Shown here piece by piece: positions 1-64,000 of a stretch of DNA of 64,000 nucleotides (positions within the stretch are counted from its first letter, which is position 1; every line of letters starts with the position of its first letter). The stretch spans positions 2,274,001 through 2,338,000 of the forward strand of contig NZ_CP091456.1 in NCBI RefSeq assembly GCF_023611925.1. The letters are read 5' to 3'. Made by a program: the position numbers and the translations under genes. A model generated the notes under the pieces. The model searched no databases, had not been told where the DNA came from, and was given only the letters and a program-made list of their open reading frames with translations. The DNA comes from Avibacterium sp. 20-132 (GTDB lineage Bacteria > Pseudomonadota > Gammaproteobacteria > Enterobacterales > Pasteurellaceae).

Positions 1-1423
1 TTGGATATTTAACAAAAGTCTCTTGTAAAATTTTCCCTTTTTCTATTAGATTTTCTCTAATATTTTTAAAATGATAATTCATATCAGGTATGCTAGATAT
101 ATTATGATAATTCCATTTTCCTTTTATAAAGTGGCATACTAATCTAAGTTTTGGTCTATCTATTTTTAATACATTATCAATTAAACTATTTAAATCTTCT
201 TTTTTTAATAAACCATTTTTCCCTCTAGCATATTTTACAAATCCATTTAAAATATTATAGATTAGAAACTCATTCTCCTCAATGCTGCTTTTAGGAGAGA
301 ATCTACCTTCTATAGTTGCTAAATCAGAATTTTTAGAAAAAACATCTGGTCCATGTAATTGAATATATCTAATATAGTAATCTTTTTCATATCCTTCTCT
401 AGCTCCAGAATCAGCAATTTTTTGGAAGTTATCAAATCCTTTTTTATATACAGATTGTAATGAAATGCTTCTAAAGCAATTCATAGAAACAATATATATC
501 AAATAAAGTATGTCTAAAAGCTTTCTCCTAGACTCACTTTTTCCGGATTTAAGATAATTTATCGTTATCCTATGAAATTCTAACTCTTTAAAAAACAACT
601 CTTCCTCTTCATAGTATTTAAAATTATCTTCAAAAAAAACATCGCAATAATCCTCATATTTTAATATTTTAATTAATAGATCGATTAGATGATTATACTC
701 TTTGTTATAATTTTCATTAATAATTAAAATAATTAATTTTTTTATAGTCTTAGATATAACTAATAACTTATGGTATGACTTTGGGGTTTTTAGAAAATAA
801 TCTGAACCATAATGTAAAAAAACATGTTCCTTATTAAAGTTTTCCTCTAAATAATTTCTTATAGAAGAGGGGGTTTCTAATGCCCAACTCCATAGTAATT
901 CTGCTGTTGTTGTTCCATTTAAATGGATATGTAGATCATTAAGCCCTACATTATTAATATAATGTTCAACGATAGGTTTCTTAGGTGATAAAATTCCTCT
1001 AAGTCCTCTAATATTACTCCTATTATTGCATAGATTACATAGCGCTAATATTGGCAAAAATGAATGGTTAGACATCCAGTTTTGCCAATCAGAAAAAAGA
1101 TTTAACTTTATGGAAGAATCTTCTTCTACATAAAAATCTTTTACTTCATATAGTAAAGCTAGTGATAAACAGGTTCTCTTTTTATATTTGCAGCATAGAC
1201 TATCCCAATAACTAGAAAAAATTCTATCGTTAAAATTGGAGTAGATACTTAAATGGTTATAGGTGATGAACTTTATTTTATTGATGTTAATGCTTTCAAC
1301 TCCTCTCCCATCCAAAATATTAATGCTTTCAACTCTTCTCTCATCTAAAATATAACTTAATAGATCTTCACATAACGATTTATATACTAATTGTGATGAA
1401 AGAATAAAATCATTTATTAACAT
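1..1423 (-). CDS. rdrB: RADAR adenosine deaminase RdrB, C-terminus beyond the left edge (partial)
   Basis: An open frame runs without a stop from the ATG at 1421-1423 to the window edge (474 codons). An AGAGGAAG ribosome site overlaps the end of the upstream gene, and the gap between the two is 12 bp. Seen: residues 161-170 read LNDLHIHLNG, the HxH zinc-binding strand of adenosine deaminase/amidohydrolase enzymes (His165, His167). Residues 371-377 read IEGRFSP, matching the E-x-R-[FY]-[SA]-P strand of adenosine deaminases, and 430-434 read CHFIK. The long insert between HxH and the ExRFSP strand, and the position directly after a large P-loop ATPase, are as in RdrB of RADAR, whose assembly with RdrA deaminates adenosine in nucleotides and/or RNA during phage infection. 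The remaining zinc His/Asp and catalytic Glu must lie outside the window. Codons are strongly AT-rich compared with mlc, bioD and asnS nearby. A less likely alternative is another ADA-like enzyme. Confidence 0.85.
   Translation of the reverse strand, partial: MLINDFILSSQLVYKSLCEDLLSYILDERRVESINILDGRGVESININKIKFITYNHLSIYSNFNDRIFSSYWDSLCCKYKKRTCLSLALLYEVKDFYVEEDSSIKLNLFSDWQNWMSNHSFLPILALCNLCNNRSNIRGLRGILSPKKPIVEHYINNVGLNDLHIHLNGTTTAELLWSWALETPSSIRNYLEENFNKEHVFLHYGSDYFLKTPKSYHKLLVISKTIKKLIILIINENYNKEYNHLIDLLIKILKYEDYCDVFFEDNFKYYEEEELFFKELEFHRITINYLKSGKSESRRKLLDILYLIYIVSMNCFRSISLQSVYKKGFDNFQKIADSGAREGYEKDYYIRYIQLHGPDVFSKNSDLATIEGRFSPKSSIEENEFLIYNILNGFVKYARGKNGLLKKEDLNSLIDNVLKIDRPKLRLVCHFIKGKWNYHNISSIPDMNYHFKNIRENLIEKGKILQETFVKYP
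1287..1352. repeat. 33-bp tandem duplication inside rdrB
   Basis: Two adjacent 33-bp units, 1287-1319 and 1320-1352, differ at only three positions. Each is exactly 11 codons, so the frame is kept. In the rdrB protein they encode two copies of a segment containing VESIN near residues 24-47. This looks like a fairly recent in-frame slippage or duplication in the N-terminal part, ahead of the catalytic HxH motif. Confidence 0.85.
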
Positions 1424-1435
1424 TTATTTCTTCCT

Positions 1436-4021
1436 CTACTTTTCGTTATACTTAAATGAAACTGGTGCTATCTTTGATATTGCCAGTTTTGATATTGGTG
1501 GTAAACCATCTTCATCAAGTTTATCAAGCTTTAGGTTATCTAAATAATTTTTCATCTTTTCATCTATCTTCAAGATTCCTTCAAGTATTTCATTTGCCAT
1601 TTTATCTTCTGTCATATATAAAAATGGATAAACTAATGGACAATTTACAATAGAATATGTTAATGGGAGATACTCTTTGAATTTATCTTCTAGCCTACTA
1701 TTTTTATCGTTATTTAGTACGTTTTTTATAGACTTTAAATTATTAATAAAATGCTTGATAGATGTTGATACATTACTAGCATTGGTCATAATATTAAAAA
1801 TATCATTGCTTCTATTATTAGAATAACGGCTCTCCTCTATTAATATAGAGTTGCAAACACCCCAAATAAATCTAGCAAATATTTCACTTGTATACAACCT
1901 TCTTTTTTTGTATTCTCTTTTTGCATTATCTGAAATATTATTTATAGAGTAGAATAATCTTGCCCATATCTTACCTAAACATAAAGATGAATAATTAAAT
2001 TCTAATGTTTTAGTATCTTCACGCCAGGACAGTAATAATTTTATGAGGTTGTCCTCATATTCATTATTTTGAGTATTATTACTTTCATTATCTTCATTGT
2101 CTCCATCATCATTTTCATTACTATCATCTATATTATATCTTTCTGGCAAGAATCCAGAATATGTATTAAATGCACTTAATCTTCCAAGCTTATCTTTTAG
2201 TTCATTTTCCTCGTTACATTCTAGTAATTCAGCTATTGAAGCTAAGAAAGCATATATAGATACGCAATCTCTAGTTTCTGTATGAATTCGTATCCTATTA
2301 GAAGAAATTAAAAATGCTTCTTTTGTTATATAATCAATAATATTATCTGGTATATGCTCAGAAAATCTCTCTAAAGATGATAGATGTTTTCTTTTCAATC
2401 CTGGATTACTTCCTCGTCTATTAAGTCTGATGATTCCATTTAAAACTCCTTGATGGCTTTTCATTTTAGGTGATACAATACCACTATATTTTTCCATAAT
2501 GTTTCTTGGGCTAGAGTTGTTATTTAAACCAATGTAATCAAAGTATTTAGTGTAATTTTCACTTTCAACAAAGTATAAATAAATATTTGCAGGAGAACCT
2601 AGTAACAACATAGAATTTATTGCCATTGAAACACTATCCTCTTTTCTACTATTACTTTTTGAATAAGAAGAAACTAAAGATGACAAGAAAATTTTAGCAA
2701 TATTATAGCTCGAATCATTTCCTTCAACTCGACAATAAAACCCCGTATCCATATCATTATGCTCATATATAACACTAAATATATTTGAAGCTATATTTAC
2801 AATAGAAGAAGGAAAGTTTTCTAAAATGTTTACACCTATTTTCTCTTTTAGTAAGTCACTCAAAAATATATCTTTTATTGCCATTGAAAAAGAACTAACA
2901 TCATTGTTTGATAATAGATATTTGATCAACTGTACAATAGTTCTTATAGGTTGACTCAAAATAAAATTATTTATTTCCCCGATATAGTCATCATGTATTG
3001 AAAGATATTTTTTTAATTCATTTTTAAGAAATGAAACTAGAAGCTCCTCTTTATTGGGTTCCATACTTGTTTTTAAGTAAATACTATACTTATTCTCTTT
3101 ATTTATTTCATGTAAGTTCATTAGTTTTATTCTTTGATGAATTGGAAGTGTTTTTATAATATATTGTTGTTCCAATTGATAAAGCATATTTCCTTCAAAT
3201 GGGCGACTTATAGTTTTATCTTTTATTTCATTAGCTTTATTTACTCCAACTATGTAACTATATAATTGTATATCTCCTGATACTAAAACAACCAATTTAG
3301 GATGAGTCAGATAGCATCTAATTGTTTCTAATAATTCATAGGCTTTATCGGTTCTAGTATCTATATCATCTATAGCTATCATTAAGAGTTTTATATTATA
3401 TTTTTCTATAATAAGATTTATTAAATCATGAATCTTTTTCTCTAATTCTTGACCACTGGTTGATCTATTTAAAGCTTTCGAGAAAAACCAAGATGTATCC
3501 TTCTTATCATTAATAATAGAAAGTTGTTCTATTCCATTAGAAATTTCTTGTAATCCTTTAAGCCATTCATTATCAAAATCATGTTTGATTAATGGAGATG
3601 ATATTATATTATATGAGTCTACAAACTTATGTAATTTAGCAATAATATCAGTCAAAATATGTTGTTGGCTTACTATTGTTGTAGGATCAATAAAAGCACA
3701 TGGAACAATTCCTTTTAATTGTTCATCTGACTGAGAAAACATATCAAATACAGTAGTAAAAATATATTTTAGAAATGTTGTTTTTCCTGCACCTCGTTCT
3801 CCGTCAATAAATATAGTGTTATTTCTTCTTGGTAAATAAATATTTTCTAAATATTTTTTATCTTTTGATAAAGCTTCATTACTTTCTGAACTTTTATTTA
3901 TTGACATTAGTATACCTTTTAGTTTATCTAATGCCTTATATTGCAAAAAGCTTTCATCATTGCTAATGATATTATTAGCATCTATATTTAAATCAATAAA
4001 TATTTTACTATTGTTACTCAT
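1436..4021 (-). CDS. rdrA: RADAR ATPase RdrA
   Basis: An 861-residue P-loop ATPase. Seen: Walker A GERGAGKTT at residues 74-82, Walker B LLMIAIDDID at 212-221, then LVVLVSGD at 243-250 (sensor-like strand). The remaining ~600 residues are helical and charged, with an Asp/Glu/Asn-rich stretch around 640-665. The start ATG has AGGAG upstream. In RADAR, RdrA is an AAA+-like ATPase that assembles into a ring and works with the RdrB deaminase encoded directly downstream; that order and the 12-bp spacing are present here. The gene is very AT-rich, unlike bioD just upstream, which suggests horizontal acquisition. On its own it could be called a KAP/AAA-type NTPase. The RdrA assignment rests on size, motif placement and the adjacent deaminase. 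Confidence 0.8.
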   Translation of the reverse strand: MSNNSKIFIDLNIDANNIISNDESFLQYKALDKLKGILMSINKSSESNEALSKDKKYLENIYLPRRNNTIFIDGERGAGKTTFLKYIFTTVFDMFSQSDEQLKGIVPCAFIDPTTIVSQQHILTDIIAKLHKFVDSYNIISSPLIKHDFDNEWLKGLQEISNGIEQLSIINDKKDTSWFFSKALNRSTSGQELEKKIHDLINLIIEKYNIKLLMIAIDDIDTRTDKAYELLETIRCYLTHPKLVVLVSGDIQLYSYIVGVNKANEIKDKTISRPFEGNMLYQLEQQYIIKTLPIHQRIKLMNLHEINKENKYSIYLKTSMEPNKEELLVSFLKNELKKYLSIHDDYIGEINNFILSQPIRTIVQLIKYLLSNNDVSSFSMAIKDIFLSDLLKEKIGVNILENFPSSIVNIASNIFSVIYEHNDMDTGFYCRVEGNDSSYNIAKIFLSSLVSSYSKSNSRKEDSVSMAINSMLLLGSPANIYLYFVESENYTKYFDYIGLNNNSSPRNIMEKYSGIVSPKMKSHQGVLNGIIRLNRRGSNPGLKRKHLSSLERFSEHIPDNIIDYITKEAFLISSNRIRIHTETRDCVSIYAFLASIAELLECNEENELKDKLGRLSAFNTYSGFLPERYNIDDSNENDDGDNEDNESNNTQNNEYEDNLIKLLLSWREDTKTLEFNYSSLCLGKIWARLFYSINNISDNAKREYKKRRLYTSEIFARFIWGVCNSILIEESRYSNNRSNDIFNIMTNASNVSTSIKHFINNLKSIKNVLNNDKNSRLEDKFKEYLPLTYSIVNCPLVYPFLYMTEDKMANEILEGILKIDEKMKNYLDNLKLDKLDEDGLPPISKLAISKIAPVSFKYNEK

Positions 4022-4055
4022 AAAATTCTCCTATGTTTATAAATTATATATTCGT

Positions 4056-4781
4056 TTACCTCACCCATTCCGTTTGCAGATAAGTCAAACGCTCAAGATT
4101 GGTGATGTAATGCCCGAGTTCTTGTTCTTCAGGACGATGAACATAGGGAATTTGCCCAAGTAATGGGGCGTCAATTTTTTCGCTGAGCATTTCAATCATT
4201 TCTGCATAATGGGCTAAACCGGGATTAATGCGATTGGCTATCCAGCCTAATAAGGGTAAGCCTGATTGTTGAATGGATTGTGCCGTCAGCAAGGCGTGAT
4301 TAATGCAGCCTTCTTTAATGCCAACTACAAGCACGACTGGCATTTTGTGCGAGATTGCCCAACTGGCAAAGCTATATTCTTTATTCATTGGGGTAAGCCA
4401 ACCAAATGCCCCCTCCACTAGCACAGATTGATAACGCTGAGTAAGTGCGGTGAGATCGGCGTTAATTTTTTTTATATCAATGCGTTCTCCGTCTTCACTT
4501 AACATTGGCAAACTGTGGGAAAAGCTATAACTATTCACGTCTCGGTAGGTTACATTCTCTTTTGTGGCGTCAATTAAGGTTAGGACATCAGAATTATTTT
4601 CTTGTCCATAATCACTTTCTATTGGGCTTTCACGATAAGCCCAATCCTCTTGGCAACACGCAATCGGTTTATAACCTACAATTTGAATACCTTGATTTTG
4701 CAAGGCTTGGATAATGGCACGACTGGATACCGTTTTTCCTACATTGGTATCCGTTCCTGTAACAAAAAAGCAGCTCATCAT
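4056..4781 (-). CDS. bioD: Dethiobiotin synthetase (BioD2/YnfK-type)
   Basis: 241 residues, the usual BioD length. The N-terminal P-loop TGTDTNVGKT (residues 8-17) and the YKPI motif (37-40) identify the family, which carboxylates diaminopelargonic acid to dethiobiotin with ATP in biotin synthesis. The second conserved loop, normally VEGAGG, reads VEGAFG at 122-127, so one glycine is replaced by phenylalanine. The gene lies just downstream of an mlc-like gene in the same direction, the arrangement of ynfK-dgsA in E. coli, so it is probably the second BioD paralogue and its biosynthetic activity is uncertain. An AAGGA ribosome site precedes the tandem ATG ATG start. rdrA begins 34 bp after its stop. 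Confidence 0.85.
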   Translation of the reverse strand: MMSCFFVTGTDTNVGKTVSSRAIIQALQNQGIQIVGYKPIACCQEDWAYRESPIESDYGQENNSDVLTLIDATKENVTYRDVNSYSFSHSLPMLSEDGERIDIKKINADLTALTQRYQSVLVEGAFGWLTPMNKEYSFASWAISHKMPVVLVVGIKEGCINHALLTAQSIQQSGLPLLGWIANRINPGLAHYAEMIEMLSEKIDAPLLGQIPYVHRPEEQELGHYITNLERLTYLQTEWVR

Positions 4782-4842
4782 TTTTTCCTTATGATCCCAT
4801 TTGTTTGGAATTCTAAAGGAATTTCATAATGAGAGTATTGAG

Positions 4843-6066
4843 CTAACACAATTTTTCTTTATTTTTCAGTAGATCACCGAGCAAACTGCCATCATAAATC
4901 CCTTGCTTAATTGCCGCAGTTAAGACTTCTGGGCTATTCCATTTATAACGGCTTGTTACCACTTCCACATTGCAATGATAAAGGGATAAACGTTGATTTA
5001 AGCGCGCTAAGAAAATCTCTTTTGCACTCAATAAACAGGTGTTTAACATCACTTTTTTAGAGGAAAACATATTAACTAAACACATTAAATGGTAAGCCGT
5101 TAAATCCGCGATATGGTGAATAATATCAATCGCTTTTGCCTCATTGCCTTGTGCTTTTTTACATAAAAAGTGAATTTTTTCAATATTATTCACTTGTTGA
5201 TTGTCGGGATACGCCAAATCAATCAATTTATAAATAGCTTGGTGTGTGAGCTGATTGATAATTTGATGACGTTCCGTTTCAGGTAAGTGAGGATTGAGTT
5301 GATGCTGAATTGGGTTGAACGTTGGCGTAATGAGCTTATCAATATTCATCTTTGGCTGTTTGTTACATCGTAACACATCACCTTGTGATAATACGCTTAA
5401 ATTGACTCGTTCATCAAGTTGTAAAAATAAAACGTGATCACAACCAATCACACTACCCACCGAGCTTTCGGCAAACAACCACGTTTGGAAATAATCCGTT
5501 ACCATAACAGGCATTTTAAAATAAGGGTGAAATAAGGCTTTCAGATCAAGTGTTAGCTGGCGATTGCCAAGGTGATAAACGTAGCGCTCTTCATTATCTA
5601 ACTCCCCAGTTACGGCAATAGAAAAGGTGATGACTTTATAAGGTTCGAGTTTGGTTTTTTCTAAAAACGCTTGCACGAACCCTACTAAAACGCGATCTAA
5701 TTGTGCAAATTCTTCACTGCGTAGCGGGAAAGAATGTTCTGCCAACGGTGTGCCATCTAATTCACAAAGAAATATATCAAAACGATCTTCACTCAGCACC
5801 GCACATAACGACTGCCAGAAAAAAGGCGATACACATAAACCAATTGCTGGACGTCCACGGTTTTCTGTATTTCGCACGGCTTTTTCAATAATTAATCGTT
5901 CATTAATAAGCTGACGGGTTAAAGAGGTGATCGTCGCTGGTGCTAAATGCGAAAGCTTTGAAAGATCAATCCGCGAAATTTCTTCAAATTGTTCAATTAG
6001 CCGATACACTTTCCCTAGTTGTTGTAATTTTAAGACATACTTATCTTGTTTTCTTTCCTTGATCAT
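4843..6066 (-). CDS. mlc: ROK-family transcriptional repressor, Mlc-like
   Basis: 407 residues from the ATG at 6064-6066 (GGGG upstream); E. coli Mlc is 406. The N-terminal winged helix (KVYRLIEQFEEISRIDLSKL, then LAPATIT and NRGRPAIGL) and the C-terminal YDGSLLGDLL match Mlc, the repressor of PTS glucose genes. The central ROK part has diverged. The CxCGxxGCxE zinc motif of Mlc/NagC is absent, and the equivalent region reads through a Cys-poor stretch (around CNKQPKMNID). Either this homologue folds without zinc or it has lost normal sensing. It is divergent from asnS and probably cotranscribed with bioD. Confidence 0.8.
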   Translation of the reverse strand: MIKERKQDKYVLKLQQLGKVYRLIEQFEEISRIDLSKLSHLAPATITSLTRQLINERLIIEKAVRNTENRGRPAIGLCVSPFFWQSLCAVLSEDRFDIFLCELDGTPLAEHSFPLRSEEFAQLDRVLVGFVQAFLEKTKLEPYKVITFSIAVTGELDNEERYVYHLGNRQLTLDLKALFHPYFKMPVMVTDYFQTWLFAESSVGSVIGCDHVLFLQLDERVNLSVLSQGDVLRCNKQPKMNIDKLITPTFNPIQHQLNPHLPETERHQIINQLTHQAIYKLIDLAYPDNQQVNNIEKIHFLCKKAQGNEAKAIDIIHHIADLTAYHLMCLVNMFSSKKVMLNTCLLSAKEIFLARLNQRLSLYHCNVEVVTSRYKWNSPEVLTAAIKQGIYDGSLLGDLLKNKEKLC

Positions 6067-6193
6067 AACGCCCCACAACGGATTAAATTTTTGAAATGAA
6101 ATTATTGTTTTTTTATATCAGGTTGCCACCTAAAAACAAGTTATTTACTTCAATTTTGTGGGCAAGTTCACAAAAACAATTGAATAATTCATT

Positions 6194-6222
6194 TTGGCAA
6201 ATTTCCTGAGTTGCGGTAAACT
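6194..6222 (+). promoter_or_regulatory. Probable sigma-70 promoter of asnS
   Basis: TTGGCA (6194-6199), a 17-bp spacer, then TAAACT (6217-6222), ending 39 bp before the asnS ATG. The match to a -35/-10 pair is good; there is no experimental support. Confidence 0.55.
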
Positions 6223-6261
6223 AAGCGGGTTTTTACGCTAAATTTTTTGATTGAGGTTTAT

Positions 6262-7665
6262 ATGACACAAATTGCCCCTATTGCAGAGGTATTACAAGGC
6301 AAAATTCAAATCGGTGATCAGGTTACCGTACGAGGTTGGGTGCGTACCCGTCGTGATTCTAAAGCAGGGCTTTCTTTCCTTGCGGTGTATGATGGTTCTT
6401 GTTTCGACCCTATCCAAGTGATCGTCAATAATGATATTGCAAATTATCAAGAAGAAATTCTACGCTTAACCACGGGTTGCTCGGTGATTGTTACAGGTAA
6501 AGTGGTGGAATCCCCAGCAGAGGGACAAGCAGTAGAATTACAAGCGGAAAAGGTGGAAGTAACAGGTTGGGTGGAAGATCCTGATACCTATCCAATGGCG
6601 GCTAAACGCCACAGTATTGAATATTTGCGTGAAGTGGCACACCTTCGCCCTCGCACTAATATCATCGGTGCAGTCGCACGTGTTCGCCATTGTTTGGCTC
6701 AAGCCATTCACCGCTTCTTTCACGAACAAGGTTTTTATTGGGTTGCAACCCCACTGATTACGGCATCTGATACTGAAGGTGCGGGGGAAATGTTCCGTGT
6801 TTCAACCCTAGATTTAGAAAATTTACCACGTACCGAACAAGGTGCGGTGGATTTTTCGCAAGATTTTTTCGGTAAAGAAGCCTTTTTAACCGTATCTGGT
6901 CAGCTAAATGGGGAAACTTATGCTTGTGCATTAAGTAAAATCTATACCTTTGGCCCAACATTCCGTGCGGAAAATTCTAATACCACTCGCCACTTGGCAG
7001 AGTTCTGGATGGTTGAACCTGAAGTTGCTTTTGCGGATCTGAATGATAACGCAAAACTCGCCGAAGCAATGCTTAAATATGTGTTCCGTGCCGTATTAGA
7101 TGAGCGTAAAGATGATCTTAAATTCTTTGAAAAACACGTTGATAGTTCTGTTATCAGCCGTTTAGAAAACTTTATTCATTCTGATTTTGCGCAAATTGAT
7201 TACACAGATGCCATTGACGTCTTATTAAAATCAGGCAAAAAATTTGAATTCCCTGTTTCTTGGGGAATTGATTTATCCTCTGAACACGAACGCTATTTAG
7301 CAGAAGAATATTTTAAATCCCCAGTAGTGGTGAAAAACTATCCAAAAGACATCAAGGCGTTTTATATGCGTTTAAATGATGATGGAAAAACCGTAGCAGC
7401 AATGGACGTATTAGCCCCGGGAATTGGTGAAATTATCGGTGGTTCACAACGTGAAGAACGCCTAGACGTGTTGGATAAACGTATGGTAGAAATGGGTTTA
7501 AATCCAGAAGATTACTGGTGGTATCGCGATCTCCGCCGTTATGGTACTGTACCACATTCAGGCTTTGGTCTTGGTTTTGAACGTTTAATTGTTTATGTAA
7601 CTGGCGTGCAAAATATCCGCGATGTGATCCCATTCCCACGCGCACCAAGAAATGCGAATTTCTAG
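6262..7665 (+). CDS. asnS: Asparagine--tRNA ligase
   Basis: 467 residues from the ATG at 6262, with GAGG 5 bp upstream; E. coli AsnS is 466. An N-terminal OB-fold anticodon-binding domain ([14 protein letters not shown]) is followed by a class II catalytic core: motif 2 ([25 protein letters not shown], partly quoted) around residues 225-250, and motif 3 [15 protein letters not shown] near the C-terminus. It charges tRNA-Asn in the cytoplasm. A longer frame with an upstream start exists, but the ribosome site and family length favour this ATG. A strong hairpin terminator follows. Confidence 0.97.
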
Positions 7666-7686
7666 GTTTTAAATGAGTTAAAAAAT

Positions 7687-7727
7687 AAAGAGCGGTGGAA
7701 AAATAACAAATTTTCATCGCTCTTTTT
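7687..7727. terminator. Rho-independent terminator after asnS
   Basis: AAAGAGCG at 7687-7694 pairs with CGCTCTTT at 7718-7725. The stem extends through GGTGGAAAA/TTTTCATC and is followed by Ts. It lies 22 bp after the asnS stop. Confidence 0.8.
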
Positions 7728-7738
7728 CTATATTCTGA

Positions 7739-7767
7739 TTGCAAGCTGTAATGCCACACACTACAAT
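7739..7767 (+). promoter_or_regulatory. Probable promoter of the first higBA locus
   Basis: TTGCAA (7739-7744), a 17-bp spacer and TACAAT (7762-7767), starting 12 bp after the asnS terminator and ending 28 bp before the higB start codon. The toxin-antitoxin locus therefore appears to have its own promoter. Confidence 0.55.
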
Positions 7768-7795
7768 AGTCAAAATACTTGATTGATTTTGTCTT

Positions 7796-8073
7796 ATGAT
7801 TATTTCCTTTAAACATAAAGGTCTAGAAAAATTTTATAAAACTGGCTCAACAGCAGGAATTATCGTTGCACATTCGTCTAAACTAAAACGTATTTTAGCC
7901 CGATTAAATAGCACAAAAACGATACAAGATATGAATATTCCGGGTTGGAACTTACATTCTTATCTGGAAATCTATCAGATCATTGGAGTGTCAAAGTAAA
8001 TGGAAATTGGCGAATAACGTTTAAATTAGAAAATGGACACGCTGAAGTTGTCGATTATCAAGATTACCACTAG
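7796..8073 (+). pseudogene. higB: HigB-family toxin, disrupted by a one-base frameshift
   Basis: The frame starts MIISFKHKGLEKFYKTGSTA, as in HigB/RelE-family mRNA interferases, and reads to PGWNLHS. It then leaves the family frame near 7959-7962 and stops early at 7999. In the next frame the expected C-terminus continues (GNLSDHWSVKVNGNWRITF, ending in DYQDYH) to a TAG at 8071-8073. An intact paralogue at 61465-61743 shows the full form. Restoring a single T in the run at about 7959-7961 (cattcTtta) would give the continuous protein. The toxin is therefore truncated at 67 residues and probably inactive, unless this is a sequencing error. Confidence 0.85.
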
Positions 8074-8082
8074 GAGTTTACA

Positions 8083-8373
8083 ATGAATATGTATAATCCC
8101 CCACACCCAGCAGAAATTATTAAAGAAGATATTTTACCTGAGCTAGGTCTAACCGTTACTCAAGCAGCTAAGCAATTAGGGGTAAATCGTGTTACACTTT
8201 CTCGCCTATTAAATGGTAAAGCCTCAATCAGTGCCGAAATGGCATTACGCCTGCACGCTTGGCTAGGAGAAAATAGTCCAAGTCCTGAAAGTTGGTTACA
8301 TCAGCAAGCTGACTACGATCTCTGGAAAGCCGCTCAAAACAAGAATTTTTCTGTTATTCCAGCATTAGCTTAG
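8083..8373 (+). CDS. higA: HigA-family antitoxin
   Basis: 96 residues. It begins with the typical HigA N-terminus ([20 protein letters not shown]) followed by an HTH ([20 protein letters not shown], residues ~24-43), and the body is complete. It starts 9 bp after the end of the higB frame, with GGAG upstream. HigA binds HigB and represses the shared operon. It is retained intact although its toxin is frameshifted, so it may persist as an orphan antitoxin or regulator. Confidence 0.88.
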
Positions 8374-8390
8374 ATATTTTGCTTCTAAGT

Positions 8391-8426
8391 AAATCGCGGT
8401 GAAAATTGTTTTTTCACCGCGATTTT
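8391..8426. terminator. Strong hairpin terminator between higA and recD
   Basis: AAATCGCGGTGAAAA at 8391-8405 pairs with TTTTCACCGCGATTT, followed by Ts. It lies between the convergent higA and recD genes and could act in both directions. The remaining ~150 bp up to the recD stop show nothing else. Confidence 0.8.
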
Positions 8427-8574
8427 GTTCTTATAAAAAGAACTTTGTTATTAGACTTCATTAAATTACTTGAGAATATTCCACCTAATTCTCTGCACAA
8501 TTTGCCTTGTTTTATAAGTGATTTTGTCTATTTTTAGCTACATTATCCAAACAGCCCATTAATCAAAAGTGCTA

Positions 8575-10611
8575 TCATTCAACCAGTTTCTGTAACAACA
8601 ACGCCAATCCACTTTGTCGTTTGGTGGGATTTCTTACCGCGGTTTTCCAGCTTTGCTCCGTGCTAAATACGGTGGCTTGGTTCTTGGCACGGGTAATTCC
8701 CGTGTAAACCAATTCACGGGATAAAATCGGGCTGGGTTCAGTGGGCAGTACCATAAAGGCGTGGTCAAATTCAGAGCCTTGTGATTTATGCACTGTCATT
8801 GCAAAGGCGGTTTCGTGGCGTGGAATACGGCTGGCTAATTCCCGTTTGCCATTTTCAAAATAAAAATGCCCTTTTAGCTGCCCCTGTTCATTAGGACTGA
8901 GTAAATATAACCCAATATCCCCATTATATAAGCCCACATTGCGATCATTTTGCGTAATCATAATGGGTTTGCCGAGATAATGTTCACGCGCTTGATTAAA
9001 TTGCACTAAGCCCTTTGCACGCAGCCCCTCTGCAATACGTTGGTTGAGCTGTTCACTGCCTAACTCCCCTACACGTAATGCGGTGAGGTAACGGACTTTA
9101 TTAAATGCGGTGAAAATTTGCTGAATTTTTTCTGAATCTAAAGGTTGATTTTGCGCCGTAACTTGCTGAATTAAGGTTAAAAAATCGGCGTAATTTTGCA
9201 CCGCACTTTTCACCACCACATTGGCACAATATGGCTGATATGCCAAGCTATTCACCTCCCCTTTGTGTGTCAATTGCATAAAATCAACGAGGGTTAAAGG
9301 TAAGGTTGTTACAACATCACTTTTCTTCAAATCTCCTGCTTGTAGCAACTGCCAGCTTTCTTCTGCGTTGCCTTGATTAATCAATTTCGCTAACTGCCCA
9401 ATGGCAGAATGTTCATCAAAACGATGACTTTGGGTTAAATGACAAAGATGATCACGAATTGGATTGCCTTGTGTTATCGCAGACAAATGTTGCCCTGTGG
9501 TTTGTTGTAAATACGCCACAAAATCGGGGCTGTAGCCTTGCGTCAGAAATTTGCCTAATTCTGCCAAAATTGCCCCTGCCTCCACGGAGGCAAGCTGATC
9601 TTTATCTCCCAATAAAATTAATTTGGTTTGTGGTTTTAAGGCTTGCAACAATTTCGCCATTAGGGATAAATCGATCATTGAAGATTCATCTACCACAAGC
9701 ACATCAAGCAATAATGGGTTCTGTTTATTATGCTTGGGCATATCTTCAAAGAAGCGTACGCCAAGTAGTCGATGTAAGGTTTCTGGCTGTGTCGGTATGG
9801 CAGCGATTAACGCCTCTGGCAACGCCAATTCTGCTTTTAAGCGAGCTAAGGAATTATCCATACTCTCTTTTAGCCGAGCGGTGGCTTTCCCTGTAGGGGC
9901 AACCAGTTTTATACGTAAACCTTGCTGATATAAATCCTGTAAGGCAAGTAATAATCGTGTTACGGTGGTGGTTTTGCCTGTACCGGGACCGCCACTGATT
10001 AGGGTAAAAGGCTGTTTAATTGCCATTGCAACAGCAATTTCTTGCCAATTAATTTGTTTTGGTTGTGCGGAATGAGGAAAATATTTTTGCAAAATTGTTG
10101 CGATGGCTTGGGGATCAAAAGTGCGGTCAAAAATACCTGAATTTTGCCCCGCACTTTGCTCTACATTTTGTTCCGTGCGTTGAATGGAATGGGCAAAATA
10201 TTCTGCAACGCGGTATTCATCTTGCCAGATACGATAAAAATACAGCGCGTTAAACTGAAACACCAAAGGGGCGATTTTTTCTTGCGGCTGTGTGGTAAAA
10301 GCAATGTGTTGCTGTAAACAATCTTGCCATTGGGTAAGGGGTAAATAATCAATTTTGGCATTGATTTTTTCTATATATTCCCATTCTTGCTGAGGTAATG
10401 GTAATAAACTGGCTAAATTAGCCTCAAGCACTAAACAACTATGCCCCTGCAAATAAGAATAATTGCACAATGCCGCCAATAAAATCGCTAAATTTTGTTG
10501 GCATAAGGAATACCCTTTGCCTTGCTGTTTTTCGGCAATCAAGCGTGCGAAATGGTAATCCCCTTGGCTAAATATGCCTTTTTCTTGAAGTGCTTTAATT
10601 AGGCTGAGCAT
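8575..10611 (-). CDS. recD: Exodeoxyribonuclease V alpha subunit RecD
   Basis: 678 residues from the ATG at 10609-10611, which shares one base with the recB stop (TAATG), a usual sign of translational coupling. Seen: Walker A GGPGTGKTT at about residues 207-215, a helicase II DES motif (VLVVDESSMIDLS) and C-terminal superfamily-1 motifs (TVHKSQGSEFDHA, LVYTGITRAK). RecD is the fast 5'-3' helicase of RecBCD, used in double-strand break repair and degradation of linear DNA. An upstream ATG (10647) would extend the frame into recB and is less likely. recC is not in the window. Confidence 0.95.
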   Translation of the reverse strand: MLSLIKALQEKGIFSQGDYHFARLIAEKQQGKGYSLCQQNLAILLAALCNYSYLQGHSCLVLEANLASLLPLPQQEWEYIEKINAKIDYLPLTQWQDCLQQHIAFTTQPQEKIAPLVFQFNALYFYRIWQDEYRVAEYFAHSIQRTEQNVEQSAGQNSGIFDRTFDPQAIATILQKYFPHSAQPKQINWQEIAVAMAIKQPFTLISGGPGTGKTTTVTRLLLALQDLYQQGLRIKLVAPTGKATARLKESMDNSLARLKAELALPEALIAAIPTQPETLHRLLGVRFFEDMPKHNKQNPLLLDVLVVDESSMIDLSLMAKLLQALKPQTKLILLGDKDQLASVEAGAILAELGKFLTQGYSPDFVAYLQQTTGQHLSAITQGNPIRDHLCHLTQSHRFDEHSAIGQLAKLINQGNAEESWQLLQAGDLKKSDVVTTLPLTLVDFMQLTHKGEVNSLAYQPYCANVVVKSAVQNYADFLTLIQQVTAQNQPLDSEKIQQIFTAFNKVRYLTALRVGELGSEQLNQRIAEGLRAKGLVQFNQAREHYLGKPIMITQNDRNVGLYNGDIGLYLLSPNEQGQLKGHFYFENGKRELASRIPRHETAFAMTVHKSQGSEFDHAFMVLPTEPSPILSRELVYTGITRAKNQATVFSTEQSWKTAVRNPTKRQSGLALLLQKLVE

Positions 10612-13600
10612 TAGAATAATTCCTCCAAGGCTTGAATTAATCGCCAATCTGGTTTATCAAAATAAATACCTGTTTGATCTTTGCCATTCATTCCGCGTAA
10701 AAACGTATAAATCACGCCTCCAAAATCCCTCTCATATTGATAATGCGGATCACGCAAGGTTAAATAGCGGTATAACGCTAAGGTATAAAGCAAATATTGC
10801 CAATCATAAAAGCCATTTTTCATCACTTCAGGCAACTGGGCAGGCTGATAATTTTCCATTTGATGACCAAGCAAGTTTGATTTGTAATCTAGCACATAAT
10901 ATTTACCCTGATGACGAAACACGAGGTCAATAAAACCACGCAACATTCCTTGCAAACGCTCAAAAATCAGCGATTGTGAGGGAAATGGGTGATAATTTTG
11001 CAAGGCTCGATTAAACGCAGTGGCATCAAAGGCTTTGTTTAATTTTAAATAAAATTGCATTTCTTTTATACAATCTTGCGGTTGAATTTGTGCAAGGGTT
11101 ACGTTTTCACCAACCAATAATGGGCTGTGATAAATGGCGTTAAACCATTGTTGTAATGGCACAATCCATTGTTCATCAAGCTGTAACCCTTGGCATAATT
11201 TGGCAAGATTTTGTTCATCAAGGGCAGATTGTGCGGTATTTTTTTCTAAATAACGGTGTAAAATCGTCCCCACACGCACGCCACTTGGCAAATCAAAAGG
11301 GGTATAACCTTGTGGATAGGTACGTTCTTGTGGCGTTATTTCTTCGTTTAACGGGAAGGCTTGTGGCAGGTTGAAATCGTAATCCTTACCTTGATCAAAA
11401 ACTTGCGAAATTTGCACCGCACTTTCATTTTCAGCCTGTAATTGTAATGTATTGCGTTGATGCTTATGCACCATATCCGTGAAGCTGGTTACTCCCCAAT
11501 GGTATTCAATCTTGCCATTAAATATGGCGGGGCTAAAGTGCTGCGTGTGATGAGGGGAAACCAATGGCGCACTTGCGATAAGATCGTTGCTGTGGCTAAT
11601 CGCCACATTCTGTTCACCAACGTTTTGCTGCAAGGTTTGTAATAATGCTGTGCTGTCATAGGTTGCGGATAAGTTTAGGCTTTCTCCACACTTCCCTTGC
11701 GTTAAGGCATAGAGCAACCCATTCCATTTTTTTTCAAAAGTCTTCGGTAAACACAATGCCACTTGGTATTTAGCACGGGTAAGCGCCACATAAAGCAAAC
11801 GCATTTCTTCTGCTAGATCTTCTTTAAGCACGCGTGCTGATTGCTGATTTTCCATATCCCACAATATGTGGTCTTGTTCTGTGGCGTAATAGGTGGTGAT
11901 TGTGTTTTTTTCCTCTTTCTTCGGCTTGGCGATAAAGGGTAACCACACCAGATCATAAGCTAAGCCTTTTGATTTATGAATAGTCACAATTTTAACTAAA
12001 TCTCGTTCACTTTCTAAACGAATGCTTTCTTCTAGCCGATCTGTCCCTTGAATTTGCTTTTCAAACCAACGCAATAAGGCAGCTTCACTTTCGTTTAAAC
12101 GGCTAGCTTGTTGTAAAAGTTCCGCTAAGTGCAAGAAATCTGTCAAAATTCTTTCACCTTGATTGTGTGCAAGCAAGCGTTGCGTAAGCGGGGTTTCTTC
12201 ATTAAGCAATAATTGATGCAACATCACCAAAATGCCTTTTTGTTGCCACGTTTTTTGATAGGCAAAAAAGGTATCCACCCAATGCTCCCACTGGGTTTCA
12301 TCTTGCTTAATTTGATAAATTTCTGCACTGGTTAAGCCAAATAATTGGGTGGCAATGGCATTGAGAATGTAGCGTTCATTCAGCGGATTTAAACAGGCCT
12401 GCAAAATCAGAGCCAATTCCTGTGCGGTTTCACTGTCAAACACATTGCTTTTATCGGATAAATATACCGAGGCGATGCCCAAATTTTGCAAGGCGGTTTT
12501 AATGCGCTGAGCTTCTTTTCCTGTACGCACCAACACCGCAATATTTTTTGCTTGCAAGGGTTCATCGGCAAATTTTGCTTGATTTTGCGCCGCACTGTTT
12601 AGCCATTGCTGAATGGAAATCGCACAATTTTTGGCAAACTGTTCTTGATCATAGTCCTCACCTAAATAGCAACGCAACGCAGGTTCATCTTGCCCATTGA
12701 GATTAAAGTGCGGGAGATTTTTTCCTGCTTTTACGGGATCAAACTGAATTTCGTCAAATAAAAAAGGCGGTGGCTGTTCAAAATCAAAAACCCCATTAAC
12801 AGATTGAATTAATGCAGCGGTAGAACGCCAGTTTTCTTTCAGTGTAAAACGCTGGTTGGCTTGTTGCGAAGCCTTAAAATAAGTAAAAATATCTGCGCCA
12901 CGAAATTTATAAATAGATTGTTTCGGATCGCCAATCATTATAAAGCCTGACGGAGCGGGCTGAGATTGCTGTGGTGGCTTTTCAATATAAATTTTAGAAA
13001 AAATTTGATACTGTTGTGCATCGGTATCTTGAAATTCGTCAATCATCGCAAAGGGATATTGATTGCGAATCAACGCAGCTAACTCCTGCCCATTTTCTCC
13101 ATATAGCCCTTCTCGCACTAAACGTAACAGATCATCAAAGCCTTTTTGGATGTGCTGATTTTTATAATCAAACCATTTTTTCCGAATGGCTTGAATGGCG
13201 TGATATAGCACAATCGGTAAGGCAAGTGCCATTTCTTCTGATTGCGTCCATAAATGTTCCGCTTGGCAAAAAAGAGGATGTTGTAACGGGGCAAATCCCG
13301 ATTTTATTTTTGCGTTAATCTCTCTTTCGGTAAAATAAATAAAAATATCTGGCAAGCTATAATTGCTCGGATCTTCCGCCCACGCCCGCATTTTCTCAAG
13401 GCGTCCTGCATAATGATTCGCGTATTTAATTTTTTCTTTATTTTCCGTGAAGAATACGGCAAGTGCTTCGGCATTTGCCAACCATTCTTGCTTAAACGCA
13501 TCAATTGCCTGATAGGTGGTTAATAAATATTGTTGGAAAAATTCATCAAGAGATAGCTCAAGCAAGCGCGGATGAGAAAGGGCGACCTCAACCCCCTCTT

Positions 13601-14237
13601 TGCCTAAATGTGGGCGAATTTTTTTCAATAATGCTTGTGGCGATTTTAGCGTTTGATTCACCCATTTTGCGACAAGCACAGGTTGATGATAAAAGGCTTC
13701 TCGCCAAAATTCGTTGGTTAAACGTGCGAGTAAATCACTTTCATCGGTTACCAACGCTAAATTAAAATGCACGCCCGAATTAAAGGCATATTGCATTAAC
13801 ATTCGACGACAAAAACTGTGGATCGTGTAAATCGCTGCCGTATCCATACTCTGCTCTGCCCAACTAAGGCGCTGAATGGCTAGGGGAATGTCATTTAAGC
13901 CTTGCACTAATTCCCCCAGCAAGGGATCGCCCCCTTGTGCAAAGACCGTTAGATCTTGCGTGGTTTGATATTGCAAAAGTAACTGCTTGCTGTGGTAAAT
14001 TCTTGCACGAATACGTTCTCGTAATTCTTGTGTTGCCATTTCGGTAAAGGTTACCACTAAAATTTTATCGACAGAGAGTGGTTGGTTGAAACAGTTTTCC
14101 CCTGCTTGTAGCAGCAAACGAATATACAGGGACGCCATTGTGTACGTTTTCCCTGTTCCCGCTGAGGCTTCGATCAGGCTCACACCTTGCAAAGGCATTG
14201 TGGCTGGATTGAGTGTTTGCGTTTTTATCGTCATCAT
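10611..14237 (-). CDS. recB: Exodeoxyribonuclease V beta subunit RecB
   Basis: 1208 residues, close to Haemophilus RecB. UvrD-like superfamily-1 helicase: Walker A EASAGTGKTYT (residues 23-33), an AMIDEFQDTDAQQ motif near 400, MIGDPKQSIYKFRG, and VTIHKSKGLAYDLVW. The C-terminal nuclease domain has the catalytic VLDYKSNLLG motif at about residue 1130. RecB carries the 3'-5' helicase and the only nuclease site of RecBCD. It begins with ATG ATG and is only 3 bp from the ychN stop, but no strong ribosome site is visible, so its expression may depend on upstream translation. Confidence 0.96.
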   Translation of the reverse strand: MMTIKTQTLNPATMPLQGVSLIEASAGTGKTYTMASLYIRLLLQAGENCFNQPLSVDKILVVTFTEMATQELRERIRARIYHSKQLLLQYQTTQDLTVFAQGGDPLLGELVQGLNDIPLAIQRLSWAEQSMDTAAIYTIHSFCRRMLMQYAFNSGVHFNLALVTDESDLLARLTNEFWREAFYHQPVLVAKWVNQTLKSPQALLKKIRPHLGKEGVEVALSHPRLLELSLDEFFQQYLLTTYQAIDAFKQEWLANAEALAVFFTENKEKIKYANHYAGRLEKMRAWAEDPSNYSLPDIFIYFTEREINAKIKSGFAPLQHPLFCQAEHLWTQSEEMALALPIVLYHAIQAIRKKWFDYKNQHIQKGFDDLLRLVREGLYGENGQELAALIRNQYPFAMIDEFQDTDAQQYQIFSKIYIEKPPQQSQPAPSGFIMIGDPKQSIYKFRGADIFTYFKASQQANQRFTLKENWRSTAALIQSVNGVFDFEQPPPFLFDEIQFDPVKAGKNLPHFNLNGQDEPALRCYLGEDYDQEQFAKNCAISIQQWLNSAAQNQAKFADEPLQAKNIAVLVRTGKEAQRIKTALQNLGIASVYLSDKSNVFDSETAQELALILQACLNPLNERYILNAIATQLFGLTSAEIYQIKQDETQWEHWVDTFFAYQKTWQQKGILVMLHQLLLNEETPLTQRLLAHNQGERILTDFLHLAELLQQASRLNESEAALLRWFEKQIQGTDRLEESIRLESERDLVKIVTIHKSKGLAYDLVWLPFIAKPKKEEKNTITTYYATEQDHILWDMENQQSARVLKEDLAEEMRLLYVALTRAKYQVALCLPKTFEKKWNGLLYALTQGKCGESLNLSATYDSTALLQTLQQNVGEQNVAISHSNDLIASAPLVSPHHTQHFSPAIFNGKIEYHWGVTSFTDMVHKHQRNTLQLQAENESAVQISQVFDQGKDYDFNLPQAFPLNEEITPQERTYPQGYTPFDLPSGVRVGTILHRYLEKNTAQSALDEQNLAKLCQGLQLDEQWIVPLQQWFNAIYHSPLLVGENVTLAQIQPQDCIKEMQFYLKLNKAFDATAFNRALQNYHPFPSQSLIFERLQGMLRGFIDLVFRHQGKYYVLDYKSNLLGHQMENYQPAQLPEVMKNGFYDWQYLLYTLALYRYLTLRDPHYQYERDFGGVIYTFLRGMNGKDQTGIYFDKPDWRLIQALEELF

Positions 14238-14240
14238 AAA

Positions 14241-14597
14241 TTAAAAATTCAATACTTTATCTGCTTCCATTGTCCAATCGGCAAGTTCAATTAATGTTCC
14301 AATTTCTACCCCCTCTGCGAGCGAGGCATTGTGGATACCTCGCGCAGTCCCGCAGGTTTTACATAATTTTACTGTCGCCCCCTGTGCGGTGAGAATTTCG
14401 ATCATTTGCTGTAAATGATAACCTTCAGCTGGCGATTGTTGAGCCAATCCTCCGACGACGGCATCAGACATAAAAAATAAGCGTAATTGTACCGCACTTT
14501 TATGTTGCTCTTGTAACTGTAAAGCAAGGCGTAACGCACTGAAAAAATGTTCATCGCCATAAGGGGAAGAATGTACAATAAATAAGATGTTTTGCAT
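14241..14597 (-). CDS. ychN: DsrE-family sulfur-relay-like protein YchN
   Basis: 118 residues from the ATG at 14595-14597 (AAGGA upstream); E. coli YchN is 117. The protein matches YchN over its length: SPYGDEHFFSALRLALQLQE, FFMSDAV, QQMIEILTAQGA, VKLCKTCGTARG, and the end WTMEADKVLNF. The paired cysteines in LCKTCG are the conserved DsrE/F residues. The family is hexameric and cytosolic, and its exact role is unknown. It is upstream of and almost touching recB, so probably cotranscribed. Confidence 0.88.
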   Translation of the reverse strand: MQNILFIVHSSPYGDEHFFSALRLALQLQEQHKSAVQLRLFFMSDAVVGGLAQQSPAEGYHLQQMIEILTAQGATVKLCKTCGTARGIHNASLAEGVEIGTLIELADWTMEADKVLNF

Positions 14598-14701
14598 AAG
14601 AATGTCCTTTTTTAGATTGTGGAAATGCGGTGTCATTTTAAGCGGCATTAAGGGGTTGCCTATGCACTTGGTTTTGCTTATTTTACACGGATAACAGTAA
14701 T

Positions 14702-14734
14702 AAAAAAGTGGGCATTTTTCATTTGCCCACTTTG
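14702..14734 (-). terminator. Terminator of the glycogen operon
   Basis: AAAGTGGGCA (14705-14714) and TGCCCACTTT (14724-14733) form a perfect 10-bp stem, followed on the minus strand by a T-run. It lies 23 bp after the glgP stop and upstream of ychN. Confidence 0.85.
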
Positions 14735-14756
14735 TGAAAGCCTTTACTTAAACCAC

Positions 14757-17219
14757 CTAATTTAGCTTGAGCGGTTGGATTTTCCAGATTTTTTTCGCAT
14801 ATTCTTCAATGGTTCTGTCTGATGAGAAGAAACTCATATTCACAATATTTTGTAATGCACTGTTGGTCCACGCGCTTTGATCACGGTATCTTTCATCAAC
14901 CCGTTTTTGTGCTTCCACATAGCTTTGGAAATCGGCAAAGGATTGATAATAATCGTGATAACATAAGCCATTAAGCAAATCTTGATAACGATGCGGATCA
15001 TTCGGGGAGAAAAATCCTGAGGTGATTTGGTCAATCACGCGGCGTAGCTGTTCATTGCTTTGATAAATATCATAAGGGCGGTAGCCGTTACGACGTAACG
15101 CTTCCACCTGTTCTACGGTATGCCCAAAGATGAAAATATTGTCTTCGCCGACATTTTCTAAGATTTCTACATTCGCCCCGTCTAATGTTCCCAAGGTTAA
15201 TGCGCCATTGAGTGCAAATTTCATATTACTTGTGCCTGAGGCTTCTGTTCCCGCAAGGGAAATTTGTTCAGAAATATCCGCCGCTGGAATGATCATTTGT
15301 GCAAGGCTTACACTATAATTTGGAATGAACACCACTTTTAAACGACCTTGCAAACGTTCATCGTTATTGATGATTTTTGCTACATCATTAATTAAGTTAA
15401 TGGTTTGTTTCGCTGCGTAATAGGCTGAAGCCGCTTTACCCGCAAGGATAAACACGCGTGGTGTCCAGTCTTTTTCAGGGTGTTCTAGCATTTCGTTATA
15501 GCGGGCAATAATGTGTAACACATTGAGAATTTGGCGTTTGTATTCGTGGATACGTTTTACCTGTACGTCAAATAAGGCATCAGGATTGAGTTCAATGCCT
15601 AATTCTTTTTTCACATAATCAACTAAGCGCACTTTGTTTGCGCGTTTAATGGCTGGAATAGCGTTTTGCACATCAGGATCGTCAAGATGGGCTTTAAGCT
15701 CATTTAATAAACTCAGATCTCGACGCCATTGCGTGCCAATATAACGATCAAATAAGGCAGATAAATCCGGGTTTGCCACGGCAATCCAACGGCGTGGTGT
15801 AATGCCATTGGTGACGTTGGTAAAACGTTCAGGGTAAATATGCGCAAAATCGGCAAAGGTTGAGGTTACCATAAGATCTGAATGAATGGCAGCAACCCCA
15901 TTGACTTTGTGCGATCCCACAACAGACAACCAGCCCATACGTACTTTACGCACATCACCCTCTTCAATTAAAGACACACGACGAATAAAATTATCATCGG
16001 TGGTCACATAAGTGCGAACATATTCTAAGAAATAATCATTGATTTCAAAAATGATCTGTAAATGACGTGGTAAGATTTTTGCCATCATTTCCACAGGCCA
16101 AGTTTCTAATGCTTCAGACATCAGTGTGTGGCAAGTGTAAGAGAAAATACGGCGACACATATCCCACGCGGTTTTCCAATCATAGCCTTCTTTATCCACT
16201 AAAATGTACATCAATTCAGGAATAGCTAAGGCTGGGTGGGTATCGTTTAAGTGAATTGCCACTTTATCTGCCAAGTTTTTTACGCTACCGTGCGTGCGTT
16301 TGTGGCGTTTGATAATATCTTGTAGTGAGGCGGAAACTAAGAAATACTCTTGGCGTAAACGCAATTCACGTCCTGCCCAAGTGGAATCATCAGGATATAA
16401 CACGCGCGAGACATTTTCACTGGAAGCACGCTGTTCTACGGCACGAAAATAATCACCACGGTTAAATTCGGCAAGATTGAAAGAATCCCCTGCGTGGGCG
16501 CTCCACAAGCGTAAAGTTGCCGCGCTGTCGTTGGCATACCCGGGAATCATTTGATCATAAGCTAAGGCAACAATTTCCTCTTTACTCTCCCAAACACATT
16601 TTTTTCCTTCAAAATAAATATGCCCGCCAAATTGGATATTGAAACGTTTAGAAGGACGAATAAATTCCCAAGGCGCGCCTTTTTCTAACCACGCATCGGG
16701 TTTTTCTACCTGTTTACCCTCTTCGATCGTTTGTCGAAACATACCGTATTCATAACGGATACCATATCCCATTGCGGGAATAGCTAAGGTGGCAATAGAA
16801 TCCATAAAGCACGCGGCCAAACGCCCTAAACCGCCATTACCTAAACCGGGATCTACTTCTTTCTCAATGATTTCTTCTAAATCCACATCAAGCTCATTTA
16901 AGGCTTCTTTAGCAAGGGTATAAACGCCCTCTGCAATCAACGCATTAGAAAGCGTCCGCCCCATTAAATATTCCATTGATAAATAATAGACGCGACGTGT
17001 TTTTTCATCACGGGATTGACGGGCGGTCGAAATCCAGCCTTCTGTCACAAGATCACGCACCGCATAAAGGGTGGCATTGAGCCAATCACGTTGGCTTGCT
17101 TCTTGTGGTGAACGCCCAATTAAGAAAATCAATTTATACACGATCGCTTTTTTCAGCGATTCTGTGGTTTGTTCCGGTTGATTATAAGAGAAGGGAAAAT
17201 CAATGTTATCCGTTGTCAT
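14757..17219 (-). CDS. glgP: Glycogen phosphorylase
   Basis: 820 residues from the ATG at 17217-17219, with GGAGAG upstream; an upstream frame extension lacks such a site. GT35 family. [14 protein letters not shown] lies around residue 110, and the PLP-binding region [20 protein letters not shown] with its lysine lies near residue 650. It releases glucose-1-phosphate from glycogen chain ends in the cytoplasm. It is the last gene of malQ-glgBXCAP and is followed by a strong terminator. It is separated from glgA by 132 bp that contain a long hairpin. Confidence 0.97.
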
Positions 17220-17296
17220 AAGTGGCTCTCCTAATTTATTGCAATTTAAAATCGGCGTATTTTTATCCTTTTTGTATAAAAACACAACAAAAACCA

Positions 17297-17338
17297 GCCT
17301 AAAATCGGCGTTTTTTTCACCGCACTTTGATTTTAGGC
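17297..17338 (-). other. Intercistronic hairpin between glgA and glgP
   Basis: GCCTAAAATC (17297-17306) pairs perfectly with GATTTTAGGC (17329-17338). The loop contains an uptake-signal core (ACCGCACTT). On the minus strand a T-rich tract follows, so it could be a partial terminator or an mRNA-stabilising structure setting glgP expression below the upstream genes. The 11-mer AAAATCGGCGT occurs both in this hairpin and about 55 bp closer to glgP. Confidence 0.6.
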
Positions 17339-17351
17339 AAATCGAATGAAG

Positions 17352-18785
17352 CTATAAAATGCGTTGATATAATGCTTGGTAATGTCTTGCCGCAATTTGC
17401 CAGCTAAAATCTTGCTCCATTGCAACCACGCGTACACTTTGCCATAGGCGCTGTTTTTGCCATAATGCAAAGGCGTTATTAATCGCCCAGCCTAACCCTT
17501 CCGCATTGGCATCATTAAACACAAACCCAGTGGCTTTCCGTGCTTTGATGTTTTCAGAATGGCTATCTACCACCGTATCAGCTAAACCACCGGTGGCTCG
17601 TACTAATGGTAAAGTGCCGTATTTCAATCCATAAAGCTGGGTTAAGCCACAAGGTTCAAAACGGCTTGGCACTAAAATCACATCCCCCCCTGCAATAATT
17701 AAGTGTGATAAGGCTTCATCATAGCCAATTTTTACTGCGATATGTTCAGGATAACGTTCGGCAAGGTGGCGTAATCCTTCTTCTAAATGCGGTGCGCCTG
17801 ACCCCAGTAAAGCAAGCTGACCGCCTTGTTGTACGATGGTTTCTGCGTTTTGAATCAGTAAATCTACGCCTTTTTGTTCGGTTAAACGTGTCACCATTAC
17901 AAATAATAAGGCATCAGGCTGTTGTGGTAGATTGAAATAGGCTTGTAATTTTTCTTTATTTTTACGTTTGCCCGCCATTGCTTTTAATTTGTAATGATCT
18001 TCAAGGTAATGATCACTATTCGGGTTCCAAATTTGTTCATCAACGCCATTGAGAATGCCGACTAATCGCCCTTCTTGACTCAATGCCTCAAGTAAACCTT
18101 GCAAGCCGTAACCAAATTCTGGCGTCGTGATTTCTTGGGCATAGGTTGGGCTAACGGCAGTCACCACATCGGAATAATAAAGCCCTGATTTTAAATAAGA
18201 AATTTGTCCGTGTAACTCTAATCCGTTGATATGGAACATTTCCAACGGTAAACCAAGTTCAAACAAATGGTGATAAGAAAACATTCCCTGATAAGCGAGA
18301 TTATGAATGGTAAATACGGATTTGGCAGGTCGCCCTTTAAACGCTAAATAAGCACTTGTTAAACCCGCGTGCCAATCGTGGGCGTGAACCACTTCCGCTT
18401 GCCACCAAGCATCTAATCCAACAGCAAGTTCTGCCCCAACCCAGCCAAGTAAGGCAAAACGTTTATAGTTATCGGCATAATCGTTATACCATTCATCGTG
18501 GTACGGATTGCCTTCTCTGGCATACAAATGCGGTGCATCAATCAGATAGATGCCTAGCCCGTTATATTCACCATAACGTAGCACGATATGCCCTGCAAAA
18601 TGATCAAATTCCGCCACCACAACGGTGTTAGGAATGCCAGCAGCAATGGCAGGGTAAGCCGGCAGTAAAATTCGGCTATCCATACCAATTTGCTGTTGCG
18701 CAAAAGGTAATGCCCCCATTACATCCGCTAAACCGCCCGTTTTGAGTAACGGGTAAAGTTCTGAACAAACGTGTAAAACTCTCAT
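17352..18785 (-). CDS. glgA: Glycogen synthase (ADP-glucose type)
   Basis: 477 residues, the same as E. coli GlgA. GT5 family: the N-terminal KTGGLADV (residues 16-23) binds ADP-glucose, HAHDWHAGL lies at about 160, and the C-terminal domain has [19 protein letters not shown]. It extends alpha-1,4-glucan chains from ADP-glucose. AAGGAAG precedes the start. It lies 74 bp downstream of glgC. Confidence 0.97.
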
Positions 18786-18859
18786 TCTTTTTCTTCCTTA
18801 AAACAGAGAAATACGGTGAAAATTCCACAAAATTCCACCGCACTTCTCTTTACCTTGTA

Positions 18860-20167
18860 TTAATCTAAATGCGCTTCAAACGCAACTGTTTCACCATTTA
18901 ACTTCTTTAACATTGATGCAGTAACCAACACCACACCGCCACTACTAACTCTAAAGCGTTTGCTATCCAGTGCTAAATCCACACCAATTTCCATTCCGTC
19001 TGGAATGACACAATGGCGATCAACAATACAACGTTTGAGCGTACAATTTTTACCAATGGTCACTTGCGGTAACACGACGCTATGATCAACCAATGACCCT
19101 TCTTGCACGATAACGCGATCGAAAAGGACAGAATAACTAATCGACGCATCGGTGATCACACAACCACCCGAAATCAAGCAGTTATCCACGGGTTTAATGT
19201 CTGATTTGCTATAAAAGAATTTTGATGGATAGGTTTGCGTTGGATTACCACGAATTGGCCAGCGTTGATCATAAATATCCAGTTGTGGATTTTCGGAAAC
19301 CAAATCAATATTGGATTGCCAGAAACTATCTAGCGTTCCCACATCACGCCAGTAAATTTCGCCATCGGTATTACGTCCCATACAAGAACGGCTAAATGGA
19401 TGGGCATAAAGCGTGCCTTCATCTAAACATTTCGGCAAAATATCTTTACCAAAATCGTGGGAGGTGTAAGGGGTGTTCACTTCTCGTTCTAAAATATCGT
19501 ATAGGTAATCTGCATTGAACACATAAATGCCCATTGATGCTAAAGAAATATTCGGTTTGCCTGCCATCGCTGGCGGATCTTTGGGTTTTTCAACAAAGGC
19601 TTTCACTTTAAGATTTTCATCAACCGCCATTACCCCAAACTCACAAGCCTTTTCACGTTCCACTTCAATACAGCCTACGGTACATTGTGCATTACTGGAA
19701 ACGTGATCTAACAACATTTGGCTATAATCTTGTTTATAAATGTGATCACCCGCCAAAATTAAGATGTATTTCGGGCAATAATGATCGCGAATAATCGCCA
19801 TATTTTGATACACCGCATCTGCCGTGCCACGATACCAAGTGGAATCATCAATTTGCTGACGGGCTGGCAACATATCAATAAACTCACCACGCTCTTGTGG
19901 CAAGAATGACCAGCCTTTTTGCAAATGGCGTAATAATGAGTGCGCCGCATATTGGGTAACCACGCCAATATGGTTTAGCCCTGAGTTAATACAGTTGGAT
20001 AACGCAAAATCAATAATTCGTCTGTTGCCGCCAAAATACAGTGCTGGTTTCGCCCGTTTATCCGTTAGCTCATAAAGTCTTGAACCTCGTCCGCCCGCTA
20101 AAATTAGCACCAAGGTATCTTTCACAAGATCATTTTTATTTGGTGATTTTGATATACTGTTGCTCAT
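18860..20167 (-). CDS. glgC: Glucose-1-phosphate adenylyltransferase
   Basis: 435 residues. The nucleotidyltransferase signature LAGGRGSRLYELTDKRAKPA lies at residues ~24-43, and an LbH repeat domain lies at the C-terminus. It makes ADP-glucose, the committed and allosterically controlled step of glycogen synthesis. GAGGA lies upstream of the ATG. It is 31 bp after glgX. Confidence 0.97.
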   Translation of the reverse strand: MSNSISKSPNKNDLVKDTLVLILAGGRGSRLYELTDKRAKPALYFGGNRRIIDFALSNCINSGLNHIGVVTQYAAHSLLRHLQKGWSFLPQERGEFIDMLPARQQIDDSTWYRGTADAVYQNMAIIRDHYCPKYILILAGDHIYKQDYSQMLLDHVSSNAQCTVGCIEVEREKACEFGVMAVDENLKVKAFVEKPKDPPAMAGKPNISLASMGIYVFNADYLYDILEREVNTPYTSHDFGKDILPKCLDEGTLYAHPFSRSCMGRNTDGEIYWRDVGTLDSFWQSNIDLVSENPQLDIYDQRWPIRGNPTQTYPSKFFYSKSDIKPVDNCLISGGCVITDASISYSVLFDRVIVQEGSLVDHSVVLPQVTIGKNCTLKRCIVDRHCVIPDGMEIGVDLALDSKRFRVSSGGVVLVTASMLKKLNGETVAFEAHLD

Positions 20168-20198
20168 TGCATTGTCCTCGCATTAATTTATTGATTGC

Positions 20199-22202
20199 TC
20201 AATAATCATTTCCTTTTTTCGTGCAACATACGAATGCGAGATCATTCACAGCCCATAGATTTCCTTGCATTTGTACGAACGCACCACTATATACAACTTC
20301 CCATTTCCCATCTGGCAACAAGAACGTTTGTAATTCTGCTTTTGCATTGATTAAAAGTAACCAATCTTCATCTAACTGAATTTGCATTGCTTTGCTATGG
20401 GGATTATGCCAATCCGCCACGCTCATTAATTGCCCTTGTGCGTTACGCCATTGCACATTTTCTTCCGTCCACCATTGATCCCGTTGTAAACTTGGGATTT
20501 GCTTTCTTAGGGCAATAAGCTGTTTAGTCATCTCAACAAAGTGCGGTTGAAATTTTTGCCAATTTAGCCACGTAATTTCATTATCTTGGCAATAGGCGTT
20601 ATTGTTACCTTTTTGGCTATGTCCAAATTCATCGCCTGCCAGCAACATTGGTGTGCCATTTGCCAACAATAAACTCGCTAGCAAACCGCCACAACTTAAA
20701 AAACGTTGGTATTTCACTTCCTCTGGAAGATTTTCTACGCCCTCTATCCCGTGGTTATAACTGTAATTTTCGTTACGTCCATCACGATTTTGCTCACCGT
20801 TGGCGAGATTATGTTTTTCGTTATAACTGGTGAGATCGCACAGGGTAAAGCCATCGTGTGCGGTAATAAAATTCACAGAATGATGTGGCTTGCGATCTTC
20901 TTTTTGATAAATTTCACTCGATCCGGCAAAACGTTGTGCAAAACCGCCTAACTCACCGCTTTTCCATAACCAAAAACGGCAGAGATCATCACGAAAACGA
21001 TCGTTCCATTCAGCAAAATAGTGAGGGAAATTCCCCACTTGATAACCGCCTTCGCCAATATCCCAAGGCTCAGCAATAAATTTGCATTGCTGTAAACGCG
21101 GTTCTTGCGCAATCTCAGCAAAAAGCCTTGCCTGTGGGTTAAACACTGGGGTTTCTCTACCTAATACAGTAGCAAGATCAAAACGGAAACCGTCAATATG
21201 ACATTCTTCCACCCAATAAATTAAGCAATCCAACACCCAGCGGCGGGTGATGTCATTGGCTAAATTTAAGGTATTGCCGCAGCCTGTGGCATTCAGGTAT
21301 TCCCCTTGTGCGTTTTGCCAATAGTAAGCCCGATCATCAATTCCACGCTGGCTAAAAGTGGGAAAGTGTTTTTCTGATTCCACGCTGTGGTTGAAAACCA
21401 CATCTAAAATGACTTCAATACCCGCTTGATGAAGCGCTCTCACCATTGTTTTAAATTCACTTAATGGCGTTGTTCCCGTTTGTCCTGACCAATAAGCTGT
21501 TTCTACGGCAAACATCGCCAATGGGCTATATCCCCAATAATTGACCAACCCTTTTTCTTGTAAATGCGGTTCATCAAGATGATAATTTATCGGTAAAATT
21601 TCCACCGCACTTATCCCCAGTTCTTTTAAATAGGTAATCATTGTGGGGTGTGCTAAGCCCGCATAAGTACCGCGAATAGCCTCTGGTAAATCTTGTCGTA
21701 ACTGGGTAAACCCTTTAACGTGCAATTCATAAATGATAGTTTTAGCCCAAGGTGTTGCTAAGGGTTTATCACCTTGCCAATCAAATTGGTTATCAACGAG
21801 GACACCTTTAGGCGCAAGGTGAGCGTTATCTCGAGGATCGTTGAGTAAAAACCATTGCTGCTTTTCAATACAACTTAAATCCGGCTTACCTATCACCGCT
21901 TTCGCATAAGGATCGAGCATTAATTTTTGTGGATTGCATAAGGTGTTATCTTGTCCTGTAATACGAAAGCCATATTGCGTGCCATAAGGCAACTCCCCCA
22001 CCCATAAATGCCAAAACGCGCCACTTTGGTACATTTCTAGGGGTAATTCCTGTCCGTCAAAAAATAAACATAATTTGACGCTTTCTGCGCAAGAAGAAAA
22101 TAGAGCAAAATTCCAGCCCACTTTTTTGTTGCCTGAATTATCTTGCAAAATTTCAATAGAACTCCCTAATGGGTAAGGCTTTCCTGCTGCCGTGCTGATC
22201 AT
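20199..22202 (-). CDS. glgX: Glycogen debranching enzyme GlgX
   Basis: 667 residues; an N-terminal CBM48 domain followed by a GH13 barrel. Catalytic regions are visible: DVVFNHSVES, DGFRFDLATVLGR (nucleophile Asp), FIAEPWDIG (acid Glu) and ITAHDGFTLCDL. It hydrolyses alpha-1,6 branches left as limit dextrins by GlgP. It lies in the glg operon, 56 bp downstream of glgB. Confidence 0.96.
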   Translation of the reverse strand: MISTAAGKPYPLGSSIEILQDNSGNKKVGWNFALFSSCAESVKLCLFFDGQELPLEMYQSGAFWHLWVGELPYGTQYGFRITGQDNTLCNPQKLMLDPYAKAVIGKPDLSCIEKQQWFLLNDPRDNAHLAPKGVLVDNQFDWQGDKPLATPWAKTIIYELHVKGFTQLRQDLPEAIRGTYAGLAHPTMITYLKELGISAVEILPINYHLDEPHLQEKGLVNYWGYSPLAMFAVETAYWSGQTGTTPLSEFKTMVRALHQAGIEVILDVVFNHSVESEKHFPTFSQRGIDDRAYYWQNAQGEYLNATGCGNTLNLANDITRRWVLDCLIYWVEECHIDGFRFDLATVLGRETPVFNPQARLFAEIAQEPRLQQCKFIAEPWDIGEGGYQVGNFPHYFAEWNDRFRDDLCRFWLWKSGELGGFAQRFAGSSEIYQKEDRKPHHSVNFITAHDGFTLCDLTSYNEKHNLANGEQNRDGRNENYSYNHGIEGVENLPEEVKYQRFLSCGGLLASLLLANGTPMLLAGDEFGHSQKGNNNAYCQDNEITWLNWQKFQPHFVEMTKQLIALRKQIPSLQRDQWWTEENVQWRNAQGQLMSVADWHNPHSKAMQIQLDEDWLLLINAKAELQTFLLPDGKWEVVYSGAFVQMQGNLWAVNDLAFVCCTKKGNDY

Positions 22203-22258
22203 TCTGTGTTATCCATTTATCGCTTGATTTAAATGCCTCTTTAGGCGGATTTTTTCTT

Positions 22259-24541
22259 TTACCGAGGGGCTTTCTTTGTTTTACGCGTTGTTGTTTTCAT
22301 TTTTTGCTCGTTTTCCACTTGGGTGCTTGGCGTTCTTTTCTCGCTTTTAGTGGGGTTTCGCCATTTTAGGTAAATCGTTGCCAATGGCGGAATGGTTACG
22401 GAAATAGAATGCGCCTTATTGTGGCTTGGAATAGCTTCACTCTGTACTTCACCTTGATTACCAAGGTTAGCACCTTGATAGAAGTAAGAATCTGTATTGA
22501 GAATTTCTTCATATACCCCTGCTTCATTCACGCCAAAGCGATACGCATAACGCGGTACTGGGGTGAAGTTACTGACCACGATAATACGTTCCTCATCACG
22601 ACTACAACGTTCAAACACGAAGACAGAATGTTGATAATCATCTACCACAAGCCAATTAAAGCCCTTTGGATCGTAATCTAATTGGTATAATGCTGGGTGA
22701 GTTTGATAAGTGCGGTTTAAATCTTTCACTAAATTCAATACGCCTTTATGCCAGCCCCCACCAACACTTTCATCAAGTAAGAACCAATCTAGGCTTTCTT
22801 GGTAATTCCACTCACGCCCTTGGGCAAATTCGTTGCCCATAAAGAGCAATTTTTTGCCGGGATACCCCCACATATAGCCATAATAAGCGCGCAAATTCGC
22901 AAATTTTTGCCACGCATCCCCCGGCATTTTGCCGATAAGTGAGCCTTTGCCGTGTACCACTTCATCGTGAGAAAGCGGGAGCACAAAGTTTTCACGATAT
23001 TGATACATCATTCCAAAGGTCATTTGATCGTGATGATGTTGGCGATATATCGGATCTTTTCGCATATAGGATAAGGTATCGTTCATCCAGCCCATATTCC
23101 ATTTAAAGTGGAAACCTAAGCCGCCATCTTGCGGTGGGTGGGTGACACCCGCAAAGGAGGTGGATTCTTCCGCAATAGTAATTGCGCCTGCATTTTCTGT
23201 GCCGATCACATAATTGGTGTGTTTTAAAAATTCAATGGCTTCTAAGTTTTCTCTGCCCCCGTATTGGTTTGGAATCCACTCACCGTCTGCGCGGCTGTAA
23301 TCTCGGTAAATCATTGATGCCACGGCATCTACACGCAAACCATCTAAACCAAAGCGTTCAAGCCAATATAACGCATTCCCCGATAAGAAGTTTTTCACCT
23401 CATTACGACCATAGTTATAAATTAAGGTGTTCCAATCTTGATGATAGCCTTCTCTTGGATCAGCGTGTTCATACAACGCCGTGCCGTCAAAGGCAGCCAA
23501 ACCGTGAGTATCACTTGGGAAATGCCCCGGCACCCAATCTAAAATCACATTAATGCCCGCCTCGTGGGCTTTCTCGATCAAACGTTTAAAGCCTTCGGGT
23601 GTGCCAAAACGGCTGGTTGGTGAATAAAGCCCAATGGGTTGATAGCCCCAAGAACCATCAAAAGGAAATTCCGACAAGGGCAAAAATTCAATATGCGTAA
23701 AGCCCATTTCTTTGACATAAGGAATGAGTTCCTCGGCAATTTGGTCATAATCCAACCAGAAATTATTCTCAAGATTACGCCGCCAAGAGCCTAAATGCAC
23801 CTCATAAATGGAAATTGGCTGATCAAATTGGTTTGCTTTACGTCGTTTTTCGGTCATTTCTACCCCATTTGGCAATGGGCTAATTTGTGAGGCAGTATCA
23901 GGGCGAAGCTGTGAGCTAAAGGCGTAAGGATCGGCTTTTAAACGTAACTGTTCATTGCAATCGAGTACTTCAAATTTATAGAACTGTCCGAGTGTAGCCT
24001 TTGGTATAAACAATTCCCAAATGCCACTGGTGGCGTGAAAACGCATTGGGTGGCGACGACCGTCCCAATAGTTAAAATCGCCCACAATGGAAACGCGTTT
24101 TGCATTCGGCGCCCATAGGCGAAAATTCACACCTGATACGCCTTCACATTGCATAAAATGGGCGCCTAAAATTTCATAAGGGCGTAAATGTGAGCCTTCC
24201 GCCAACAGCCAATTATCCAGCTCTTGAATAATTGGGTGGAAACGATAAGGATCTTCAATAAGCTGAGGTTCATTCCCCCAGTAAACTTCCAGCTGATAAG
24301 CAAAAAAACTGCGTGTCTCTGGCATTACCGCTGCGAAAAAGCCACGATCATCAAGGCAAGTTAGTTCGCACACTTTTTCTTGATTTTCTTTATTAATAAT
24401 CACGACCTTATCCGCATCAGGCAATAACACGCGGATTTCAATCCCTTTTTCTGTTTCGTGCATTCCTAATACAGAAAATGGATCAGAATGTGTCCCGTTA
24501 AAAAAGGCATTAATGGTTTCTTGTGGAAGGTATTTATTCAT
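22259..24541 (-). CDS. glgB: 1,4-alpha-glucan branching enzyme
   Basis: 760 residues. N-terminal branching-enzyme domain and CBM48 ([20 protein letters not shown]), then a GH13 core with [24 protein letters not shown] (nucleophile Asp), [10 protein letters not shown] (acid Glu) and [12 protein letters not shown]. It creates alpha-1,6 branches. The C-terminal tail after the beta domain is extended and very basic ([11 protein letters not shown]), beyond the ~730-residue family length. The start is 9 bp after the malQ stop, which suggests coupled expression. Confidence 0.96.
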
Positions 24542-24550
24542 ACAAACCTC

Positions 24551-26647
24551 TTATCGCAGACGCGCTTGATTAATTTCAGTTAAAAGTGCGGTGATTTTTT
24601 CGTCAGAAAAGATGTCTTCAATCGAACGAGATAATTTCATTCGCCAATTTGGGTATTCCAATGAGGTTCCGGGCAAATTAAAGGAAATCTCTTGTTCCAA
24701 TAAATTTTCTAACTGTACGCCAATGAGTTTGGTTTGACTTTCTGCCAAATAAAGGTGGATCACTCGCATTAAGTTTTGGTGCATTGCCATACTGAGTGCA
24801 TCGCCCCAGTAATCATCTGGCAAATATTGATCGCGGTGTAAACTATTGAGTAACGCTTGTTTGTCAATAACACGTTGATCATATTTCTGTTTTAGCATTT
24901 CCCCTTGCAACACGCCAAGTTGAGCAAAAAGTTCGAGATCTCGGCAATGCCAAAAGCTACTTAAAGACGGCACATCGTGCGTGCCAATGGTGGCAAAGGC
25001 ATTCGTTGGAAACGCATTCTTATCGGGATATTGCAAATCCTGCTTCTCAAAATACAGTACAAAATAGGAAAAAATCTGAAATTCGTTTAATTTCCACCGC
25101 ACTTCATCTGGCACGGTGCCTAAATCCTCCCCGACAACAAGGCATTGATTACGTTGGCTTTCAATCGCCAAAATGGCCATTAATTCGGCAAAAGGATAAT
25201 GCACATAAAGCCCATCGGCGGCGGTTTTTTCTGGGGGAATGAGCCATAAGCGGAAAAGTCCCATAATATGATCGATCCGCAACACGCCAAAATGCTGCAT
25301 ATTGGCTCGTAATAAATTGATAAAAGGTTGAAAACCACGGGCTTTTAGTTCACTCGGATGATAAGGCGGAATATGCCAATTCTGTCCCACAGGCCCTAAG
25401 GGATCGGGTGGTGCGCCCACAGACGCCGCTACGCAGTAAAGAGTGGGATCTGCCCACACCTCTGCACTGCCCCTTGAGCTACTTACGGCTAAATCACCAT
25501 AAATACCTAAAGACATTCCTTTCTCTTGGCATAAGGCTTGAATACGATTAAGTTGCTCTTGCACAAGCCATTGTAACCAGCAATAAAACATCACTCCATT
25601 TTTATGCTGACGAATTAATTTATCCCGTTGTTTCGTATTAAGTTGTTGATATTGTTGCCAACCAAGCCAGCCAATTTGGCTTTCTTGCTCAATGGTTGAG
25701 TGCGAACTTTGGCGATCTAATACGTCAAATAAGCCTTGATATAACAACTCATTCCCTTGCTGTTTAACAAAATCAGCAAAGGCCTTTTGCCGAGGCTGGA
25801 TTTTTGCCGCACGGCTACGTTGGAAATAGGCATATAATTTTTCAAGTGCGGTCAATTTTAGCTGCGTAATTTCCGTATAATTCACTTGCTCTGCATTGCG
25901 TAAAACAAAAAGTTGCTGTTGAATCTCTGCTTGATTCACCCAATTCTGCACGGATTGACATAATTTATATTCAGGCAATTGATCAACGGCAAGGTAAAGC
26001 CAATTCAAATAACGTCTTGAGGCTGAGCTATAAGGACTTGCCCATTCAGGCACGGCTGAATACATTGCGTGCAATGGGTTAATGCCGATAAATTCTGCAC
26101 CATAGCAGCTTGCTTGTTCGACCAAATATGCTAAATCGGCAAAATCACCAATCCCCCAATTTCGTGCTGAACGTAAGCTATAAAGCTGAACATTTAAGCC
26201 CCACGCTTTTTTCTGCTGAAAAATCGTAGGTTGGTAAGTCGTTTTAGGGTGAACAAAGAGGCGAACGTGATAGTTTTTTTCACAAGTAGAAAGCTGTAAA
26301 AGATAATAACCAAAAGGTTGTGTAGGAAAAGAAAAGAGTGAATTCGTAAAGGAAAGTGGCGTTATGGGCTGATGTTGTTCGTTAAATAAGATCGCATTGC
26401 GTATCGGCGATATTGGTGCTAACCGTGCAGTATCATAAATAATCGGTTCCCCTTCTTTCACCACAAAAACATCATCAAATTGCACCGCACTTTTCTTATC
26501 TGGATTGTCTCGCCGCAAAGAAAGCAATTCAACAAAATAGGCCAAACTCTCTGGATTAGCATAAATTAAATTGCCGTCGATATCATAATGAGAAATGGCA
26601 ATGCCTAATTCCTCAGCTCTTGTATAACGTGGTGTTTTCATATCCAT
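24551..26647 (-). CDS. malQ: 4-alpha-glucanotransferase (amylomaltase)
   Basis: 698 residues from the ATG at 26645-26647; GGAAGAG lies just upstream and also suits the ATG two codons later (26641). Longer starts, up to a TTG at 26701, are possible. GH77 features: WGIGDFADLAYLVEQ, GIYGDLAVSSSRGSAEVWA, VLRIDHIMGLFRLW and GEDLGTVPDEV. It disproportionates maltodextrins, feeding longer chains to GlgP. It is the first gene of the glycogen operon, as in Haemophilus. Confidence 0.94.
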   Translation of the reverse strand: MDMKTPRYTRAEELGIAISHYDIDGNLIYANPESLAYFVELLSLRRDNPDKKSAVQFDDVFVVKEGEPIIYDTARLAPISPIRNAILFNEQHQPITPLSFTNSLFSFPTQPFGYYLLQLSTCEKNYHVRLFVHPKTTYQPTIFQQKKAWGLNVQLYSLRSARNWGIGDFADLAYLVEQASCYGAEFIGINPLHAMYSAVPEWASPYSSASRRYLNWLYLAVDQLPEYKLCQSVQNWVNQAEIQQQLFVLRNAEQVNYTEITQLKLTALEKLYAYFQRSRAAKIQPRQKAFADFVKQQGNELLYQGLFDVLDRQSSHSTIEQESQIGWLGWQQYQQLNTKQRDKLIRQHKNGVMFYCWLQWLVQEQLNRIQALCQEKGMSLGIYGDLAVSSSRGSAEVWADPTLYCVAASVGAPPDPLGPVGQNWHIPPYHPSELKARGFQPFINLLRANMQHFGVLRIDHIMGLFRLWLIPPEKTAADGLYVHYPFAELMAILAIESQRNQCLVVGEDLGTVPDEVRWKLNEFQIFSYFVLYFEKQDLQYPDKNAFPTNAFATIGTHDVPSLSSFWHCRDLELFAQLGVLQGEMLKQKYDQRVIDKQALLNSLHRDQYLPDDYWGDALSMAMHQNLMRVIHLYLAESQTKLIGVQLENLLEQEISFNLPGTSLEYPNWRMKLSRSIEDIFSDEKITALLTEINQARLR

Positions 26648-26732
26648 TTGCTCTTCCAACAACCATAAATACTGGAGAATTGACTTCATTCTACAAATCA
26701 ATGAGTTAAAAGCAAACGGTTTCCTTTAAATT

Positions 26733-26748
26733 CGTGATCTCTATCAAA
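26733..26748. promoter_or_regulatory. CRP-like site upstream of malQ-glg operon
   Basis: On the minus strand the site reads TTTGA-TAGAGA-TCACG, one mismatch per half-site from TGTGA-N6-TCACA. It lies about 85 bp upstream of the malQ start. CRP control of glycogen genes is known in E. coli; here it is inferred from sequence only. Confidence 0.45.
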
Positions 26749-26838
26749 TAAAGATTACAGGATACGAGAAGGAAAATAGAAAACACCTTTTAAGGCATAA
26801 CACTTAGTTGTAGGCAAATCCTAATCTGATAACTGTGG

Positions 26839-26866
26839 TTTACAAATACACATTTTAAGATATAAT
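26839..26866 (+). promoter_or_regulatory. Promoter of the RelE/HigB-type toxin-antitoxin pair
   Basis: TTTACA (26839-26844), a 16-bp spacer and TATAAT (26861-26866), ending 31 bp before the toxin ATG. This is a near-consensus sigma-70 promoter, divergent from the glg operon. Confidence 0.6.
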
Positions 26867-26897
26867 TTATCCATTCTCTAACCCGCTAGTTATTTCA

Positions 26898-27194
26898 ATG
26901 ATTTCTATAAAACGTACCGAAACCTTCGATAAATGGCTAAAAAATCTTAAAGATCAACGTGCGAAAATCAAAATTCTTGCACGACTAAAACGTTTATCAT
27001 TTGGAAATTTCGGTGATGTCAAACCTATTGGTGAAGGACTATCTGAACTGAGAATTACTGAAGGGCAAGGTTACCGCATCTATCTGAAAAATCATAATGG
27101 TGAATGGGTTATTTTATTATGTGGTGGTGATAAATCCACTCAATCTAAGGATATTTTAAAAGCGAAACAATTAGCTAAAACGCTGGGAGTTTAA
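26898..27194 (+). CDS. RelE/HigB superfamily toxin (Gp49-like addiction killer)
   Basis: 98 residues. It matches the phage-derived Gp49-like/HigB killer family: FDKWLKNLKDQRAKIKILAR at the N-terminus, the central GLSELRITEGQGYRIYL and WVILLCGGDKSTQSKDI. It is predicted to be a ribosome-dependent mRNA interferase. The frame is intact. The stop lies 3 bp before the downstream antitoxin start, the usual toxin-first order for this family. Confidence 0.88.
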   Translation: MISIKRTETFDKWLKNLKDQRAKIKILARLKRLSFGNFGDVKPIGEGLSELRITEGQGYRIYLKNHNGEWVILLCGGDKSTQSKDILKAKQLAKTLGV

Positions 27195-27197
27195 CCA

Positions 27198-27488
27198 ATG
27201 GAAAAATTAACCAATTTTGATGTAGCTGAATACCTCAACAATGAAGAAGAAATGCAACTTTATCTTAATGAAGTTTTACAAGAAGATAATATGGAACTCA
27301 TTCTTTCTGCACTTGGCGATATTGCCAAAGCAAGAAATATGAGCCAATTATCAAGAGAAACAGGAATTAGCCGAGAAGGGTTATATAAAGCCTTATCGGG
27401 TTCAGGCAACCCAACTTTTGCAACGATATTAAAAGTGATGAAAGCCTTAAATCTCACTTTTCAGGTAAAACCAAGTATCAGTCTTTAA
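27198..27488 (+). CDS. HTH antitoxin partner (addiction-module antidote family)
   Basis: 96 residues. The C-terminal HTH (MSQLSRETGISREGLYKALS, about residues 51-70) and PTFATILKVMKALNL are typical of the antidote proteins paired with Gp49-like killers. The N-terminus (NFDVAEYLNNEEEMQLYLNE) is the toxin-binding part in relatives. It probably neutralises the adjacent toxin and represses the operon. Confidence 0.88.
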   Translation: MEKLTNFDVAEYLNNEEEMQLYLNEVLQEDNMELILSALGDIAKARNMSQLSRETGISREGLYKALSGSGNPTFATILKVMKALNLTFQVKPSISL

Positions 27489-27515
27489 AATATGTACCTT
27501 AAGGCTAAATATAAA

Positions 27516-27962
27516 TTACGGCTCCTCAATCACAAACTCAAACCAATCAATCACCTCTTTTTCGTGAATGCCATTGGCAATGGGAATATGGGCGAGTTTA
27601 ACGGTGTTTGGATCGCCAGAAATTAATGGATGCCAATCAAAAAGCGGTTTATTTTCATACAACAAACGATACGCGCAGGTCGCGGGTAGCCAATGAAAGT
27701 CGGGTAAATTCTTTTTTGTCAGTTTAGTGCAATCTGGCTCAAGTTGAAAACGTTGCAAATAATTACCGCACTTTCCTGTTTCTAAATTTAATAAATTGCA
27801 CGCAATGCGAGTAAAGTATAAGGTTTTTCGACGCCCTCGCCCTTCAATAAATTTACGATAACAGCATTTTCCACAACCATCACACAAGGCTTCCCATTCT
27901 GCCTCATTCATTTCCAGTAGTGATTTATGTTGCCAAAAGTTTTTTTCTAATTGTGTTGTCAT
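27516..27962 (-). CDS. ycgN: YcgN-family Cys-cluster protein (UPF0260)
   Basis: 148 residues from the ATG at 27960-27962, chosen because relatives begin just before FWQ; an ATG ten codons upstream (27992) is possible, but a TTATAAT-like element lies right before it. Conserved cysteines are CDGCGKCC, IACNLLNLETGKC, EPDCTKL and ATCAYR, the zinc/iron-sulfur-type pattern of YkgJ/YcgN proteins. The function is unknown. Confidence 0.85.
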   Translation of the reverse strand: MTTQLEKNFWQHKSLLEMNEAEWEALCDGCGKCCYRKFIEGRGRRKTLYFTRIACNLLNLETGKCGNYLQRFQLEPDCTKLTKKNLPDFHWLPATCAYRLLYENKPLFDWHPLISGDPNTVKLAHIPIANGIHEKEVIDWFEFVIEEP

Positions 27963-28138
27963 TCGTTTGATTGCTGATGTCTTCTTTAACATTATGTTTT
28001 GAATTATAACAATCTCCGTGTTTTTTGCCTATTCACGGCAATAGGAAAATAAATAAAAATCCATTGCTATTCATTGACTTTTCCCCCTCTAGCCTATACT
28101 TTATCAGTCTGACTTTTATATTCATCACAGGAGCGTTT

Positions 28139-28801
28139 ATGCAATCTCGTTTAATCGTTGAAGACAGCCGCCAAGAATCGGTATTAGCCACCAATAAAGT
28201 GTTACGCAATACCTATTTCTTGCTCGCTTTAACCTTAACTTTTTCTGCCATTGTTGCTTATGTGGCAATGACCTTAAATGTTGCCCCATTACATTTCGGT
28301 GTGTTATTAGTGGGATTTTATGGCTTATTATTTTTAAATAGTGCATTAGAAAATAGTGCGTGGGGAATTCTTTCAACCTTCGCCTTAACTGGTTTTATTG
28401 GCTATTCTTTAGGGCCGGTATTAAATATGTACATCGGTGCAGGATTGGGAGATTTAATCGCCCTTGCACTTGGCGGAACTGCAGCGGTGTTCTTCGCCTG
28501 TTCTTTCTATGTATTAAGCACGAAAAAAGATATGTCATTCCTTTCAGGTATGATGTTTACGCTATTTATTGTGCTTGTAGTGGGAATGATTGCCAGTTTC
28601 TTCTTTAAAATGCCTGCATTTTATGTTGCGTTAAGTGCATTATTTATCGTCTTCTCTAGTATGGGCATTTTATATCAAACCAGTAGCATCATTCACGGTG
28701 GTGAAACCAATTATATCCGTGCAACCGTGAGCCTTTATGTGTCTATTTATAATATCTTTGTGAGTTTATTAAACTTACTCGGTATTTTACGCAATGATTA
28801 A
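28139..28801 (+). CDS. yccA: BAX inhibitor-1 family inner membrane protein YccA
   Basis: 220 residues from the ATG at 28139 (AGGAG 6 bp upstream); E. coli YccA is 219. About seven hydrophobic segments are visible, as in the Bax inhibitor-1 family. In E. coli YccA modulates FtsH proteolysis. An upstream in-frame extension to 28025 lacks a ribosome site. It is followed by a terminator and tusE, the same pair as in E. coli. Confidence 0.93.
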
Positions 28802-28824
28802 TAATTGCTTTAATCGGTAAATTC

Positions 28825-28849
28825 AACGCCCCTTTCTAGGGGCGTTTTT
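28825..28849 (+). terminator. Terminator after yccA
   Basis: AACGCCCC and GGGGCGTT form an 8-bp stem with a 6-nt loop, followed by TTT, 23 bp after the yccA stop. Confidence 0.85.
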
Positions 28850-28882
28850 GTATAATTAAAAAAAACAATAAAGGAAAGAAAA

Positions 28883-29212
28883 ATGTTGAATATAAACAAT
28901 CAAATCATCGAAACAGATAATGAAGGCTATTTATTGGATTTAACCCAGTGGACGCCTGATGTCGCGCTAGCTATTGCACAGCAAGAAGCACTCACGCTAA
29001 CCGAGGCACATTGGGAAGTCATTCATTTTGTACGCGATTTTTATCAGGAATACCACACTTCCCCAGCGATCAGAATGTTGGTGAAAGCAATGGCACAAAA
29101 ATTAGGGGAAGATAAAGGCAACAGCCGTTACTTACAACGCTTATTCCCAGAAGGCCCTGCAAAGCAAGCAACGAAACTGGCTGGATTACCAAAACCTGCA
29201 AAATGCTTATAA
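28883..29212 (+). CDS. tusE: Sulfurtransferase TusE (DsrC family)
   Basis: 109 residues, identical in length to E. coli Tus[21 protein letters not shown] and the terminal GLPKPAKCL are diagnostic. The penultimate Cys accepts sulfur from TusBCD for MnmA-dependent 2-thiolation of tRNA wobble uridine. AAAGGAAAG precedes the start. Confidence 0.95.
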
Positions 29213-29214
29213 CT

Positions 29215-29258
29215 TGAGAACTATTCTCATTTACTTGCGATGATTTACCCTTTATAAT
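29215..29258 (+). promoter_or_regulatory. Fur-like operator and promoter of the metal ABC operon
   Basis: The palindrome TGAGAA-CTA-TTCTCA (29215-29229) resembles the Fur 7-1-7 core TGATAATNATTATCA. It lies just upstream of TTTACT (29230-29235), a 17-bp spacer and TATAAT (29253-29258). It starts 2 bp after the tusE stop. Metal-responsive repression by Fur or a similar regulator is inferred. Confidence 0.55.
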
Positions 29259-29288
29259 CATTAAAAACCATTCACTTTAAGGGGATTT

Positions 29289-30176
29289 ATGTTGAAATTA
29301 TTCACTATGGCGAGCTTAATCGCGACAATCTTATTCAGTCATCTCAGCTATGCTAAATTCAAAGTTGTCACAACCTTTACCATTATTCAAGACATTGCAC
29401 AAAATATTGCAGGTGATGCAGCAACCGTAGAATCTATTACCAAGCCCGGCGCGGAAATTCACGGCTATGAGCCAACGCCAAAAGATATTGTTAAAGCACA
29501 GTCTGCGGATTTGGTATTATGGAATGGGCTAAACTTAGAGCGTTGGTTCGTACGTTTTTTCCAGAATGTGCAAGATAAACCTGCCGTGGTGGTAACAGAA
29601 GGCATTCAGCCAATTTTTATTGCGGAAAGTGCCGAGAAAAAAATCCCAAATCCACACGCGTGGATGTCGCCAAGTAATGGGTTAGTTTATGTGGAAAATA
29701 TCAAAAATGCGTTGATTAAATATGATCCACAAAATGCAGAAACCTACCGTCAAAATGCGGAAAATTATGCAAAAAAGATCCGCACTTTAGATAGCACACT
29801 TCGTCCTAAATTTGATAAAATTCCCCAAGCGCAGCGCTGGCTTGCCACCTCTGAAGGCGCTTTTAGCTATCTCGCTCAGGATTATGGCTTTAAAGAAGTG
29901 TATCTTTGGGCGATAAATGCAGAACAGCAAGGCACACCGCAACAAGTACGCCAGATGATCGATTTAATTCGCCAACATCACATTCCAGTGATTTTCAGCG
30001 AAAGTACCATCTCGCCAAAACCTGCTCAACAAGTGGCGAAAGAAAGCCACATTCATTATGGCGGTGTGCTATATGTGGATTCCCTTTCCAATGCCAAAGG
30101 GGCAGTTCCCACTTATTTAGATTTGCTTAACACCACGATAACAACCATTATTGAAGGATTTGAAAATGCCCAATAG
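29289..30176 (+). CDS. sitA: Mn/Fe ABC transporter, periplasmic binding protein
   Basis: 295 residues with a signal peptide (residues 1-22, ending LSYA). Cluster A-I (ZnuA/SitA/YfeA) solute-binding protein. Putative metal ligands are His in [11 protein letters not shown], His in [10 protein letters not shown], Glu in [13 protein letters not shown] and Asp in LYVDSLS, a His-His-Glu-Asp set that favours Mn/Fe over Zn; there is no His-rich loop. AAGGGG lies upstream of the ATG. It is the first gene of a tightly overlapping four-gene operon, equivalent to sitABCD/yfeABCD. Confidence 0.92.
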
Positions 30177-31083
30177 TCAGCCCACCATTAAGGTACAGGA
30201 TGTCACCGTCCGTTATAACAACGGACATACCGCCATTCATAATGTGTCTTTTCAATTACAAGGCGGGACAACCTGTGCATTGGTGGGCGTGAATGGGAGT
30301 GGTAAATCCACCTTATTTAAAAGTTTAATGGGATTGGTCAAACCACAACAAGGGCAAGTTTTGCTTTGTGATCAGCCAATTAAAAACGCACTAAAACAAA
30401 ACTTAATCGCCTATGTGCCACAAAGTGAGGAAGTGGATTGGCAATTTCCTGTTTCCGTTTATGATGTAGTGATGATGGGGCGTTATGGCTATATGAATTT
30501 GCTAAGAATTCCCACCGCACTTGATAAACAAGAAGTTCAGCTTGCAATGACACGTTTAAATATTGCGCACCTTGCACAACGTCAAATTGGCGAGCTTTCT
30601 GGTGGACAGAAAAAACGCGTCTTTCTTGCGCGCGCACTTGCGCAAAAAAGCAAAATTATTCTGCTTGATGAACCTTTCACGGGCGTTGATGTACAAACGG
30701 AAGCGGCAATTATGGATCTCCTTGCCAATTTGCGTAAAGAAGGCTATTTAATTCTCGTCTCCACCCATAATTTAGGGGCAGTCCCTGATTATTGCGATCA
30801 AGTGATTATGATCAACCGCACAGTGCTTGCGCAAGGCAGTACTGCCAGCACCTTCACTCAACAAAATTTAGAACAGGTCTTTGGTGGTGTGTTGCGCAAT
30901 GTCAAACTCAGCGCACGCGATCTACACGATGATGAAGATGAACGTACCGTTACCGTTCTCACCGACGATGAACTGCCTGCGGTGTTTTATGGACAAACTA
31001 AAAATGATCCACCTGCGCCGATTATTCGTGATTGTAATGTAGAAGATTGCCCGTGCCGTTCGACTAAAGAGAACACCCAATGA
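30166..31083 (+). CDS. sitB: Mn/Fe ABC transporter, ATPase
   Basis: 305 residues from the ATG at 30166 (AAGGA upstream), overlapping the end of sitA by 11 bp. Walker [10 protein letters not shown], signature LSGGQKKR and Walker [13 protein letters not shown] are all intact. The C-terminus is extended by an acidic segment ([18 protein letters not shown]) and a Cys-rich end, [18 protein letters not shown], which could bind metal. It powers the SitC/SitD permeases. Confidence 0.93.
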
Positions 31084-31931
31084 TCGCCTTATTATTAGAA
31101 CCTTTCCATTATGAGTATATGATCAATGCCTTTATATTAAGCGCAATGGTGGGAGGAATTTGTGCGTTTTTATCCGCCTATTTAATGTTGAAAGGTTGGT
31201 CATTAATTGGGGATGCCCTTTCGCATTCTGTTGTTCCCGGGGTTGCCATCGCCTATGCGTTCTCTTTCCCTTATGTAATCGGAGCATTTTTTTCAGGAAT
31301 TTTAGCCGCACTTTCTATTTTATGGGTAAAATCCTTATCAAACTTACGCCAAGACGCGGTGATCGGGTTTATTTTTACCACCTTTTTTGCACTGGGATTA
31401 TTTATTATTTCTCTCAATCCTACCGCCATTAACGTACAAGATATTGTATTAGGCAACCTTTTAGGCATTTCAGCAGAAGATATTTGGCAAGTGACAATCA
31501 TTATTAGCATTTGTTTTATCCTATTACTGATTTTTTGGAAAGATCTGTTACTGGTCTTTTTTGATGAAATGCAAGCCTCCGCCGTGGGGCTATCACCGCA
31601 TTATTACAAAATACTCTTTTTTACCCTATTAAGTGCTTGTGTGGTGGCTGCCTTGCAAACCGTTGGCGCAATTTTGGTGATCGCAATGGTCATCACACCG
31701 GGGGCAACGGCGTATTTACTCACGGATCGCTTTAAAACCTTAGTGATCATTGCAATAAGCCTTGGCATAGGGAGCAGTTTATTGGGGGTGTATATCAGCT
31801 ATTATTTAGACGGTGCAACAGGCGGATTAATTGTGTGTTTTCAGACCGCACTTTTCTTAGCCGCGTTTTTCTTTTCCCCTAAATACGGCATTTTACGCCA
31901 CACGCGTTCTGCTAATAAGGAGCAGGAATAA
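31080..31931 (+). CDS. sitC: Mn/Fe ABC transporter, permease 1
   Basis: 283 residues, ABC-3 family membrane protein with about eight hydrophobic segments. [20 protein letters not shown] near residue 40 is the family signature. It overlaps sitB by ATGA and sitD by TAATG. It is probably paired with SitD as a heterodimeric channel. Confidence 0.92.
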
Positions 31932-32767
31932 TGAATTGGATTGACGTCGGACTGAACTGGTGGGTTGAACCGCTCAGTTATCCTTTTATGCAAAATGCGT
32001 TATTTATGGCATTAATCATTGCCGTGATTTGTGCTGTATTGTCTTGTTTTTTGATTTTGAAAGGCTGGTCGCTAATGGGCGATGCCATTTCTCATTCGAT
32101 CTTACCGGGAATCGTGTTGGCTTATGTAGCAAGCATTCCCTTAGCCATAGGTGCATTAGTTTCTGGCTTATGCTGTGCTTTTGGCATTGGCTATTTAAAA
32201 TCTCACAGCCGTATTAAGGAAGACACGGTGATGGGCATTATGTTTTCAGGAATGTTCGCACTGGGGCTTGTGCTATTTAGTAAGGTCGAGACGGAACAAC
32301 ACCTTTCCCATATTCTATTCGGCAATTTATTAGGGATTACCCCACAGGAATTAGTCCAAACACTGGTTATCGCCACGCTAGTTTTGTTGATTATCTTACT
32401 GAAAAGAAAAGATTTTTTGCTTTTCTGTTTTGATCCAAACCACGCGCGCGTAATTGGGCTTGCGGTAACAAAATTGCATTATGGTTTGCTGTTTTTGCTC
32501 GCCTTAACGATCATCAGCACAATGCAAGTGGTCGGGATTATTTTAGTCACCGCAATGCTGATTTCACCGGGGATCACCGCTTATGTGTTGAGTAAAAATT
32601 TCAACACAATGCTACTTATTGCCATTGCCACTGCCACAACAAGCAGTTTTCTTGGCGTAATTCTGAGCTATCATCTTGATGCGGCTACAGGCCCAACCAT
32701 TATTTTGTTACAGGCATTAGGCTTTGTACTCGCGTTAGGCTATCGCAAACTTCGTCCAATTAACTAA
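31931..32767 (+). CDS. sitD: Mn/Fe ABC transporter, permease 2
   Basis: 278 residues, a paralogue of the preceding permease (GWSLMGDAISHSILPGIVLA). Multiple transmembrane helices. It is the last gene of the operon. I see no clear terminator in the 117 bp before the convergent yccX. Confidence 0.92.
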   Translation: MNWIDVGLNWWVEPLSYPFMQNALFMALIIAVICAVLSCFLILKGWSLMGDAISHSILPGIVLAYVASIPLAIGALVSGLCCAFGIGYLKSHSRIKEDTVMGIMFSGMFALGLVLFSKVETEQHLSHILFGNLLGITPQELVQTLVIATLVLLIILLKRKDFLLFCFDPNHARVIGLAVTKLHYGLLFLLALTIISTMQVVGIILVTAMLISPGITAYVLSKNFNTMLLIAIATATTSSFLGVILSYHLDAATGPTIILLQALGFVLALGYRKLRPIN

Positions 32768-32884
32768 GAAAACAGCGTTCTGTACCAATACAACAAGGTA
32801 AATTTTGCTTATGGCTTGGCTTCCCTCTCTTTCACCCGTTATAGGCTTGTGCAATAACGCGATATTCTGTTTATTTTATCTGTA

Positions 32885-33160
32885 TTAAGTACGACGTACA
32901 GAAAAATCGTGGAAAACTGCATCACCAAGATAATCTTCCATAATGACCTGTTTCACCACCGCACTGGGTGAGCCACGTTGTAACCATTGATAAAGTTGGG
33001 TTAATTGTTGTTCTGAACCTTTCGCAATAACCAATACACTTCCATCTGAGCGATTTTTTACCCAGCCCGTTAGCCCGATTTTTGTGGCTTCTTTCCAAGT
33101 AAAATAGCGAAACCCTACCCCTTGCACACGCCCATAAACGGCAAATTTTTTTACGTTCAT
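32885..33160 (-). CDS. yccX: Acylphosphatase
   Basis: 91 residues. GRVQGVGFRYFTWKEA holds the catalytic Arg and GWVKNRSDGSV the catalytic Asn. It hydrolyses acyl phosphates such as acetyl phosphate. AAGGAA lies upstream of the ATG. It belongs to the same conserved ycc block as tusE and yccA. Confidence 0.94.
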   Translation of the reverse strand: MNVKKFAVYGRVQGVGFRYFTWKEATKIGLTGWVKNRSDGSVLVIAKGSEQQLTQLYQWLQRGSPSAVVKQVIMEDYLGDAVFHDFSVRRT

Positions 33161-33333
33161 TTTCCTTCCTAATGATCCAAATCATTCCAATGTCATTTAA
33201 CTGCGCAAATTTCAAGCAAAAATAAAATTTTTTATTTTCATTTTTGCCAAATTAGCATAGCATAGCCAAGTCCACTTTAAATGATTAAAGTGAATCAAAA
33301 TAAAACATTATCCCTTATATGAAAGGAGCGAAT

Positions 33334-33993
33334 ATGAAATTTCGTTTTGCTGCATTAGCTACCGCAGCGTTATTCACTAGTACAGCAAGTTTTGCTGGAA
33401 TGGTAACCAGTTCATCTAATGTTGATTTTTTAGCCATTGACGGACAAAAGGCAAGTAAATCTCTTTTAAAATCAACAAATTCTTTTAAAGCTAATGATAC
33501 ACAACCCCACCAAGTTGTGGTGCGTGTAAGTGAAGTGGTGAGATCGGGTGGTTCTGATCGGGCATTATTTGAATCCAATCCAATCATCGTCACCTTCCAA
33601 GGGACAGCAGAAGATGTTGTGATTTCTGCCCCACACCTTGAAGATGAGCGTGAAACTGAAGCTTATAATAAAAACCCTGTTGTTAGCGTAAAAACTGTTT
33701 CTGGAAAAAATGTGCCATTTAAACAGGATCTATTAAAACAGGAAGGTTTCTTACCCGGTTTAAATCTGATTGACAATCTTTCTGAGTACAACGCTTCAGG
33801 TGCGGTTGCTTCGGTATCTTCTTTTGCCACAACAGCAATGCCAGCAGCACTGCCTTCTGCAGCAAAAGCACAAAAAGGTAAAATTACCGTACAAGGTGAA
33901 AATGTGGTGGAACAGCAATTACAATACTGGTTCCAACAAGCAGATAAAGAAACGCAAACACGCTTCTTAAATTGGGCAAAAAAACAAAAATAA
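33334..33993 (+). CDS. yccT: YccT family (DUF2057) periplasmic protein
   Basis: 219 residues from the ATG at 33334 (AAAGGAG upstream; an ATG at 33319 lies upstream of that site). Signal peptide ending at about residue 21 (TASFA). It matches the DUF2057/YccT family in length and in the block [18 protein letters not shown]. In E. coli YccT affects curli production; its role in this family is unknown. It is followed by a hairpin terminator and mgsA. Confidence 0.82.
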
Positions 33994-34011
33994 TCGTAAA
34001 TTATTATTGAG

Positions 34012-34039
34012 AAAAAGTGGGCTTTACGCTCACTTTTTG
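34012..34039 (+). terminator. Terminator between yccT and mgsA
   Basis: AAAAAGTGGGC and GCTCACTTTTT pair with one G-T mismatch around a 5-nt loop, with further Ts. It lies 19 bp after the yccT stop and just before the mgsA ribosome site. Confidence 0.75.
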
Positions 34040-34054
34040 CTATCTGGAGGAAAA

Positions 34055-34513
34055 ATGCAAAATACCACGCGACAGCTTACAGAAAATAAACATATTGCTT
34101 TGGTTGCCCACGATCACTGTAAACAAGATTTAATAAATTGGTGTAAAAAGCACCGCACTTTACTTTCTGCCCATATTCTTTATGGCACAGGGACAACGGG
34201 CAATTTAATCCAAGCAGAAACTGCACTTCCCATTACACCATTGTTAAGCGGTCCTATGGGCGGGGATCAACAACTTGGTGCATTAATTGCAGAACAGAAA
34301 ATTGATGTGCTGATTTTCTTTTGGGATCCAATGAATGCCGTGCCGCACGATCCTGATGTCAAAGCCTTAATGCGTATTGCTACGGTGTGGAATATTCCTG
34401 TTGCAATGAATATCGCCAGTGCTGACTTTTTGGTGCAAAGTCAATTATTTAACCAAACTGTTGATATTCAAGTGCCAGATTATGCCAATTATCTCAAAGC
34501 GCGGTTAAAATAA
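34055..34513 (+). CDS. mgsA: Methylglyoxal synthase
   Basis: 152 residues from the ATG at 34055 (CTGGAGG upstream), the same as E. coli MgsA. Motifs: [26 protein letters not shown] (catalytic Asp) and [18 protein letters not shown]. It converts dihydroxyacetone phosphate to methylglyoxal and phosphate, a bypass when sugar phosphates accumulate. yccS begins 32 bp downstream. Confidence 0.96.
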
Positions 34514-34544
34514 ATCTCGCGTTAATGCAATTTAGGGTATAAAA

Positions 34545-36704
34545 ATGACAATTAATAACTGGCTAAATGCCAAAGTTATCGCAACCATTCCTGTTTTTAT
34601 TGCAGTAAACATTGCTGCTTTTTCCGTTTGGTTATTTGATATTTCACAGCAAAGTATGCCTTTGGTGCTAGGCATTATTGCTGGCGGTTTAGCAGATTTA
34701 GACAATCGTTTAACTGGGCGGCTGAAAAATATTTTCTATACCCTACTTGCCTTTTCGGTATCCACATTGAGCGTTCAGCTCACACTGGGTAATGGGGTGG
34801 CATTTACTCTGTTGATGACGGTCATCACCTTTATTTTTACGATGATCGGTGCGGTGGGACAACGTTACAATACAATTTCTTTTGGTACGCTGGTGGTTGC
34901 CCTTTACACCACCCTCACCTATCAACCTGAAACCCTGTGGTATCTCAATTCCTTATTAATTTTATTAGGTACATTGCTATATAGCATTACCGCGATTATC
35001 GTTTATCTTTTTTTTCCTAACCGCCCAGTGCAAGATGCGGTGGCAAAATCTTTTTTAGCATTAGCTGAATATTTAGAAGCAAAATCCTTGTTTTTTGATC
35101 CCGATGATATTGATCAACTCGAAAGCAAGCAAATTACCCTTGCGATGAAAAATAGCCAACTGATTAATGCCTTTAATGCTTGCCGTACTGCGCTGTTTTA
35201 CCGTATTCGCGGGCAATATCGCCACACGCGTACGACACAGATGATCAATTATTATTTTGCGGCACAAGATATTCACGAACGCGCTAATTCTAGCTATTTT
35301 AATTATCAAGTCTTAGCGCAACAGCTTAAAAATACGGATTTAATCTTTCGTATTCAACGCCTTTTAGAATTGCAAGCTCAAGCGTGCCGTGATTTTGCAC
35401 AAAGCCTGCAACAAAATAGCCATTATCGCTATAACCCTCGTTTAGAACGTGCAATAGCTGGCGTAAATCAATCTTTTGAGCATTATGCGCAGCAGCATCA
35501 AGATGATACGCAAAACACCGCGATCAAAACCCTAATTAATAATTTACAAGGGGTGGACTGGCAGCTACGCCATTTAGGGCAAGCCCCTGAATCTTCTGAA
35601 ACACATCACCGCTGGGTGAAAATTCACGATGATAGCGATGTAACAGGGCTAAAAAATATTTGGCTCACCATTCGTAGCCATTTAAGTTTTGATTCACAGC
35701 TTTTCCGCCACGCAGTCAGATTGTCGATTGTGGTTTTTGTATGCTGTACCATCGTAGAATTTTTACAGCTTTCACGTGGTTACTGGATTTTGCTCACGGC
35801 TGTCTTTGTTTGCCAACCGAATTATGCCGCCACGAAATTACGCTTAAAACAACGCATTATTGGGACTATTCTCGGGGTAATTATTGGGTCATTATTACCT
35901 TATGCCCACCCGACCTTAGCCTTACAGATGGGCTTGGTGGTAGCAACCAGTACGTTATTTTTCTTTTTCCGCAGTAATAATTACAGCTTTTCCACGTTTT
36001 TCATTACCTTACAGGTACTTATTAGCTTTAATATTATTGGCTTTGATATTCACTCTGCCCTTTATTCTCGCTTAATTGATACCTTAGCAGGCGCTTTTAT
36101 TGCTTGGATTGCGGTTTCCTATTTATGGCCTGATTGGAAATATCTACAACTTAGCCAAGTGATTCACAAAGCCATTCAAAGTGATGGCAAATATTTGTTG
36201 TATATCATCAGCCAACTTCAATTTGGTAAATGTGATAACTTGCAATATCGCATTGCACGCCGAAAAGCGCACGAATATGCCACCGCGCTTAGCGCGACGA
36301 TGTCTAATATGAATAGTGATCCAGAAAAATACAAAGATCACTTACAAGAAGGCTTTGAAATGTTAAAACTCAATTATTCCTTATTAAGCTATATTTCTGC
36401 TCTTGGTGCTTACCGCAAACATATTAAGCAAATTCAGCAAAATATTGATTTTATGGCAGAATATTATCCTATTGCGAAAAAACTGATCTACGCATTAGAG
36501 CATATTGAATCCTTATCTCAGCCTGTGTTTGACAAGCTGCAAAAAAACATTCATCAATCCTTGCAACAACTAAATGAGCAACAAGGAGAAAAACTGAGCC
36601 AATCTGAAGTGGGCATTCCAATTCAACAGCTTAATATGATAAGCCAAATCTTGCCGCATATTTATGTGATTTTTCATAATAGAAAATACGCACAAGCACA
36701 TTAA
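34545..36704 (+). CDS. yccS: YccS-family (FUSC-type) inner membrane protein
   Basis: 719 residues; E. coli YccS is 717. Two clusters of transmembrane helices (about residues 10-155 and 385-520) are each followed by a soluble helical region, as in the YccS/YhfK/FUSC family of putative efflux proteins. The substrate is unknown. It ends just before a bidirectional terminator shared with cspD. Confidence 0.88.
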   Translation: MTINNWLNAKVIATIPVFIAVNIAAFSVWLFDISQQSMPLVLGIIAGGLADLDNRLTGRLKNIFYTLLAFSVSTLSVQLTLGNGVAFTLLMTVITFIFTMIGAVGQRYNTISFGTLVVALYTTLTYQPETLWYLNSLLILLGTLLYSITAIIVYLFFPNRPVQDAVAKSFLALAEYLEAKSLFFDPDDIDQLESKQITLAMKNSQLINAFNACRTALFYRIRGQYRHTRTTQMINYYFAAQDIHERANSSYFNYQVLAQQLKNTDLIFRIQRLLELQAQACRDFAQSLQQNSHYRYNPRLERAIAGVNQSFEHYAQQHQDDTQNTAIKTLINNLQGVDWQLRHLGQAPESSETHHRWVKIHDDSDVTGLKNIWLTIRSHLSFDSQLFRHAVRLSIVVFVCCTIVEFLQLSRGYWILLTAVFVCQPNYAATKLRLKQRIIGTILGVIIGSLLPYAHPTLALQMGLVVATSTLFFFFRSNNYSFSTFFITLQVLISFNIIGFDIHSALYSRLIDTLAGAFIAWIAVSYLWPDWKYLQLSQVIHKAIQSDGKYLLYIISQLQFGKCDNLQYRIARRKAHEYATALSATMSNMNSDPEKYKDHLQEGFEMLKLNYSLLSYISALGAYRKHIKQIQQNIDFMAEYYPIAKKLIYALEHIESLSQPVFDKLQKNIHQSLQQLNEQQGEKLSQSEVGIPIQQLNMISQILPHIYVIFHNRKYAQAH

Positions 36705-36711
36705 AATAGAA

Positions 36712-36749
36712 AAGAAAAAAGGCAAAGTGCTAAACTTTACCTTTTTCTT
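36712..36749. terminator. Bidirectional terminator between yccS and cspD
   Basis: AAGAAAAAAGG(C)AAAG pairs with CTTTACCTTTTTCTT. The A-run on one side and T-run on the other suit both converging genes. Confidence 0.75.
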
Positions 36750-36771
36750 AAAGGATATGAACTTACTTTAT

Positions 36772-36981
36772 CTATTCTACAACTGGGACGATTTTGGTTG
36801 CGTGCGAGCCTTTATCACCGTGTACCGCTTCAAAATTGACTTTTTGCCCCGCTTTTAAAGAACGATAACCCTCCATTTCAATCACAGAATAATGCGCAAA
36901 AATATCTGCATCATTCCCTTCTGCTGAAATAAATCCAAACCCTTTTGCGTTATTGAACCATTTAACAACACCAACTTCCAT
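36772..36981 (-). CDS. cspD: Cold-shock-domain protein CspD
   Basis: 69 residues from the ATG at 36979-36981, the usual family start (MEVGVVKWFNNAKGFGFI). RNP1 KGFGFI and RNP2 DIFAHY are present. It binds single-stranded nucleic acid. The best ribosome site (AGAGGTG) lies closer to an ATG three codons upstream (36990), which would give MFI before MEVG; either start is possible. About 230 bp separate it from yoaH and may hold a long 5' leader. Confidence 0.92.
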   Translation of the reverse strand: MEVGVVKWFNNAKGFGFISAEGNDADIFAHYSVIEMEGYRSLKAGQKVNFEAVHGDKGSHATKIVPVVE

Positions 36982-37214
36982 AATAAACATTTCACCTCTA
37001 AATGGATTTTCTATCTCTGATAGAATTTTGAAAACCAATAAAGCACTCGCCTTATTCCCTAATTTTTCGAGTAAATATTCAAATAAATTTCTCTTTTTCG
37101 CAAGAACCAATCTTCTAAAATCAAACAGAGATCACAAAATTTCTTTATATATGTGTTGCTTACACAGTTCAGCAAATAAAAAATTACTCCAAAAATTTTT
37201 ATTTAGGTATGAAA

Positions 37215-37388
37215 TTATTCCTTAACAGAATGGTTTTCTACGTTTTGTTGGTGCTGTTCGCGTAGTGCTTTGGCGACAATCGTAATTGCCTCACCACTAC
37301 TTATGCCTTGTTCCATTAATGCCTGAATTTTTTCCACCGCTTCTTGCTGTTGTTCGTGCGTTAAACTTAATAATGCGTGATCTAACAT
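37215..37388 (-). CDS. yoaH: YoaH family (UPF0181) small protein
   Basis: A 57-residue frame, ATG at 37386-37388 to TAA at 37215-37217, read directly from the sequence. The protein starts [20 protein letters not shown] and continues [19 protein letters not shown], matching UPF0181/YoaH ([25 protein letters not shown]-type). AAAGGT lies upstream. The function is unknown. The pairing with cspD is also found in Haemophilus. Confidence 0.85.
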
Positions 37389-37464
37389 AATTTACCTTTA
37401 TTCGCTTAAAAGAAATCAGTAATATACCAACAAAATTCGCAAACACAACATAAGAGGAAAAATT

Positions 37465-38469
37465 ATGCCCTTTAACTTAAAAAACCGTCATTTACTGAGC
37501 CTTGTACACCACACCCCACAAGAAATTCAATTTTTACTGCAACTTGCTAAAGACTTAAAACAGGCGAAATATACAGGCACAGAGCAGCCTAAATTAAAAG
37601 GCAAAAACATTGCCTTAATTTTTGAAAAAACCTCTACCCGCACACGCTGTGCCTTTGAAGTGGCGGCTTATGATCAAGGTGCAAATGTAACCTATATTGA
37701 TCCCAATTCTTCGCAAATTGGACATAAGGAAAGTATGAAAGACACCGCGCGTGTATTGGGGCGAATGTATGATGCCATTGAATACCGTGGTTTTAAACAA
37801 GCCGTTGTGAATGAACTGGCAGAATATGCTGGCGTGCCTGTGTTTAATGGGCTAACCGATGAATTTCACCCAACCCAAATGCTGGCGGACGTACTTACAA
37901 TGATGGAACATTGTGATAAGCCATTGTCTGAAATTCGCTATGTGTATATTGGTGATGCACGTAACAATATGGGCAATTCCTTATTATTAATTGGGGCAAA
38001 ATTAGGAATGGACGTGCGAATTTGCGCCCCAAAAGCCTTGCAACCAGAAGCAGAATTCGTGGTAATATGTCAAGAATTCGCACAGCAAACAGGGGCAAAA
38101 ATCACCATTACAGAAGAGATTGATCTTGCCGTTAAAGGCGTTGATTTCGTTCATACTGATGTCTGGGTATCAATGGGTGAACCACTTGAAAGCTGGGGTG
38201 AACGCATTGAGTTACTCTTGCCTTATCAAGTTACCCTATCCCTAATGCAACGCAGTGGTAACCCTAAAGTGAAATTTATGCACTGCCTGCCAGCTTTTCA
38301 TAATTGCGAAACCGAAGTAGGTAAAAAAATCGCCGAAAAATACCCGCACTTAGCAAACGGTATTGAAGTCACGGAAGAGGTGTTTGAATCACCAATGAAC
38401 ATCGCCTTTGATCAAGCAGAAAACCGTATGCACACCATTAAAGCGGTAATGGTCGCATCGTTAGCATAA
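37465..38469 (+). CDS. argF: Ornithine carbamoyltransferase
   Basis: 334 residues, like E. coli ArgF. Carbamoyl-phosphate site STRTRCAFE (about residue 56), HPTQ, and the ornithine-binding [10 protein letters not shown] motif. It makes citrulline from ornithine and carbamoyl phosphate. No arcA or arcC is adjacent, so an anabolic role is more likely, but the sequence alone does not exclude the catabolic ArcB type. A terminator follows. Confidence 0.93.
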
Positions 38470-38496
38470 CAGCTTACCAACCTTTATCGCTTACCA

Positions 38497-38526
38497 TAAA
38501 AAATGCCCTCCATCGGGCATTTTTTT
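38497..38526. terminator. Bidirectional terminator between argF and folC
   Basis: AAAAAATGCCC and GGGCATTTTTTT form a strong stem with a T-run. The hairpin overlaps the folC stop codon (38525-38527). Confidence 0.85.
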
Positions 38527-39883
38527 ATGCGAGTAATGCTAATAACTGCCCTACGGTATAAAATGAGCCAAACACGAGCAACACATCATTTTCTTGCGAA
38601 TTTTGCACCGCACTTTGTAATGCCTGTGTCATTGATATTTCTGCAGACGCATTGATTTTTTTTCCTTGCGATAAAGCAAGCTGGTTCAATTGTATCAGTA
38701 ACTCATCGCTGCGCTGTCCTCGTGCAACGGATAAACTCACGCAATGCCATTCATCTATAATATCAAGCAGTGGGGAAAAAACACCTTGCGCATCTTTGTC
38801 TTTCAAAATACCACAAACGGCGAGAATACGTTGTGTCGGTTTTTTAAGTGCGGTGAGTTTTTCCGCTAAATATTTTGCTGCGTGCGGATTATGCCCGACA
38901 TCAACGATCACCTGTGGCAATGTTTTTTCGTCACAATGTAACAGCTTAGCCAAGCCTTGTCGTTGCTTACTCTCTAAAGACTGAAAACGTCCCGTAAGTT
39001 GCACATTTTGTAACGCTTCACGAATATGCTGTTCTGCAATGTGAAAAGGCAAATAAGGTAACACCGCTAAAGCCGTGGCGGCATTAGCAAGAGGAATATG
39101 CGGAAAAGGCAGATTTTCCAACCGCACTTTTTTGTTTTCACTTTCTTGATTATGACAGTGTTCACGTTGCCATTGCCAGCTTTGCGCGGTTTGGCTAAAC
39201 GTCCAATCTACCCCACGACGGCTTAACTGGCAATGTCGCTTTTGTGCTTGTTCCAACATTGTGTTTGGCACATTAGGCTCACCAATAATGGCAGGTTTAT
39301 TGGCACGAAAAATCCCTGCTTTTTCAAACGCAATTTGCTCACGGGTGTTGCCAAGAAAATCAGTGTGATCAATATCAATACTGGTAATCACCGCAATATC
39401 GCTATCTACAATATTGGTCGCATCTAATCGACCGCCTAGCCCAACCTCTAAAATAACGACATCTAGCTTAGCTTGTTTAAATAAATATAACGCCGATAAG
39501 GTGCTGTATTCAAAATAAGTTAAAGATTGCGTTTTATTCTGCTCAATAAAAGCAAAAGAGGCACTATGTTGCTCATCAGGTAATTCCTGATTTTGAATGC
39601 GAACACGCTCGTTGTAGCGAATTAAATGCGGTGAAGAATACACCCCGACGCGATAACCTGCGTTCAGCAAAATCTGCTCTAACAGGCGACAAGTTGTGCC
39701 TTTGCCATTTGTCCCACCAACGGTGATCACAAAGGGGGCAGGATTAAGCAAATCAAGTTGTTGTGCAACGGATTTAATGCGCTCAAGACCTAAATCAATG
39801 GCTTTAAAATGGCTTTGTTCTAAATAAGAAAGCCACTGCGACAAAGGCGAAGTGGCTGTTAAAGATAACTTAAAATTATTCAT
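38525..39883 (-). CDS. folC: Bifunctional folylpolyglutamate / dihydrofolate synthase
   Basis: 452 residues, Mur-ligase fold. ATP-binding loop [18 protein letters not shown] (about residues 55-72) and [20 protein letters not shown]. It adds glutamate to dihydropteroate and folates. It overlaps the accD stop by 8 bp, the accD-folC order of many gammaproteobacteria. Confidence 0.95.
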
Positions 39884-40775
39884 TCTCAGGAAGGTTTTCT
39901 ACTAATTCAGCTTGCACAAAAGGAGAAGGCTTATTAGAAAGTTTCCCCAACAAACTCGCAAGGGTTTCACGCATATCGCCGCGTTTTACGATCATATCAA
40001 TCGCCCCTTTTTCTAATAAAAACTCACTGCGTTGAAAACCTTCTGGCAGTTTTTCACGCACAGTCTGCTCAATCACACGCGGGCCAGCAAAGCCAATTAA
40101 GGCTTTTGGTTCAGCAATATTAATATCGCCAAGCATTGCAAAACTTGCTGAAACACCGCCTAGCGTTGGATCTGTTAATACAGAAATAAACGGCACGCCC
40201 TTTTCACGCATTCTTGCTAATACGGCACTGGTTTTAGCCATTTGCATAAGGGAAATTAAGGCTTCTTGCATACGCGCACCACCACTGGCAGAAAAACACA
40301 CAAAAGGACAATTATCCTCAATGGCTTTTTCCGCTGCTTGTACAAATTTTGCCCCAACCACAGCCCCCATTGAGCCGCCCATAAAGCTAAAGTTAGACGC
40401 GGCAGCAACCACAGGCATCCCATATAATGTCCCCGCCATAGCAATGAGCGCATCTTTTTCACCTGTTTCTTTTTGTGCTGCGGTTAAGCGATCTTTATAT
40501 TTTTTTAAGTCTTTGAATTTTAAAATATCTTTTGGTTCAAGATCGGCTGCAATTTCCACCGCACTTTCTTTATCTAACAATGCCAATAAACGGGTACGCG
40601 CATCAATACGCATATGGTGTCCACATTTTGGACAAACTTCTAAATTACGCGTTAATTCATCGCGATATAATACTTGTTCGCAAGAAGTACATTTTGTCCA
40701 AACGCCTTCTGGCACATTCGCCTTACGCGTATTTGACGCCGTATTCTTACTAAAAATTCGATCAATCCAGCTCAT
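39876..40775 (-). CDS. accD: Acetyl-CoA carboxylase carboxyltransferase subunit beta
   Basis: 299 residues from the ATG at 40773-40775 (AAAGGG upstream; relatives start MSWIDRIF). An N-terminal C4 zinc finger ([10 protein letters not shown] ... [10 protein letters not shown], residues ~27-55) is followed by the carboxyltransferase core ([16 protein letters not shown]). It transfers carboxyl from biotin to acetyl-CoA, together with AccA encoded elsewhere. Confidence 0.96.
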
Positions 40776-40848
40776 TTTAACCCTTTCTATTAACAAAAAA
40801 TTCCGCTTATTAGACCATAATTTATTATAATATTCTAGCTTTTAAACA

Positions 40849-41640
40849 TTATAACTGATCCGACAAATAAAGTGGTCCAAGCGCATTTTGAGGAATAGCA
40901 AATGATTCGGGATAATGAACTTGCACTAAATAAAGCCCTTCAGGTTTTGCAGTGGGCGCTGCCAGTTTGCGATCTTTCTGCGCCAGCAACCAACCTATCC
41001 ATTCCACAGGCTGACGCCCTGCCCCGACTTCCATCAGACTTCCCACGATATTTCGCACCATATGATGCACAAAGGCATTCGCCTGAATATCCACAATAAT
41101 GTATTTTCCTTGTCTGACCACATTTAAATGATGCACATTTCGCCACGGCGTATGCGATTGGCATTGTGCGGCACGGAAAGAAGAAAAATCATTTTCACCT
41201 AATAATGCTTGCCCAGCTTGGTGCATTAATCGGTGATCCAAAGGTTGATGATAATGCGTTACGCCTTCTGGTAAAATTGCGGAACGCAGTTTATTGTTAT
41301 AAATCACATAGCGATAACGACGTGCAGTGGCACTAAAACGTGCGTGGAAATCATCATCGACCTGTTTTGCCCAAGAGACCGCAATATCATCAGGCAAATT
41401 GGCATTCACCCCAAAGCTCCACGCACTTTCTGCACGAATGGCATTGGTTTCAAAATGCACCACTTGCCCCGTTGCGTGAACACCTGAATCCGTCCTTCCC
41501 GCACAGAAAATTTGACATTCTTCATTCGCCACAAAAGAAATGGCTTTTTCCAACTGCTCTTGCACGCTTGTTACACGCTCTTGCCGTTGCCAGCCAAAAT
41601 AATTCTTGCCGTTATATTCAATACCTAGGGCAATTTTCAT
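40849..41640 (-). CDS. truA: tRNA pseudouridine(38-40) synthase TruA
   Basis: 263 residues. Catalytic Asp in [15 protein letters not shown] (about residue 52); also [14 protein letters not shown] and [19 protein letters not shown]. It modifies the anticodon stem-loop of many tRNAs. It lies 73 bp upstream of accD, and its start nearly touches the stop of the glycosyltransferase upstream. Confidence 0.96.
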
Positions 41641-41641
41641 T

Positions 41642-42406
41642 CTATATTAATCCTTTTAATTTATGTTTTGCACTTTGCCAAGGGAAAGGGGAAGGATAAT
41701 TGTTTGCCATTATATCATTCCCCTGTTGAAAGAATTTTGCTTTTACCGAATCTATTCGATTTCCTAATCGATAATTTACAGTATATTCTCCAGTACAACA
41801 TATTTTATATGATTGTTGAAGTAAACTTTGCGATAATAGCCTGTCCATAAAAGGGTGATAAAATATCTCTCCAAATTGCAAAGCCAAATGACGCGGTAAG
41901 AAGTAACAATTTGTATCAATTAAATGATACCCTCCCACACTAAGCCAAGCCCCTAAAGATTCACAATTATCCTGACAAATAAAATCCCCAGTTTGGGCAA
42001 CGATATTACGTAATGCATAAGCCCAAAAATTAGCATTCTTTTCCTGTTGCAGGATGGAAGCAAAATATGCTATATGTTCGGGAGAGAACCAATTATCCTC
42101 ATCAAGAAAGCATATCCAATCTCCCTTCGCTAAGAACAAGCCCATACCGTAAGAAGGATGCCCTAAAAGTGTATGCCCCCCGATATCTAAGGTTCTAGTA
42201 CCAATATTATAGGGCAACTGCACTATATCAAGATGAGCATAATGGCGATAACGAGATAAAATCTCCATTGCTTTAGGTGCCTGTCCATCAACCATAATTA
42301 AATGTTGAATATAAGGATAACTCTGCTGTGCCACGGATTGAATTGCCTGGTTCAGATGAATATTGCCCGTAGTTGGTGTAATTACTGTAATTAATGGAAA
42401 ATTCAT
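41642..42406 (-). CDS. Family 2-like glycosyltransferase
   Basis: 254 residues from the ATG at 42404-42406, with AGGAGA 5 bp upstream. GT-A features: an [20 protein letters not shown] start, VDGQ, and a metal/nucleotide-binding acidic motif [12 protein letters not shown] near residue 100. The acceptor is unknown; lipooligosaccharide or capsule is plausible. It stands alone rather than in a polysaccharide cluster, and its codons look more AT-rich than truA's. It ends 1 bp before the truA start. Confidence 0.78.
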
Positions 42407-42517
42407 TAAATCTCCTAAAAAATGCAATTTCGTCCATTATAAAGTAAATAAAAAAATATTTTTATCCAATAATCATAAAATGCTATGATCAAAAAATTTT
42501 GAACAATTGGAGTAAGA

Positions 42518-43360
42518 ATGAAAGTGGGATTAGTGTTAGAAGGTGGCGCAATGCGTGGAATGTTCACTGCTGGCGTGCTTGATGTGTTTCTTAACGAAAA
42601 TGTACATATTGACGGCATAGTGAGCGTATCAGCAGGTGCATTATTTGGCGTGAATTATCCTTCTAAGCAAGCAGGGCGTGTCATTCGCTATAACCTAAAA
42701 TATTTAAATGACAAACGCTATCTCGGCTTAACTAGCTTAGTGACCACAGGCAATATTGTGAACAAGGATTTTGCCTTTTATCAACTGCCGTTTACGCTTG
42801 ATCCCTTTGATAATGACGCCTTCAAGCAAGCGAATACTGATTTCTACGCCACGCTAACCAATATTGAAACAGGGCAAGCAGAATATGTAAAAATCACCGA
42901 TCCTTTTGCTCAAATGGAAACCTTACGCGCCACTTCTGCAATGCCCTTTGTTTCACAATATGTTGAAATAAATGGTAAAAAATATTTAGATGGGGGCATT
43001 GCTGATAGCATTCCTTTAGATTTTTGCCAAACGTTGGGCTACGACAAAATCATCGTCATTTTGACCCGCACTTTAGATTATCGCAAAAAACCTTCAACAA
43101 AATGGCTGATTAATGGGTTCTACCGTCACTATCCCCGCTTGGCTGAAAAACTTATCCAACGTGCTGAAGCGTATAATCAACAAATTGAAAATATTATTAA
43201 GTTAGAGAAGGCGGGAAAAATTTTCGTCATTCGCCCATCACAAGATCTGAAAATTAAGCGTATCGAAAAAGATCCACAAAAAATTCAAGCGATGTATGAA
43301 TTAGGGCTGAATGAAGCTGAAAAACAAATGGATAATCTTAGAGGCTATCTTAACGCATAG
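42518..43360 (+). CDS. yjjU: Patatin-like phospholipase, YjjU family
   Basis: 280 residues. The patatin N-terminus VLEGGAMRGMFTAGVLDVFL supplies the oxyanion loop. The nucleophile region reads VSVSAGALFG, so the first Gly of GxSxG is Ser here. The catalytic DGG motif is YLDGGIADSIP. It resembles E. coli YjjU. Probably a cytosolic lipid or esterase activity; the substrate is unknown. It is convergent with smrB, 19 bp apart. Confidence 0.86.
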   Translation: MKVGLVLEGGAMRGMFTAGVLDVFLNENVHIDGIVSVSAGALFGVNYPSKQAGRVIRYNLKYLNDKRYLGLTSLVTTGNIVNKDFAFYQLPFTLDPFDNDAFKQANTDFYATLTNIETGQAEYVKITDPFAQMETLRATSAMPFVSQYVEINGKKYLDGGIADSIPLDFCQTLGYDKIIVILTRTLDYRKKPSTKWLINGFYRHYPRLAEKLIQRAEAYNQQIENIIKLEKAGKIFVIRPSQDLKIKRIEKDPQKIQAMYELGLNEAEKQMDNLRGYLNA

Positions 43361-43379
43361 TGTGCTTGCGAGAAGAACA

Positions 43380-43889
43380 CTATACATCAAGCAAAATTAA
43401 AATTGCGGCTTCCCCACCCCATTCTTTCGGCGCTTGGTGTAACGCGCGAACTCGCGGGTGCTGCACAAGCCAACGAGGGATTTGGCGTTTCAATGTATAA
43501 GTGCCATAGCCTGTCATAATGCTTGCACAATAGATATGCTCTTTTTCACAGGCTTGAATTAGCGCCGCGAGTTCCAATTTTGCTTTTTCTCGCGTTAAAC
43601 CGTGCAAATCTAAAAATAATTCAGGTGAAAAATCACCACGACGTAATTGTTTCAGCAGATAAGTGTCTTCCCCTTCTCGCAAATACTTCACTGCGCCCTC
43701 TTCATTTAATAAAGGCTCATAATCATCAGAGAAAAAGAATAATGTATCTTCTGTTTCGCGTTGTTCCCGCTGTGCCTGTTTCTGTTTCGTTTGTCTATAC
43801 ATTGGCACGATTTCATTTTGTGTTAATGGTTTTACCCCGCGTATTGCATCACGAAATAATGCTTTTTCTTCATCATTTATCATATTCAT
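43380..43889 (-). CDS. smrB: Smr-domain ribosome-rescue endonuclease SmrB (YfcN)
   Basis: 169 residues. An N-terminal ribosome-binding extension (EEKALFRDAIRGVKPL) and C-terminal Smr domain with the catalytic LFLDLHGLT (about residue 93). The second motif, MHGHGKHILKQQ in E. coli SmrB as I recall it, reads MTGYGTYTLKRQ here. SmrB cleaves mRNA at collided ribosomes. The start could be the first or third codon (both ATG). Confidence 0.9.
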   Translation of the reverse strand: MNMINDEEKALFRDAIRGVKPLTQNEIVPMYRQTKQKQAQREQRETEDTLFFFSDDYEPLLNEEGAVKYLREGEDTYLLKQLRRGDFSPELFLDLHGLTREKAKLELAALIQACEKEHIYCASIMTGYGTYTLKRQIPRWLVQHPRVRALHQAPKEWGGEAAILILLDV

Positions 43890-44087
43890 TGCTATAAACT
43901 TCTTAGTATTACCCTATGTTATCGGCAGCCGAATTTCACATTATACAAAATCATATTTGCTATACGATATATGCAACCCTGATATTGCGTTAAAATATCA
44001 CAAACACTTTTATTGCCACATATTCATTAAAACCTTGTTCTCGGTTTTTTAACGCAAGCCTTTGCTTTAAGCAGCAATAACCATAGT

Positions 44088-44116
44088 AAAAAGCCCTATA
44101 TTATTCAATAGGGCTA
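44088..44116 (-). terminator. Terminator of the cvpA-purF-ubiX operon
   Basis: AGCCCTAT (44092-44099) and ATAGGGCT (44108-44115) pair, with TTTTT following on the minus strand. It lies 48 bp after the ubiX stop. The rest of the 43890-44163 gap shows no other feature I can support. Confidence 0.8.
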
Positions 44117-44163
44117 AAGGATTTTCAATGGGATGCTCAAGAGAGAAAATCGCCCTATTACGC

Positions 44164-44736
44164 TTATTCTCCCCAACGCTGAAATAAATCTTGCTCAAGC
44201 GTAATACCAAATTGATCGCAAAGACGATTGATACTCTGATTGATAATATCATCAATACGTTCAGGGCGATGATAAAAGGCTGGCATTAAAGGCATTATGG
44301 TTGCCCCAATTTCTGCTGCTTGGGTCATTAAGCGTAAATGGCCTAAATGTAACGGCGTTTCTCGCACGCAAAGAAACAATGGTTTGCGTTCTTTTAAGCA
44401 AACATCTGCCGCACGGGTGATGAGATCATCGGTGTAGCTGTGCGCAATACCTGACAAGGTTTTAATTGAACAAGGCAGAATAACCATTCCCAATGTGCGG
44501 TAAGATCCCGAAGAAATGGCGGCGCCAATATCGCGAATATCATAAGTTTTATCCGCCAAAGCACGTACTTGTTGAATGCTATAATCCGTTTCGGCACTCA
44601 AAGTTTGCTTGGCGGCGTTGCTGATAATTAGATGAGTTTCAAGTTCAGGAACGTTTTGCAACACGCTCAATAGACGTATGGCATAAATCGCTCCTGAAGC
44701 GCCCGTTATGGCAATAATTAAACGTTGTTTGGTCAT
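44164..44736 (-). CDS. ubiX: Flavin prenyltransferase UbiX
   Basis: 190 residues. FMN-binding ITGASGAIYAIRLL at the N-terminus, SSGSYRTLGMVILPCS, and LVxRETPL-type CVRETPLHLGHLR. It makes prenylated FMN for the UbiD decarboxylase in ubiquinone synthesis. The start codon overlaps the purF stop (TAATG), so it is translationally coupled. Confidence 0.95.
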   Translation of the reverse strand: MTKQRLIIAITGASGAIYAIRLLSVLQNVPELETHLIISNAAKQTLSAETDYSIQQVRALADKTYDIRDIGAAISSGSYRTLGMVILPCSIKTLSGIAHSYTDDLITRAADVCLKERKPLFLCVRETPLHLGHLRLMTQAAEIGATIMPLMPAFYHRPERIDDIINQSINRLCDQFGITLEQDLFQRWGE

Positions 44737-46247
44737 TAGCTCTCGTTGTGCATTTCAAGATTAGTGGCGTCTTTCTCACGCTTTTTCTTGGCACTATCAT
44801 TACGTAAATCGGCAATATGATCAAGATATTCTGGTGTAATGTCGCCTGTTACATAATGCCCTGTGAACACAGAACAATCAAAATCTTTAATTGCTGGATT
44901 TTCTTGTTGGACAGATTGGGTTAGTGCATCAAGATCTTGGAAAATCAATTTATCCACGCCAATCAGTGCCGCAATTTCGTCCACTTCTCGTTGATAAGCA
45001 ATGAGTTCGTGTTTTGTTGGCATATCAATGCCGTACACATTAGGATAACGAATTTCTGGTGCGGCTGAGGCGAAGTAGATTTTTTTCGCTCCTGCAGCAC
45101 GCGCCATATCAACAATTTGCTCTGATGTTGTACCACGTACAATCGAATCATCTACTAATAGCACGTTCTTGCCTTTGAATTCAGAAGAAATGGTATTGAG
45201 TTTACGCCGTACTGCACTCACTCGCTGAGTTTGCCCGGGCATAATAAAAGTGCGTCCCACATAGCGATTTTTTACAAAGCCCTGACGATAAGGCTTATTC
45301 AAAATATGGGCTATTTGTAAGGCAATATCATTTGACGTTTCTGGTACGGGGATCACCACGTCAATGTCTAACGTTTTCCATTCACGAGCAATTTTTTCGC
45401 CCAGATATTTCCCCATATGCACACGCGCAGCATAGACTGAAACCCCATCAATATTGGAATCTGGACGGGCAAAATAGACGTATTCAAAAATACACGGCGT
45501 CAATTTTGGATTATCCGCACATTGCTGTGCATAAAATTTGCCGTCAAAGGTGATATAAACCGCTTCTCCCGGCTGAATATCACGTACAAATTCAAAACCA
45601 ACCACATCAAGTGCGGTACTTTCTGAGGCAAAAATGTATTCTGTTTTGCCATTTTCTTCACGTTTTCCTAGCACTAAAGGACGAATCCCATTCGGATCAC
45701 GAAACGCAACCATTCCGTGTCCGATAATCATTGCCACACAAGCATAAGCACCACGAATATCATTATGTGTTGCTTTAATCGCGTGAAAAATATCTTCGGG
45801 CGAAAGGTGTTGGGTATAAATATGATCAAGATGATAGGCTAGGATATTAAGCAAAATTTCTGAATCTGAATTGGTATTCACGTGGCGGCGAGCGCGTTCG
45901 TATAAGGTCTTTTTCAGTTGTTCAGAGTTCGTTAAATTACCGTTATGAACAAGGCTTAAGCCATAAGGTGAGTTTACATAAAAAGGCTGCGCCTCAGAAA
46001 CACTGGAACTGCCCGCAGTCGGATAACGAACGTGCCCTATGCCAGCATTGCCTTGCAAACGTAGCATATGTACTTGCTGGAAAACATCACTTACCAGCCC
46101 ATTTGCCTTACGTAAACGGAAGCGATTTTCATCATCAATAGTGACAATTCCTGCCGCATCTTGCCCTCGGTGTTGAAGAACCGTTAAGGCATTATAAATT
46201 GCTTCATTGACAGGGCTTGTCCCCACTATACCGACAATACCACACAT
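44736..46247 (-). CDS. purF: Amidophosphoribosyltransferase
   Basis: 503 residues; E. coli PurF is 505. The N-terminal catalytic Cys2 (MCGIVGIVG) marks the glutaminase half; [11 protein letters not shown] and the PRPP-binding [14 protein letters not shown] follow. It catalyses the first step of purine synthesis. It follows cvpA by 12 bp, the classic order. Confidence 0.97.
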
Positions 46248-46259
46248 TCGTGTTATCCC

Positions 46260-46760
46260 CTATTGAGTTAATGTTGAGTTTAATAAACTGGAATTTTCCT
46301 GAATTTTTTGAAAGAACCATTCCACAATAAAGCCAAAGTGCGGGATTAATTTTGATTCTTTCCACACATCACTTTGACTAAAGTTAGTAAAGGTATCGAC
46401 AAAGAATAAGAGTGCCGCAACAATCAATACCCCACGTAATAAACCAAAACAGCCACCTAATACACGATCTGTGCCAGATAACCCGGTTTTATCTACCAGT
46501 TGGCTAATTAAATAATTCACAATTGCCCCAATGATTAAAGTGGCAATAAATAAAATGGCAATGGCTACGCCATTACGAATATAGCCTGATTCAATTTGAG
46601 TTAAAAAGTTGGCAACATAAGGATAAAAATGATTTGCGACCAAAAAAGCGACGACCCAGCTTGCAAGGGACATCACCTCACGTACGAAACCACGCAAAAG
46701 GCTGACAATAATAGAAAAAGCAATAATTCCGATAATAATAAAATCTAAATAATTGTTCAC
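46260..46760 (-). CDS. cvpA: CvpA family inner membrane protein
   Basis: 166 residues with four hydrophobic segments, matching E. coli CvpA (162). LRGFVREVMSLASWVVAF and GTDRVLGGCFGLLRGVLIV are family blocks. In E. coli it is needed for colicin V production and is usually paired with purF. It probably starts the cvpA-purF-ubiX operon. Confidence 0.93.
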   Translation of the reverse strand: MNNYLDFIIIGIIAFSIIVSLLRGFVREVMSLASWVVAFLVANHFYPYVANFLTQIESGYIRNGVAIAILFIATLIIGAIVNYLISQLVDKTGLSGTDRVLGGCFGLLRGVLIVAALLFFVDTFTNFSQSDVWKESKLIPHFGFIVEWFFQKIQENSSLLNSTLTQ

Positions 46761-46924
46761 GAAAATAATCTCTACAATAGATAGGATATTTATGACCGCG
46801 CTATTCTAGCAAAAAACGAAAACGTTTGCGTAGCATTATTTGCAGTTTTTTATCCTAAAGGTTAAAAAGTGCCGTACTATATCACTCGCTTTTAGCGGGA
46901 TCAACAAAGCACATATTAAGAGCA

Positions 46925-47365
46925 TTATAAGGATTGCCAAACGTCTGCGGGCAATTTTTGTGCTGCCTTTTTTAGTACGAATGCGAGATCTTGATAAGTC
47001 GGTTTCTCTGGCATCTTGACACCACTTCCGACTTTTTCTAACTGCTGACAAATTTGCAAAAATTGCACCGCACTTTGTTGAGGCAATGGTGTTTTCGCAC
47101 GCTTGCCGAGCCAATAAAGCCCTTGCAAAGGTAAACACAAAGAAAAAAGTGCCGTTAATATTGTTGCCGCCAGTGCCACCATATCCCCTTTGGCATACAT
47201 TTGTTGCCATACCAATGCAAACACTGCCAAAAATGGCATCAACTTTTGTGAAAACTGAGTGGCTTTAATTACGCGATTTTCGGGGAAAATCATTCCCAAT
47301 TTAGGCATTAACGGCCAAGTGTCGAGATATTGTTGCCCTTGTTGAAGTGCGGTGAAAAATTTCAT
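46925..47365 (-). CDS. yfbV: YfbV family (UPF0208) membrane protein
   Basis: 146 residues. [20 protein letters not shown], then [12 protein letters not shown] and two central transmembrane segments (residues ~40-85) match YfbV. As in E. coli, it is divergent from ackA-pta. In E. coli YfbV insulates the Ter macrodomain together with MatP; that role has not been shown here. Confidence 0.9.
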
Positions 47366-47622
47366 CGTTTTCCTTGTTATGCTGAACGGTAATCAATTTG
47401 GGCATTATAGCCCATTCTTTTCCTTTTTCTTGGGTTTATTTTTTATAAAAAAATTTTAATTTTTAATCATTTTTTTGATAAATATCGTATTTTTTCTGCC
47501 TTGAGAATTTATTTTATTGAGTGAACAGTGTATCCTATGCAAGATCTAACGACTTTTATATGTCGCTCCGTTTAGGCTATTTTAGACGGATTCCTTTTAA
47601 CTTAATTAAAGATAGGTTACTT

Positions 47623-48825
47623 ATGTCTCAAAAATTAGTTCTCGTACTTAACTGCGGTAGTTCATCACTTAAATTTTCAATTTTAGATCCGGTAACGGGT
47701 GAAGAAAAATTATCTGGTTTAGCAGAAGCATTCCATTTACCTGATGCACGTATTAAGTGGAAATTACACGGTGAAAAAGGCAATGCCGAATTAGGTGCTG
47801 GTGCGGCACACAGTGAAGCGCTTGCATTTATTGTGAACAATATTTTCCCACTCGATCCATCGTTAAAAGATGAGATTGTGGCAATTGGCCATCGTATTGT
47901 TCACGGTGGTGAGAAATTCACTTCTTCTGTTGTTATCAATGATGAAGTGATTCAAGGTATTAAAGACGCGATCCAATTTGCACCATTACACAACCCGGCT
48001 CACTTAATTGGTATTGAAGAAGCGTTCAAAATGTTCCCACATTTAAAAGATAAAAACGTGGCGGTTTTTGATACAGCATTCCATACAACAATGCCTGAAG
48101 AAGCTTATCTTTATGCAATTCCTTATTCTTTATATAAAGAGCACGGTGTTCGCCGTTATGGGGCGCACGGTACAAGCCATTACTATGTAAGCCAGCAAGC
48201 CGCTGAGCGTTTAAATGTGCCTGCGGATCAAGTTAATGTGATCACTTGTCACTTAGGTAACGGTGCCTCTGTGGCTGCCGTTCGTCACGGTAAATGTATT
48301 GATACGTCAATGGGCTTAACCCCATTAGAAGGCTTAGTGATGGGGACGCGTTCTGGTGATTTAGATCCCGCAATCATTTTCTACCTACACGACAATCTAG
48401 GTATGAGCGTTGAAGAAATCAACACTCTATTAACCAAAAAATCGGGCTTATTAGGTTTAACAGAAGTAACCAGCGACTGTCGTTATGCCGAAGACAACTA
48501 TGATGCAGAAGCCGCAGCAAAACGTGCATTAGATGTATTCTGTTACCGTTTAGCAAAATATATCGGTTCATATATGGCTGTGATTGGTGAGCGTTTAGAT
48601 GCTATTGTGTTTACTGGTGGTATTGGTGAAAACTCAGGACTTGTTCGTGAAAAAACCTTAGCGCATTTAACACTCTTCGGTTATAAACTAGATAACGCTA
48701 AAAATCTTGCTGCTCGTTTTGGTAACGAAGGTGTGATCACCGCAGACAACACGCCTGTTGCAATGGTGATTCCAACAAACGAAGAACTTGTTATTGCACA
48801 AGATACTGCAAAACTTTGTATCTAA
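47623..48825 (+). CDS. ackA: Acetate kinase
   Basis: 400 residues from the ATG at 47623, matching the E. coli length. The longer upstream frame (from 47521) has no homology or ribosome site. ASKHA fold: [14 protein letters not shown] at the start, [16 protein letters not shown]-type [11 protein letters not shown], and FTGGIGENS. It interconverts acetyl phosphate and acetate with ATP. The 47366-47622 gap toward yfbV is AT-rich and must hold the divergent promoters, but I could not identify them with confidence. Confidence 0.97.
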
Positions 48826-48833
48826 CGTTATAA

Positions 48834-48867
48834 ACAGACTGCCGAATCATTCGGCAGTTTCTTTTTC
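48834..48867 (+). terminator. Intrinsic terminator/attenuator between ackA and pta
   Basis: ACTGCCGAA (48838-48846) and TTCGGCAGT (48850-48858) form a perfect 9-bp stem with a 3-nt loop, followed by TTCTTTTTC. It lies within the 65-bp ackA-pta gap and would uncouple pta from ackA unless it is leaky. Confidence 0.8.
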
Positions 48868-48890
48868 ATTATTTAACCTAAAGGTTTATT

Positions 48891-51029
48891 ATGTCTCGCA
48901 CAATTATTCTTATTCCGGTGAGTGCTGGCGTTGGTTTAACCAGTGTTAGCCTTGGTTTAATTCGTTCACTTGAAGAAAAAGGCGCAAAAATTGGTTTTAT
49001 GAAACCAATTTCACAACCAAATACTGGTGAAGATAAACTCGATCGCAGCACCTCTATCGTTCGTACTAGCACCTCTATTGAAACTGCTGAGCCGTTTATG
49101 CTGAGCGTAGCGGAAAGCTTGATTGGTCAAAATCAATCTGATGTTCTATTAGAAAAAATTGTTGAAAATCATCAACAATTAGCTAAAAACAATGAAATTA
49201 TCATTGTTGAAGGATTGATTCCAACACGTAAACATAGCTATGCAAACAGCATTAACTATGAAATTGCCCAAGCCTTAGATGCAGAAATCATTCTTGTGGC
49301 TGCCCCTTCAACAGAAACGCCAGCTCAGCTTAAAGAGCGTGTAGAAGCCGCTGCTTCACAATTTGGGGGTAAAAATAACAAAAACTTATTGGGTGTCGTC
49401 ATTAACAAATTTAATGCACCAATTGATGAATCTGGTCGTACTCGCCCTGATTTAAGTGAAATTTTTGATGCTTATCAACATAGCCATAGTAATGTGGCTG
49501 AAGTATATAACTTATTTGAAAAAAGCCCAATCAAAATACTCGCTTGTATTCCTTGGAATGCAGAACTTATCGCCACCCGTGTCATTGATTTGGTAAAACA
49601 TTTAGGCGCAGCCATTATCAATGAAGGGGAAATCCAGACTCGCCGTATTCGTAGCATTACTTTCTGCGCAAGAAGCTTACCTAATATGGTTGAACACTTC
49701 CGTAATGGTAGCTTGTTAGTCACTTCAGCTGATCGCCCTGATGTGCTAGTTGCTGCCGCCCTTGCTGCAAGCAGCGGTATTGAATTAGGTGGCTTGCTTT
49801 TAACTGGCGGATACAAACTAGATAGCCAAATTAAAAAACTTTGCCAACCTGTTTTTGAAAGCACAGGATTGCCAATTTTCCGTATTGAAGGCAATACTTG
49901 GCAAACAGCCCTTGCATTACAAAGTTTCAATCTTGAAGTACCTGTGGATGATAAAGAGCGTATTGAAAGCATTAAACAATACACAAGCCAACAATTTGAT
50001 ACTGAATTTGTCAATTCAATTGTGGCCGAATCTTCTCGCCAACGTCGTTTATCGCCACCGGCTTTCCGTTTCCAACTAACCGAATTAGCACGTCAAGCGA
50101 AAAAACGTATTGTCTTGCCTGAAGGGGACGAGCCACGCACAATCAAAGCGGCTGCACTTTGTGCAGAACGTGGTATTGCAGAATGTGTACTTTTAGCTAA
50201 CCCAGCTGACGTTCAGCGTGTTGCTGAAGCCCAAGGTGTACAATTAGGCAAAGGTATCACAATCATTGATCCTGCGAGCGTACGTGAAAACTATGTAGCA
50301 CGTTTAGTCGAATTGCGTAAAAATAAAGGAATGACTGAAGCACTCGCACGTGAACAGCTAGAAGACACCGTAGTACTTGGTACCATGATGTTAGAAGCAA
50401 ATGAAGTAGATGGTCTGGTTTCAGGTGCAGTACACACCACAGCAAATACCATTCGTCCACCAATGCAAATTATCAAAACCGCACCGGGTAATTCTATTGT
50501 TTCTTCCATCTTCTTTATGCTATTACCAGATCAAGTGCTTGTTTATGGTGACTGTGCAGTAAACCCAGATCCAACCGCAGAACAGCTTGCCGAAATTGCA
50601 ATTCAGTCCGCCGATTCTGCGAAAGCCTTTGGTATAGATCCGAAAGTGGCAATGATCTCCTACTCTACAGGCACATCTGGTAGTGGTGCTGATGTAGAAA
50701 AAGTGAAAGAAGCAACACGTCTTGCTCAAGAAAAACGCCCTGATCTTATTATTGATGGTCCATTACAATATGACGCGGCAATTATGGAAGATGTAGCGCG
50801 TTCTAAAGCACCAAACTCACCAGTTGCAGGTAAAGCGACAGTATTCGTATTCCCTGATCTAAATACTGGTAACACCACCTATAAAGCGGTACAACGCTCT
50901 GCAGATCTCGTTTCTATTGGTCCGATGCTACAAGGTATGCGTAAACCAGTAAACGACCTTTCTCGCGGTGCATTAGTCGATGATATTGTGTACACTATCG
51001 CATTAACAGCAATTCAAGCTACGCAATAA
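48891..51029 (+). CDS. pta: Phosphate acetyltransferase
   Basis: 712 residues; E. coli Pta is 714. An N-terminal P-loop-like/BioD-type domain ([20 protein letters not shown]), a DRTGG-type regulatory middle, and the C-terminal PTA catalytic domain ([18 protein letters not shown] to the end). It converts acetyl-CoA to acetyl phosphate for AckA. Confidence 0.97.
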
Positions 51030-51059
51030 CAAAAACTAAGAAAAAATTGACCGCACTTT

Positions 51060-51106
51060 AAATCTGCACTTTAACCTTAAAATAAGCGTTAAGTGCAGAT
51101 TTTTTT
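51060..51106 (+). terminator. Terminator after pta
   Basis: ATCTGCACTT and AAGTGCAGAT pair across a 19-nt loop (51061-51100), followed by seven Ts. An uptake core ACCGCACTT lies immediately upstream. Confidence 0.85.
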
Positions 51107-51396
51107 ACATCAAAATTTTCTGTCGAAAACGCATAACGATGAGAAAACAACCACATTAAGCTATAAAATTCATCATTCGTAAAAGTTCCATTCTTTACAT
51201 AAAATAACAATCTATTATTTAAAAAATATCTTTTTATTTAATTTCAATAAGTTAAAAGAATCACCTTAAACATTGTTAAAATTAATACGTAAAAAAATGT
51301 AAATAGTAGTTTATTTTTCCACGTTTTTGTTACAGACTATGCACCGCAAACGTGGGGTTTGTATCTCATTATTGAATTATTTATTTAGGAGTAAAA
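51107..51396. other. Non-coding AT-rich leader upstream of the repeat lipoprotein, with an inverted repeat
   Basis: No gene is visible between the pta terminator and the lipoprotein start. CCACGTTT (51319-51326) and AAACGTGG (51348-51355) form an inverted repeat just upstream of the ribosome site (AGGAG at 51389-51393). It could be a 5'-leader hairpin or an operator. The rest is AT-rich and likely carries the promoter. Confidence 0.5.
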
Positions 51397-52032
51397 ATGA
51401 AAAAATCATTATTAGCCGCATTAGTATTAGGTGCAACTTTAACTGTAACTGGCTGTTTCGATAAAGAAAGCAAAGTTTCAGCACAAGTTGAAAATGCAAA
51501 ATCAAGCGTTTCTGAAGCAAAAGACGCTGTAGCTCAAGCAGCATCAGATGTTAAAGATGCAGCAGTTGAAGCTGCAAAAGATGTAAAAGACACTGCAGTA
51601 TCAAAAATTACTGAAGCTAAAGATGCAATTACTGAAAAAGCAAGCTCAATGGCTGACGCAGCAACACAAAAAGTGACTGAAATGAAAGATACAGCGGCTG
51701 ATAAAGTAACTTCTATGGCTGATGCGGCTACCCAAAAAGCAGCTGAAATGAAAGACGCAGCAGTAGAAAAAGTAACTGGCGCTAAAGATGCAGTAGCAGA
51801 AAAAGCGGCAGATGTAAAAGATGCTGCCGTAGAAGCAAAAGATGCCGCAGTAGAAAAAGCAAGTTCAGTAGTTGATTCAGCAGCACAAAAAGCAGCTGAA
51901 GTAAAAGATGCTGCAATGGACAAAGCCGCAGCGGTTAAAGATAGTGCGGTAGAAGCAAAAGATGCTGCAGTAGAAAAAGTAACTGAAGCGAAAGACGCCG
52001 CAGTTGAAAAAATTGAAAGTTTAACTAAATAA
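51397..52032 (+). CDS. Lipoprotein with Ala/Lys/Asp-rich helical repeats
   Basis: 211 residues. A lipoprotein signal peptide (MKKSLLAALVLGATLTVTGC) has lipobox VTGC with the modified Cys at position 20. Everything after residue ~30 is built from variants of an 11-residue unit such as KDAAVEKVTEA / KDAAVEAKDAA / ADAATQKVTEM, lacking Pro and nearly lacking Gly. This predicts a long amphipathic helix or coiled coil resembling LEA/apolipoprotein-type 11-mer repeats. It is presumably membrane-anchored in the periplasm. AGGAG upstream, own terminator downstream. The function is unknown; stress protection or an envelope spacer is possible. Confidence 0.85.
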   Translation: MKKSLLAALVLGATLTVTGCFDKESKVSAQVENAKSSVSEAKDAVAQAASDVKDAAVEAAKDVKDTAVSKITEAKDAITEKASSMADAATQKVTEMKDTAADKVTSMADAATQKAAEMKDAAVEKVTGAKDAVAEKAADVKDAAVEAKDAAVEKASSVVDSAAQKAAEVKDAAMDKAAAVKDSAVEAKDAAVEKVTEAKDAAVEKIESLTK

Positions 52033-52056
52033 TTTAGTAATATCAGTGATAACTAG

Positions 52057-52086
52057 AAAAGGCTAGTATATTTCTAGCCTTTTTAT
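52057..52086 (+). terminator. Terminator after the repeat lipoprotein
   Basis: AAAAGGCTAG and CTAGCCTTTTT pair around a 7-nt loop, with more Ts, 25 bp after the stop and about 50 bp before ssrA. Confidence 0.85.
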
Positions 52087-52137
52087 TTTATTTCTCTTTA
52101 AATTCAATCAATTCCTTGATAGAATTAACAAAATTTT

Positions 52138-52504
52138 GGGGCTGATTCTGGATTCGACGGGATTAGCGAAGCCCAAGGTGCACGTCGAGGTGCGGTTGGC
52201 CTCGTAAATAAACCGCAAAAAAATAGTCGCAAACGACGAACAATACGCTTTAGCAGCTTAATAACCTGCTCATAGCCTTCTCTCCCTAGCTTCCGCTCGT
52301 AAGACGGGGATCAAGAGGAGTCAAACCCAAACGAGATCGCGTGGACGCCTCCGCTTGAGGATCGAAGCGTTAAATTGAATCAAGCTAGCTTAGTTATCGC
52401 GTGTCTGTCCGCAGTGATTAAGTGAAATTAAAGACCAGACTAAACGTGTAGTACTGAAGGTAGAGTAATTTCGGACGGGGGTTCAACTCCCCCCAGCTCC
52501 ACCA
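52138..52504 (+). ncRNA. ssrA: Transfer-messenger RNA (tmRNA)
   Basis: It begins GGGGCTGATTCTGGATTCGA and ends GTTCAACTCCCCCCAGCTCC plus ACCA; the ends pair as an acceptor stem, and a T-arm is visible. The tag reading frame at 52229-52261 encodes ANDEQYALAA with a TAA stop, the Haemophilus-type tag. tmRNA with SmpB rescues stalled ribosomes and tags the peptide for proteolysis. A weak promoter-like pair, TTTAAA (52097) and TAGAAT (52120), lies upstream. Prophage genes begin 86 bp beyond the 3' end. Confidence 0.97.
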
Positions 52505-52589
52505 AATTTGATATAACCTAGATACAACTATAGCATTAAAATCAATAGGTTATTAAATTATCTCAACTTTTAATGCAACTCAAATATAA

Positions 52590-52856
52590 CTACAAATGAT
52601 CCGCAGGTGATCCGCGAGCAATAGGAGCGAATAAAACTCTTTTATATATTCCCTTCATTCTCACTGATCCATATAAAATCCGTCCTAGAATTGGGCGTTT
52701 ATTTTTTAGCATACATTGCAAAAACCGCTCATCGGCTTCTTTTCGCGATACCGTGCCATTGATGCCATAATCCCGATCGTGTTGATGGCAACAGTCATTC
52801 ACATCAGCAGGTGCGGATTTCCACCCTGTGCAATAATGTTTCTGTTTCTTGCTCAT
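52590..52856 (-). CDS. Small phage protein with phospholipase A2-type active-site motif
   Basis: 88 residues from the ATG at 52854-52856 (GGAGAG upstream). Residues 21-30, DCCHQHDRDY, match the secreted phospholipase A2 pattern CCxxHD, with catalytic-type His26-Asp27. YCTGWKSAPADVN before it may play the part of the calcium loop. The basic C-terminal half (KNKRPILGRILYGSVRMKGI) could bind membranes. No signal peptide. It could be a membrane-active factor for lysis or entry. It lies at the very end of the prophage, after a strong terminator. Confidence 0.7.
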   Translation of the reverse strand: MSKKQKHYCTGWKSAPADVNDCCHQHDRDYGINGTVSRKEADERFLQCMLKNKRPILGRILYGSVRMKGIYKRVLFAPIARGSPADHL

Positions 52857-52866
52857 AAACTCTCCA

Positions 52867-52895
52867 AAAAAAAATGACCGCACTTTTGTGCGGCC
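52867..52895 (-). terminator. Hairpin terminator from uptake-core sequence, overlapping the next gene's leader
   Basis: CCGCAC (52878-52883) and GTGCGG (52888-52893) pair around TTTT, followed on the minus strand by a run of nine Ts. The T-run leads directly into the GGAGAG ribosome site of the phospholipase-like gene. Confidence 0.8.
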
Positions 52896-52904
52896 AAAAC
52901 AAAA

Positions 52905-53978
52905 TTAACTCCGATCAAGCATACCATCAATAGATACAATGTTGTCTAGTCTATACTCTTGGGAGTTATAAATAAATACGCGTTGTCTATAGTTAACATC
53001 TGGTAATGGGCTCCCCCCCTCGAGCGTGATTGTGATACTGGTATCATCGCTAAAGCGGATTTGGTAATCGCCCGTAAACGGTGCTTTAAAGCCGAATCCG
53101 CCGTTATGAGGTAAAGAGACCACATCTACCAGGCGTTCAGGTGGCGGATCTACACGATATAAGTAAGTATCTTTTAACGGTAGCTTGCTGATTGCGTTAC
53201 TATACGTCTCTGTTGTTAATAACGCTCCTGTCTCATCATAGATGGACATTGCCCCTCCGACCACTTTAATGACAATTACTTCTGGCGCAAGTGCCAATTT
53301 ATAAATCTCATCCCACTCTTGTCCCTGTCTAAATGCGAGCGTGCTCGCTCCTCTACTTAAGCTAACACGCTTATAAACTGTATCGCCATCAACATTTGGG
53401 TCATACAGATGGATATAATTTTGTAACTGCACTTCTTGTTGTTGTACGCGCTGCAAGTCCACCTCAAATTCCCCAAGCGGCAAATCATCTAACGCAGGTA
53501 CTGTTACGGTTACTTTGCCTGCATATTCAGTATCGTCAAAAATGAGATTACCGTCGTCCAAGTGGGCTATATCTGGAGTAAATGCATAGGTTTCCCCTTT
53601 CACCGCTGGCATACGACTAATATTTGCAACAGTAATAAGCGCACTATCTGAGGCAAATCCATATATTTTACCAAGCTGGCTAAAATCATATTGCGCCTGT
53701 GTTAACGCTTTGATGATTCGTTTTACCCCGTCATCAAGCCCAGCGTGACCTTGCTCCCCTTTTAAGCTGGCTAACCATTCTGCTTCCGTCCCCCCAAACC
53801 CGTTGTCAACGGCTACTTGATATGCGGATTTACCGCTTGGGCCAGGTTCGCCTTGTGGACCTTGTTCACCCTGAGGTCCTACATCTCCCGTATCGCCTTT
53901 TAGCAATTCTGCGGCGGTAACCGTTACATTGATGTTGATGTCTGATTTTTCAGCTTTTGCTCTGATTTCTTTGGCCAT
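52905..53978 (-). CDS. Phage tail fibre protein with collagen-like segment
   Basis: 357 residues. After an N-terminal ~30-residue segment there is a short Gly-X-Y stretch (GDVGPQGEQGPQGEPGPSG, about residues 35-53), followed by the AYQVAVDNGFGGTEAEWLAS motif common in phage fibres and host-interaction proteins. The rest is beta-rich (FRQGQEWDEIYKLAL). It is probably a trimeric receptor-binding or decoration fibre. GGAGGG precedes the start. Confidence 0.75.
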   Translation of the reverse strand: MAKEIRAKAEKSDININVTVTAAELLKGDTGDVGPQGEQGPQGEPGPSGKSAYQVAVDNGFGGTEAEWLASLKGEQGHAGLDDGVKRIIKALTQAQYDFSQLGKIYGFASDSALITVANISRMPAVKGETYAFTPDIAHLDDGNLIFDDTEYAGKVTVTVPALDDLPLGEFEVDLQRVQQQEVQLQNYIHLYDPNVDGDTVYKRVSLSRGASTLAFRQGQEWDEIYKLALAPEVIVIKVVGGAMSIYDETGALLTTETYSNAISKLPLKDTYLYRVDPPPERLVDVVSLPHNGGFGFKAPFTGDYQIRFSDDTSITITLEGGSPLPDVNYRQRVFIYNSQEYRLDNIVSIDGMLDRS

Positions 53979-53989
53979 AATAGCCCTCC

Positions 53990-54316
53990 TTATTTTGTAA
54001 TATCGTGAGTTAATAGAATTTTGCCGCGCATCAAGGTTTTCACCTTGCCGTCTTTGGTCAGCTGTAAGTCATAATCAGCTTTTTTCCAGCTCCAGTTTTT
54101 GGTGAGGGCGTGCGTGAAATTGAGTAATACCGTATTAGCATTAAACAAAGTAATCCCGCCCTCAGCGGAGGAGAGGCGGACACCTTGCCCCATTTGAGGC
54201 TTAATCTCCATTTCAAGCAGTCCGTCCCCCAATAAAAAATCGCCTTCGTCAGTGGTAAAGGCGATTTTAAAGGTGGTGTCATCTCCACGGTATAAAGCTA
54301 AGTCTTCTTGGTGCAT
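53990..54316 (-). CDS. Phage tail-associated protein, unknown function
   Basis: 108 residues, beta-rich (LYRGDDTTFKIAFTTDEGDF, MRGKILLTHDITK). The LYRGDDTTF start resembles N-terminal domains of phage baseplate or fibre-attachment proteins. The start lies 2 bp after the upstream gene's stop, so the two are probably cotranscribed with the fibre gene. Not confidently assigned. Confidence 0.65.
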   Translation of the reverse strand: MHQEDLALYRGDDTTFKIAFTTDEGDFLLGDGLLEMEIKPQMGQGVRLSSAEGGITLFNANTVLLNFTHALTKNWSWKKADYDLQLTKDGKVKTLMRGKILLTHDITK

Positions 54317-54318
54317 CG

Positions 54319-54645
54319 CTACTCCTTAACTTTTCCACTAGCAAAGAGATAAGGATTAACGTAGCCCTCGTAGTCCTCTGGCACATACTCTTCTGGCTGC
54401 GCTTTGACTAGTTCAGATAACGCCCATTCGTACGGGATTTGGTCCCACGCCGGTACGCTGGGGATGGTAAATGTATTGACTGATAACAACTCCTTACCCG
54501 CCTCTTTTTTCGCTTTCGACACGTAAGATGCAATTGTGATGTAAGTCGCGTGATTTAGGTAATCTACCTGCAATCCTGTTACTTCGTGATAATTTACGCT
54601 CGCACCGGTGCGATTATCTTCAAGTTGTTTTTCGATGTATTTCAT
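54319..54645 (-). CDS. Phage protein of unknown function
   Basis: 108 residues, MKYIEKQLEDNRTGASVNYH start, no membrane segment. GGAAATTATT upstream gives a usable ribosome site. It lies between the J terminator and the fibre genes; chaperone or fibre-assembly roles are possible from position only. Confidence 0.6.
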   Translation of the reverse strand: MKYIEKQLEDNRTGASVNYHEVTGLQVDYLNHATYITIASYVSKAKKEAGKELLSVNTFTIPSVPAWDQIPYEWALSELVKAQPEEYVPEDYEGYVNPYLFASGKVKE

Positions 54646-54677
54646 AATAATTTCCTCTTTGTTTGTTTTAGATAAAA

Positions 54678-54700
54678 GAAAACCGCCAAGAGGGCGGTTG
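54678..54700 (-). terminator. Terminator after tail tip gene J
   Basis: AACCGCC (54681-54687) and GGCGGTT (54693-54699) form a stem, followed on the minus strand by TTTTCTTTT. It lies 7 bp after the J stop and separates the tail tip from the fibre genes. Confidence 0.75.
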
Positions 54701-54706
54701 GTTTAG

Positions 54707-57700
54707 TTAAAGATGTATTGTTCTCGCAGAATTTGCGATAAAGGCATCAATTTTCAATATTCCATCATAATATACACTGGCATCAGCATATATAAGAATG
54801 ATATTGCCTCTCGTATTTTTGGGTAAAAAATAATAATTTCGTTTTTTCACATCAACCCCATTAATCGTAAGCTGCTCTAAACGGTTATGAGTACGTGTAT
54901 ACGTATCTCCTCCATCATAAGCCTCTTGATACGTTTTCTCGATATTAAATCCCTCCGTAATAAAGCGAATCATTCTATCTACGGGTCTCTGATCGATATA
55001 AATATTTACTTGTTTTCGGTCCGTGCTATATCGTAATTTCCCGCATACATAAGTGAAAAACTCATAAATATTTGAACCAATAATTTCGGTGACTTCAAGC
55101 TGACCAGTAAATTTTCCCGTTGCCCCTTCTAGCCTCGTTCCGCGGATAATGCCACCTTCGATAGTCGACCCATTAATCGTCCCACCATTAATGCGGTTAC
55201 CTGTAATGGTCGTCCCCGTGATACTTCCGCCCGTAATATTCGGCGCAGAAATGGTTTGATTTGCTCGAATATGCTTACCAATAATTGTGCCATCCGCGAT
55301 TAAATCGCCATTAACGGCAACGCGATTATTAACGACAGACAACATCGGTACAACATTACCATCACTGGCATTTTTCACCACGCCAAATTTATCTGCAATA
55401 ACAATCACACTGCTTTCTGCTGTGCGGTTATCACCTGATGCACCCAACGCAATGCCGGCAATCGCTTTACGACCGCCTGCAATGGTTTGCGTTTTGATGG
55501 TGTGAGTAGCAGATAGCTTGCCGTCTGTTGTCGCAACAGCTCTGCTTACGGTCGAAATTTGTGCTTTAGCATCATTAATAGATGCGGTTACGGTATCAAT
55601 ACGTTGACCAAGTGCTTGATCGGCTCGGGTTAGCGTCTCTCGCGTACTATCAACTTTTGCACTTACTGCTTCCACTGCACTTTCTAAGTCTTCCGGTGCA
55701 GGTGTCCAGTCGGTGGCGATTGTGCCTTTTTCCAACTTCGGCTTTTTGATGTAAATTACACCATCAGCGGTTGCATAGCTTGTAAAAATAAATTGCAATG
55801 CTTCGCGATTTCGCCCCTCTTTGTCTAATTTATTGATAACAATCGGCTTAGATACTCTCACCCACTCATCAGATTTTGGCAAAACAAAGCTAGACCTTGC
55901 ATTATCTTTAAACGAGTTATCATCATAAAACTGTCGCACATAAGCACTCACCGACATATCTTTTGTAGCCTTGTACCAAAAAGAAATGGTGTATTGCTCA
56001 CCTAGCTCCACTTTTTGTAAAGCTGTAGATTTTTTAGCAATAAGGCTCCAAGACGAATATAGCGCGGTCGATGATGGAAGCAGTAATACGCCATCTTCAA
56101 CCCTCCCTACTCTTGGCTCATCTTGATGCTTACTGAACCGCCAGAACTCAGGACTAAATGTTTCTGTATCTTGCAAAAAGTTACGCCCACCAACTTTAAT
56201 GTTATCCACTTCGGCTTTCGCATCTCTCCGCCATTCGCTTTGTAGCGTTGTGCGTGCAAGACTTGCCACTTCAGTTTTATTGGCTTTTGTCGATTGGATA
56301 TTCGTAATGCCCGCTTCTGCGTTACTTACACGGCTCGTTAATGCGGTGATTTTATCCGCGTTAGCTTTGTCACCACTGGCTCTAGCTGATTTTTCTTCCG
56401 TAATTTGGCTATTAGCTTTATTCAAATTCGCTGTAAGCTGATTTAGTTGTGCGGCGGTTGAAGTGCGATTATCTGACACGGTTTTTTCTACGCGAGCTAT
56501 TCCGCTTTCAGCCGTCGCCATTCTTGTTGTTAAGTTGCTCACTTGTTGAGCCGTTGCTTGCTCTTTAGTGGCTTGCGTAGATTTGTAGCTTGTCAAATCT
56601 GCACTTACTGCCTCCACTGCACTTTCTAAATCTTCAGGTGCGGGTGTCCAGTCGGTGGCAACGGTGCCTTTTTCGAGCTTGACTTTGCGATACTGTACTT
56701 GCCCAATTTGGCTATAACCTAAAATGATTCGCCAAAAATCAAAATTTTCGCCATCATCTTGCAATAACCCAGTCATTGAGTAGCGTTGCCATTGGTCGGT
56801 CAAGTTAATATACCCTGTAGTAATTCGCTCAACCGTCGGCAATCCATTTCGGCGGTTTTCACGTACTCTCATCCACATTTGAGGGCTACCACTGATACAA
56901 CGAGCTTCAAAACTCAATGTATAACTATTACCAACCTCAATTTTTCCAAGGCTTTTCGAGCCTTTAGTAGAGCCAAAAGGTTTAGAGTAGAGCTGCCATT
57001 GTTTCCACGTTGTAGATGAGCCTGTAACCGTAACAATACCATCATTTATTTGATGATTTCTGTCATCTCGGCTCCCTGTGGAGAAGTGCCAACGCCCGCG
57101 CGAAAAATCACCATCATCAGCATAATTTCGTCCGCCGATTTGTAAATTATCCAATTTCGCATTCAGGTTTTGGCTAATTTCAGACAGACTTTGTGCCTGT
57201 GTGCTGACGGTGCGTTGTAGAGTAGTCAATCCACTTTCTGCGCTAGCCACTCTTGATGTAAGTGCAGTACGTTGCCGTGCTTCTGCCTCATCCCCTTTCG
57301 CCCTTGCTACTTTTTCTGCATCTAACCCTGATAAGGCTTGTTCCGCTTTCGCTGTCAAGGCAGTAATTTTTTGTGCTTGTTGAGTATCGACATTTTGCAG
57401 CTGTGAAATAGCTGTGCCACGAGCATTGGCTTCCGCTTGAATTTTTGCGGTCAATTTCGTGCTTTCGGTTTGAATTGCTTTTGTGCGGTTTGTTACTTCA
57501 GCATTCAATGCCGCAGTTCGTGCTTTAGCTTCGTCTTGAATGGCTTTTGCTCGTGCTTGTGATTCAGCAACCACTTGCGAGATAGCATTAGCAACCGCTG
57601 TTTTACGATTTCCTGCCTCATTTTCTACCGCACTTGCAATGTCTGCCTGCAAGCTATCAATCAGGCTTTGATCGAGTTCGCTTTTGGTGATTTTACCGTG

Positions 57701-60079
57701 TAAATAATCAGTCAAGACAGTAGCATCTTGACTTGGTCGCCCCTCTACTGCGTCTGTAAATTGCCCCGCATTATCCCCATCAACCATTCTCGCCCAAAAC
57801 CAAAACCGGTCATTTAAACCCAGGCCTGTGTAGGTATAGCTACTCGTTGGGTAAGCAAGGCTCACCAGTTTGCGCGCATTGGCAAATTGATTATCTTGGC
57901 TCACCCAAATTTCAATGGCGGTTTTGGGATTGGCAAAAATCGGGTTACGCCAGTTCAATTCGATAGCAAACATTTTTGGTACAGTAACCAATTCGCTGAC
58001 CGCCAAACGCACAGTAAAGGTTTTTGTGACTGGTTCAGAAAGTTGCCCTTGGGCATTTTTAGCACGAACTTCGGCAATATACTCGCCATCAGGCAAGCCA
58101 ACAAAAGTCATCTTCGGTGTGGTGAGATTGTCATACAGCTTATAAAACTTGCCGTCACGATAGAGTTTAATCTGGTACTTCACCCTTGCACTATTTTGTA
58201 CAATGGCATCAAAACTTAGCTCAATACCGTCGCTATTGGCCTGTACTGAGACATTATTCACTTTGCGCAGACCGCTCGTTGCAAGCGTGGTTTCTCTTGG
58301 TTCAAACACGGCACCGTTATCCACAATGGCTTCTTTTTGCGGTTCGTGTTGCAAGGCAACAATAGTGTACTTGCCTTTTTCCTCCTCGCTGATTGAAAGG
58401 CATTTAAACAATTGTACATTGATTTGTTGCGTAGTAAGCGTCCGAACCGTATAAGGCACTAAATCTTCAGGCATAGTTTCTAGCACCGCCTGATTACCTT
58501 CTGCCACGCCCAGAATGCGAATGTCTTTGTGCTTACCTTCAGCGTTGATATAGGTCAAATAACTTTTACCCGAGATTGTAATCTCACGGTCTAAAATGGC
58601 TTTGTGCCCCTCAATCGCTAAGACGCGTCCACCGATATTCGTCGCCGCATAATCGCTGTCTGCCACACGAATAATATCACCGGGGATATGCATTAAACCT
58701 TCTGCACCCACGCTAAAAGTTACGGTTTTAGTCTCTAATCGTTCGGTTTCTAAAATCCACTTTCCTGCACGGTGCGCCTGTCCGCGCGAAGTGCAACCAA
58801 AAGCCGTTACCTTTTTGATATTTAACCCGTAGCGACGAATTAAGGCATCATCTGATACCACTTCCACTTTCTTTTCATAACTGTCCGAAGCGTCAATATA
58901 TTCAACGTGGATTTCGTTATGTCGCGCTTTAAGTGCAGAATATTGATAGCTAAATTCGCCATTGACCACATTGGCGTTGGTATAAGTCCACACGGGGTCG
59001 GCGGGTCTATCCATCACGACAGTGAATTCACGCCCATTCCACACAGGCATTGCTCTAAAGATTGAGCAAATATCATTGATGACATCATAAGCCTTGCGTT
59101 GCTCAACAAGCCAAGCATTACAGGTAAAACGGGGTTCTTTACCACCAAAGCCGTCTGGCACAAGTTGGTCACAATATTGCGCCACTTGGTAGAGTGTCCA
59201 TTTATCCACGCTAAACTCGCCCAATCGTTGACCTAAGCCATAACGCTTGTTGGTCATCAAATCATATAACACCCACGCTGGGTTATTTGACCATGCAATC
59301 TTAAACGTACCGTCCCAAAGTCCAGTATAAGTGCGGTTAATTGGGTCGTAATTACTTGGCACTTTGAGTTTAATCCCGTAGATTTCATAGTTTCGGTTTG
59401 GGATTGAACCAAAATACTCAGAGTCAAACTGGATGCCGACAAGTGCGGTATTGGGATAAGCAAACTGCGTTTCGATGATTTCGGTATAACTCGACCAAAC
59501 CGTGTTATTTTGTAAACGTTGGCTTTTGCTATCGTCAGTTAAACGCTCAACCCGCACTTGAAATGGCACGGGTGGCAAATCGCCGTACTCAAACTGGCGT
59601 AAATATTGTGAGCTGTATTTGCCTTCAATCACCACAGGATAAATACGTTCCCCAATGGTTACGCGCAACTCTACCCTTGTGCCATTGGTGTCCCCTTGGT
59701 CATTCTGACTAAATAGCGACTGAACGCCAAGGGTTAAGCGCAGACGAGAAACTTTGCTATCCGTAATAGTACGAGTAATCGGCACGGTTTTGCGTACCTG
59801 TGCGCTGACTGCCACTTCTTTTTCTGACGTGTTAAACCCCTCCATTATGTCTTGGTCTTGCACACCAATGCGCCCTTGCGCGTCCACATTATTAAAATTG
59901 TAACTGTCATCGCTAGCTTGGATTGGCGTTTTATCCAAATATACAGATTTTACCCCGTCCACCAAGCCTTGGATTTCACCCTCGGAAATAATTTCAACAA
60001 TATTGACTAACTGTTTTGAGCGTCCACTTTCTGGCGCTTCAACGGGCGTACGACCGCCACCACCGCCTCCTCCACCCAT
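54707..60079 (-). CDS. J: Tail tip / host-specificity protein J
   Basis: 1790 residues, AAGGAG before the ATG. It opens with a polyglycine run (MGGGGGGGG) and the gpJ core VNIVEIISEGEIQGLVDGVK. An FN3-like domain lies at about 605-690. Long Ala/Glu/Lys-rich coiled-coil stretches follow, into which are set two carbohydrate-binding-module-like domains (about 980-1136 and 1293-1450), each ending LEKGT[VI]ATDWTPAPED. A Gly/Thr/Ile repeat stalk (ITGGSITGTTITGNRINGGT) precedes the C-terminus. J forms the tail tip and decides host range. It is longer than lambda J (1132). Confidence 0.92.
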   Translation of the reverse strand: MGGGGGGGGRTPVEAPESGRSKQLVNIVEIISEGEIQGLVDGVKSVYLDKTPIQASDDSYNFNNVDAQGRIGVQDQDIMEGFNTSEKEVAVSAQVRKTVPITRTITDSKVSRLRLTLGVQSLFSQNDQGDTNGTRVELRVTIGERIYPVVIEGKYSSQYLRQFEYGDLPPVPFQVRVERLTDDSKSQRLQNNTVWSSYTEIIETQFAYPNTALVGIQFDSEYFGSIPNRNYEIYGIKLKVPSNYDPINRTYTGLWDGTFKIAWSNNPAWVLYDLMTNKRYGLGQRLGEFSVDKWTLYQVAQYCDQLVPDGFGGKEPRFTCNAWLVEQRKAYDVINDICSIFRAMPVWNGREFTVVMDRPADPVWTYTNANVVNGEFSYQYSALKARHNEIHVEYIDASDSYEKKVEVVSDDALIRRYGLNIKKVTAFGCTSRGQAHRAGKWILETERLETKTVTFSVGAEGLMHIPGDIIRVADSDYAATNIGGRVLAIEGHKAILDREITISGKSYLTYINAEGKHKDIRILGVAEGNQAVLETMPEDLVPYTVRTLTTQQINVQLFKCLSISEEEKGKYTIVALQHEPQKEAIVDNGAVFEPRETTLATSGLRKVNNVSVQANSDGIELSFDAIVQNSARVKYQIKLYRDGKFYKLYDNLTTPKMTFVGLPDGEYIAEVRAKNAQGQLSEPVTKTFTVRLAVSELVTVPKMFAIELNWRNPIFANPKTAIEIWVSQDNQFANARKLVSLAYPTSSYTYTGLGLNDRFWFWARMVDGDNAGQFTDAVEGRPSQDATVLTDYLHGKITKSELDQSLIDSLQADIASAVENEAGNRKTAVANAISQVVAESQARAKAIQDEAKARTAALNAEVTNRTKAIQTESTKLTAKIQAEANARGTAISQLQNVDTQQAQKITALTAKAEQALSGLDAEKVARAKGDEAEARQRTALTSRVASAESGLTTLQRTVSTQAQSLSEISQNLNAKLDNLQIGGRNYADDGDFSRGRWHFSTGSRDDRNHQINDGIVTVTGSSTTWKQWQLYSKPFGSTKGSKSLGKIEVGNSYTLSFEARCISGSPQMWMRVRENRRNGLPTVERITTGYINLTDQWQRYSMTGLLQDDGENFDFWRIILGYSQIGQVQYRKVKLEKGTVATDWTPAPEDLESAVEAVSADLTSYKSTQATKEQATAQQVSNLTTRMATAESGIARVEKTVSDNRTSTAAQLNQLTANLNKANSQITEEKSARASGDKANADKITALTSRVSNAEAGITNIQSTKANKTEVASLARTTLQSEWRRDAKAEVDNIKVGGRNFLQDTETFSPEFWRFSKHQDEPRVGRVEDGVLLLPSSTALYSSWSLIAKKSTALQKVELGEQYTISFWYKATKDMSVSAYVRQFYDDNSFKDNARSSFVLPKSDEWVRVSKPIVINKLDKEGRNREALQFIFTSYATADGVIYIKKPKLEKGTIATDWTPAPEDLESAVEAVSAKVDSTRETLTRADQALGQRIDTVTASINDAKAQISTVSRAVATTDGKLSATHTIKTQTIAGGRKAIAGIALGASGDNRTAESSVIVIADKFGVVKNASDGNVVPMLSVVNNRVAVNGDLIADGTIIGKHIRANQTISAPNITGGSITGTTITGNRINGGTINGSTIEGGIIRGTRLEGATGKFTGQLEVTEIIGSNIYEFFTYVCGKLRYSTDRKQVNIYIDQRPVDRMIRFITEGFNIEKTYQEAYDGGDTYTRTHNRLEQLTINGVDVKKRNYYFLPKNTRGNIILIYADASVYYDGILKIDAFIANSARTIHL
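55658..55732. repeat. Direct repeat within J, copy 1
   Basis: A 75-bp segment, similar at most positions to 56600-56674 and in the same frame. It encodes the end of one carbohydrate-binding-like domain and the following ATDWTPAPEDLESAVEAVSA linker. Confidence 0.8.
56600..56674. repeat. Direct repeat within J, copy 2
   Basis: Partner of 55658-55732, 942 bp away. The protein sequences of the two linkers are almost identical while the domains before them differ, so domain swapping by homologous recombination at the linker is plausible. Confidence 0.8.
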
Positions 60080-60108
60080 AATTTACTCCTTATTAAAATC
60101 ATTGTTAC

Positions 60109-60717
60109 TTATGCAAAGCTACCTTTTCCAAACCCTGTGCGACGGGGTGCTTTATACACCTCCACATCAATCGTGCGCACGCCTTGCGAAATCACCATTG
60201 AGCCTGTGAGTATGCGACCGTACGCTAACGGCACCATTCGACCTTGCGCAATCATATTGGCCCGGTTCGAGAATGCTGTGGATTGTTTCTTTTCCGCCTC
60301 ATTTTGGTTTGACATAGCGGGTTGTTTGGTGAGCATTTGAGCCACCCCACTAATCATTAACCCAAGACCTGCTGAAATTAATGCTTGTCCACCGTAAGCA
60401 TAGAGTACCGCTCCAACAACAACTAAAACTGCCCCAACAATAGTCTGAAACAGCCCTGCTTTTTTCGACCCTTTCAACACAGGGGTAATATGCACCGTCA
60501 TTCCCGCTTTGAGCTTGTAAAACAAGCCTTTTTCTAAATAGCGATTATCAAGATATTCACGCCCGATGCGCACGGTAAATAATCCTTGCTGAATAAATTC
60601 TCTCAATTTAGGAATTTGTGAAGTGAGAGCCTTAATACATTCTGCTGGTGTTTCCGCCTCTAACTTAAATGCAGTGCCAAACTGTTTAAGGGCACCGTAA
60701 AATCTAACGTTGACCAT
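60109..60717 (-). CDS. I: Tail assembly protein I
   Basis: 202 residues. A ubiquitin-like N-terminal domain (VRFYGALKQFGTAFKLEAET) is followed by a hydrophobic Gly/Ala-rich segment (residues ~95-130, VGAVLVVVGAVLYAYGGQAL), as in lambda gpI. It overlaps the end of the K gene by 58 bp in another frame and is needed for assembly of the tail tip before J. Confidence 0.85.
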   Translation of the reverse strand: MVNVRFYGALKQFGTAFKLEAETPAECIKALTSQIPKLREFIQQGLFTVRIGREYLDNRYLEKGLFYKLKAGMTVHITPVLKGSKKAGLFQTIVGAVLVVVGAVLYAYGGQALISAGLGLMISGVAQMLTKQPAMSNQNEAEKKQSTAFSNRANMIAQGRMVPLAYGRILTGSMVISQGVRTIDVEVYKAPRRTGFGKGSFA

Positions 60718-61403
60718 TGCTTAAATCTCCAAATGCTATGTGTATGTTTAAACCAGTAACCATCATATAAATCTCGTTTTGATAAGCGGCGTGGGCTGTG
60801 ATGTAGCACCATTTGCTCACCGATATAAATCGCAGCGTGATTTGGTACATCGGCACCCACCTGCATTAAAATGACATCGCCGATTTGCACCGCACTTTCA
60901 TCAGCAATACGCTCAAAGCCGTGGGTTGTCATATTGTCGAGATACAAGTTGAAACCGTCTTCCCACCAATAATCATCTCGTTCAAAGTTCGGAAAATCCG
61001 CCCCAGCGAGATAATAAAAATCCCGAAACAGCGTGTAGCAATCCATTACGCCGTGATTAAACTCACGTCCAAGCAACGGTGGGATTTTTGGGAAAATATG
61101 GATTTCATCATCGCACACCAGCCAAAAATCCAAGTCTGCCGCCAGTTGGGTTTGGCGGTCTAAAATCGATAGCATGGGTTCACCGTTCGGGTGCGAATGC
61201 ACAAGTGCGGTGATTTTTCCTTGAGAATCTGCTTGTAAAAAATCTTCGGGCGAAATTTCAAAGTGGTTTTCCTTATCCTCCGCTTGGTTTTCGCAAGGAA
61301 TAAAAACCGTTTTATCACCCTTTAAAACAACAAAACCGCAACATTCGTGCGGTTCTTGGGCTTTAGCGTAGGTGATGATTTGTTCTTTTAAATTTTGTAA
61401 CAT
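60660..61403 (-). CDS. K: Tail assembly protein K (JAB/MPN + NlpC/P60)
   Basis: 247 residues. N-terminal MPN/JAB metalloprotease motif: Glu20, ALVHSHPNG (His69, His71) and SILD (Asp82). The C-terminal NlpC/P60 cysteine peptidase has Cys122 in MDCYTLFRDFY and His189 in PNHAAIYIG. It probably processes tail proteins and/or peptidoglycan. Between its start and the L stop, where lambda genes are tightly packed, sits a divergent toxin-antitoxin operon. Confidence 0.9.
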   Translation of the reverse strand: MLQNLKEQIITYAKAQEPHECCGFVVLKGDKTVFIPCENQAEDKENHFEISPEDFLQADSQGKITALVHSHPNGEPMLSILDRQTQLAADLDFWLVCDDEIHIFPKIPPLLGREFNHGVMDCYTLFRDFYYLAGADFPNFERDDYWWEDGFNLYLDNMTTHGFERIADESAVQIGDVILMQVGADVPNHAAIYIGEQMVLHHSPRRLSKRDLYDGYWFKHTHSIWRFKQWSTLDFTVPLNSLALHLS

Positions 61404-61408
61404 AAGGC

Positions 61409-61437
61409 TTTACACTCACTCTTTATTAATGTATCAT
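61409..61437 (+). promoter_or_regulatory. Promoter of prophage higBA
   Basis: TTTACA (61409-61414), a 17-bp spacer and TATCAT (61432-61437), only 6 bp from the K start codon and pointing away from it, 27 bp before the higB ATG. It lets the pair be expressed in the lysogen independently of late phage transcription. Confidence 0.6.
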
Positions 61438-61464
61438 CTCGCTATACACAAGGTAGAGATGACA

Positions 61465-61743
61465 ATGATTATTTCATTCAAACATAAAGGCTTACAGGCA
61501 TTTTTTGAAACTGGCTCAACGGCGGGTATCCAACCTAAGCACGCCCAAAAGCTCCATTTATTACTTACCACGCTTAATGTCGTTAGTGATGTCTCTGAAA
61601 TGGATATGCCCGGTTGGAACTTGCACCCATTAAAAGGGGATTTAAGCGGACATTGGTCTGTTAAAGTGAATGCCAATTGGCGTTTGACCTTTAAATTTGA
61701 AAATGGCGATGCAGAAATTGTCAATTATCAAGATTACCACTAA
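61465..61743 (+). CDS. higB: HigB-family toxin carried by the prophage
   Basis: 92 residues from the ATG at 61465 (a second ATG two codons earlier is possible). Complete HigB/RelE fold sequence: MIISFKHKGLQAFFETGSTA, DMPGWNLHPLKGDLSGHWSV, NANWRLTFKFENGD, ending NYQDYH. Predicted mRNA interferase. It is the intact counterpart of the frameshifted copy at 7796-8073. It runs antisense to the surrounding tail genes. Confidence 0.9.
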   Translation: MIISFKHKGLQAFFETGSTAGIQPKHAQKLHLLLTTLNVVSDVSEMDMPGWNLHPLKGDLSGHWSVKVNANWRLTFKFENGDAEIVNYQDYH

Positions 61744-61753
61744 GGAGTAATAA

Positions 61754-62059
61754 ATGAGAATGTTCAATCCCGCACACCCCGGGGAAGTATTAAGAGATAT
61801 TATTTCTGAATTTAAAATTAACGAAGTTGCCGATAAACTTGGCGTAACACGTGTTACACTTTCTCGCATTTTAAATGCAAAAACGAGCGTTACGCCTGAA
61901 ATGGCAATGCGCCTTAGCAAACTTTTGCCTAATACTTCACCGAACTTATGGCTGAATATGCAAGCCCAATATGATTTATGGCATTTAGAGCAAGATAAAC
62001 AATTTGATGTTCAACCGCTATATGCCACAAACGCTCATGAGGTAACCAACAGCCATTAA
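61754..62059 (+). CDS. higA: HigA-family antitoxin carried by the prophage
   Basis: 101 residues. NPAHPGEVLRDIISEFKINE, then an HTH (ADKLGVTRVTLSRILNAKTS). AAGGAG upstream, 10 bp after higB. Its TAA stop overlaps the convergent stop of gene L within the palindrome TTAA, so the module is fitted exactly between L and K. Confidence 0.9.
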   Translation: MRMFNPAHPGEVLRDIISEFKINEVADKLGVTRVTLSRILNAKTSVTPEMAMRLSKLLPNTSPNLWLNMQAQYDLWHLEQDKQFDVQPLYATNAHEVTNSH

Positions 62060-62769
62060 CCCAGCTTGTCAACTGACACAAATCCCCCATAGTTGCGTAG
62101 ATTGTTACGCAACTTACAACCGCTAATTAAGCCACTGCACTTGTCTTTATTTTTATCACGGGTGCGTTGGTCTTTTTCATCCGCCACTGGTGGCCCTGTG
62201 TAACCACATTCGGCGGAGCGATAAAGCCAACCACATTGCACCGTGATAGTGCGAGCAGAAATTAAGGCGTTATCCGTTTCAGTGGGTAATGCCAGCGTAA
62301 ATACCGCCACATCTCGCTTAAGTGTAGATAACTGCTCAATCACAAAGTAGCTCAGCACCTCTTGACTTGGGTCGGCTTGTTTATTGCCGTCCGCAAAATT
62401 TACCGCGTCTAAATACTGCATATAAACTTGGCGACGGCGGACAATGCCACCTAAACACTGGTCAAAGCGTTGCACAAGCCCTGTGATAAAACCGTTGATG
62501 TTGGCAAGCGTTAATTCTGGGCGGTTACTTGGACCTTGCCCTGACATCGAAAATCCACTGGCTTTGACGCCAAAGGCTTCATAAGTATGCCCTTGCCAGA
62601 TGATAGGTTGCATCATCTCGTTTGTGCCAGCATAAAAGCGGAACAATTCGCCATTCATTCCATCTTTGTCTTTCAGGTTTCGCAAATCCACTTCAAACAG
62701 TTCGATCATTGCGTTTTGTTCGAGTTTACTTAGCTCAAGTTTCATTTGGATTGGGACTTGTTGGGGCAT
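62056..62769 (-). CDS. L: Minor tail protein L
   Basis: 237 residues from the ATG at 62767-62769 (GGAGAAAT upstream). It matches lambda gpL-type minor tail proteins: LELSKLEQNAMIELFEVDLR, and a C-terminal domain with four cysteines (QCGW, ECGY, KCSG, GCKL), the pattern that holds an iron-sulfur cluster in lambda gpL. It forms part of the tail tip. Confidence 0.88.
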   Translation of the reverse strand: MPQQVPIQMKLELSKLEQNAMIELFEVDLRNLKDKDGMNGELFRFYAGTNEMMQPIIWQGHTYEAFGVKASGFSMSGQGPSNRPELTLANINGFITGLVQRFDQCLGGIVRRRQVYMQYLDAVNFADGNKQADPSQEVLSYFVIEQLSTLKRDVAVFTLALPTETDNALISARTITVQCGWLYRSAECGYTGPPVADEKDQRTRDKNKDKCSGLISGCKLRNNLRNYGGFVSVDKLG

Positions 62770-62826
62770 TTTATTTCTCCAATAAAAAAGCTCGCATTTG
62801 CGAGCTTGTGTCAATCAATGGATTAT

Positions 62827-63105
62827 TCAATATCGACCAAATAATCGATTTATTTTTTCTTCTTTGGTTAGTGTTGGATCACTTAAAATCTTAATAATCC
62901 AAATAATACATAATATTAAGGGAATACCCGGTAAAATTAGCGCATATAGCAGACCACGATAGTATTCAGCACTTAATGGGATTAAGTCGATCAATTTCAC
63001 ACCATAATGGACATAAATGAAACCAACAACAGCAAGCAGAATAAATGCCAATATTCGCTTAAAACCTATCATTGCTACTATAAAAGCGGTACTAAATTCA
63101 CTCAT
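62827..63105 (-). CDS. Small two-helix membrane protein in the prophage
   Basis: 92 residues. Two strong transmembrane segments (residues ~14-36 and ~48-72) and a short charged C-terminus, LTKEEKINRLFGRY, which looks like a SHOCT-type end. GGAGGT lies upstream. It is not a known tail component. Its position beside a toxin-antitoxin pair suggests lysogen-expressed cargo, possibly superinfection exclusion; that is inference only. Confidence 0.65.
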   Translation of the reverse strand: MSEFSTAFIVAMIGFKRILAFILLAVVGFIYVHYGVKLIDLIPLSAEYYRGLLYALILPGIPLILCIIWIIKILSDPTLTKEEKINRLFGRY

Positions 63106-63151
63106 CGTTTACCTCCGATATTTATAGGTTCAATCTACCAAATCCCCGTAT

Positions 63152-63454
63152 TTATAAATTAAAGGTGACGGTTTTCCCAGTAGGTAATTCAACCGATAAA
63201 TTTAAAACACCGCCCATTGCTTCAATATATCGCTTAACTGATGATAATTTAATATCATTACCACGTTTTTCAAGTGCAACAACAGATGGCTGAGAAATAT
63301 TTAACGCTTCCGCCATTTGTTTTTGTGAAAGTTCTAATTCTTCACGAATGCGGTAAAGTTGTAACTCCATACGCATATCATCAGCCATTGCTTTCACTTT
63401 CGCTTGCTTTTCAGCAGGAAGTTTACTCATTAAATCTTTAAATGCTACGCTCAT
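63152..63454 (-). CDS. XRE-family antitoxin
   Basis: 100 residues from the ATG at 63452-63454 (AAAGGAG upstream). The HTH LSQKQMAEALNISQPSVVAL (about residues 50-69) and a C-terminal beta end (LNLSVELPTGKTVTFNL) match antitoxins paired with RelE/Gp49-type toxins. It starts 4 bp after the toxin stop. Confidence 0.87.
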   Translation of the reverse strand: MSVAFKDLMSKLPAEKQAKVKAMADDMRMELQLYRIREELELSQKQMAEALNISQPSVVALEKRGNDIKLSSVKRYIEAMGGVLNLSVELPTGKTVTFNL

Positions 63455-63458
63455 TTTC

Positions 63459-63821
63459 TTACTCCTTTGAAAATTCAGAAAGGTAATCCTCGTAAGTTTT
63501 CTCGGCAAGTGCGATCATCTCTTTGTAAAAGAGTTTCTCTTTTTTGCCCTTTTTATCTCCACCACATAACACAATAGCTTGTCGAATTGGATCAAAGAGA
63601 TAAAACAAACGAAATACGGATAATTTAGACTGCACTCTCAATTCTTTTAAATTGGTATATTTAGAACCTTGTAGTGTATCAGCATACGGTCTACCTAATT
63701 GCGGACCTTCTGTTGATAATAATTCCAATGCAGCATAGACTTTTAATAAATCATCTTCTGCCAACGTATCAAACCAACTTAAAAGCGGGTCTTGTAAAAT
63801 AACTTCCCATTCTTGTTTCAT
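63459..63821 (-). CDS. RelE/Gp49-family toxin
   Basis: 120 residues. LKELRVQSKLSVFRLFYLFD, then AIVLCGGDKKGKKEKLFYKE, the hallmark of the phage Gp49-like toxin family. Predicted ribosome-dependent mRNA interferase. Toxin-first operon with the HTH antitoxin. Cargo between the tail genes of the prophage. Confidence 0.88.
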   Translation of the reverse strand: MKQEWEVILQDPLLSWFDTLAEDDLLKVYAALELLSTEGPQLGRPYADTLQGSKYTNLKELRVQSKLSVFRLFYLFDPIRQAIVLCGGDKKGKKEKLFYKEMIALAEKTYEDYLSEFSKE

Positions 63822-63848
63822 GCAGCGATTACCTTTTTTGCTATCTGA

Positions 63849-63882
63849 TATAGATTTTAATCTATAACCAATAGCAAAGCAA
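63849..63882 (-). promoter_or_regulatory. Promoter and palindromic operator of the RelE/XRE pair
   Basis: On the minus strand TTGCTT (63877-63882), 17 bp, then TAAAAT (63854-63859). A perfect palindrome TATAGATT-TT-AATCTATA (63849-63866) covers the -10 element, as expected for autorepression by the antitoxin. Confidence 0.6.
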
Positions 63883-63890
63883 GAAATTTA

Positions 63891-63918
63891 CAACCGCACT
63901 TAAACTAAAGTGCGGTTG
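63891..63918. terminator. Hairpin formed by two inverted uptake signal cores
   Basis: CAACCGCACTT and AAGTGCGGTTG (63891-63918) form an 11-bp stem with a 6-nt loop. Inverted uptake-signal pairs commonly serve as terminators in this family. It lies just after the stop of the partial gene at the right edge. Confidence 0.7.
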
Positions 63919-63932
63919 GTTTTGGTTGAGTT

Positions 63933-64000
63933 TTAAATCAACGTTCTATTTCTTGTTTCGGCAATAGGTGTATTAAAATTTTCTTCATAATAGCCGTCAA
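63933..64000 (-). CDS. C-terminus of a prophage gene running off the right edge (partial)
   Basis: An open minus-strand frame enters from the right and ends at TAA (63933-63935). The visible end is DGYYEENFNTPIAETRNRTL plus I. The hairpin directly after the stop supports a real gene end. In lambda order a minor tail protein would be expected here, but 21 residues do not identify it. Confidence 0.45.
   Translation of the reverse strand, partial: DGYYEENFNTPIAETRNRTLI

Follow-up and report, generated by a model that had tools for sequence, protein, structure and literature searches.

Do the two genes at the left edge of the window, the 64,000-nucleotide stretch of Avibacterium sp. 20-132 contig NZ_CP091456.1 analysed here, encode a RADAR anti-phage system, in which an ATPase (RdrA) is paired with a deaminase (RdrB)? 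An earlier note, made from the sequence alone, had read them in this way. We therefore examined both genes, their relatives and the site at which they are found.

The rdrA and rdrB genes and their products

The ATPase of 861 residues carries GERGAGKTT and IAIDDID exactly as the earlier note had written them, and the spacing of 12 bp given for the two genes was borne out; the AGGAAG within this gap is probably a ribosome site. The deaminase frame, described as open from its ATG up to the boundary that cuts it, indeed runs without a stop from 1423 to the window edge, and both of its strands, LNDLHIHLNG (HxH) and IEGRFSP, are present. Extending the contig leftward into the adjoining 10 kb, as had been suggested, brought the frame to 824 aa before a stop, placing the 3' end of rdrB 1,052 bp past the left edge (G000:C1:2272949; L002:8949-11423, minus strand). 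The extension encodes YHVGEDF, RIGHATAIG and LGSDDPGIF, in that order, and with them the rest of the deaminase site that the earlier note had sought: zinc ligands H515 and H547, catalytic E518 and the pair D757/D758. RdrB residues H165, H167, H515, E518 and H547 correspond to E. coli H152, H154, H498, E501 and H530, and the zinc tetrad and catalytic Glu are conserved in all 24 rows of the RdrB alignment. A 33-bp tandem repeat lies inside rdrB and a 28-bp repeat pair inside rdrA.

Table 1. Features at the left edge of the window, in window coordinates
Feature	Position	Strand	Description
rdrB (5' part)	1..1423	minus	474 of 824 aa in window; HxH H165/H167, EGRFSP
Intergenic gap, rdrA stop to rdrB ATG	1424..1435	minus	12 bp; contains AGGAAG
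rdrA	1436..4021	minus	Complete AAA+ ATPase, 861 aa; ATG start; C-terminal helical lobe
bioD-rdrA spacer	4022..4055	minus	34 bp; AGGAG before rdrA ATG; right cassette edge
bioD-like gene	4056..4781	minus	Pfam AAA_26, which we take to be bioD; right flank, conserved in 6/6 congeners; outside the system, marks insertion site

In RdrA, the Walker A residues G79-K80-T81, Walker B D218-D219, sensor 1 D250 and sensor 2 R360 line up with E. coli G81 K82 T83, D221 D222, D253 and R377, respectively. The Walker residues and sensor 2 are conserved in 18/18 database proteins and in 25/25 alignment rows, a count that has to be read knowing that the loci were picked in part by Walker patterns. Compared with the solved RdrA sequence, RdrA gave a phmmer E-value of 8.4e-44 over residues 64-803 and a profile E-value of 3e-115; compared with solved RdrB, RdrB gave a phmmer E-value of 1.2e-94 (own residues 64-806 against 44-797), with N-terminal residues 1-63 outside the alignment. 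Both phmmer matches lie far outside what chance would give. The best profile matches were to RdrA models for the one (PADLOC 2e-27, NCBIfam 4.3e-47) and to RdrB models for the other (PADLOC 1.3e-21, NCBIfam 1.1e-30), each PADLOC profile being matched in part of its length.

The predicted folds point the same way. The 20 top Foldseek matches in the PDB to an AlphaFold2 model of RdrA (pLDDT 78) were all RdrA chains, from 8hr8_A (E 4.4e-35, TM 0.77) down to S. suis RdrA in twentieth place with a TM of merely 0.36; the first match of another kind was Cdc6/Orc1 (E 7.6e-4). The C-terminal helical lobe is included, since the model matches RdrA chains across about 930 alignment columns. For RdrB, we used the model of a near-identical database RdrB of 549 residues (P0003), which covers the protein from residue 276 on: its first eight fold matches were RdrB chains (8fnv_A, E 1.2e-30, TM 0.74), and the next was an adenosine deaminase (E 6.2e-5). 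The insertions that RdrB carries around its deaminase core may be present here as well.

We weighed these matches against the reading that an unrelated STAND/AAA ATPase simply adjoins a metabolic adenosine deaminase or one of the CARF-type (Cad1), in which the adenosine deaminase of type III CRISPR carries a fused CARF domain (PMC11645235). RdrA does match generic P-loop models weakly, and RdrB matches ordinary adenosine deaminase models (TIGR01430, 5.1e-08; Pfam A_deaminase, 4.6e-07) as well as CARF_ADA (E 0.0027), but all of these scores fall far below those of RdrA and RdrB, and ordinary deaminases come well behind RdrB in the fold ranking. The earlier note had named a better profile match to an unrelated ATPase and amidohydrolase family as evidence against RADAR; the best profiles are RdrA and RdrB instead. 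Moreover, RdrB lies downstream of RdrA on the same strand in 26 of 28 RdrA-related loci, which argues against chance neighbours. An unrelated ATPase and amidohydrolase was rejected because the solved-sequence and fold matches disfavour it, and Cad1 because A_deaminase was the sole Pfam match at E up to 1, with no CARF domain, and because of the CARF_ADA E-value; such a chance pairing is barely credible. ATP-to-ITP deamination as antiviral chemistry, predicted for the Avibacterium RdrB, would be common to it and Cad1 (PMC11645235), whereas the Avibacterium protein is without a CARF domain and has an AAA+ ATPase as its partner.

The pair scores below both curated NCBIfam cut-offs (NF041743, 161 bits against 600; NF041744, 106.9 bits against 800), and we therefore file it under RADAR at large rather than with these equivalogs. 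The cut-offs were passed by none of the five other RADAR pairs tested out of the 28 loci, so that with our own they miss 6/6, including an E. coli-type pair (L012; 122.6 and 111.2 bits) whose RdrB nevertheless aligns with solved E. coli RdrB over its full length. Some RADAR subtypes add a third or fourth gene (rdrC, rdrD), described as Csx27 or SLATT genes (PMC7699616). No such gene was found here, rdrA and rdrB being the sole frames of at least 80 aa in the 5.2-kb insert; this, together with the BioD-like and histidine phosphatase neighbours, assigns the locus to the stand-alone subtype. Taken together, whether compared by profile, by solved sequence or by fold, both proteins match RADAR best, which upholds the RADAR reading, and rdrA-rdrB is a distant pair of this known system, not a new system.

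Relatives and assembly contacts

The placement of the DNA in Pasteurellaceae holds, a database RdrA from Avibacterium being 99% identical. A search of 140 Pasteurellaceae genomes for RdrB found it in this one and in none of the 139 from other species. Scanning genome contigs with RdrB alone returned no relative; a second scan, based on aligned RdrA sequences plus a pair of short Walker-flanking peptide patterns, yielded the 28 loci, which are a sample and not a census because the scan was pattern-based. The database protein searches scored solely the 7,993 and 7,996 candidates with most words in common. Each of the six plasmid records that matched RdrA matched RdrB too, and one is annotated rdrA/rdrB. 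A tblastn search of the phage collection with RdrB gave no match.

Trees built separately for RdrA and RdrB place the Avibacterium proteins in one shared clade of five rows (support 97/96 and 100/99, respectively), a position that is unsure given the flags for unusual amino-acid make-up on both rows and the long RdrA branch. The other members are the pairs of Halomonas sp. SpR1 (L009), a Neisseriaceae MAG (L005), Proteus cibi (L007) and Marinagarivorans algicola (L006), which likewise consist of two tandem genes. They occur in different hosts, are 33-36% (RdrA) and 36-41% (RdrB) identical to the Avibacterium proteins, and have an unsettled branching order within the clade, where our RdrA is the long-branched one.

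E. coli RADAR (PDB 8fnt, 8fnv, 8fnw) and its close relative in Buttiauxella brennerae (L012) share with the Avibacterium pair the rdrA-rdrB order and the short gap. Also common to Avibacterium and E. coli are the AAA+ core and sensors, the helical C-terminal lobe, the zinc tetrad, the catalytic Glu, the DD pair and the fold. In contrast, the Avibacterium pair belongs to a separate clade, its RdrA has 861 aa against 947 residues in the solved E. coli chain, and identity to L012 is 22.2% (RdrA) and 30.0% (RdrB). The E. coli residues K150, E151 and R162, which are required for RdrA-RdrB docking, are replaced by D, N and N in a weakly aligned part of RdrA, and the shell-forming E595-E597 of the three-fold interface by S, K and K in a similarly weak part of the RdrB alignment, so that assembly may differ from that of E. 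coli RADAR. Since the K-E-R docking residues are conserved in 8/24 other RdrA rows and the shell Glu at both scored columns in 6/23 other RdrB rows, such contacts are not general in the RADAR family. A speculative and rather doubtful extension is that a second gammaproteobacterial-type lineage (Avibacterium, Halomonas, Proteus, Marinagarivorans and the Neisseriaceae MAG) rebuilt its docking and shell contacts, with another geometry and the same chemistry.

The insertion site and the state of the cassette

The 5.2-kb cassette is sited between a histidine-phosphatase gene and bioD. Its GC content is 26.0% (39% in the surrounding stretch) and its third-position GC 17% (against 34-38%). It is absent from all six congeners, and in five the same site is a spacer of 121-141 bp; DNA homology restarts at the bioD stop codon against five of them and 15 bases further in against the sixth. 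Because of the low GC, the low third-position GC and this absence, the cassette was likely acquired from another bacterium by horizontal transfer. The uptake motif is missing from it (0 against 3.0 expected, P 0.05), a deficit that would not on its own establish that the cassette is foreign. We found no transposon-type repeats of at least 16 bp at the cassette ends, and an Rfam scan of the cassette and its edges gave nothing at gathering score. A promoter scan was uninformative, since its 42 sites equal the 41.9 in shuffles.

Could the pair be a decaying or inactive remnant? Near-identical database proteins P0003 and P0123 are recorded at 549 and 648 aa, both without the N-terminus and one of them named Avibacterium sp. 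20-126, which hints that RADAR can be lost, and broken copies occur at three other loci (L008, L017, L028). Both frames studied here are, however, full length and stop-free with intact catalytic residues, making decay very unlikely.

Predicted activity and implications

We favour, with a probability of roughly 0.9, a complete stand-alone RADAR cassette, likely horizontally acquired, in which an RdrA ring is predicted to drive an RdrB (d)ATP-to-(d)ITP shell. In E. coli, heptameric RdrA docks on dodecameric RdrB; in infected cells RdrB deaminates (d)ATP to (d)ITP, and phage growth is proposed to stop because the nucleotide pool is poisoned (PMC9994260). By analogy, the Avibacterium pair would be expressed, assembled like E. 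coli RADAR and triggered by the phages of its host: the RdrA ATPase ring would sense infection and drive the RdrB shell, which would deaminate ATP to ITP and dATP to dITP and so halt phages.

RADAR might instead act chiefly through RNA adenosine editing, with RdrA loading RNA that RdrB deaminates, leading to growth arrest. This was the first published model (original description summarised in PMC7699616); the solved RdrA rings 8hra and 8hrb bear the title 'in RNA-loading state', and C. rodentium RADAR leaves an A-to-G signature that is weak and limited to select sites (PMC9994260). PMC9994260 nevertheless reports a massive ITP/dITP rise with E. coli RADAR, no strong A-to-G signature during its defence and no deamination of hairpin RNA by purified RdrB, and the fold matches that follow the RdrB chains are mononucleotide-type deaminases. 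We consider editing an unlikely main activity, while nothing in the Avibacterium sequence itself tells the two models apart.

Our literature search on RADAR in Pasteurellaceae or phage defense in Avibacterium found nothing relevant, and the main text of PMC9994260 mentions neither taxon; as its supplementary 270-genome RADAR table lies outside our comparison, we do not claim a first report. The pair places RADAR in Pasteurellaceae, and the empty site in congeners gives the bounds of the cassette. Being distant, with altered contact residues, it should help to find out which contacts are truly required for RADAR to assemble.

Gene pair and its match to RADAR

The earlier note had described two frames 12 bp apart, the second running off the window edge, and this arrangement was confirmed; in the adjoining stretch of the same contig (L002 base 10001 is window base 1) the second frame reaches 824 aa before its stop at L002:8949. 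The genome is one contig of 2,585,160 bases, on which the window is G000:C1:2274001-2338000. The N-terminal extension of rdrB carries an in-frame 11-residue duplication from a 33-bp tandem repeat (window 1284-1349).

Position of the rdrA and rdrB frames in the window
Feature	Position	Strand	Length
rdrA frame	4021-1436	minus	861 aa
rdrB frame, part within window	12 bp past rdrA, off left edge	minus	474 aa inside window

The PADLOC profiles matched RdrA over residues 24-368 (2e-27) and RdrB with its best stretch at residues 476-611 (1.3e-21), and thus, given these ranges, in part only. Against NCBIfam, RdrA scored 161 bits (4.3e-47; cut-off 600) and RdrB 106.9 bits (1.1e-30; cut-off 800). These cut-offs are no bar to RADAR identity, because none of five other RADAR pairs tested reached them, all five coming from 28 loci identified when species genomes were scanned by pattern with an RdrA alignment. 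One of the five, the Buttiauxella brennerae pair (L012), falls below them (122.6 and 111.2 bits for RdrA and RdrB), while its RdrB matches solved E. coli RdrB over the whole length (1,633 bits) and its RdrA scores 1,071 bits against solved RdrA. Pfam A_deaminase was found in Avibacterium RdrB (29.7, cut-off 27), and no Pfam model exceeded its cut-off in RdrA. When solved sequences were searched at E values up to 1, both proteins matched RADAR chains alone (two distinct sequences each); the RdrA profile also matched three helicase-type chains (E 0.001), in the P-loop only.

The AlphaFold2 model of RdrA (18 sequences; pLDDT 78.0, pTM 0.77) had RdrA as its first 20 PDB matches; 19 of these chains had TM 0.72-0.79, and the S. 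suis chain had 0.36. The RdrB fold was judged on the database protein P0003 (549 residues, nearly identical to residues 276-824 of Avibacterium RdrB), whose AlphaFold2 model (pLDDT 80.6) had RdrB as its first eight matches (TM 0.74-0.77), with ordinary adenosine deaminases ranking after the RdrB chains, from E 6.2e-5. The best profile, solved-sequence and fold matches of both proteins being to RdrA and RdrB, the RADAR interpretation offered in the earlier note is supported.

Relatives and conserved residues

An RdrB-like frame lies downstream of RdrA on the same strand in 26 of the 28 loci, the exceptions being L008 (Orbus hercynius) and L023, which ends at a contig edge. Among the 26, RdrB is split into four pieces in L017 and RdrA into two in L028, L030 contains only short fragments, and L031 runs into the end of its contig. 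With these six loci dropped, trees were built from the Avibacterium pair and the 22 loci in which both proteins exceed 600 aa. Both Avibacterium proteins fall in the same five-row clade (support 97/96 for RdrA, 100/99 for RdrB), together with Halomonas, a Neisseriaceae MAG, Proteus cibi and Marinagarivorans, and neither tree settles the branching order within it. The RdrB tree places this clade beside an E. coli-like clade (100/98 for both together) and the RdrA tree does not settle its placement. Flags were raised for the Avibacterium rows, namely unusual amino-acid make-up in both and a long branch for RdrA.

Several copies are broken. In Orbus hercynius (L008:8220-10431) the RdrA is broken and the locus gave no RdrB match, so that this is likely a decayed RADAR. 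Broken frames of rdrB in Kluyvera (L017:10551-12884) and of rdrA in Methylovulum (L028:7959-10468) are likely further decaying copies, or else sequencing errors. P0003 and the near-identical RdrA P0123 (named Avibacterium sp. 20-126), both from contigs 2,378,610 bases long, are listed without their N-termini, at 549 and 648 aa. The two genes may be truncated in a sister strain, or the short entries may stem from gene calling.

RdrB residues H165/H167, H515, E518 and H547 align with H152/H154, H498, E501 and H530 of E. coli RdrB, as named in the E. coli RADAR paper (PMC9994260). When Avibacterium RdrB was aligned with 23 relatives, the RdrB frames longer than 600 aa from the 28 loci, these five residues were kept in 24/24 rows, and a conserved DD pair (D757-D758) in 23, the exception (L025) running to the end of its contig. 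In RdrA, 25/25 aligned rows retain the Walker and sensor 2 residues, a Walker count that is biased because the loci were found partly via Walker patterns, and 21/25 the sensor 1 Asp, Avibacterium included; all are invariant in 18/18 aligned proteins from a word-based search. From the catalytic sites of the two proteins and what was found for E. coli RADAR, the likeliest action predicted by analogy is that the RdrA-RdrB complex would, on infection, convert (d)ATP to (d)ITP, the main rival being RNA editing.

PMC9994260 assigns docking to RdrA K150, E151 and R162 and a three-fold contact to RdrB E595-E597, and reports that changing these residues impaired or abolished defence. At the aligned positions Avibacterium has D150, N151 and N162 in RdrA and S614, K615 and K616 in RdrB, in stretches where the alignment is weak. 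K-E-R is kept in 8/24 other RdrA rows (all seven in the E. coli-like clade, to which L012 belongs, plus L017, absent from the tree), and Glu at both scored columns in 6/23 other RdrB rows, all in the E. coli-like clade. Judged by these aligned rows, the docking and three-fold contacts of E. coli RADAR belong to one subclade.

Insertion site

The flanking genes and their order are common to all six congeners compared. In five, 121-141 bp containing the uptake motif as an inverted pair separate the phosphatase and bioD coding ends, whereas this distance is about 5.2 kb in the genome under study; DNA homology to five of the six congeners picks up again at the bioD stop codon. The sixth (L049, from G026) has a 1,065 bp spacer without the motif, and there a 278-aa frame (L049:7455-8291), which resembles a formyltetrahydrofolate deformylase, lies between the phosphatase gene and bioD. 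Because it occupies the same spot, the site seems variable.

The cassette has a GC content of 26.0% versus 39%, and a third-position GC of 17% versus 34-38% in four flanking genes. The 9-base uptake motif AAGTGCGGT occurs 34 times in the whole window versus 0.42 expected, with no copy in window 1-4021; in the cassette 0 copies were found versus 3.0 expected (P 0.05). No frame of at least 80 aa besides rdrA and rdrB is present in the cassette, which therefore has no integrase or transposase, and its ends show no repeats of at least 16 bp. We infer that the cassette was gained by horizontal acquisition, perhaps through natural transformation.

Distribution

RdrB was found in 1/140 Pasteurellaceae genomes, that of the Avibacterium strain itself. 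RdrA profile matches occur in five of the 140, this one included; the other four, covering 29-73 profile positions around the P-loop in frames of 166-178 aa, were read as not RdrA. Class-wide, 1/369 genomes matched at E 1e-20, again counting Avibacterium; the first pass of this search is loose, so it may have missed some. Plasmids yielded RdrB in 7/72,556 records and RdrA in six, all among the seven, and no RdrB was found in 50,697 phage records. Such rarity is expected, since PMC9994260 reports RADAR in 270 of about 38,000 genomes. The Avibacterium pair is a divergent, stand-alone member of the known RADAR system, in a family where RADAR is rare.
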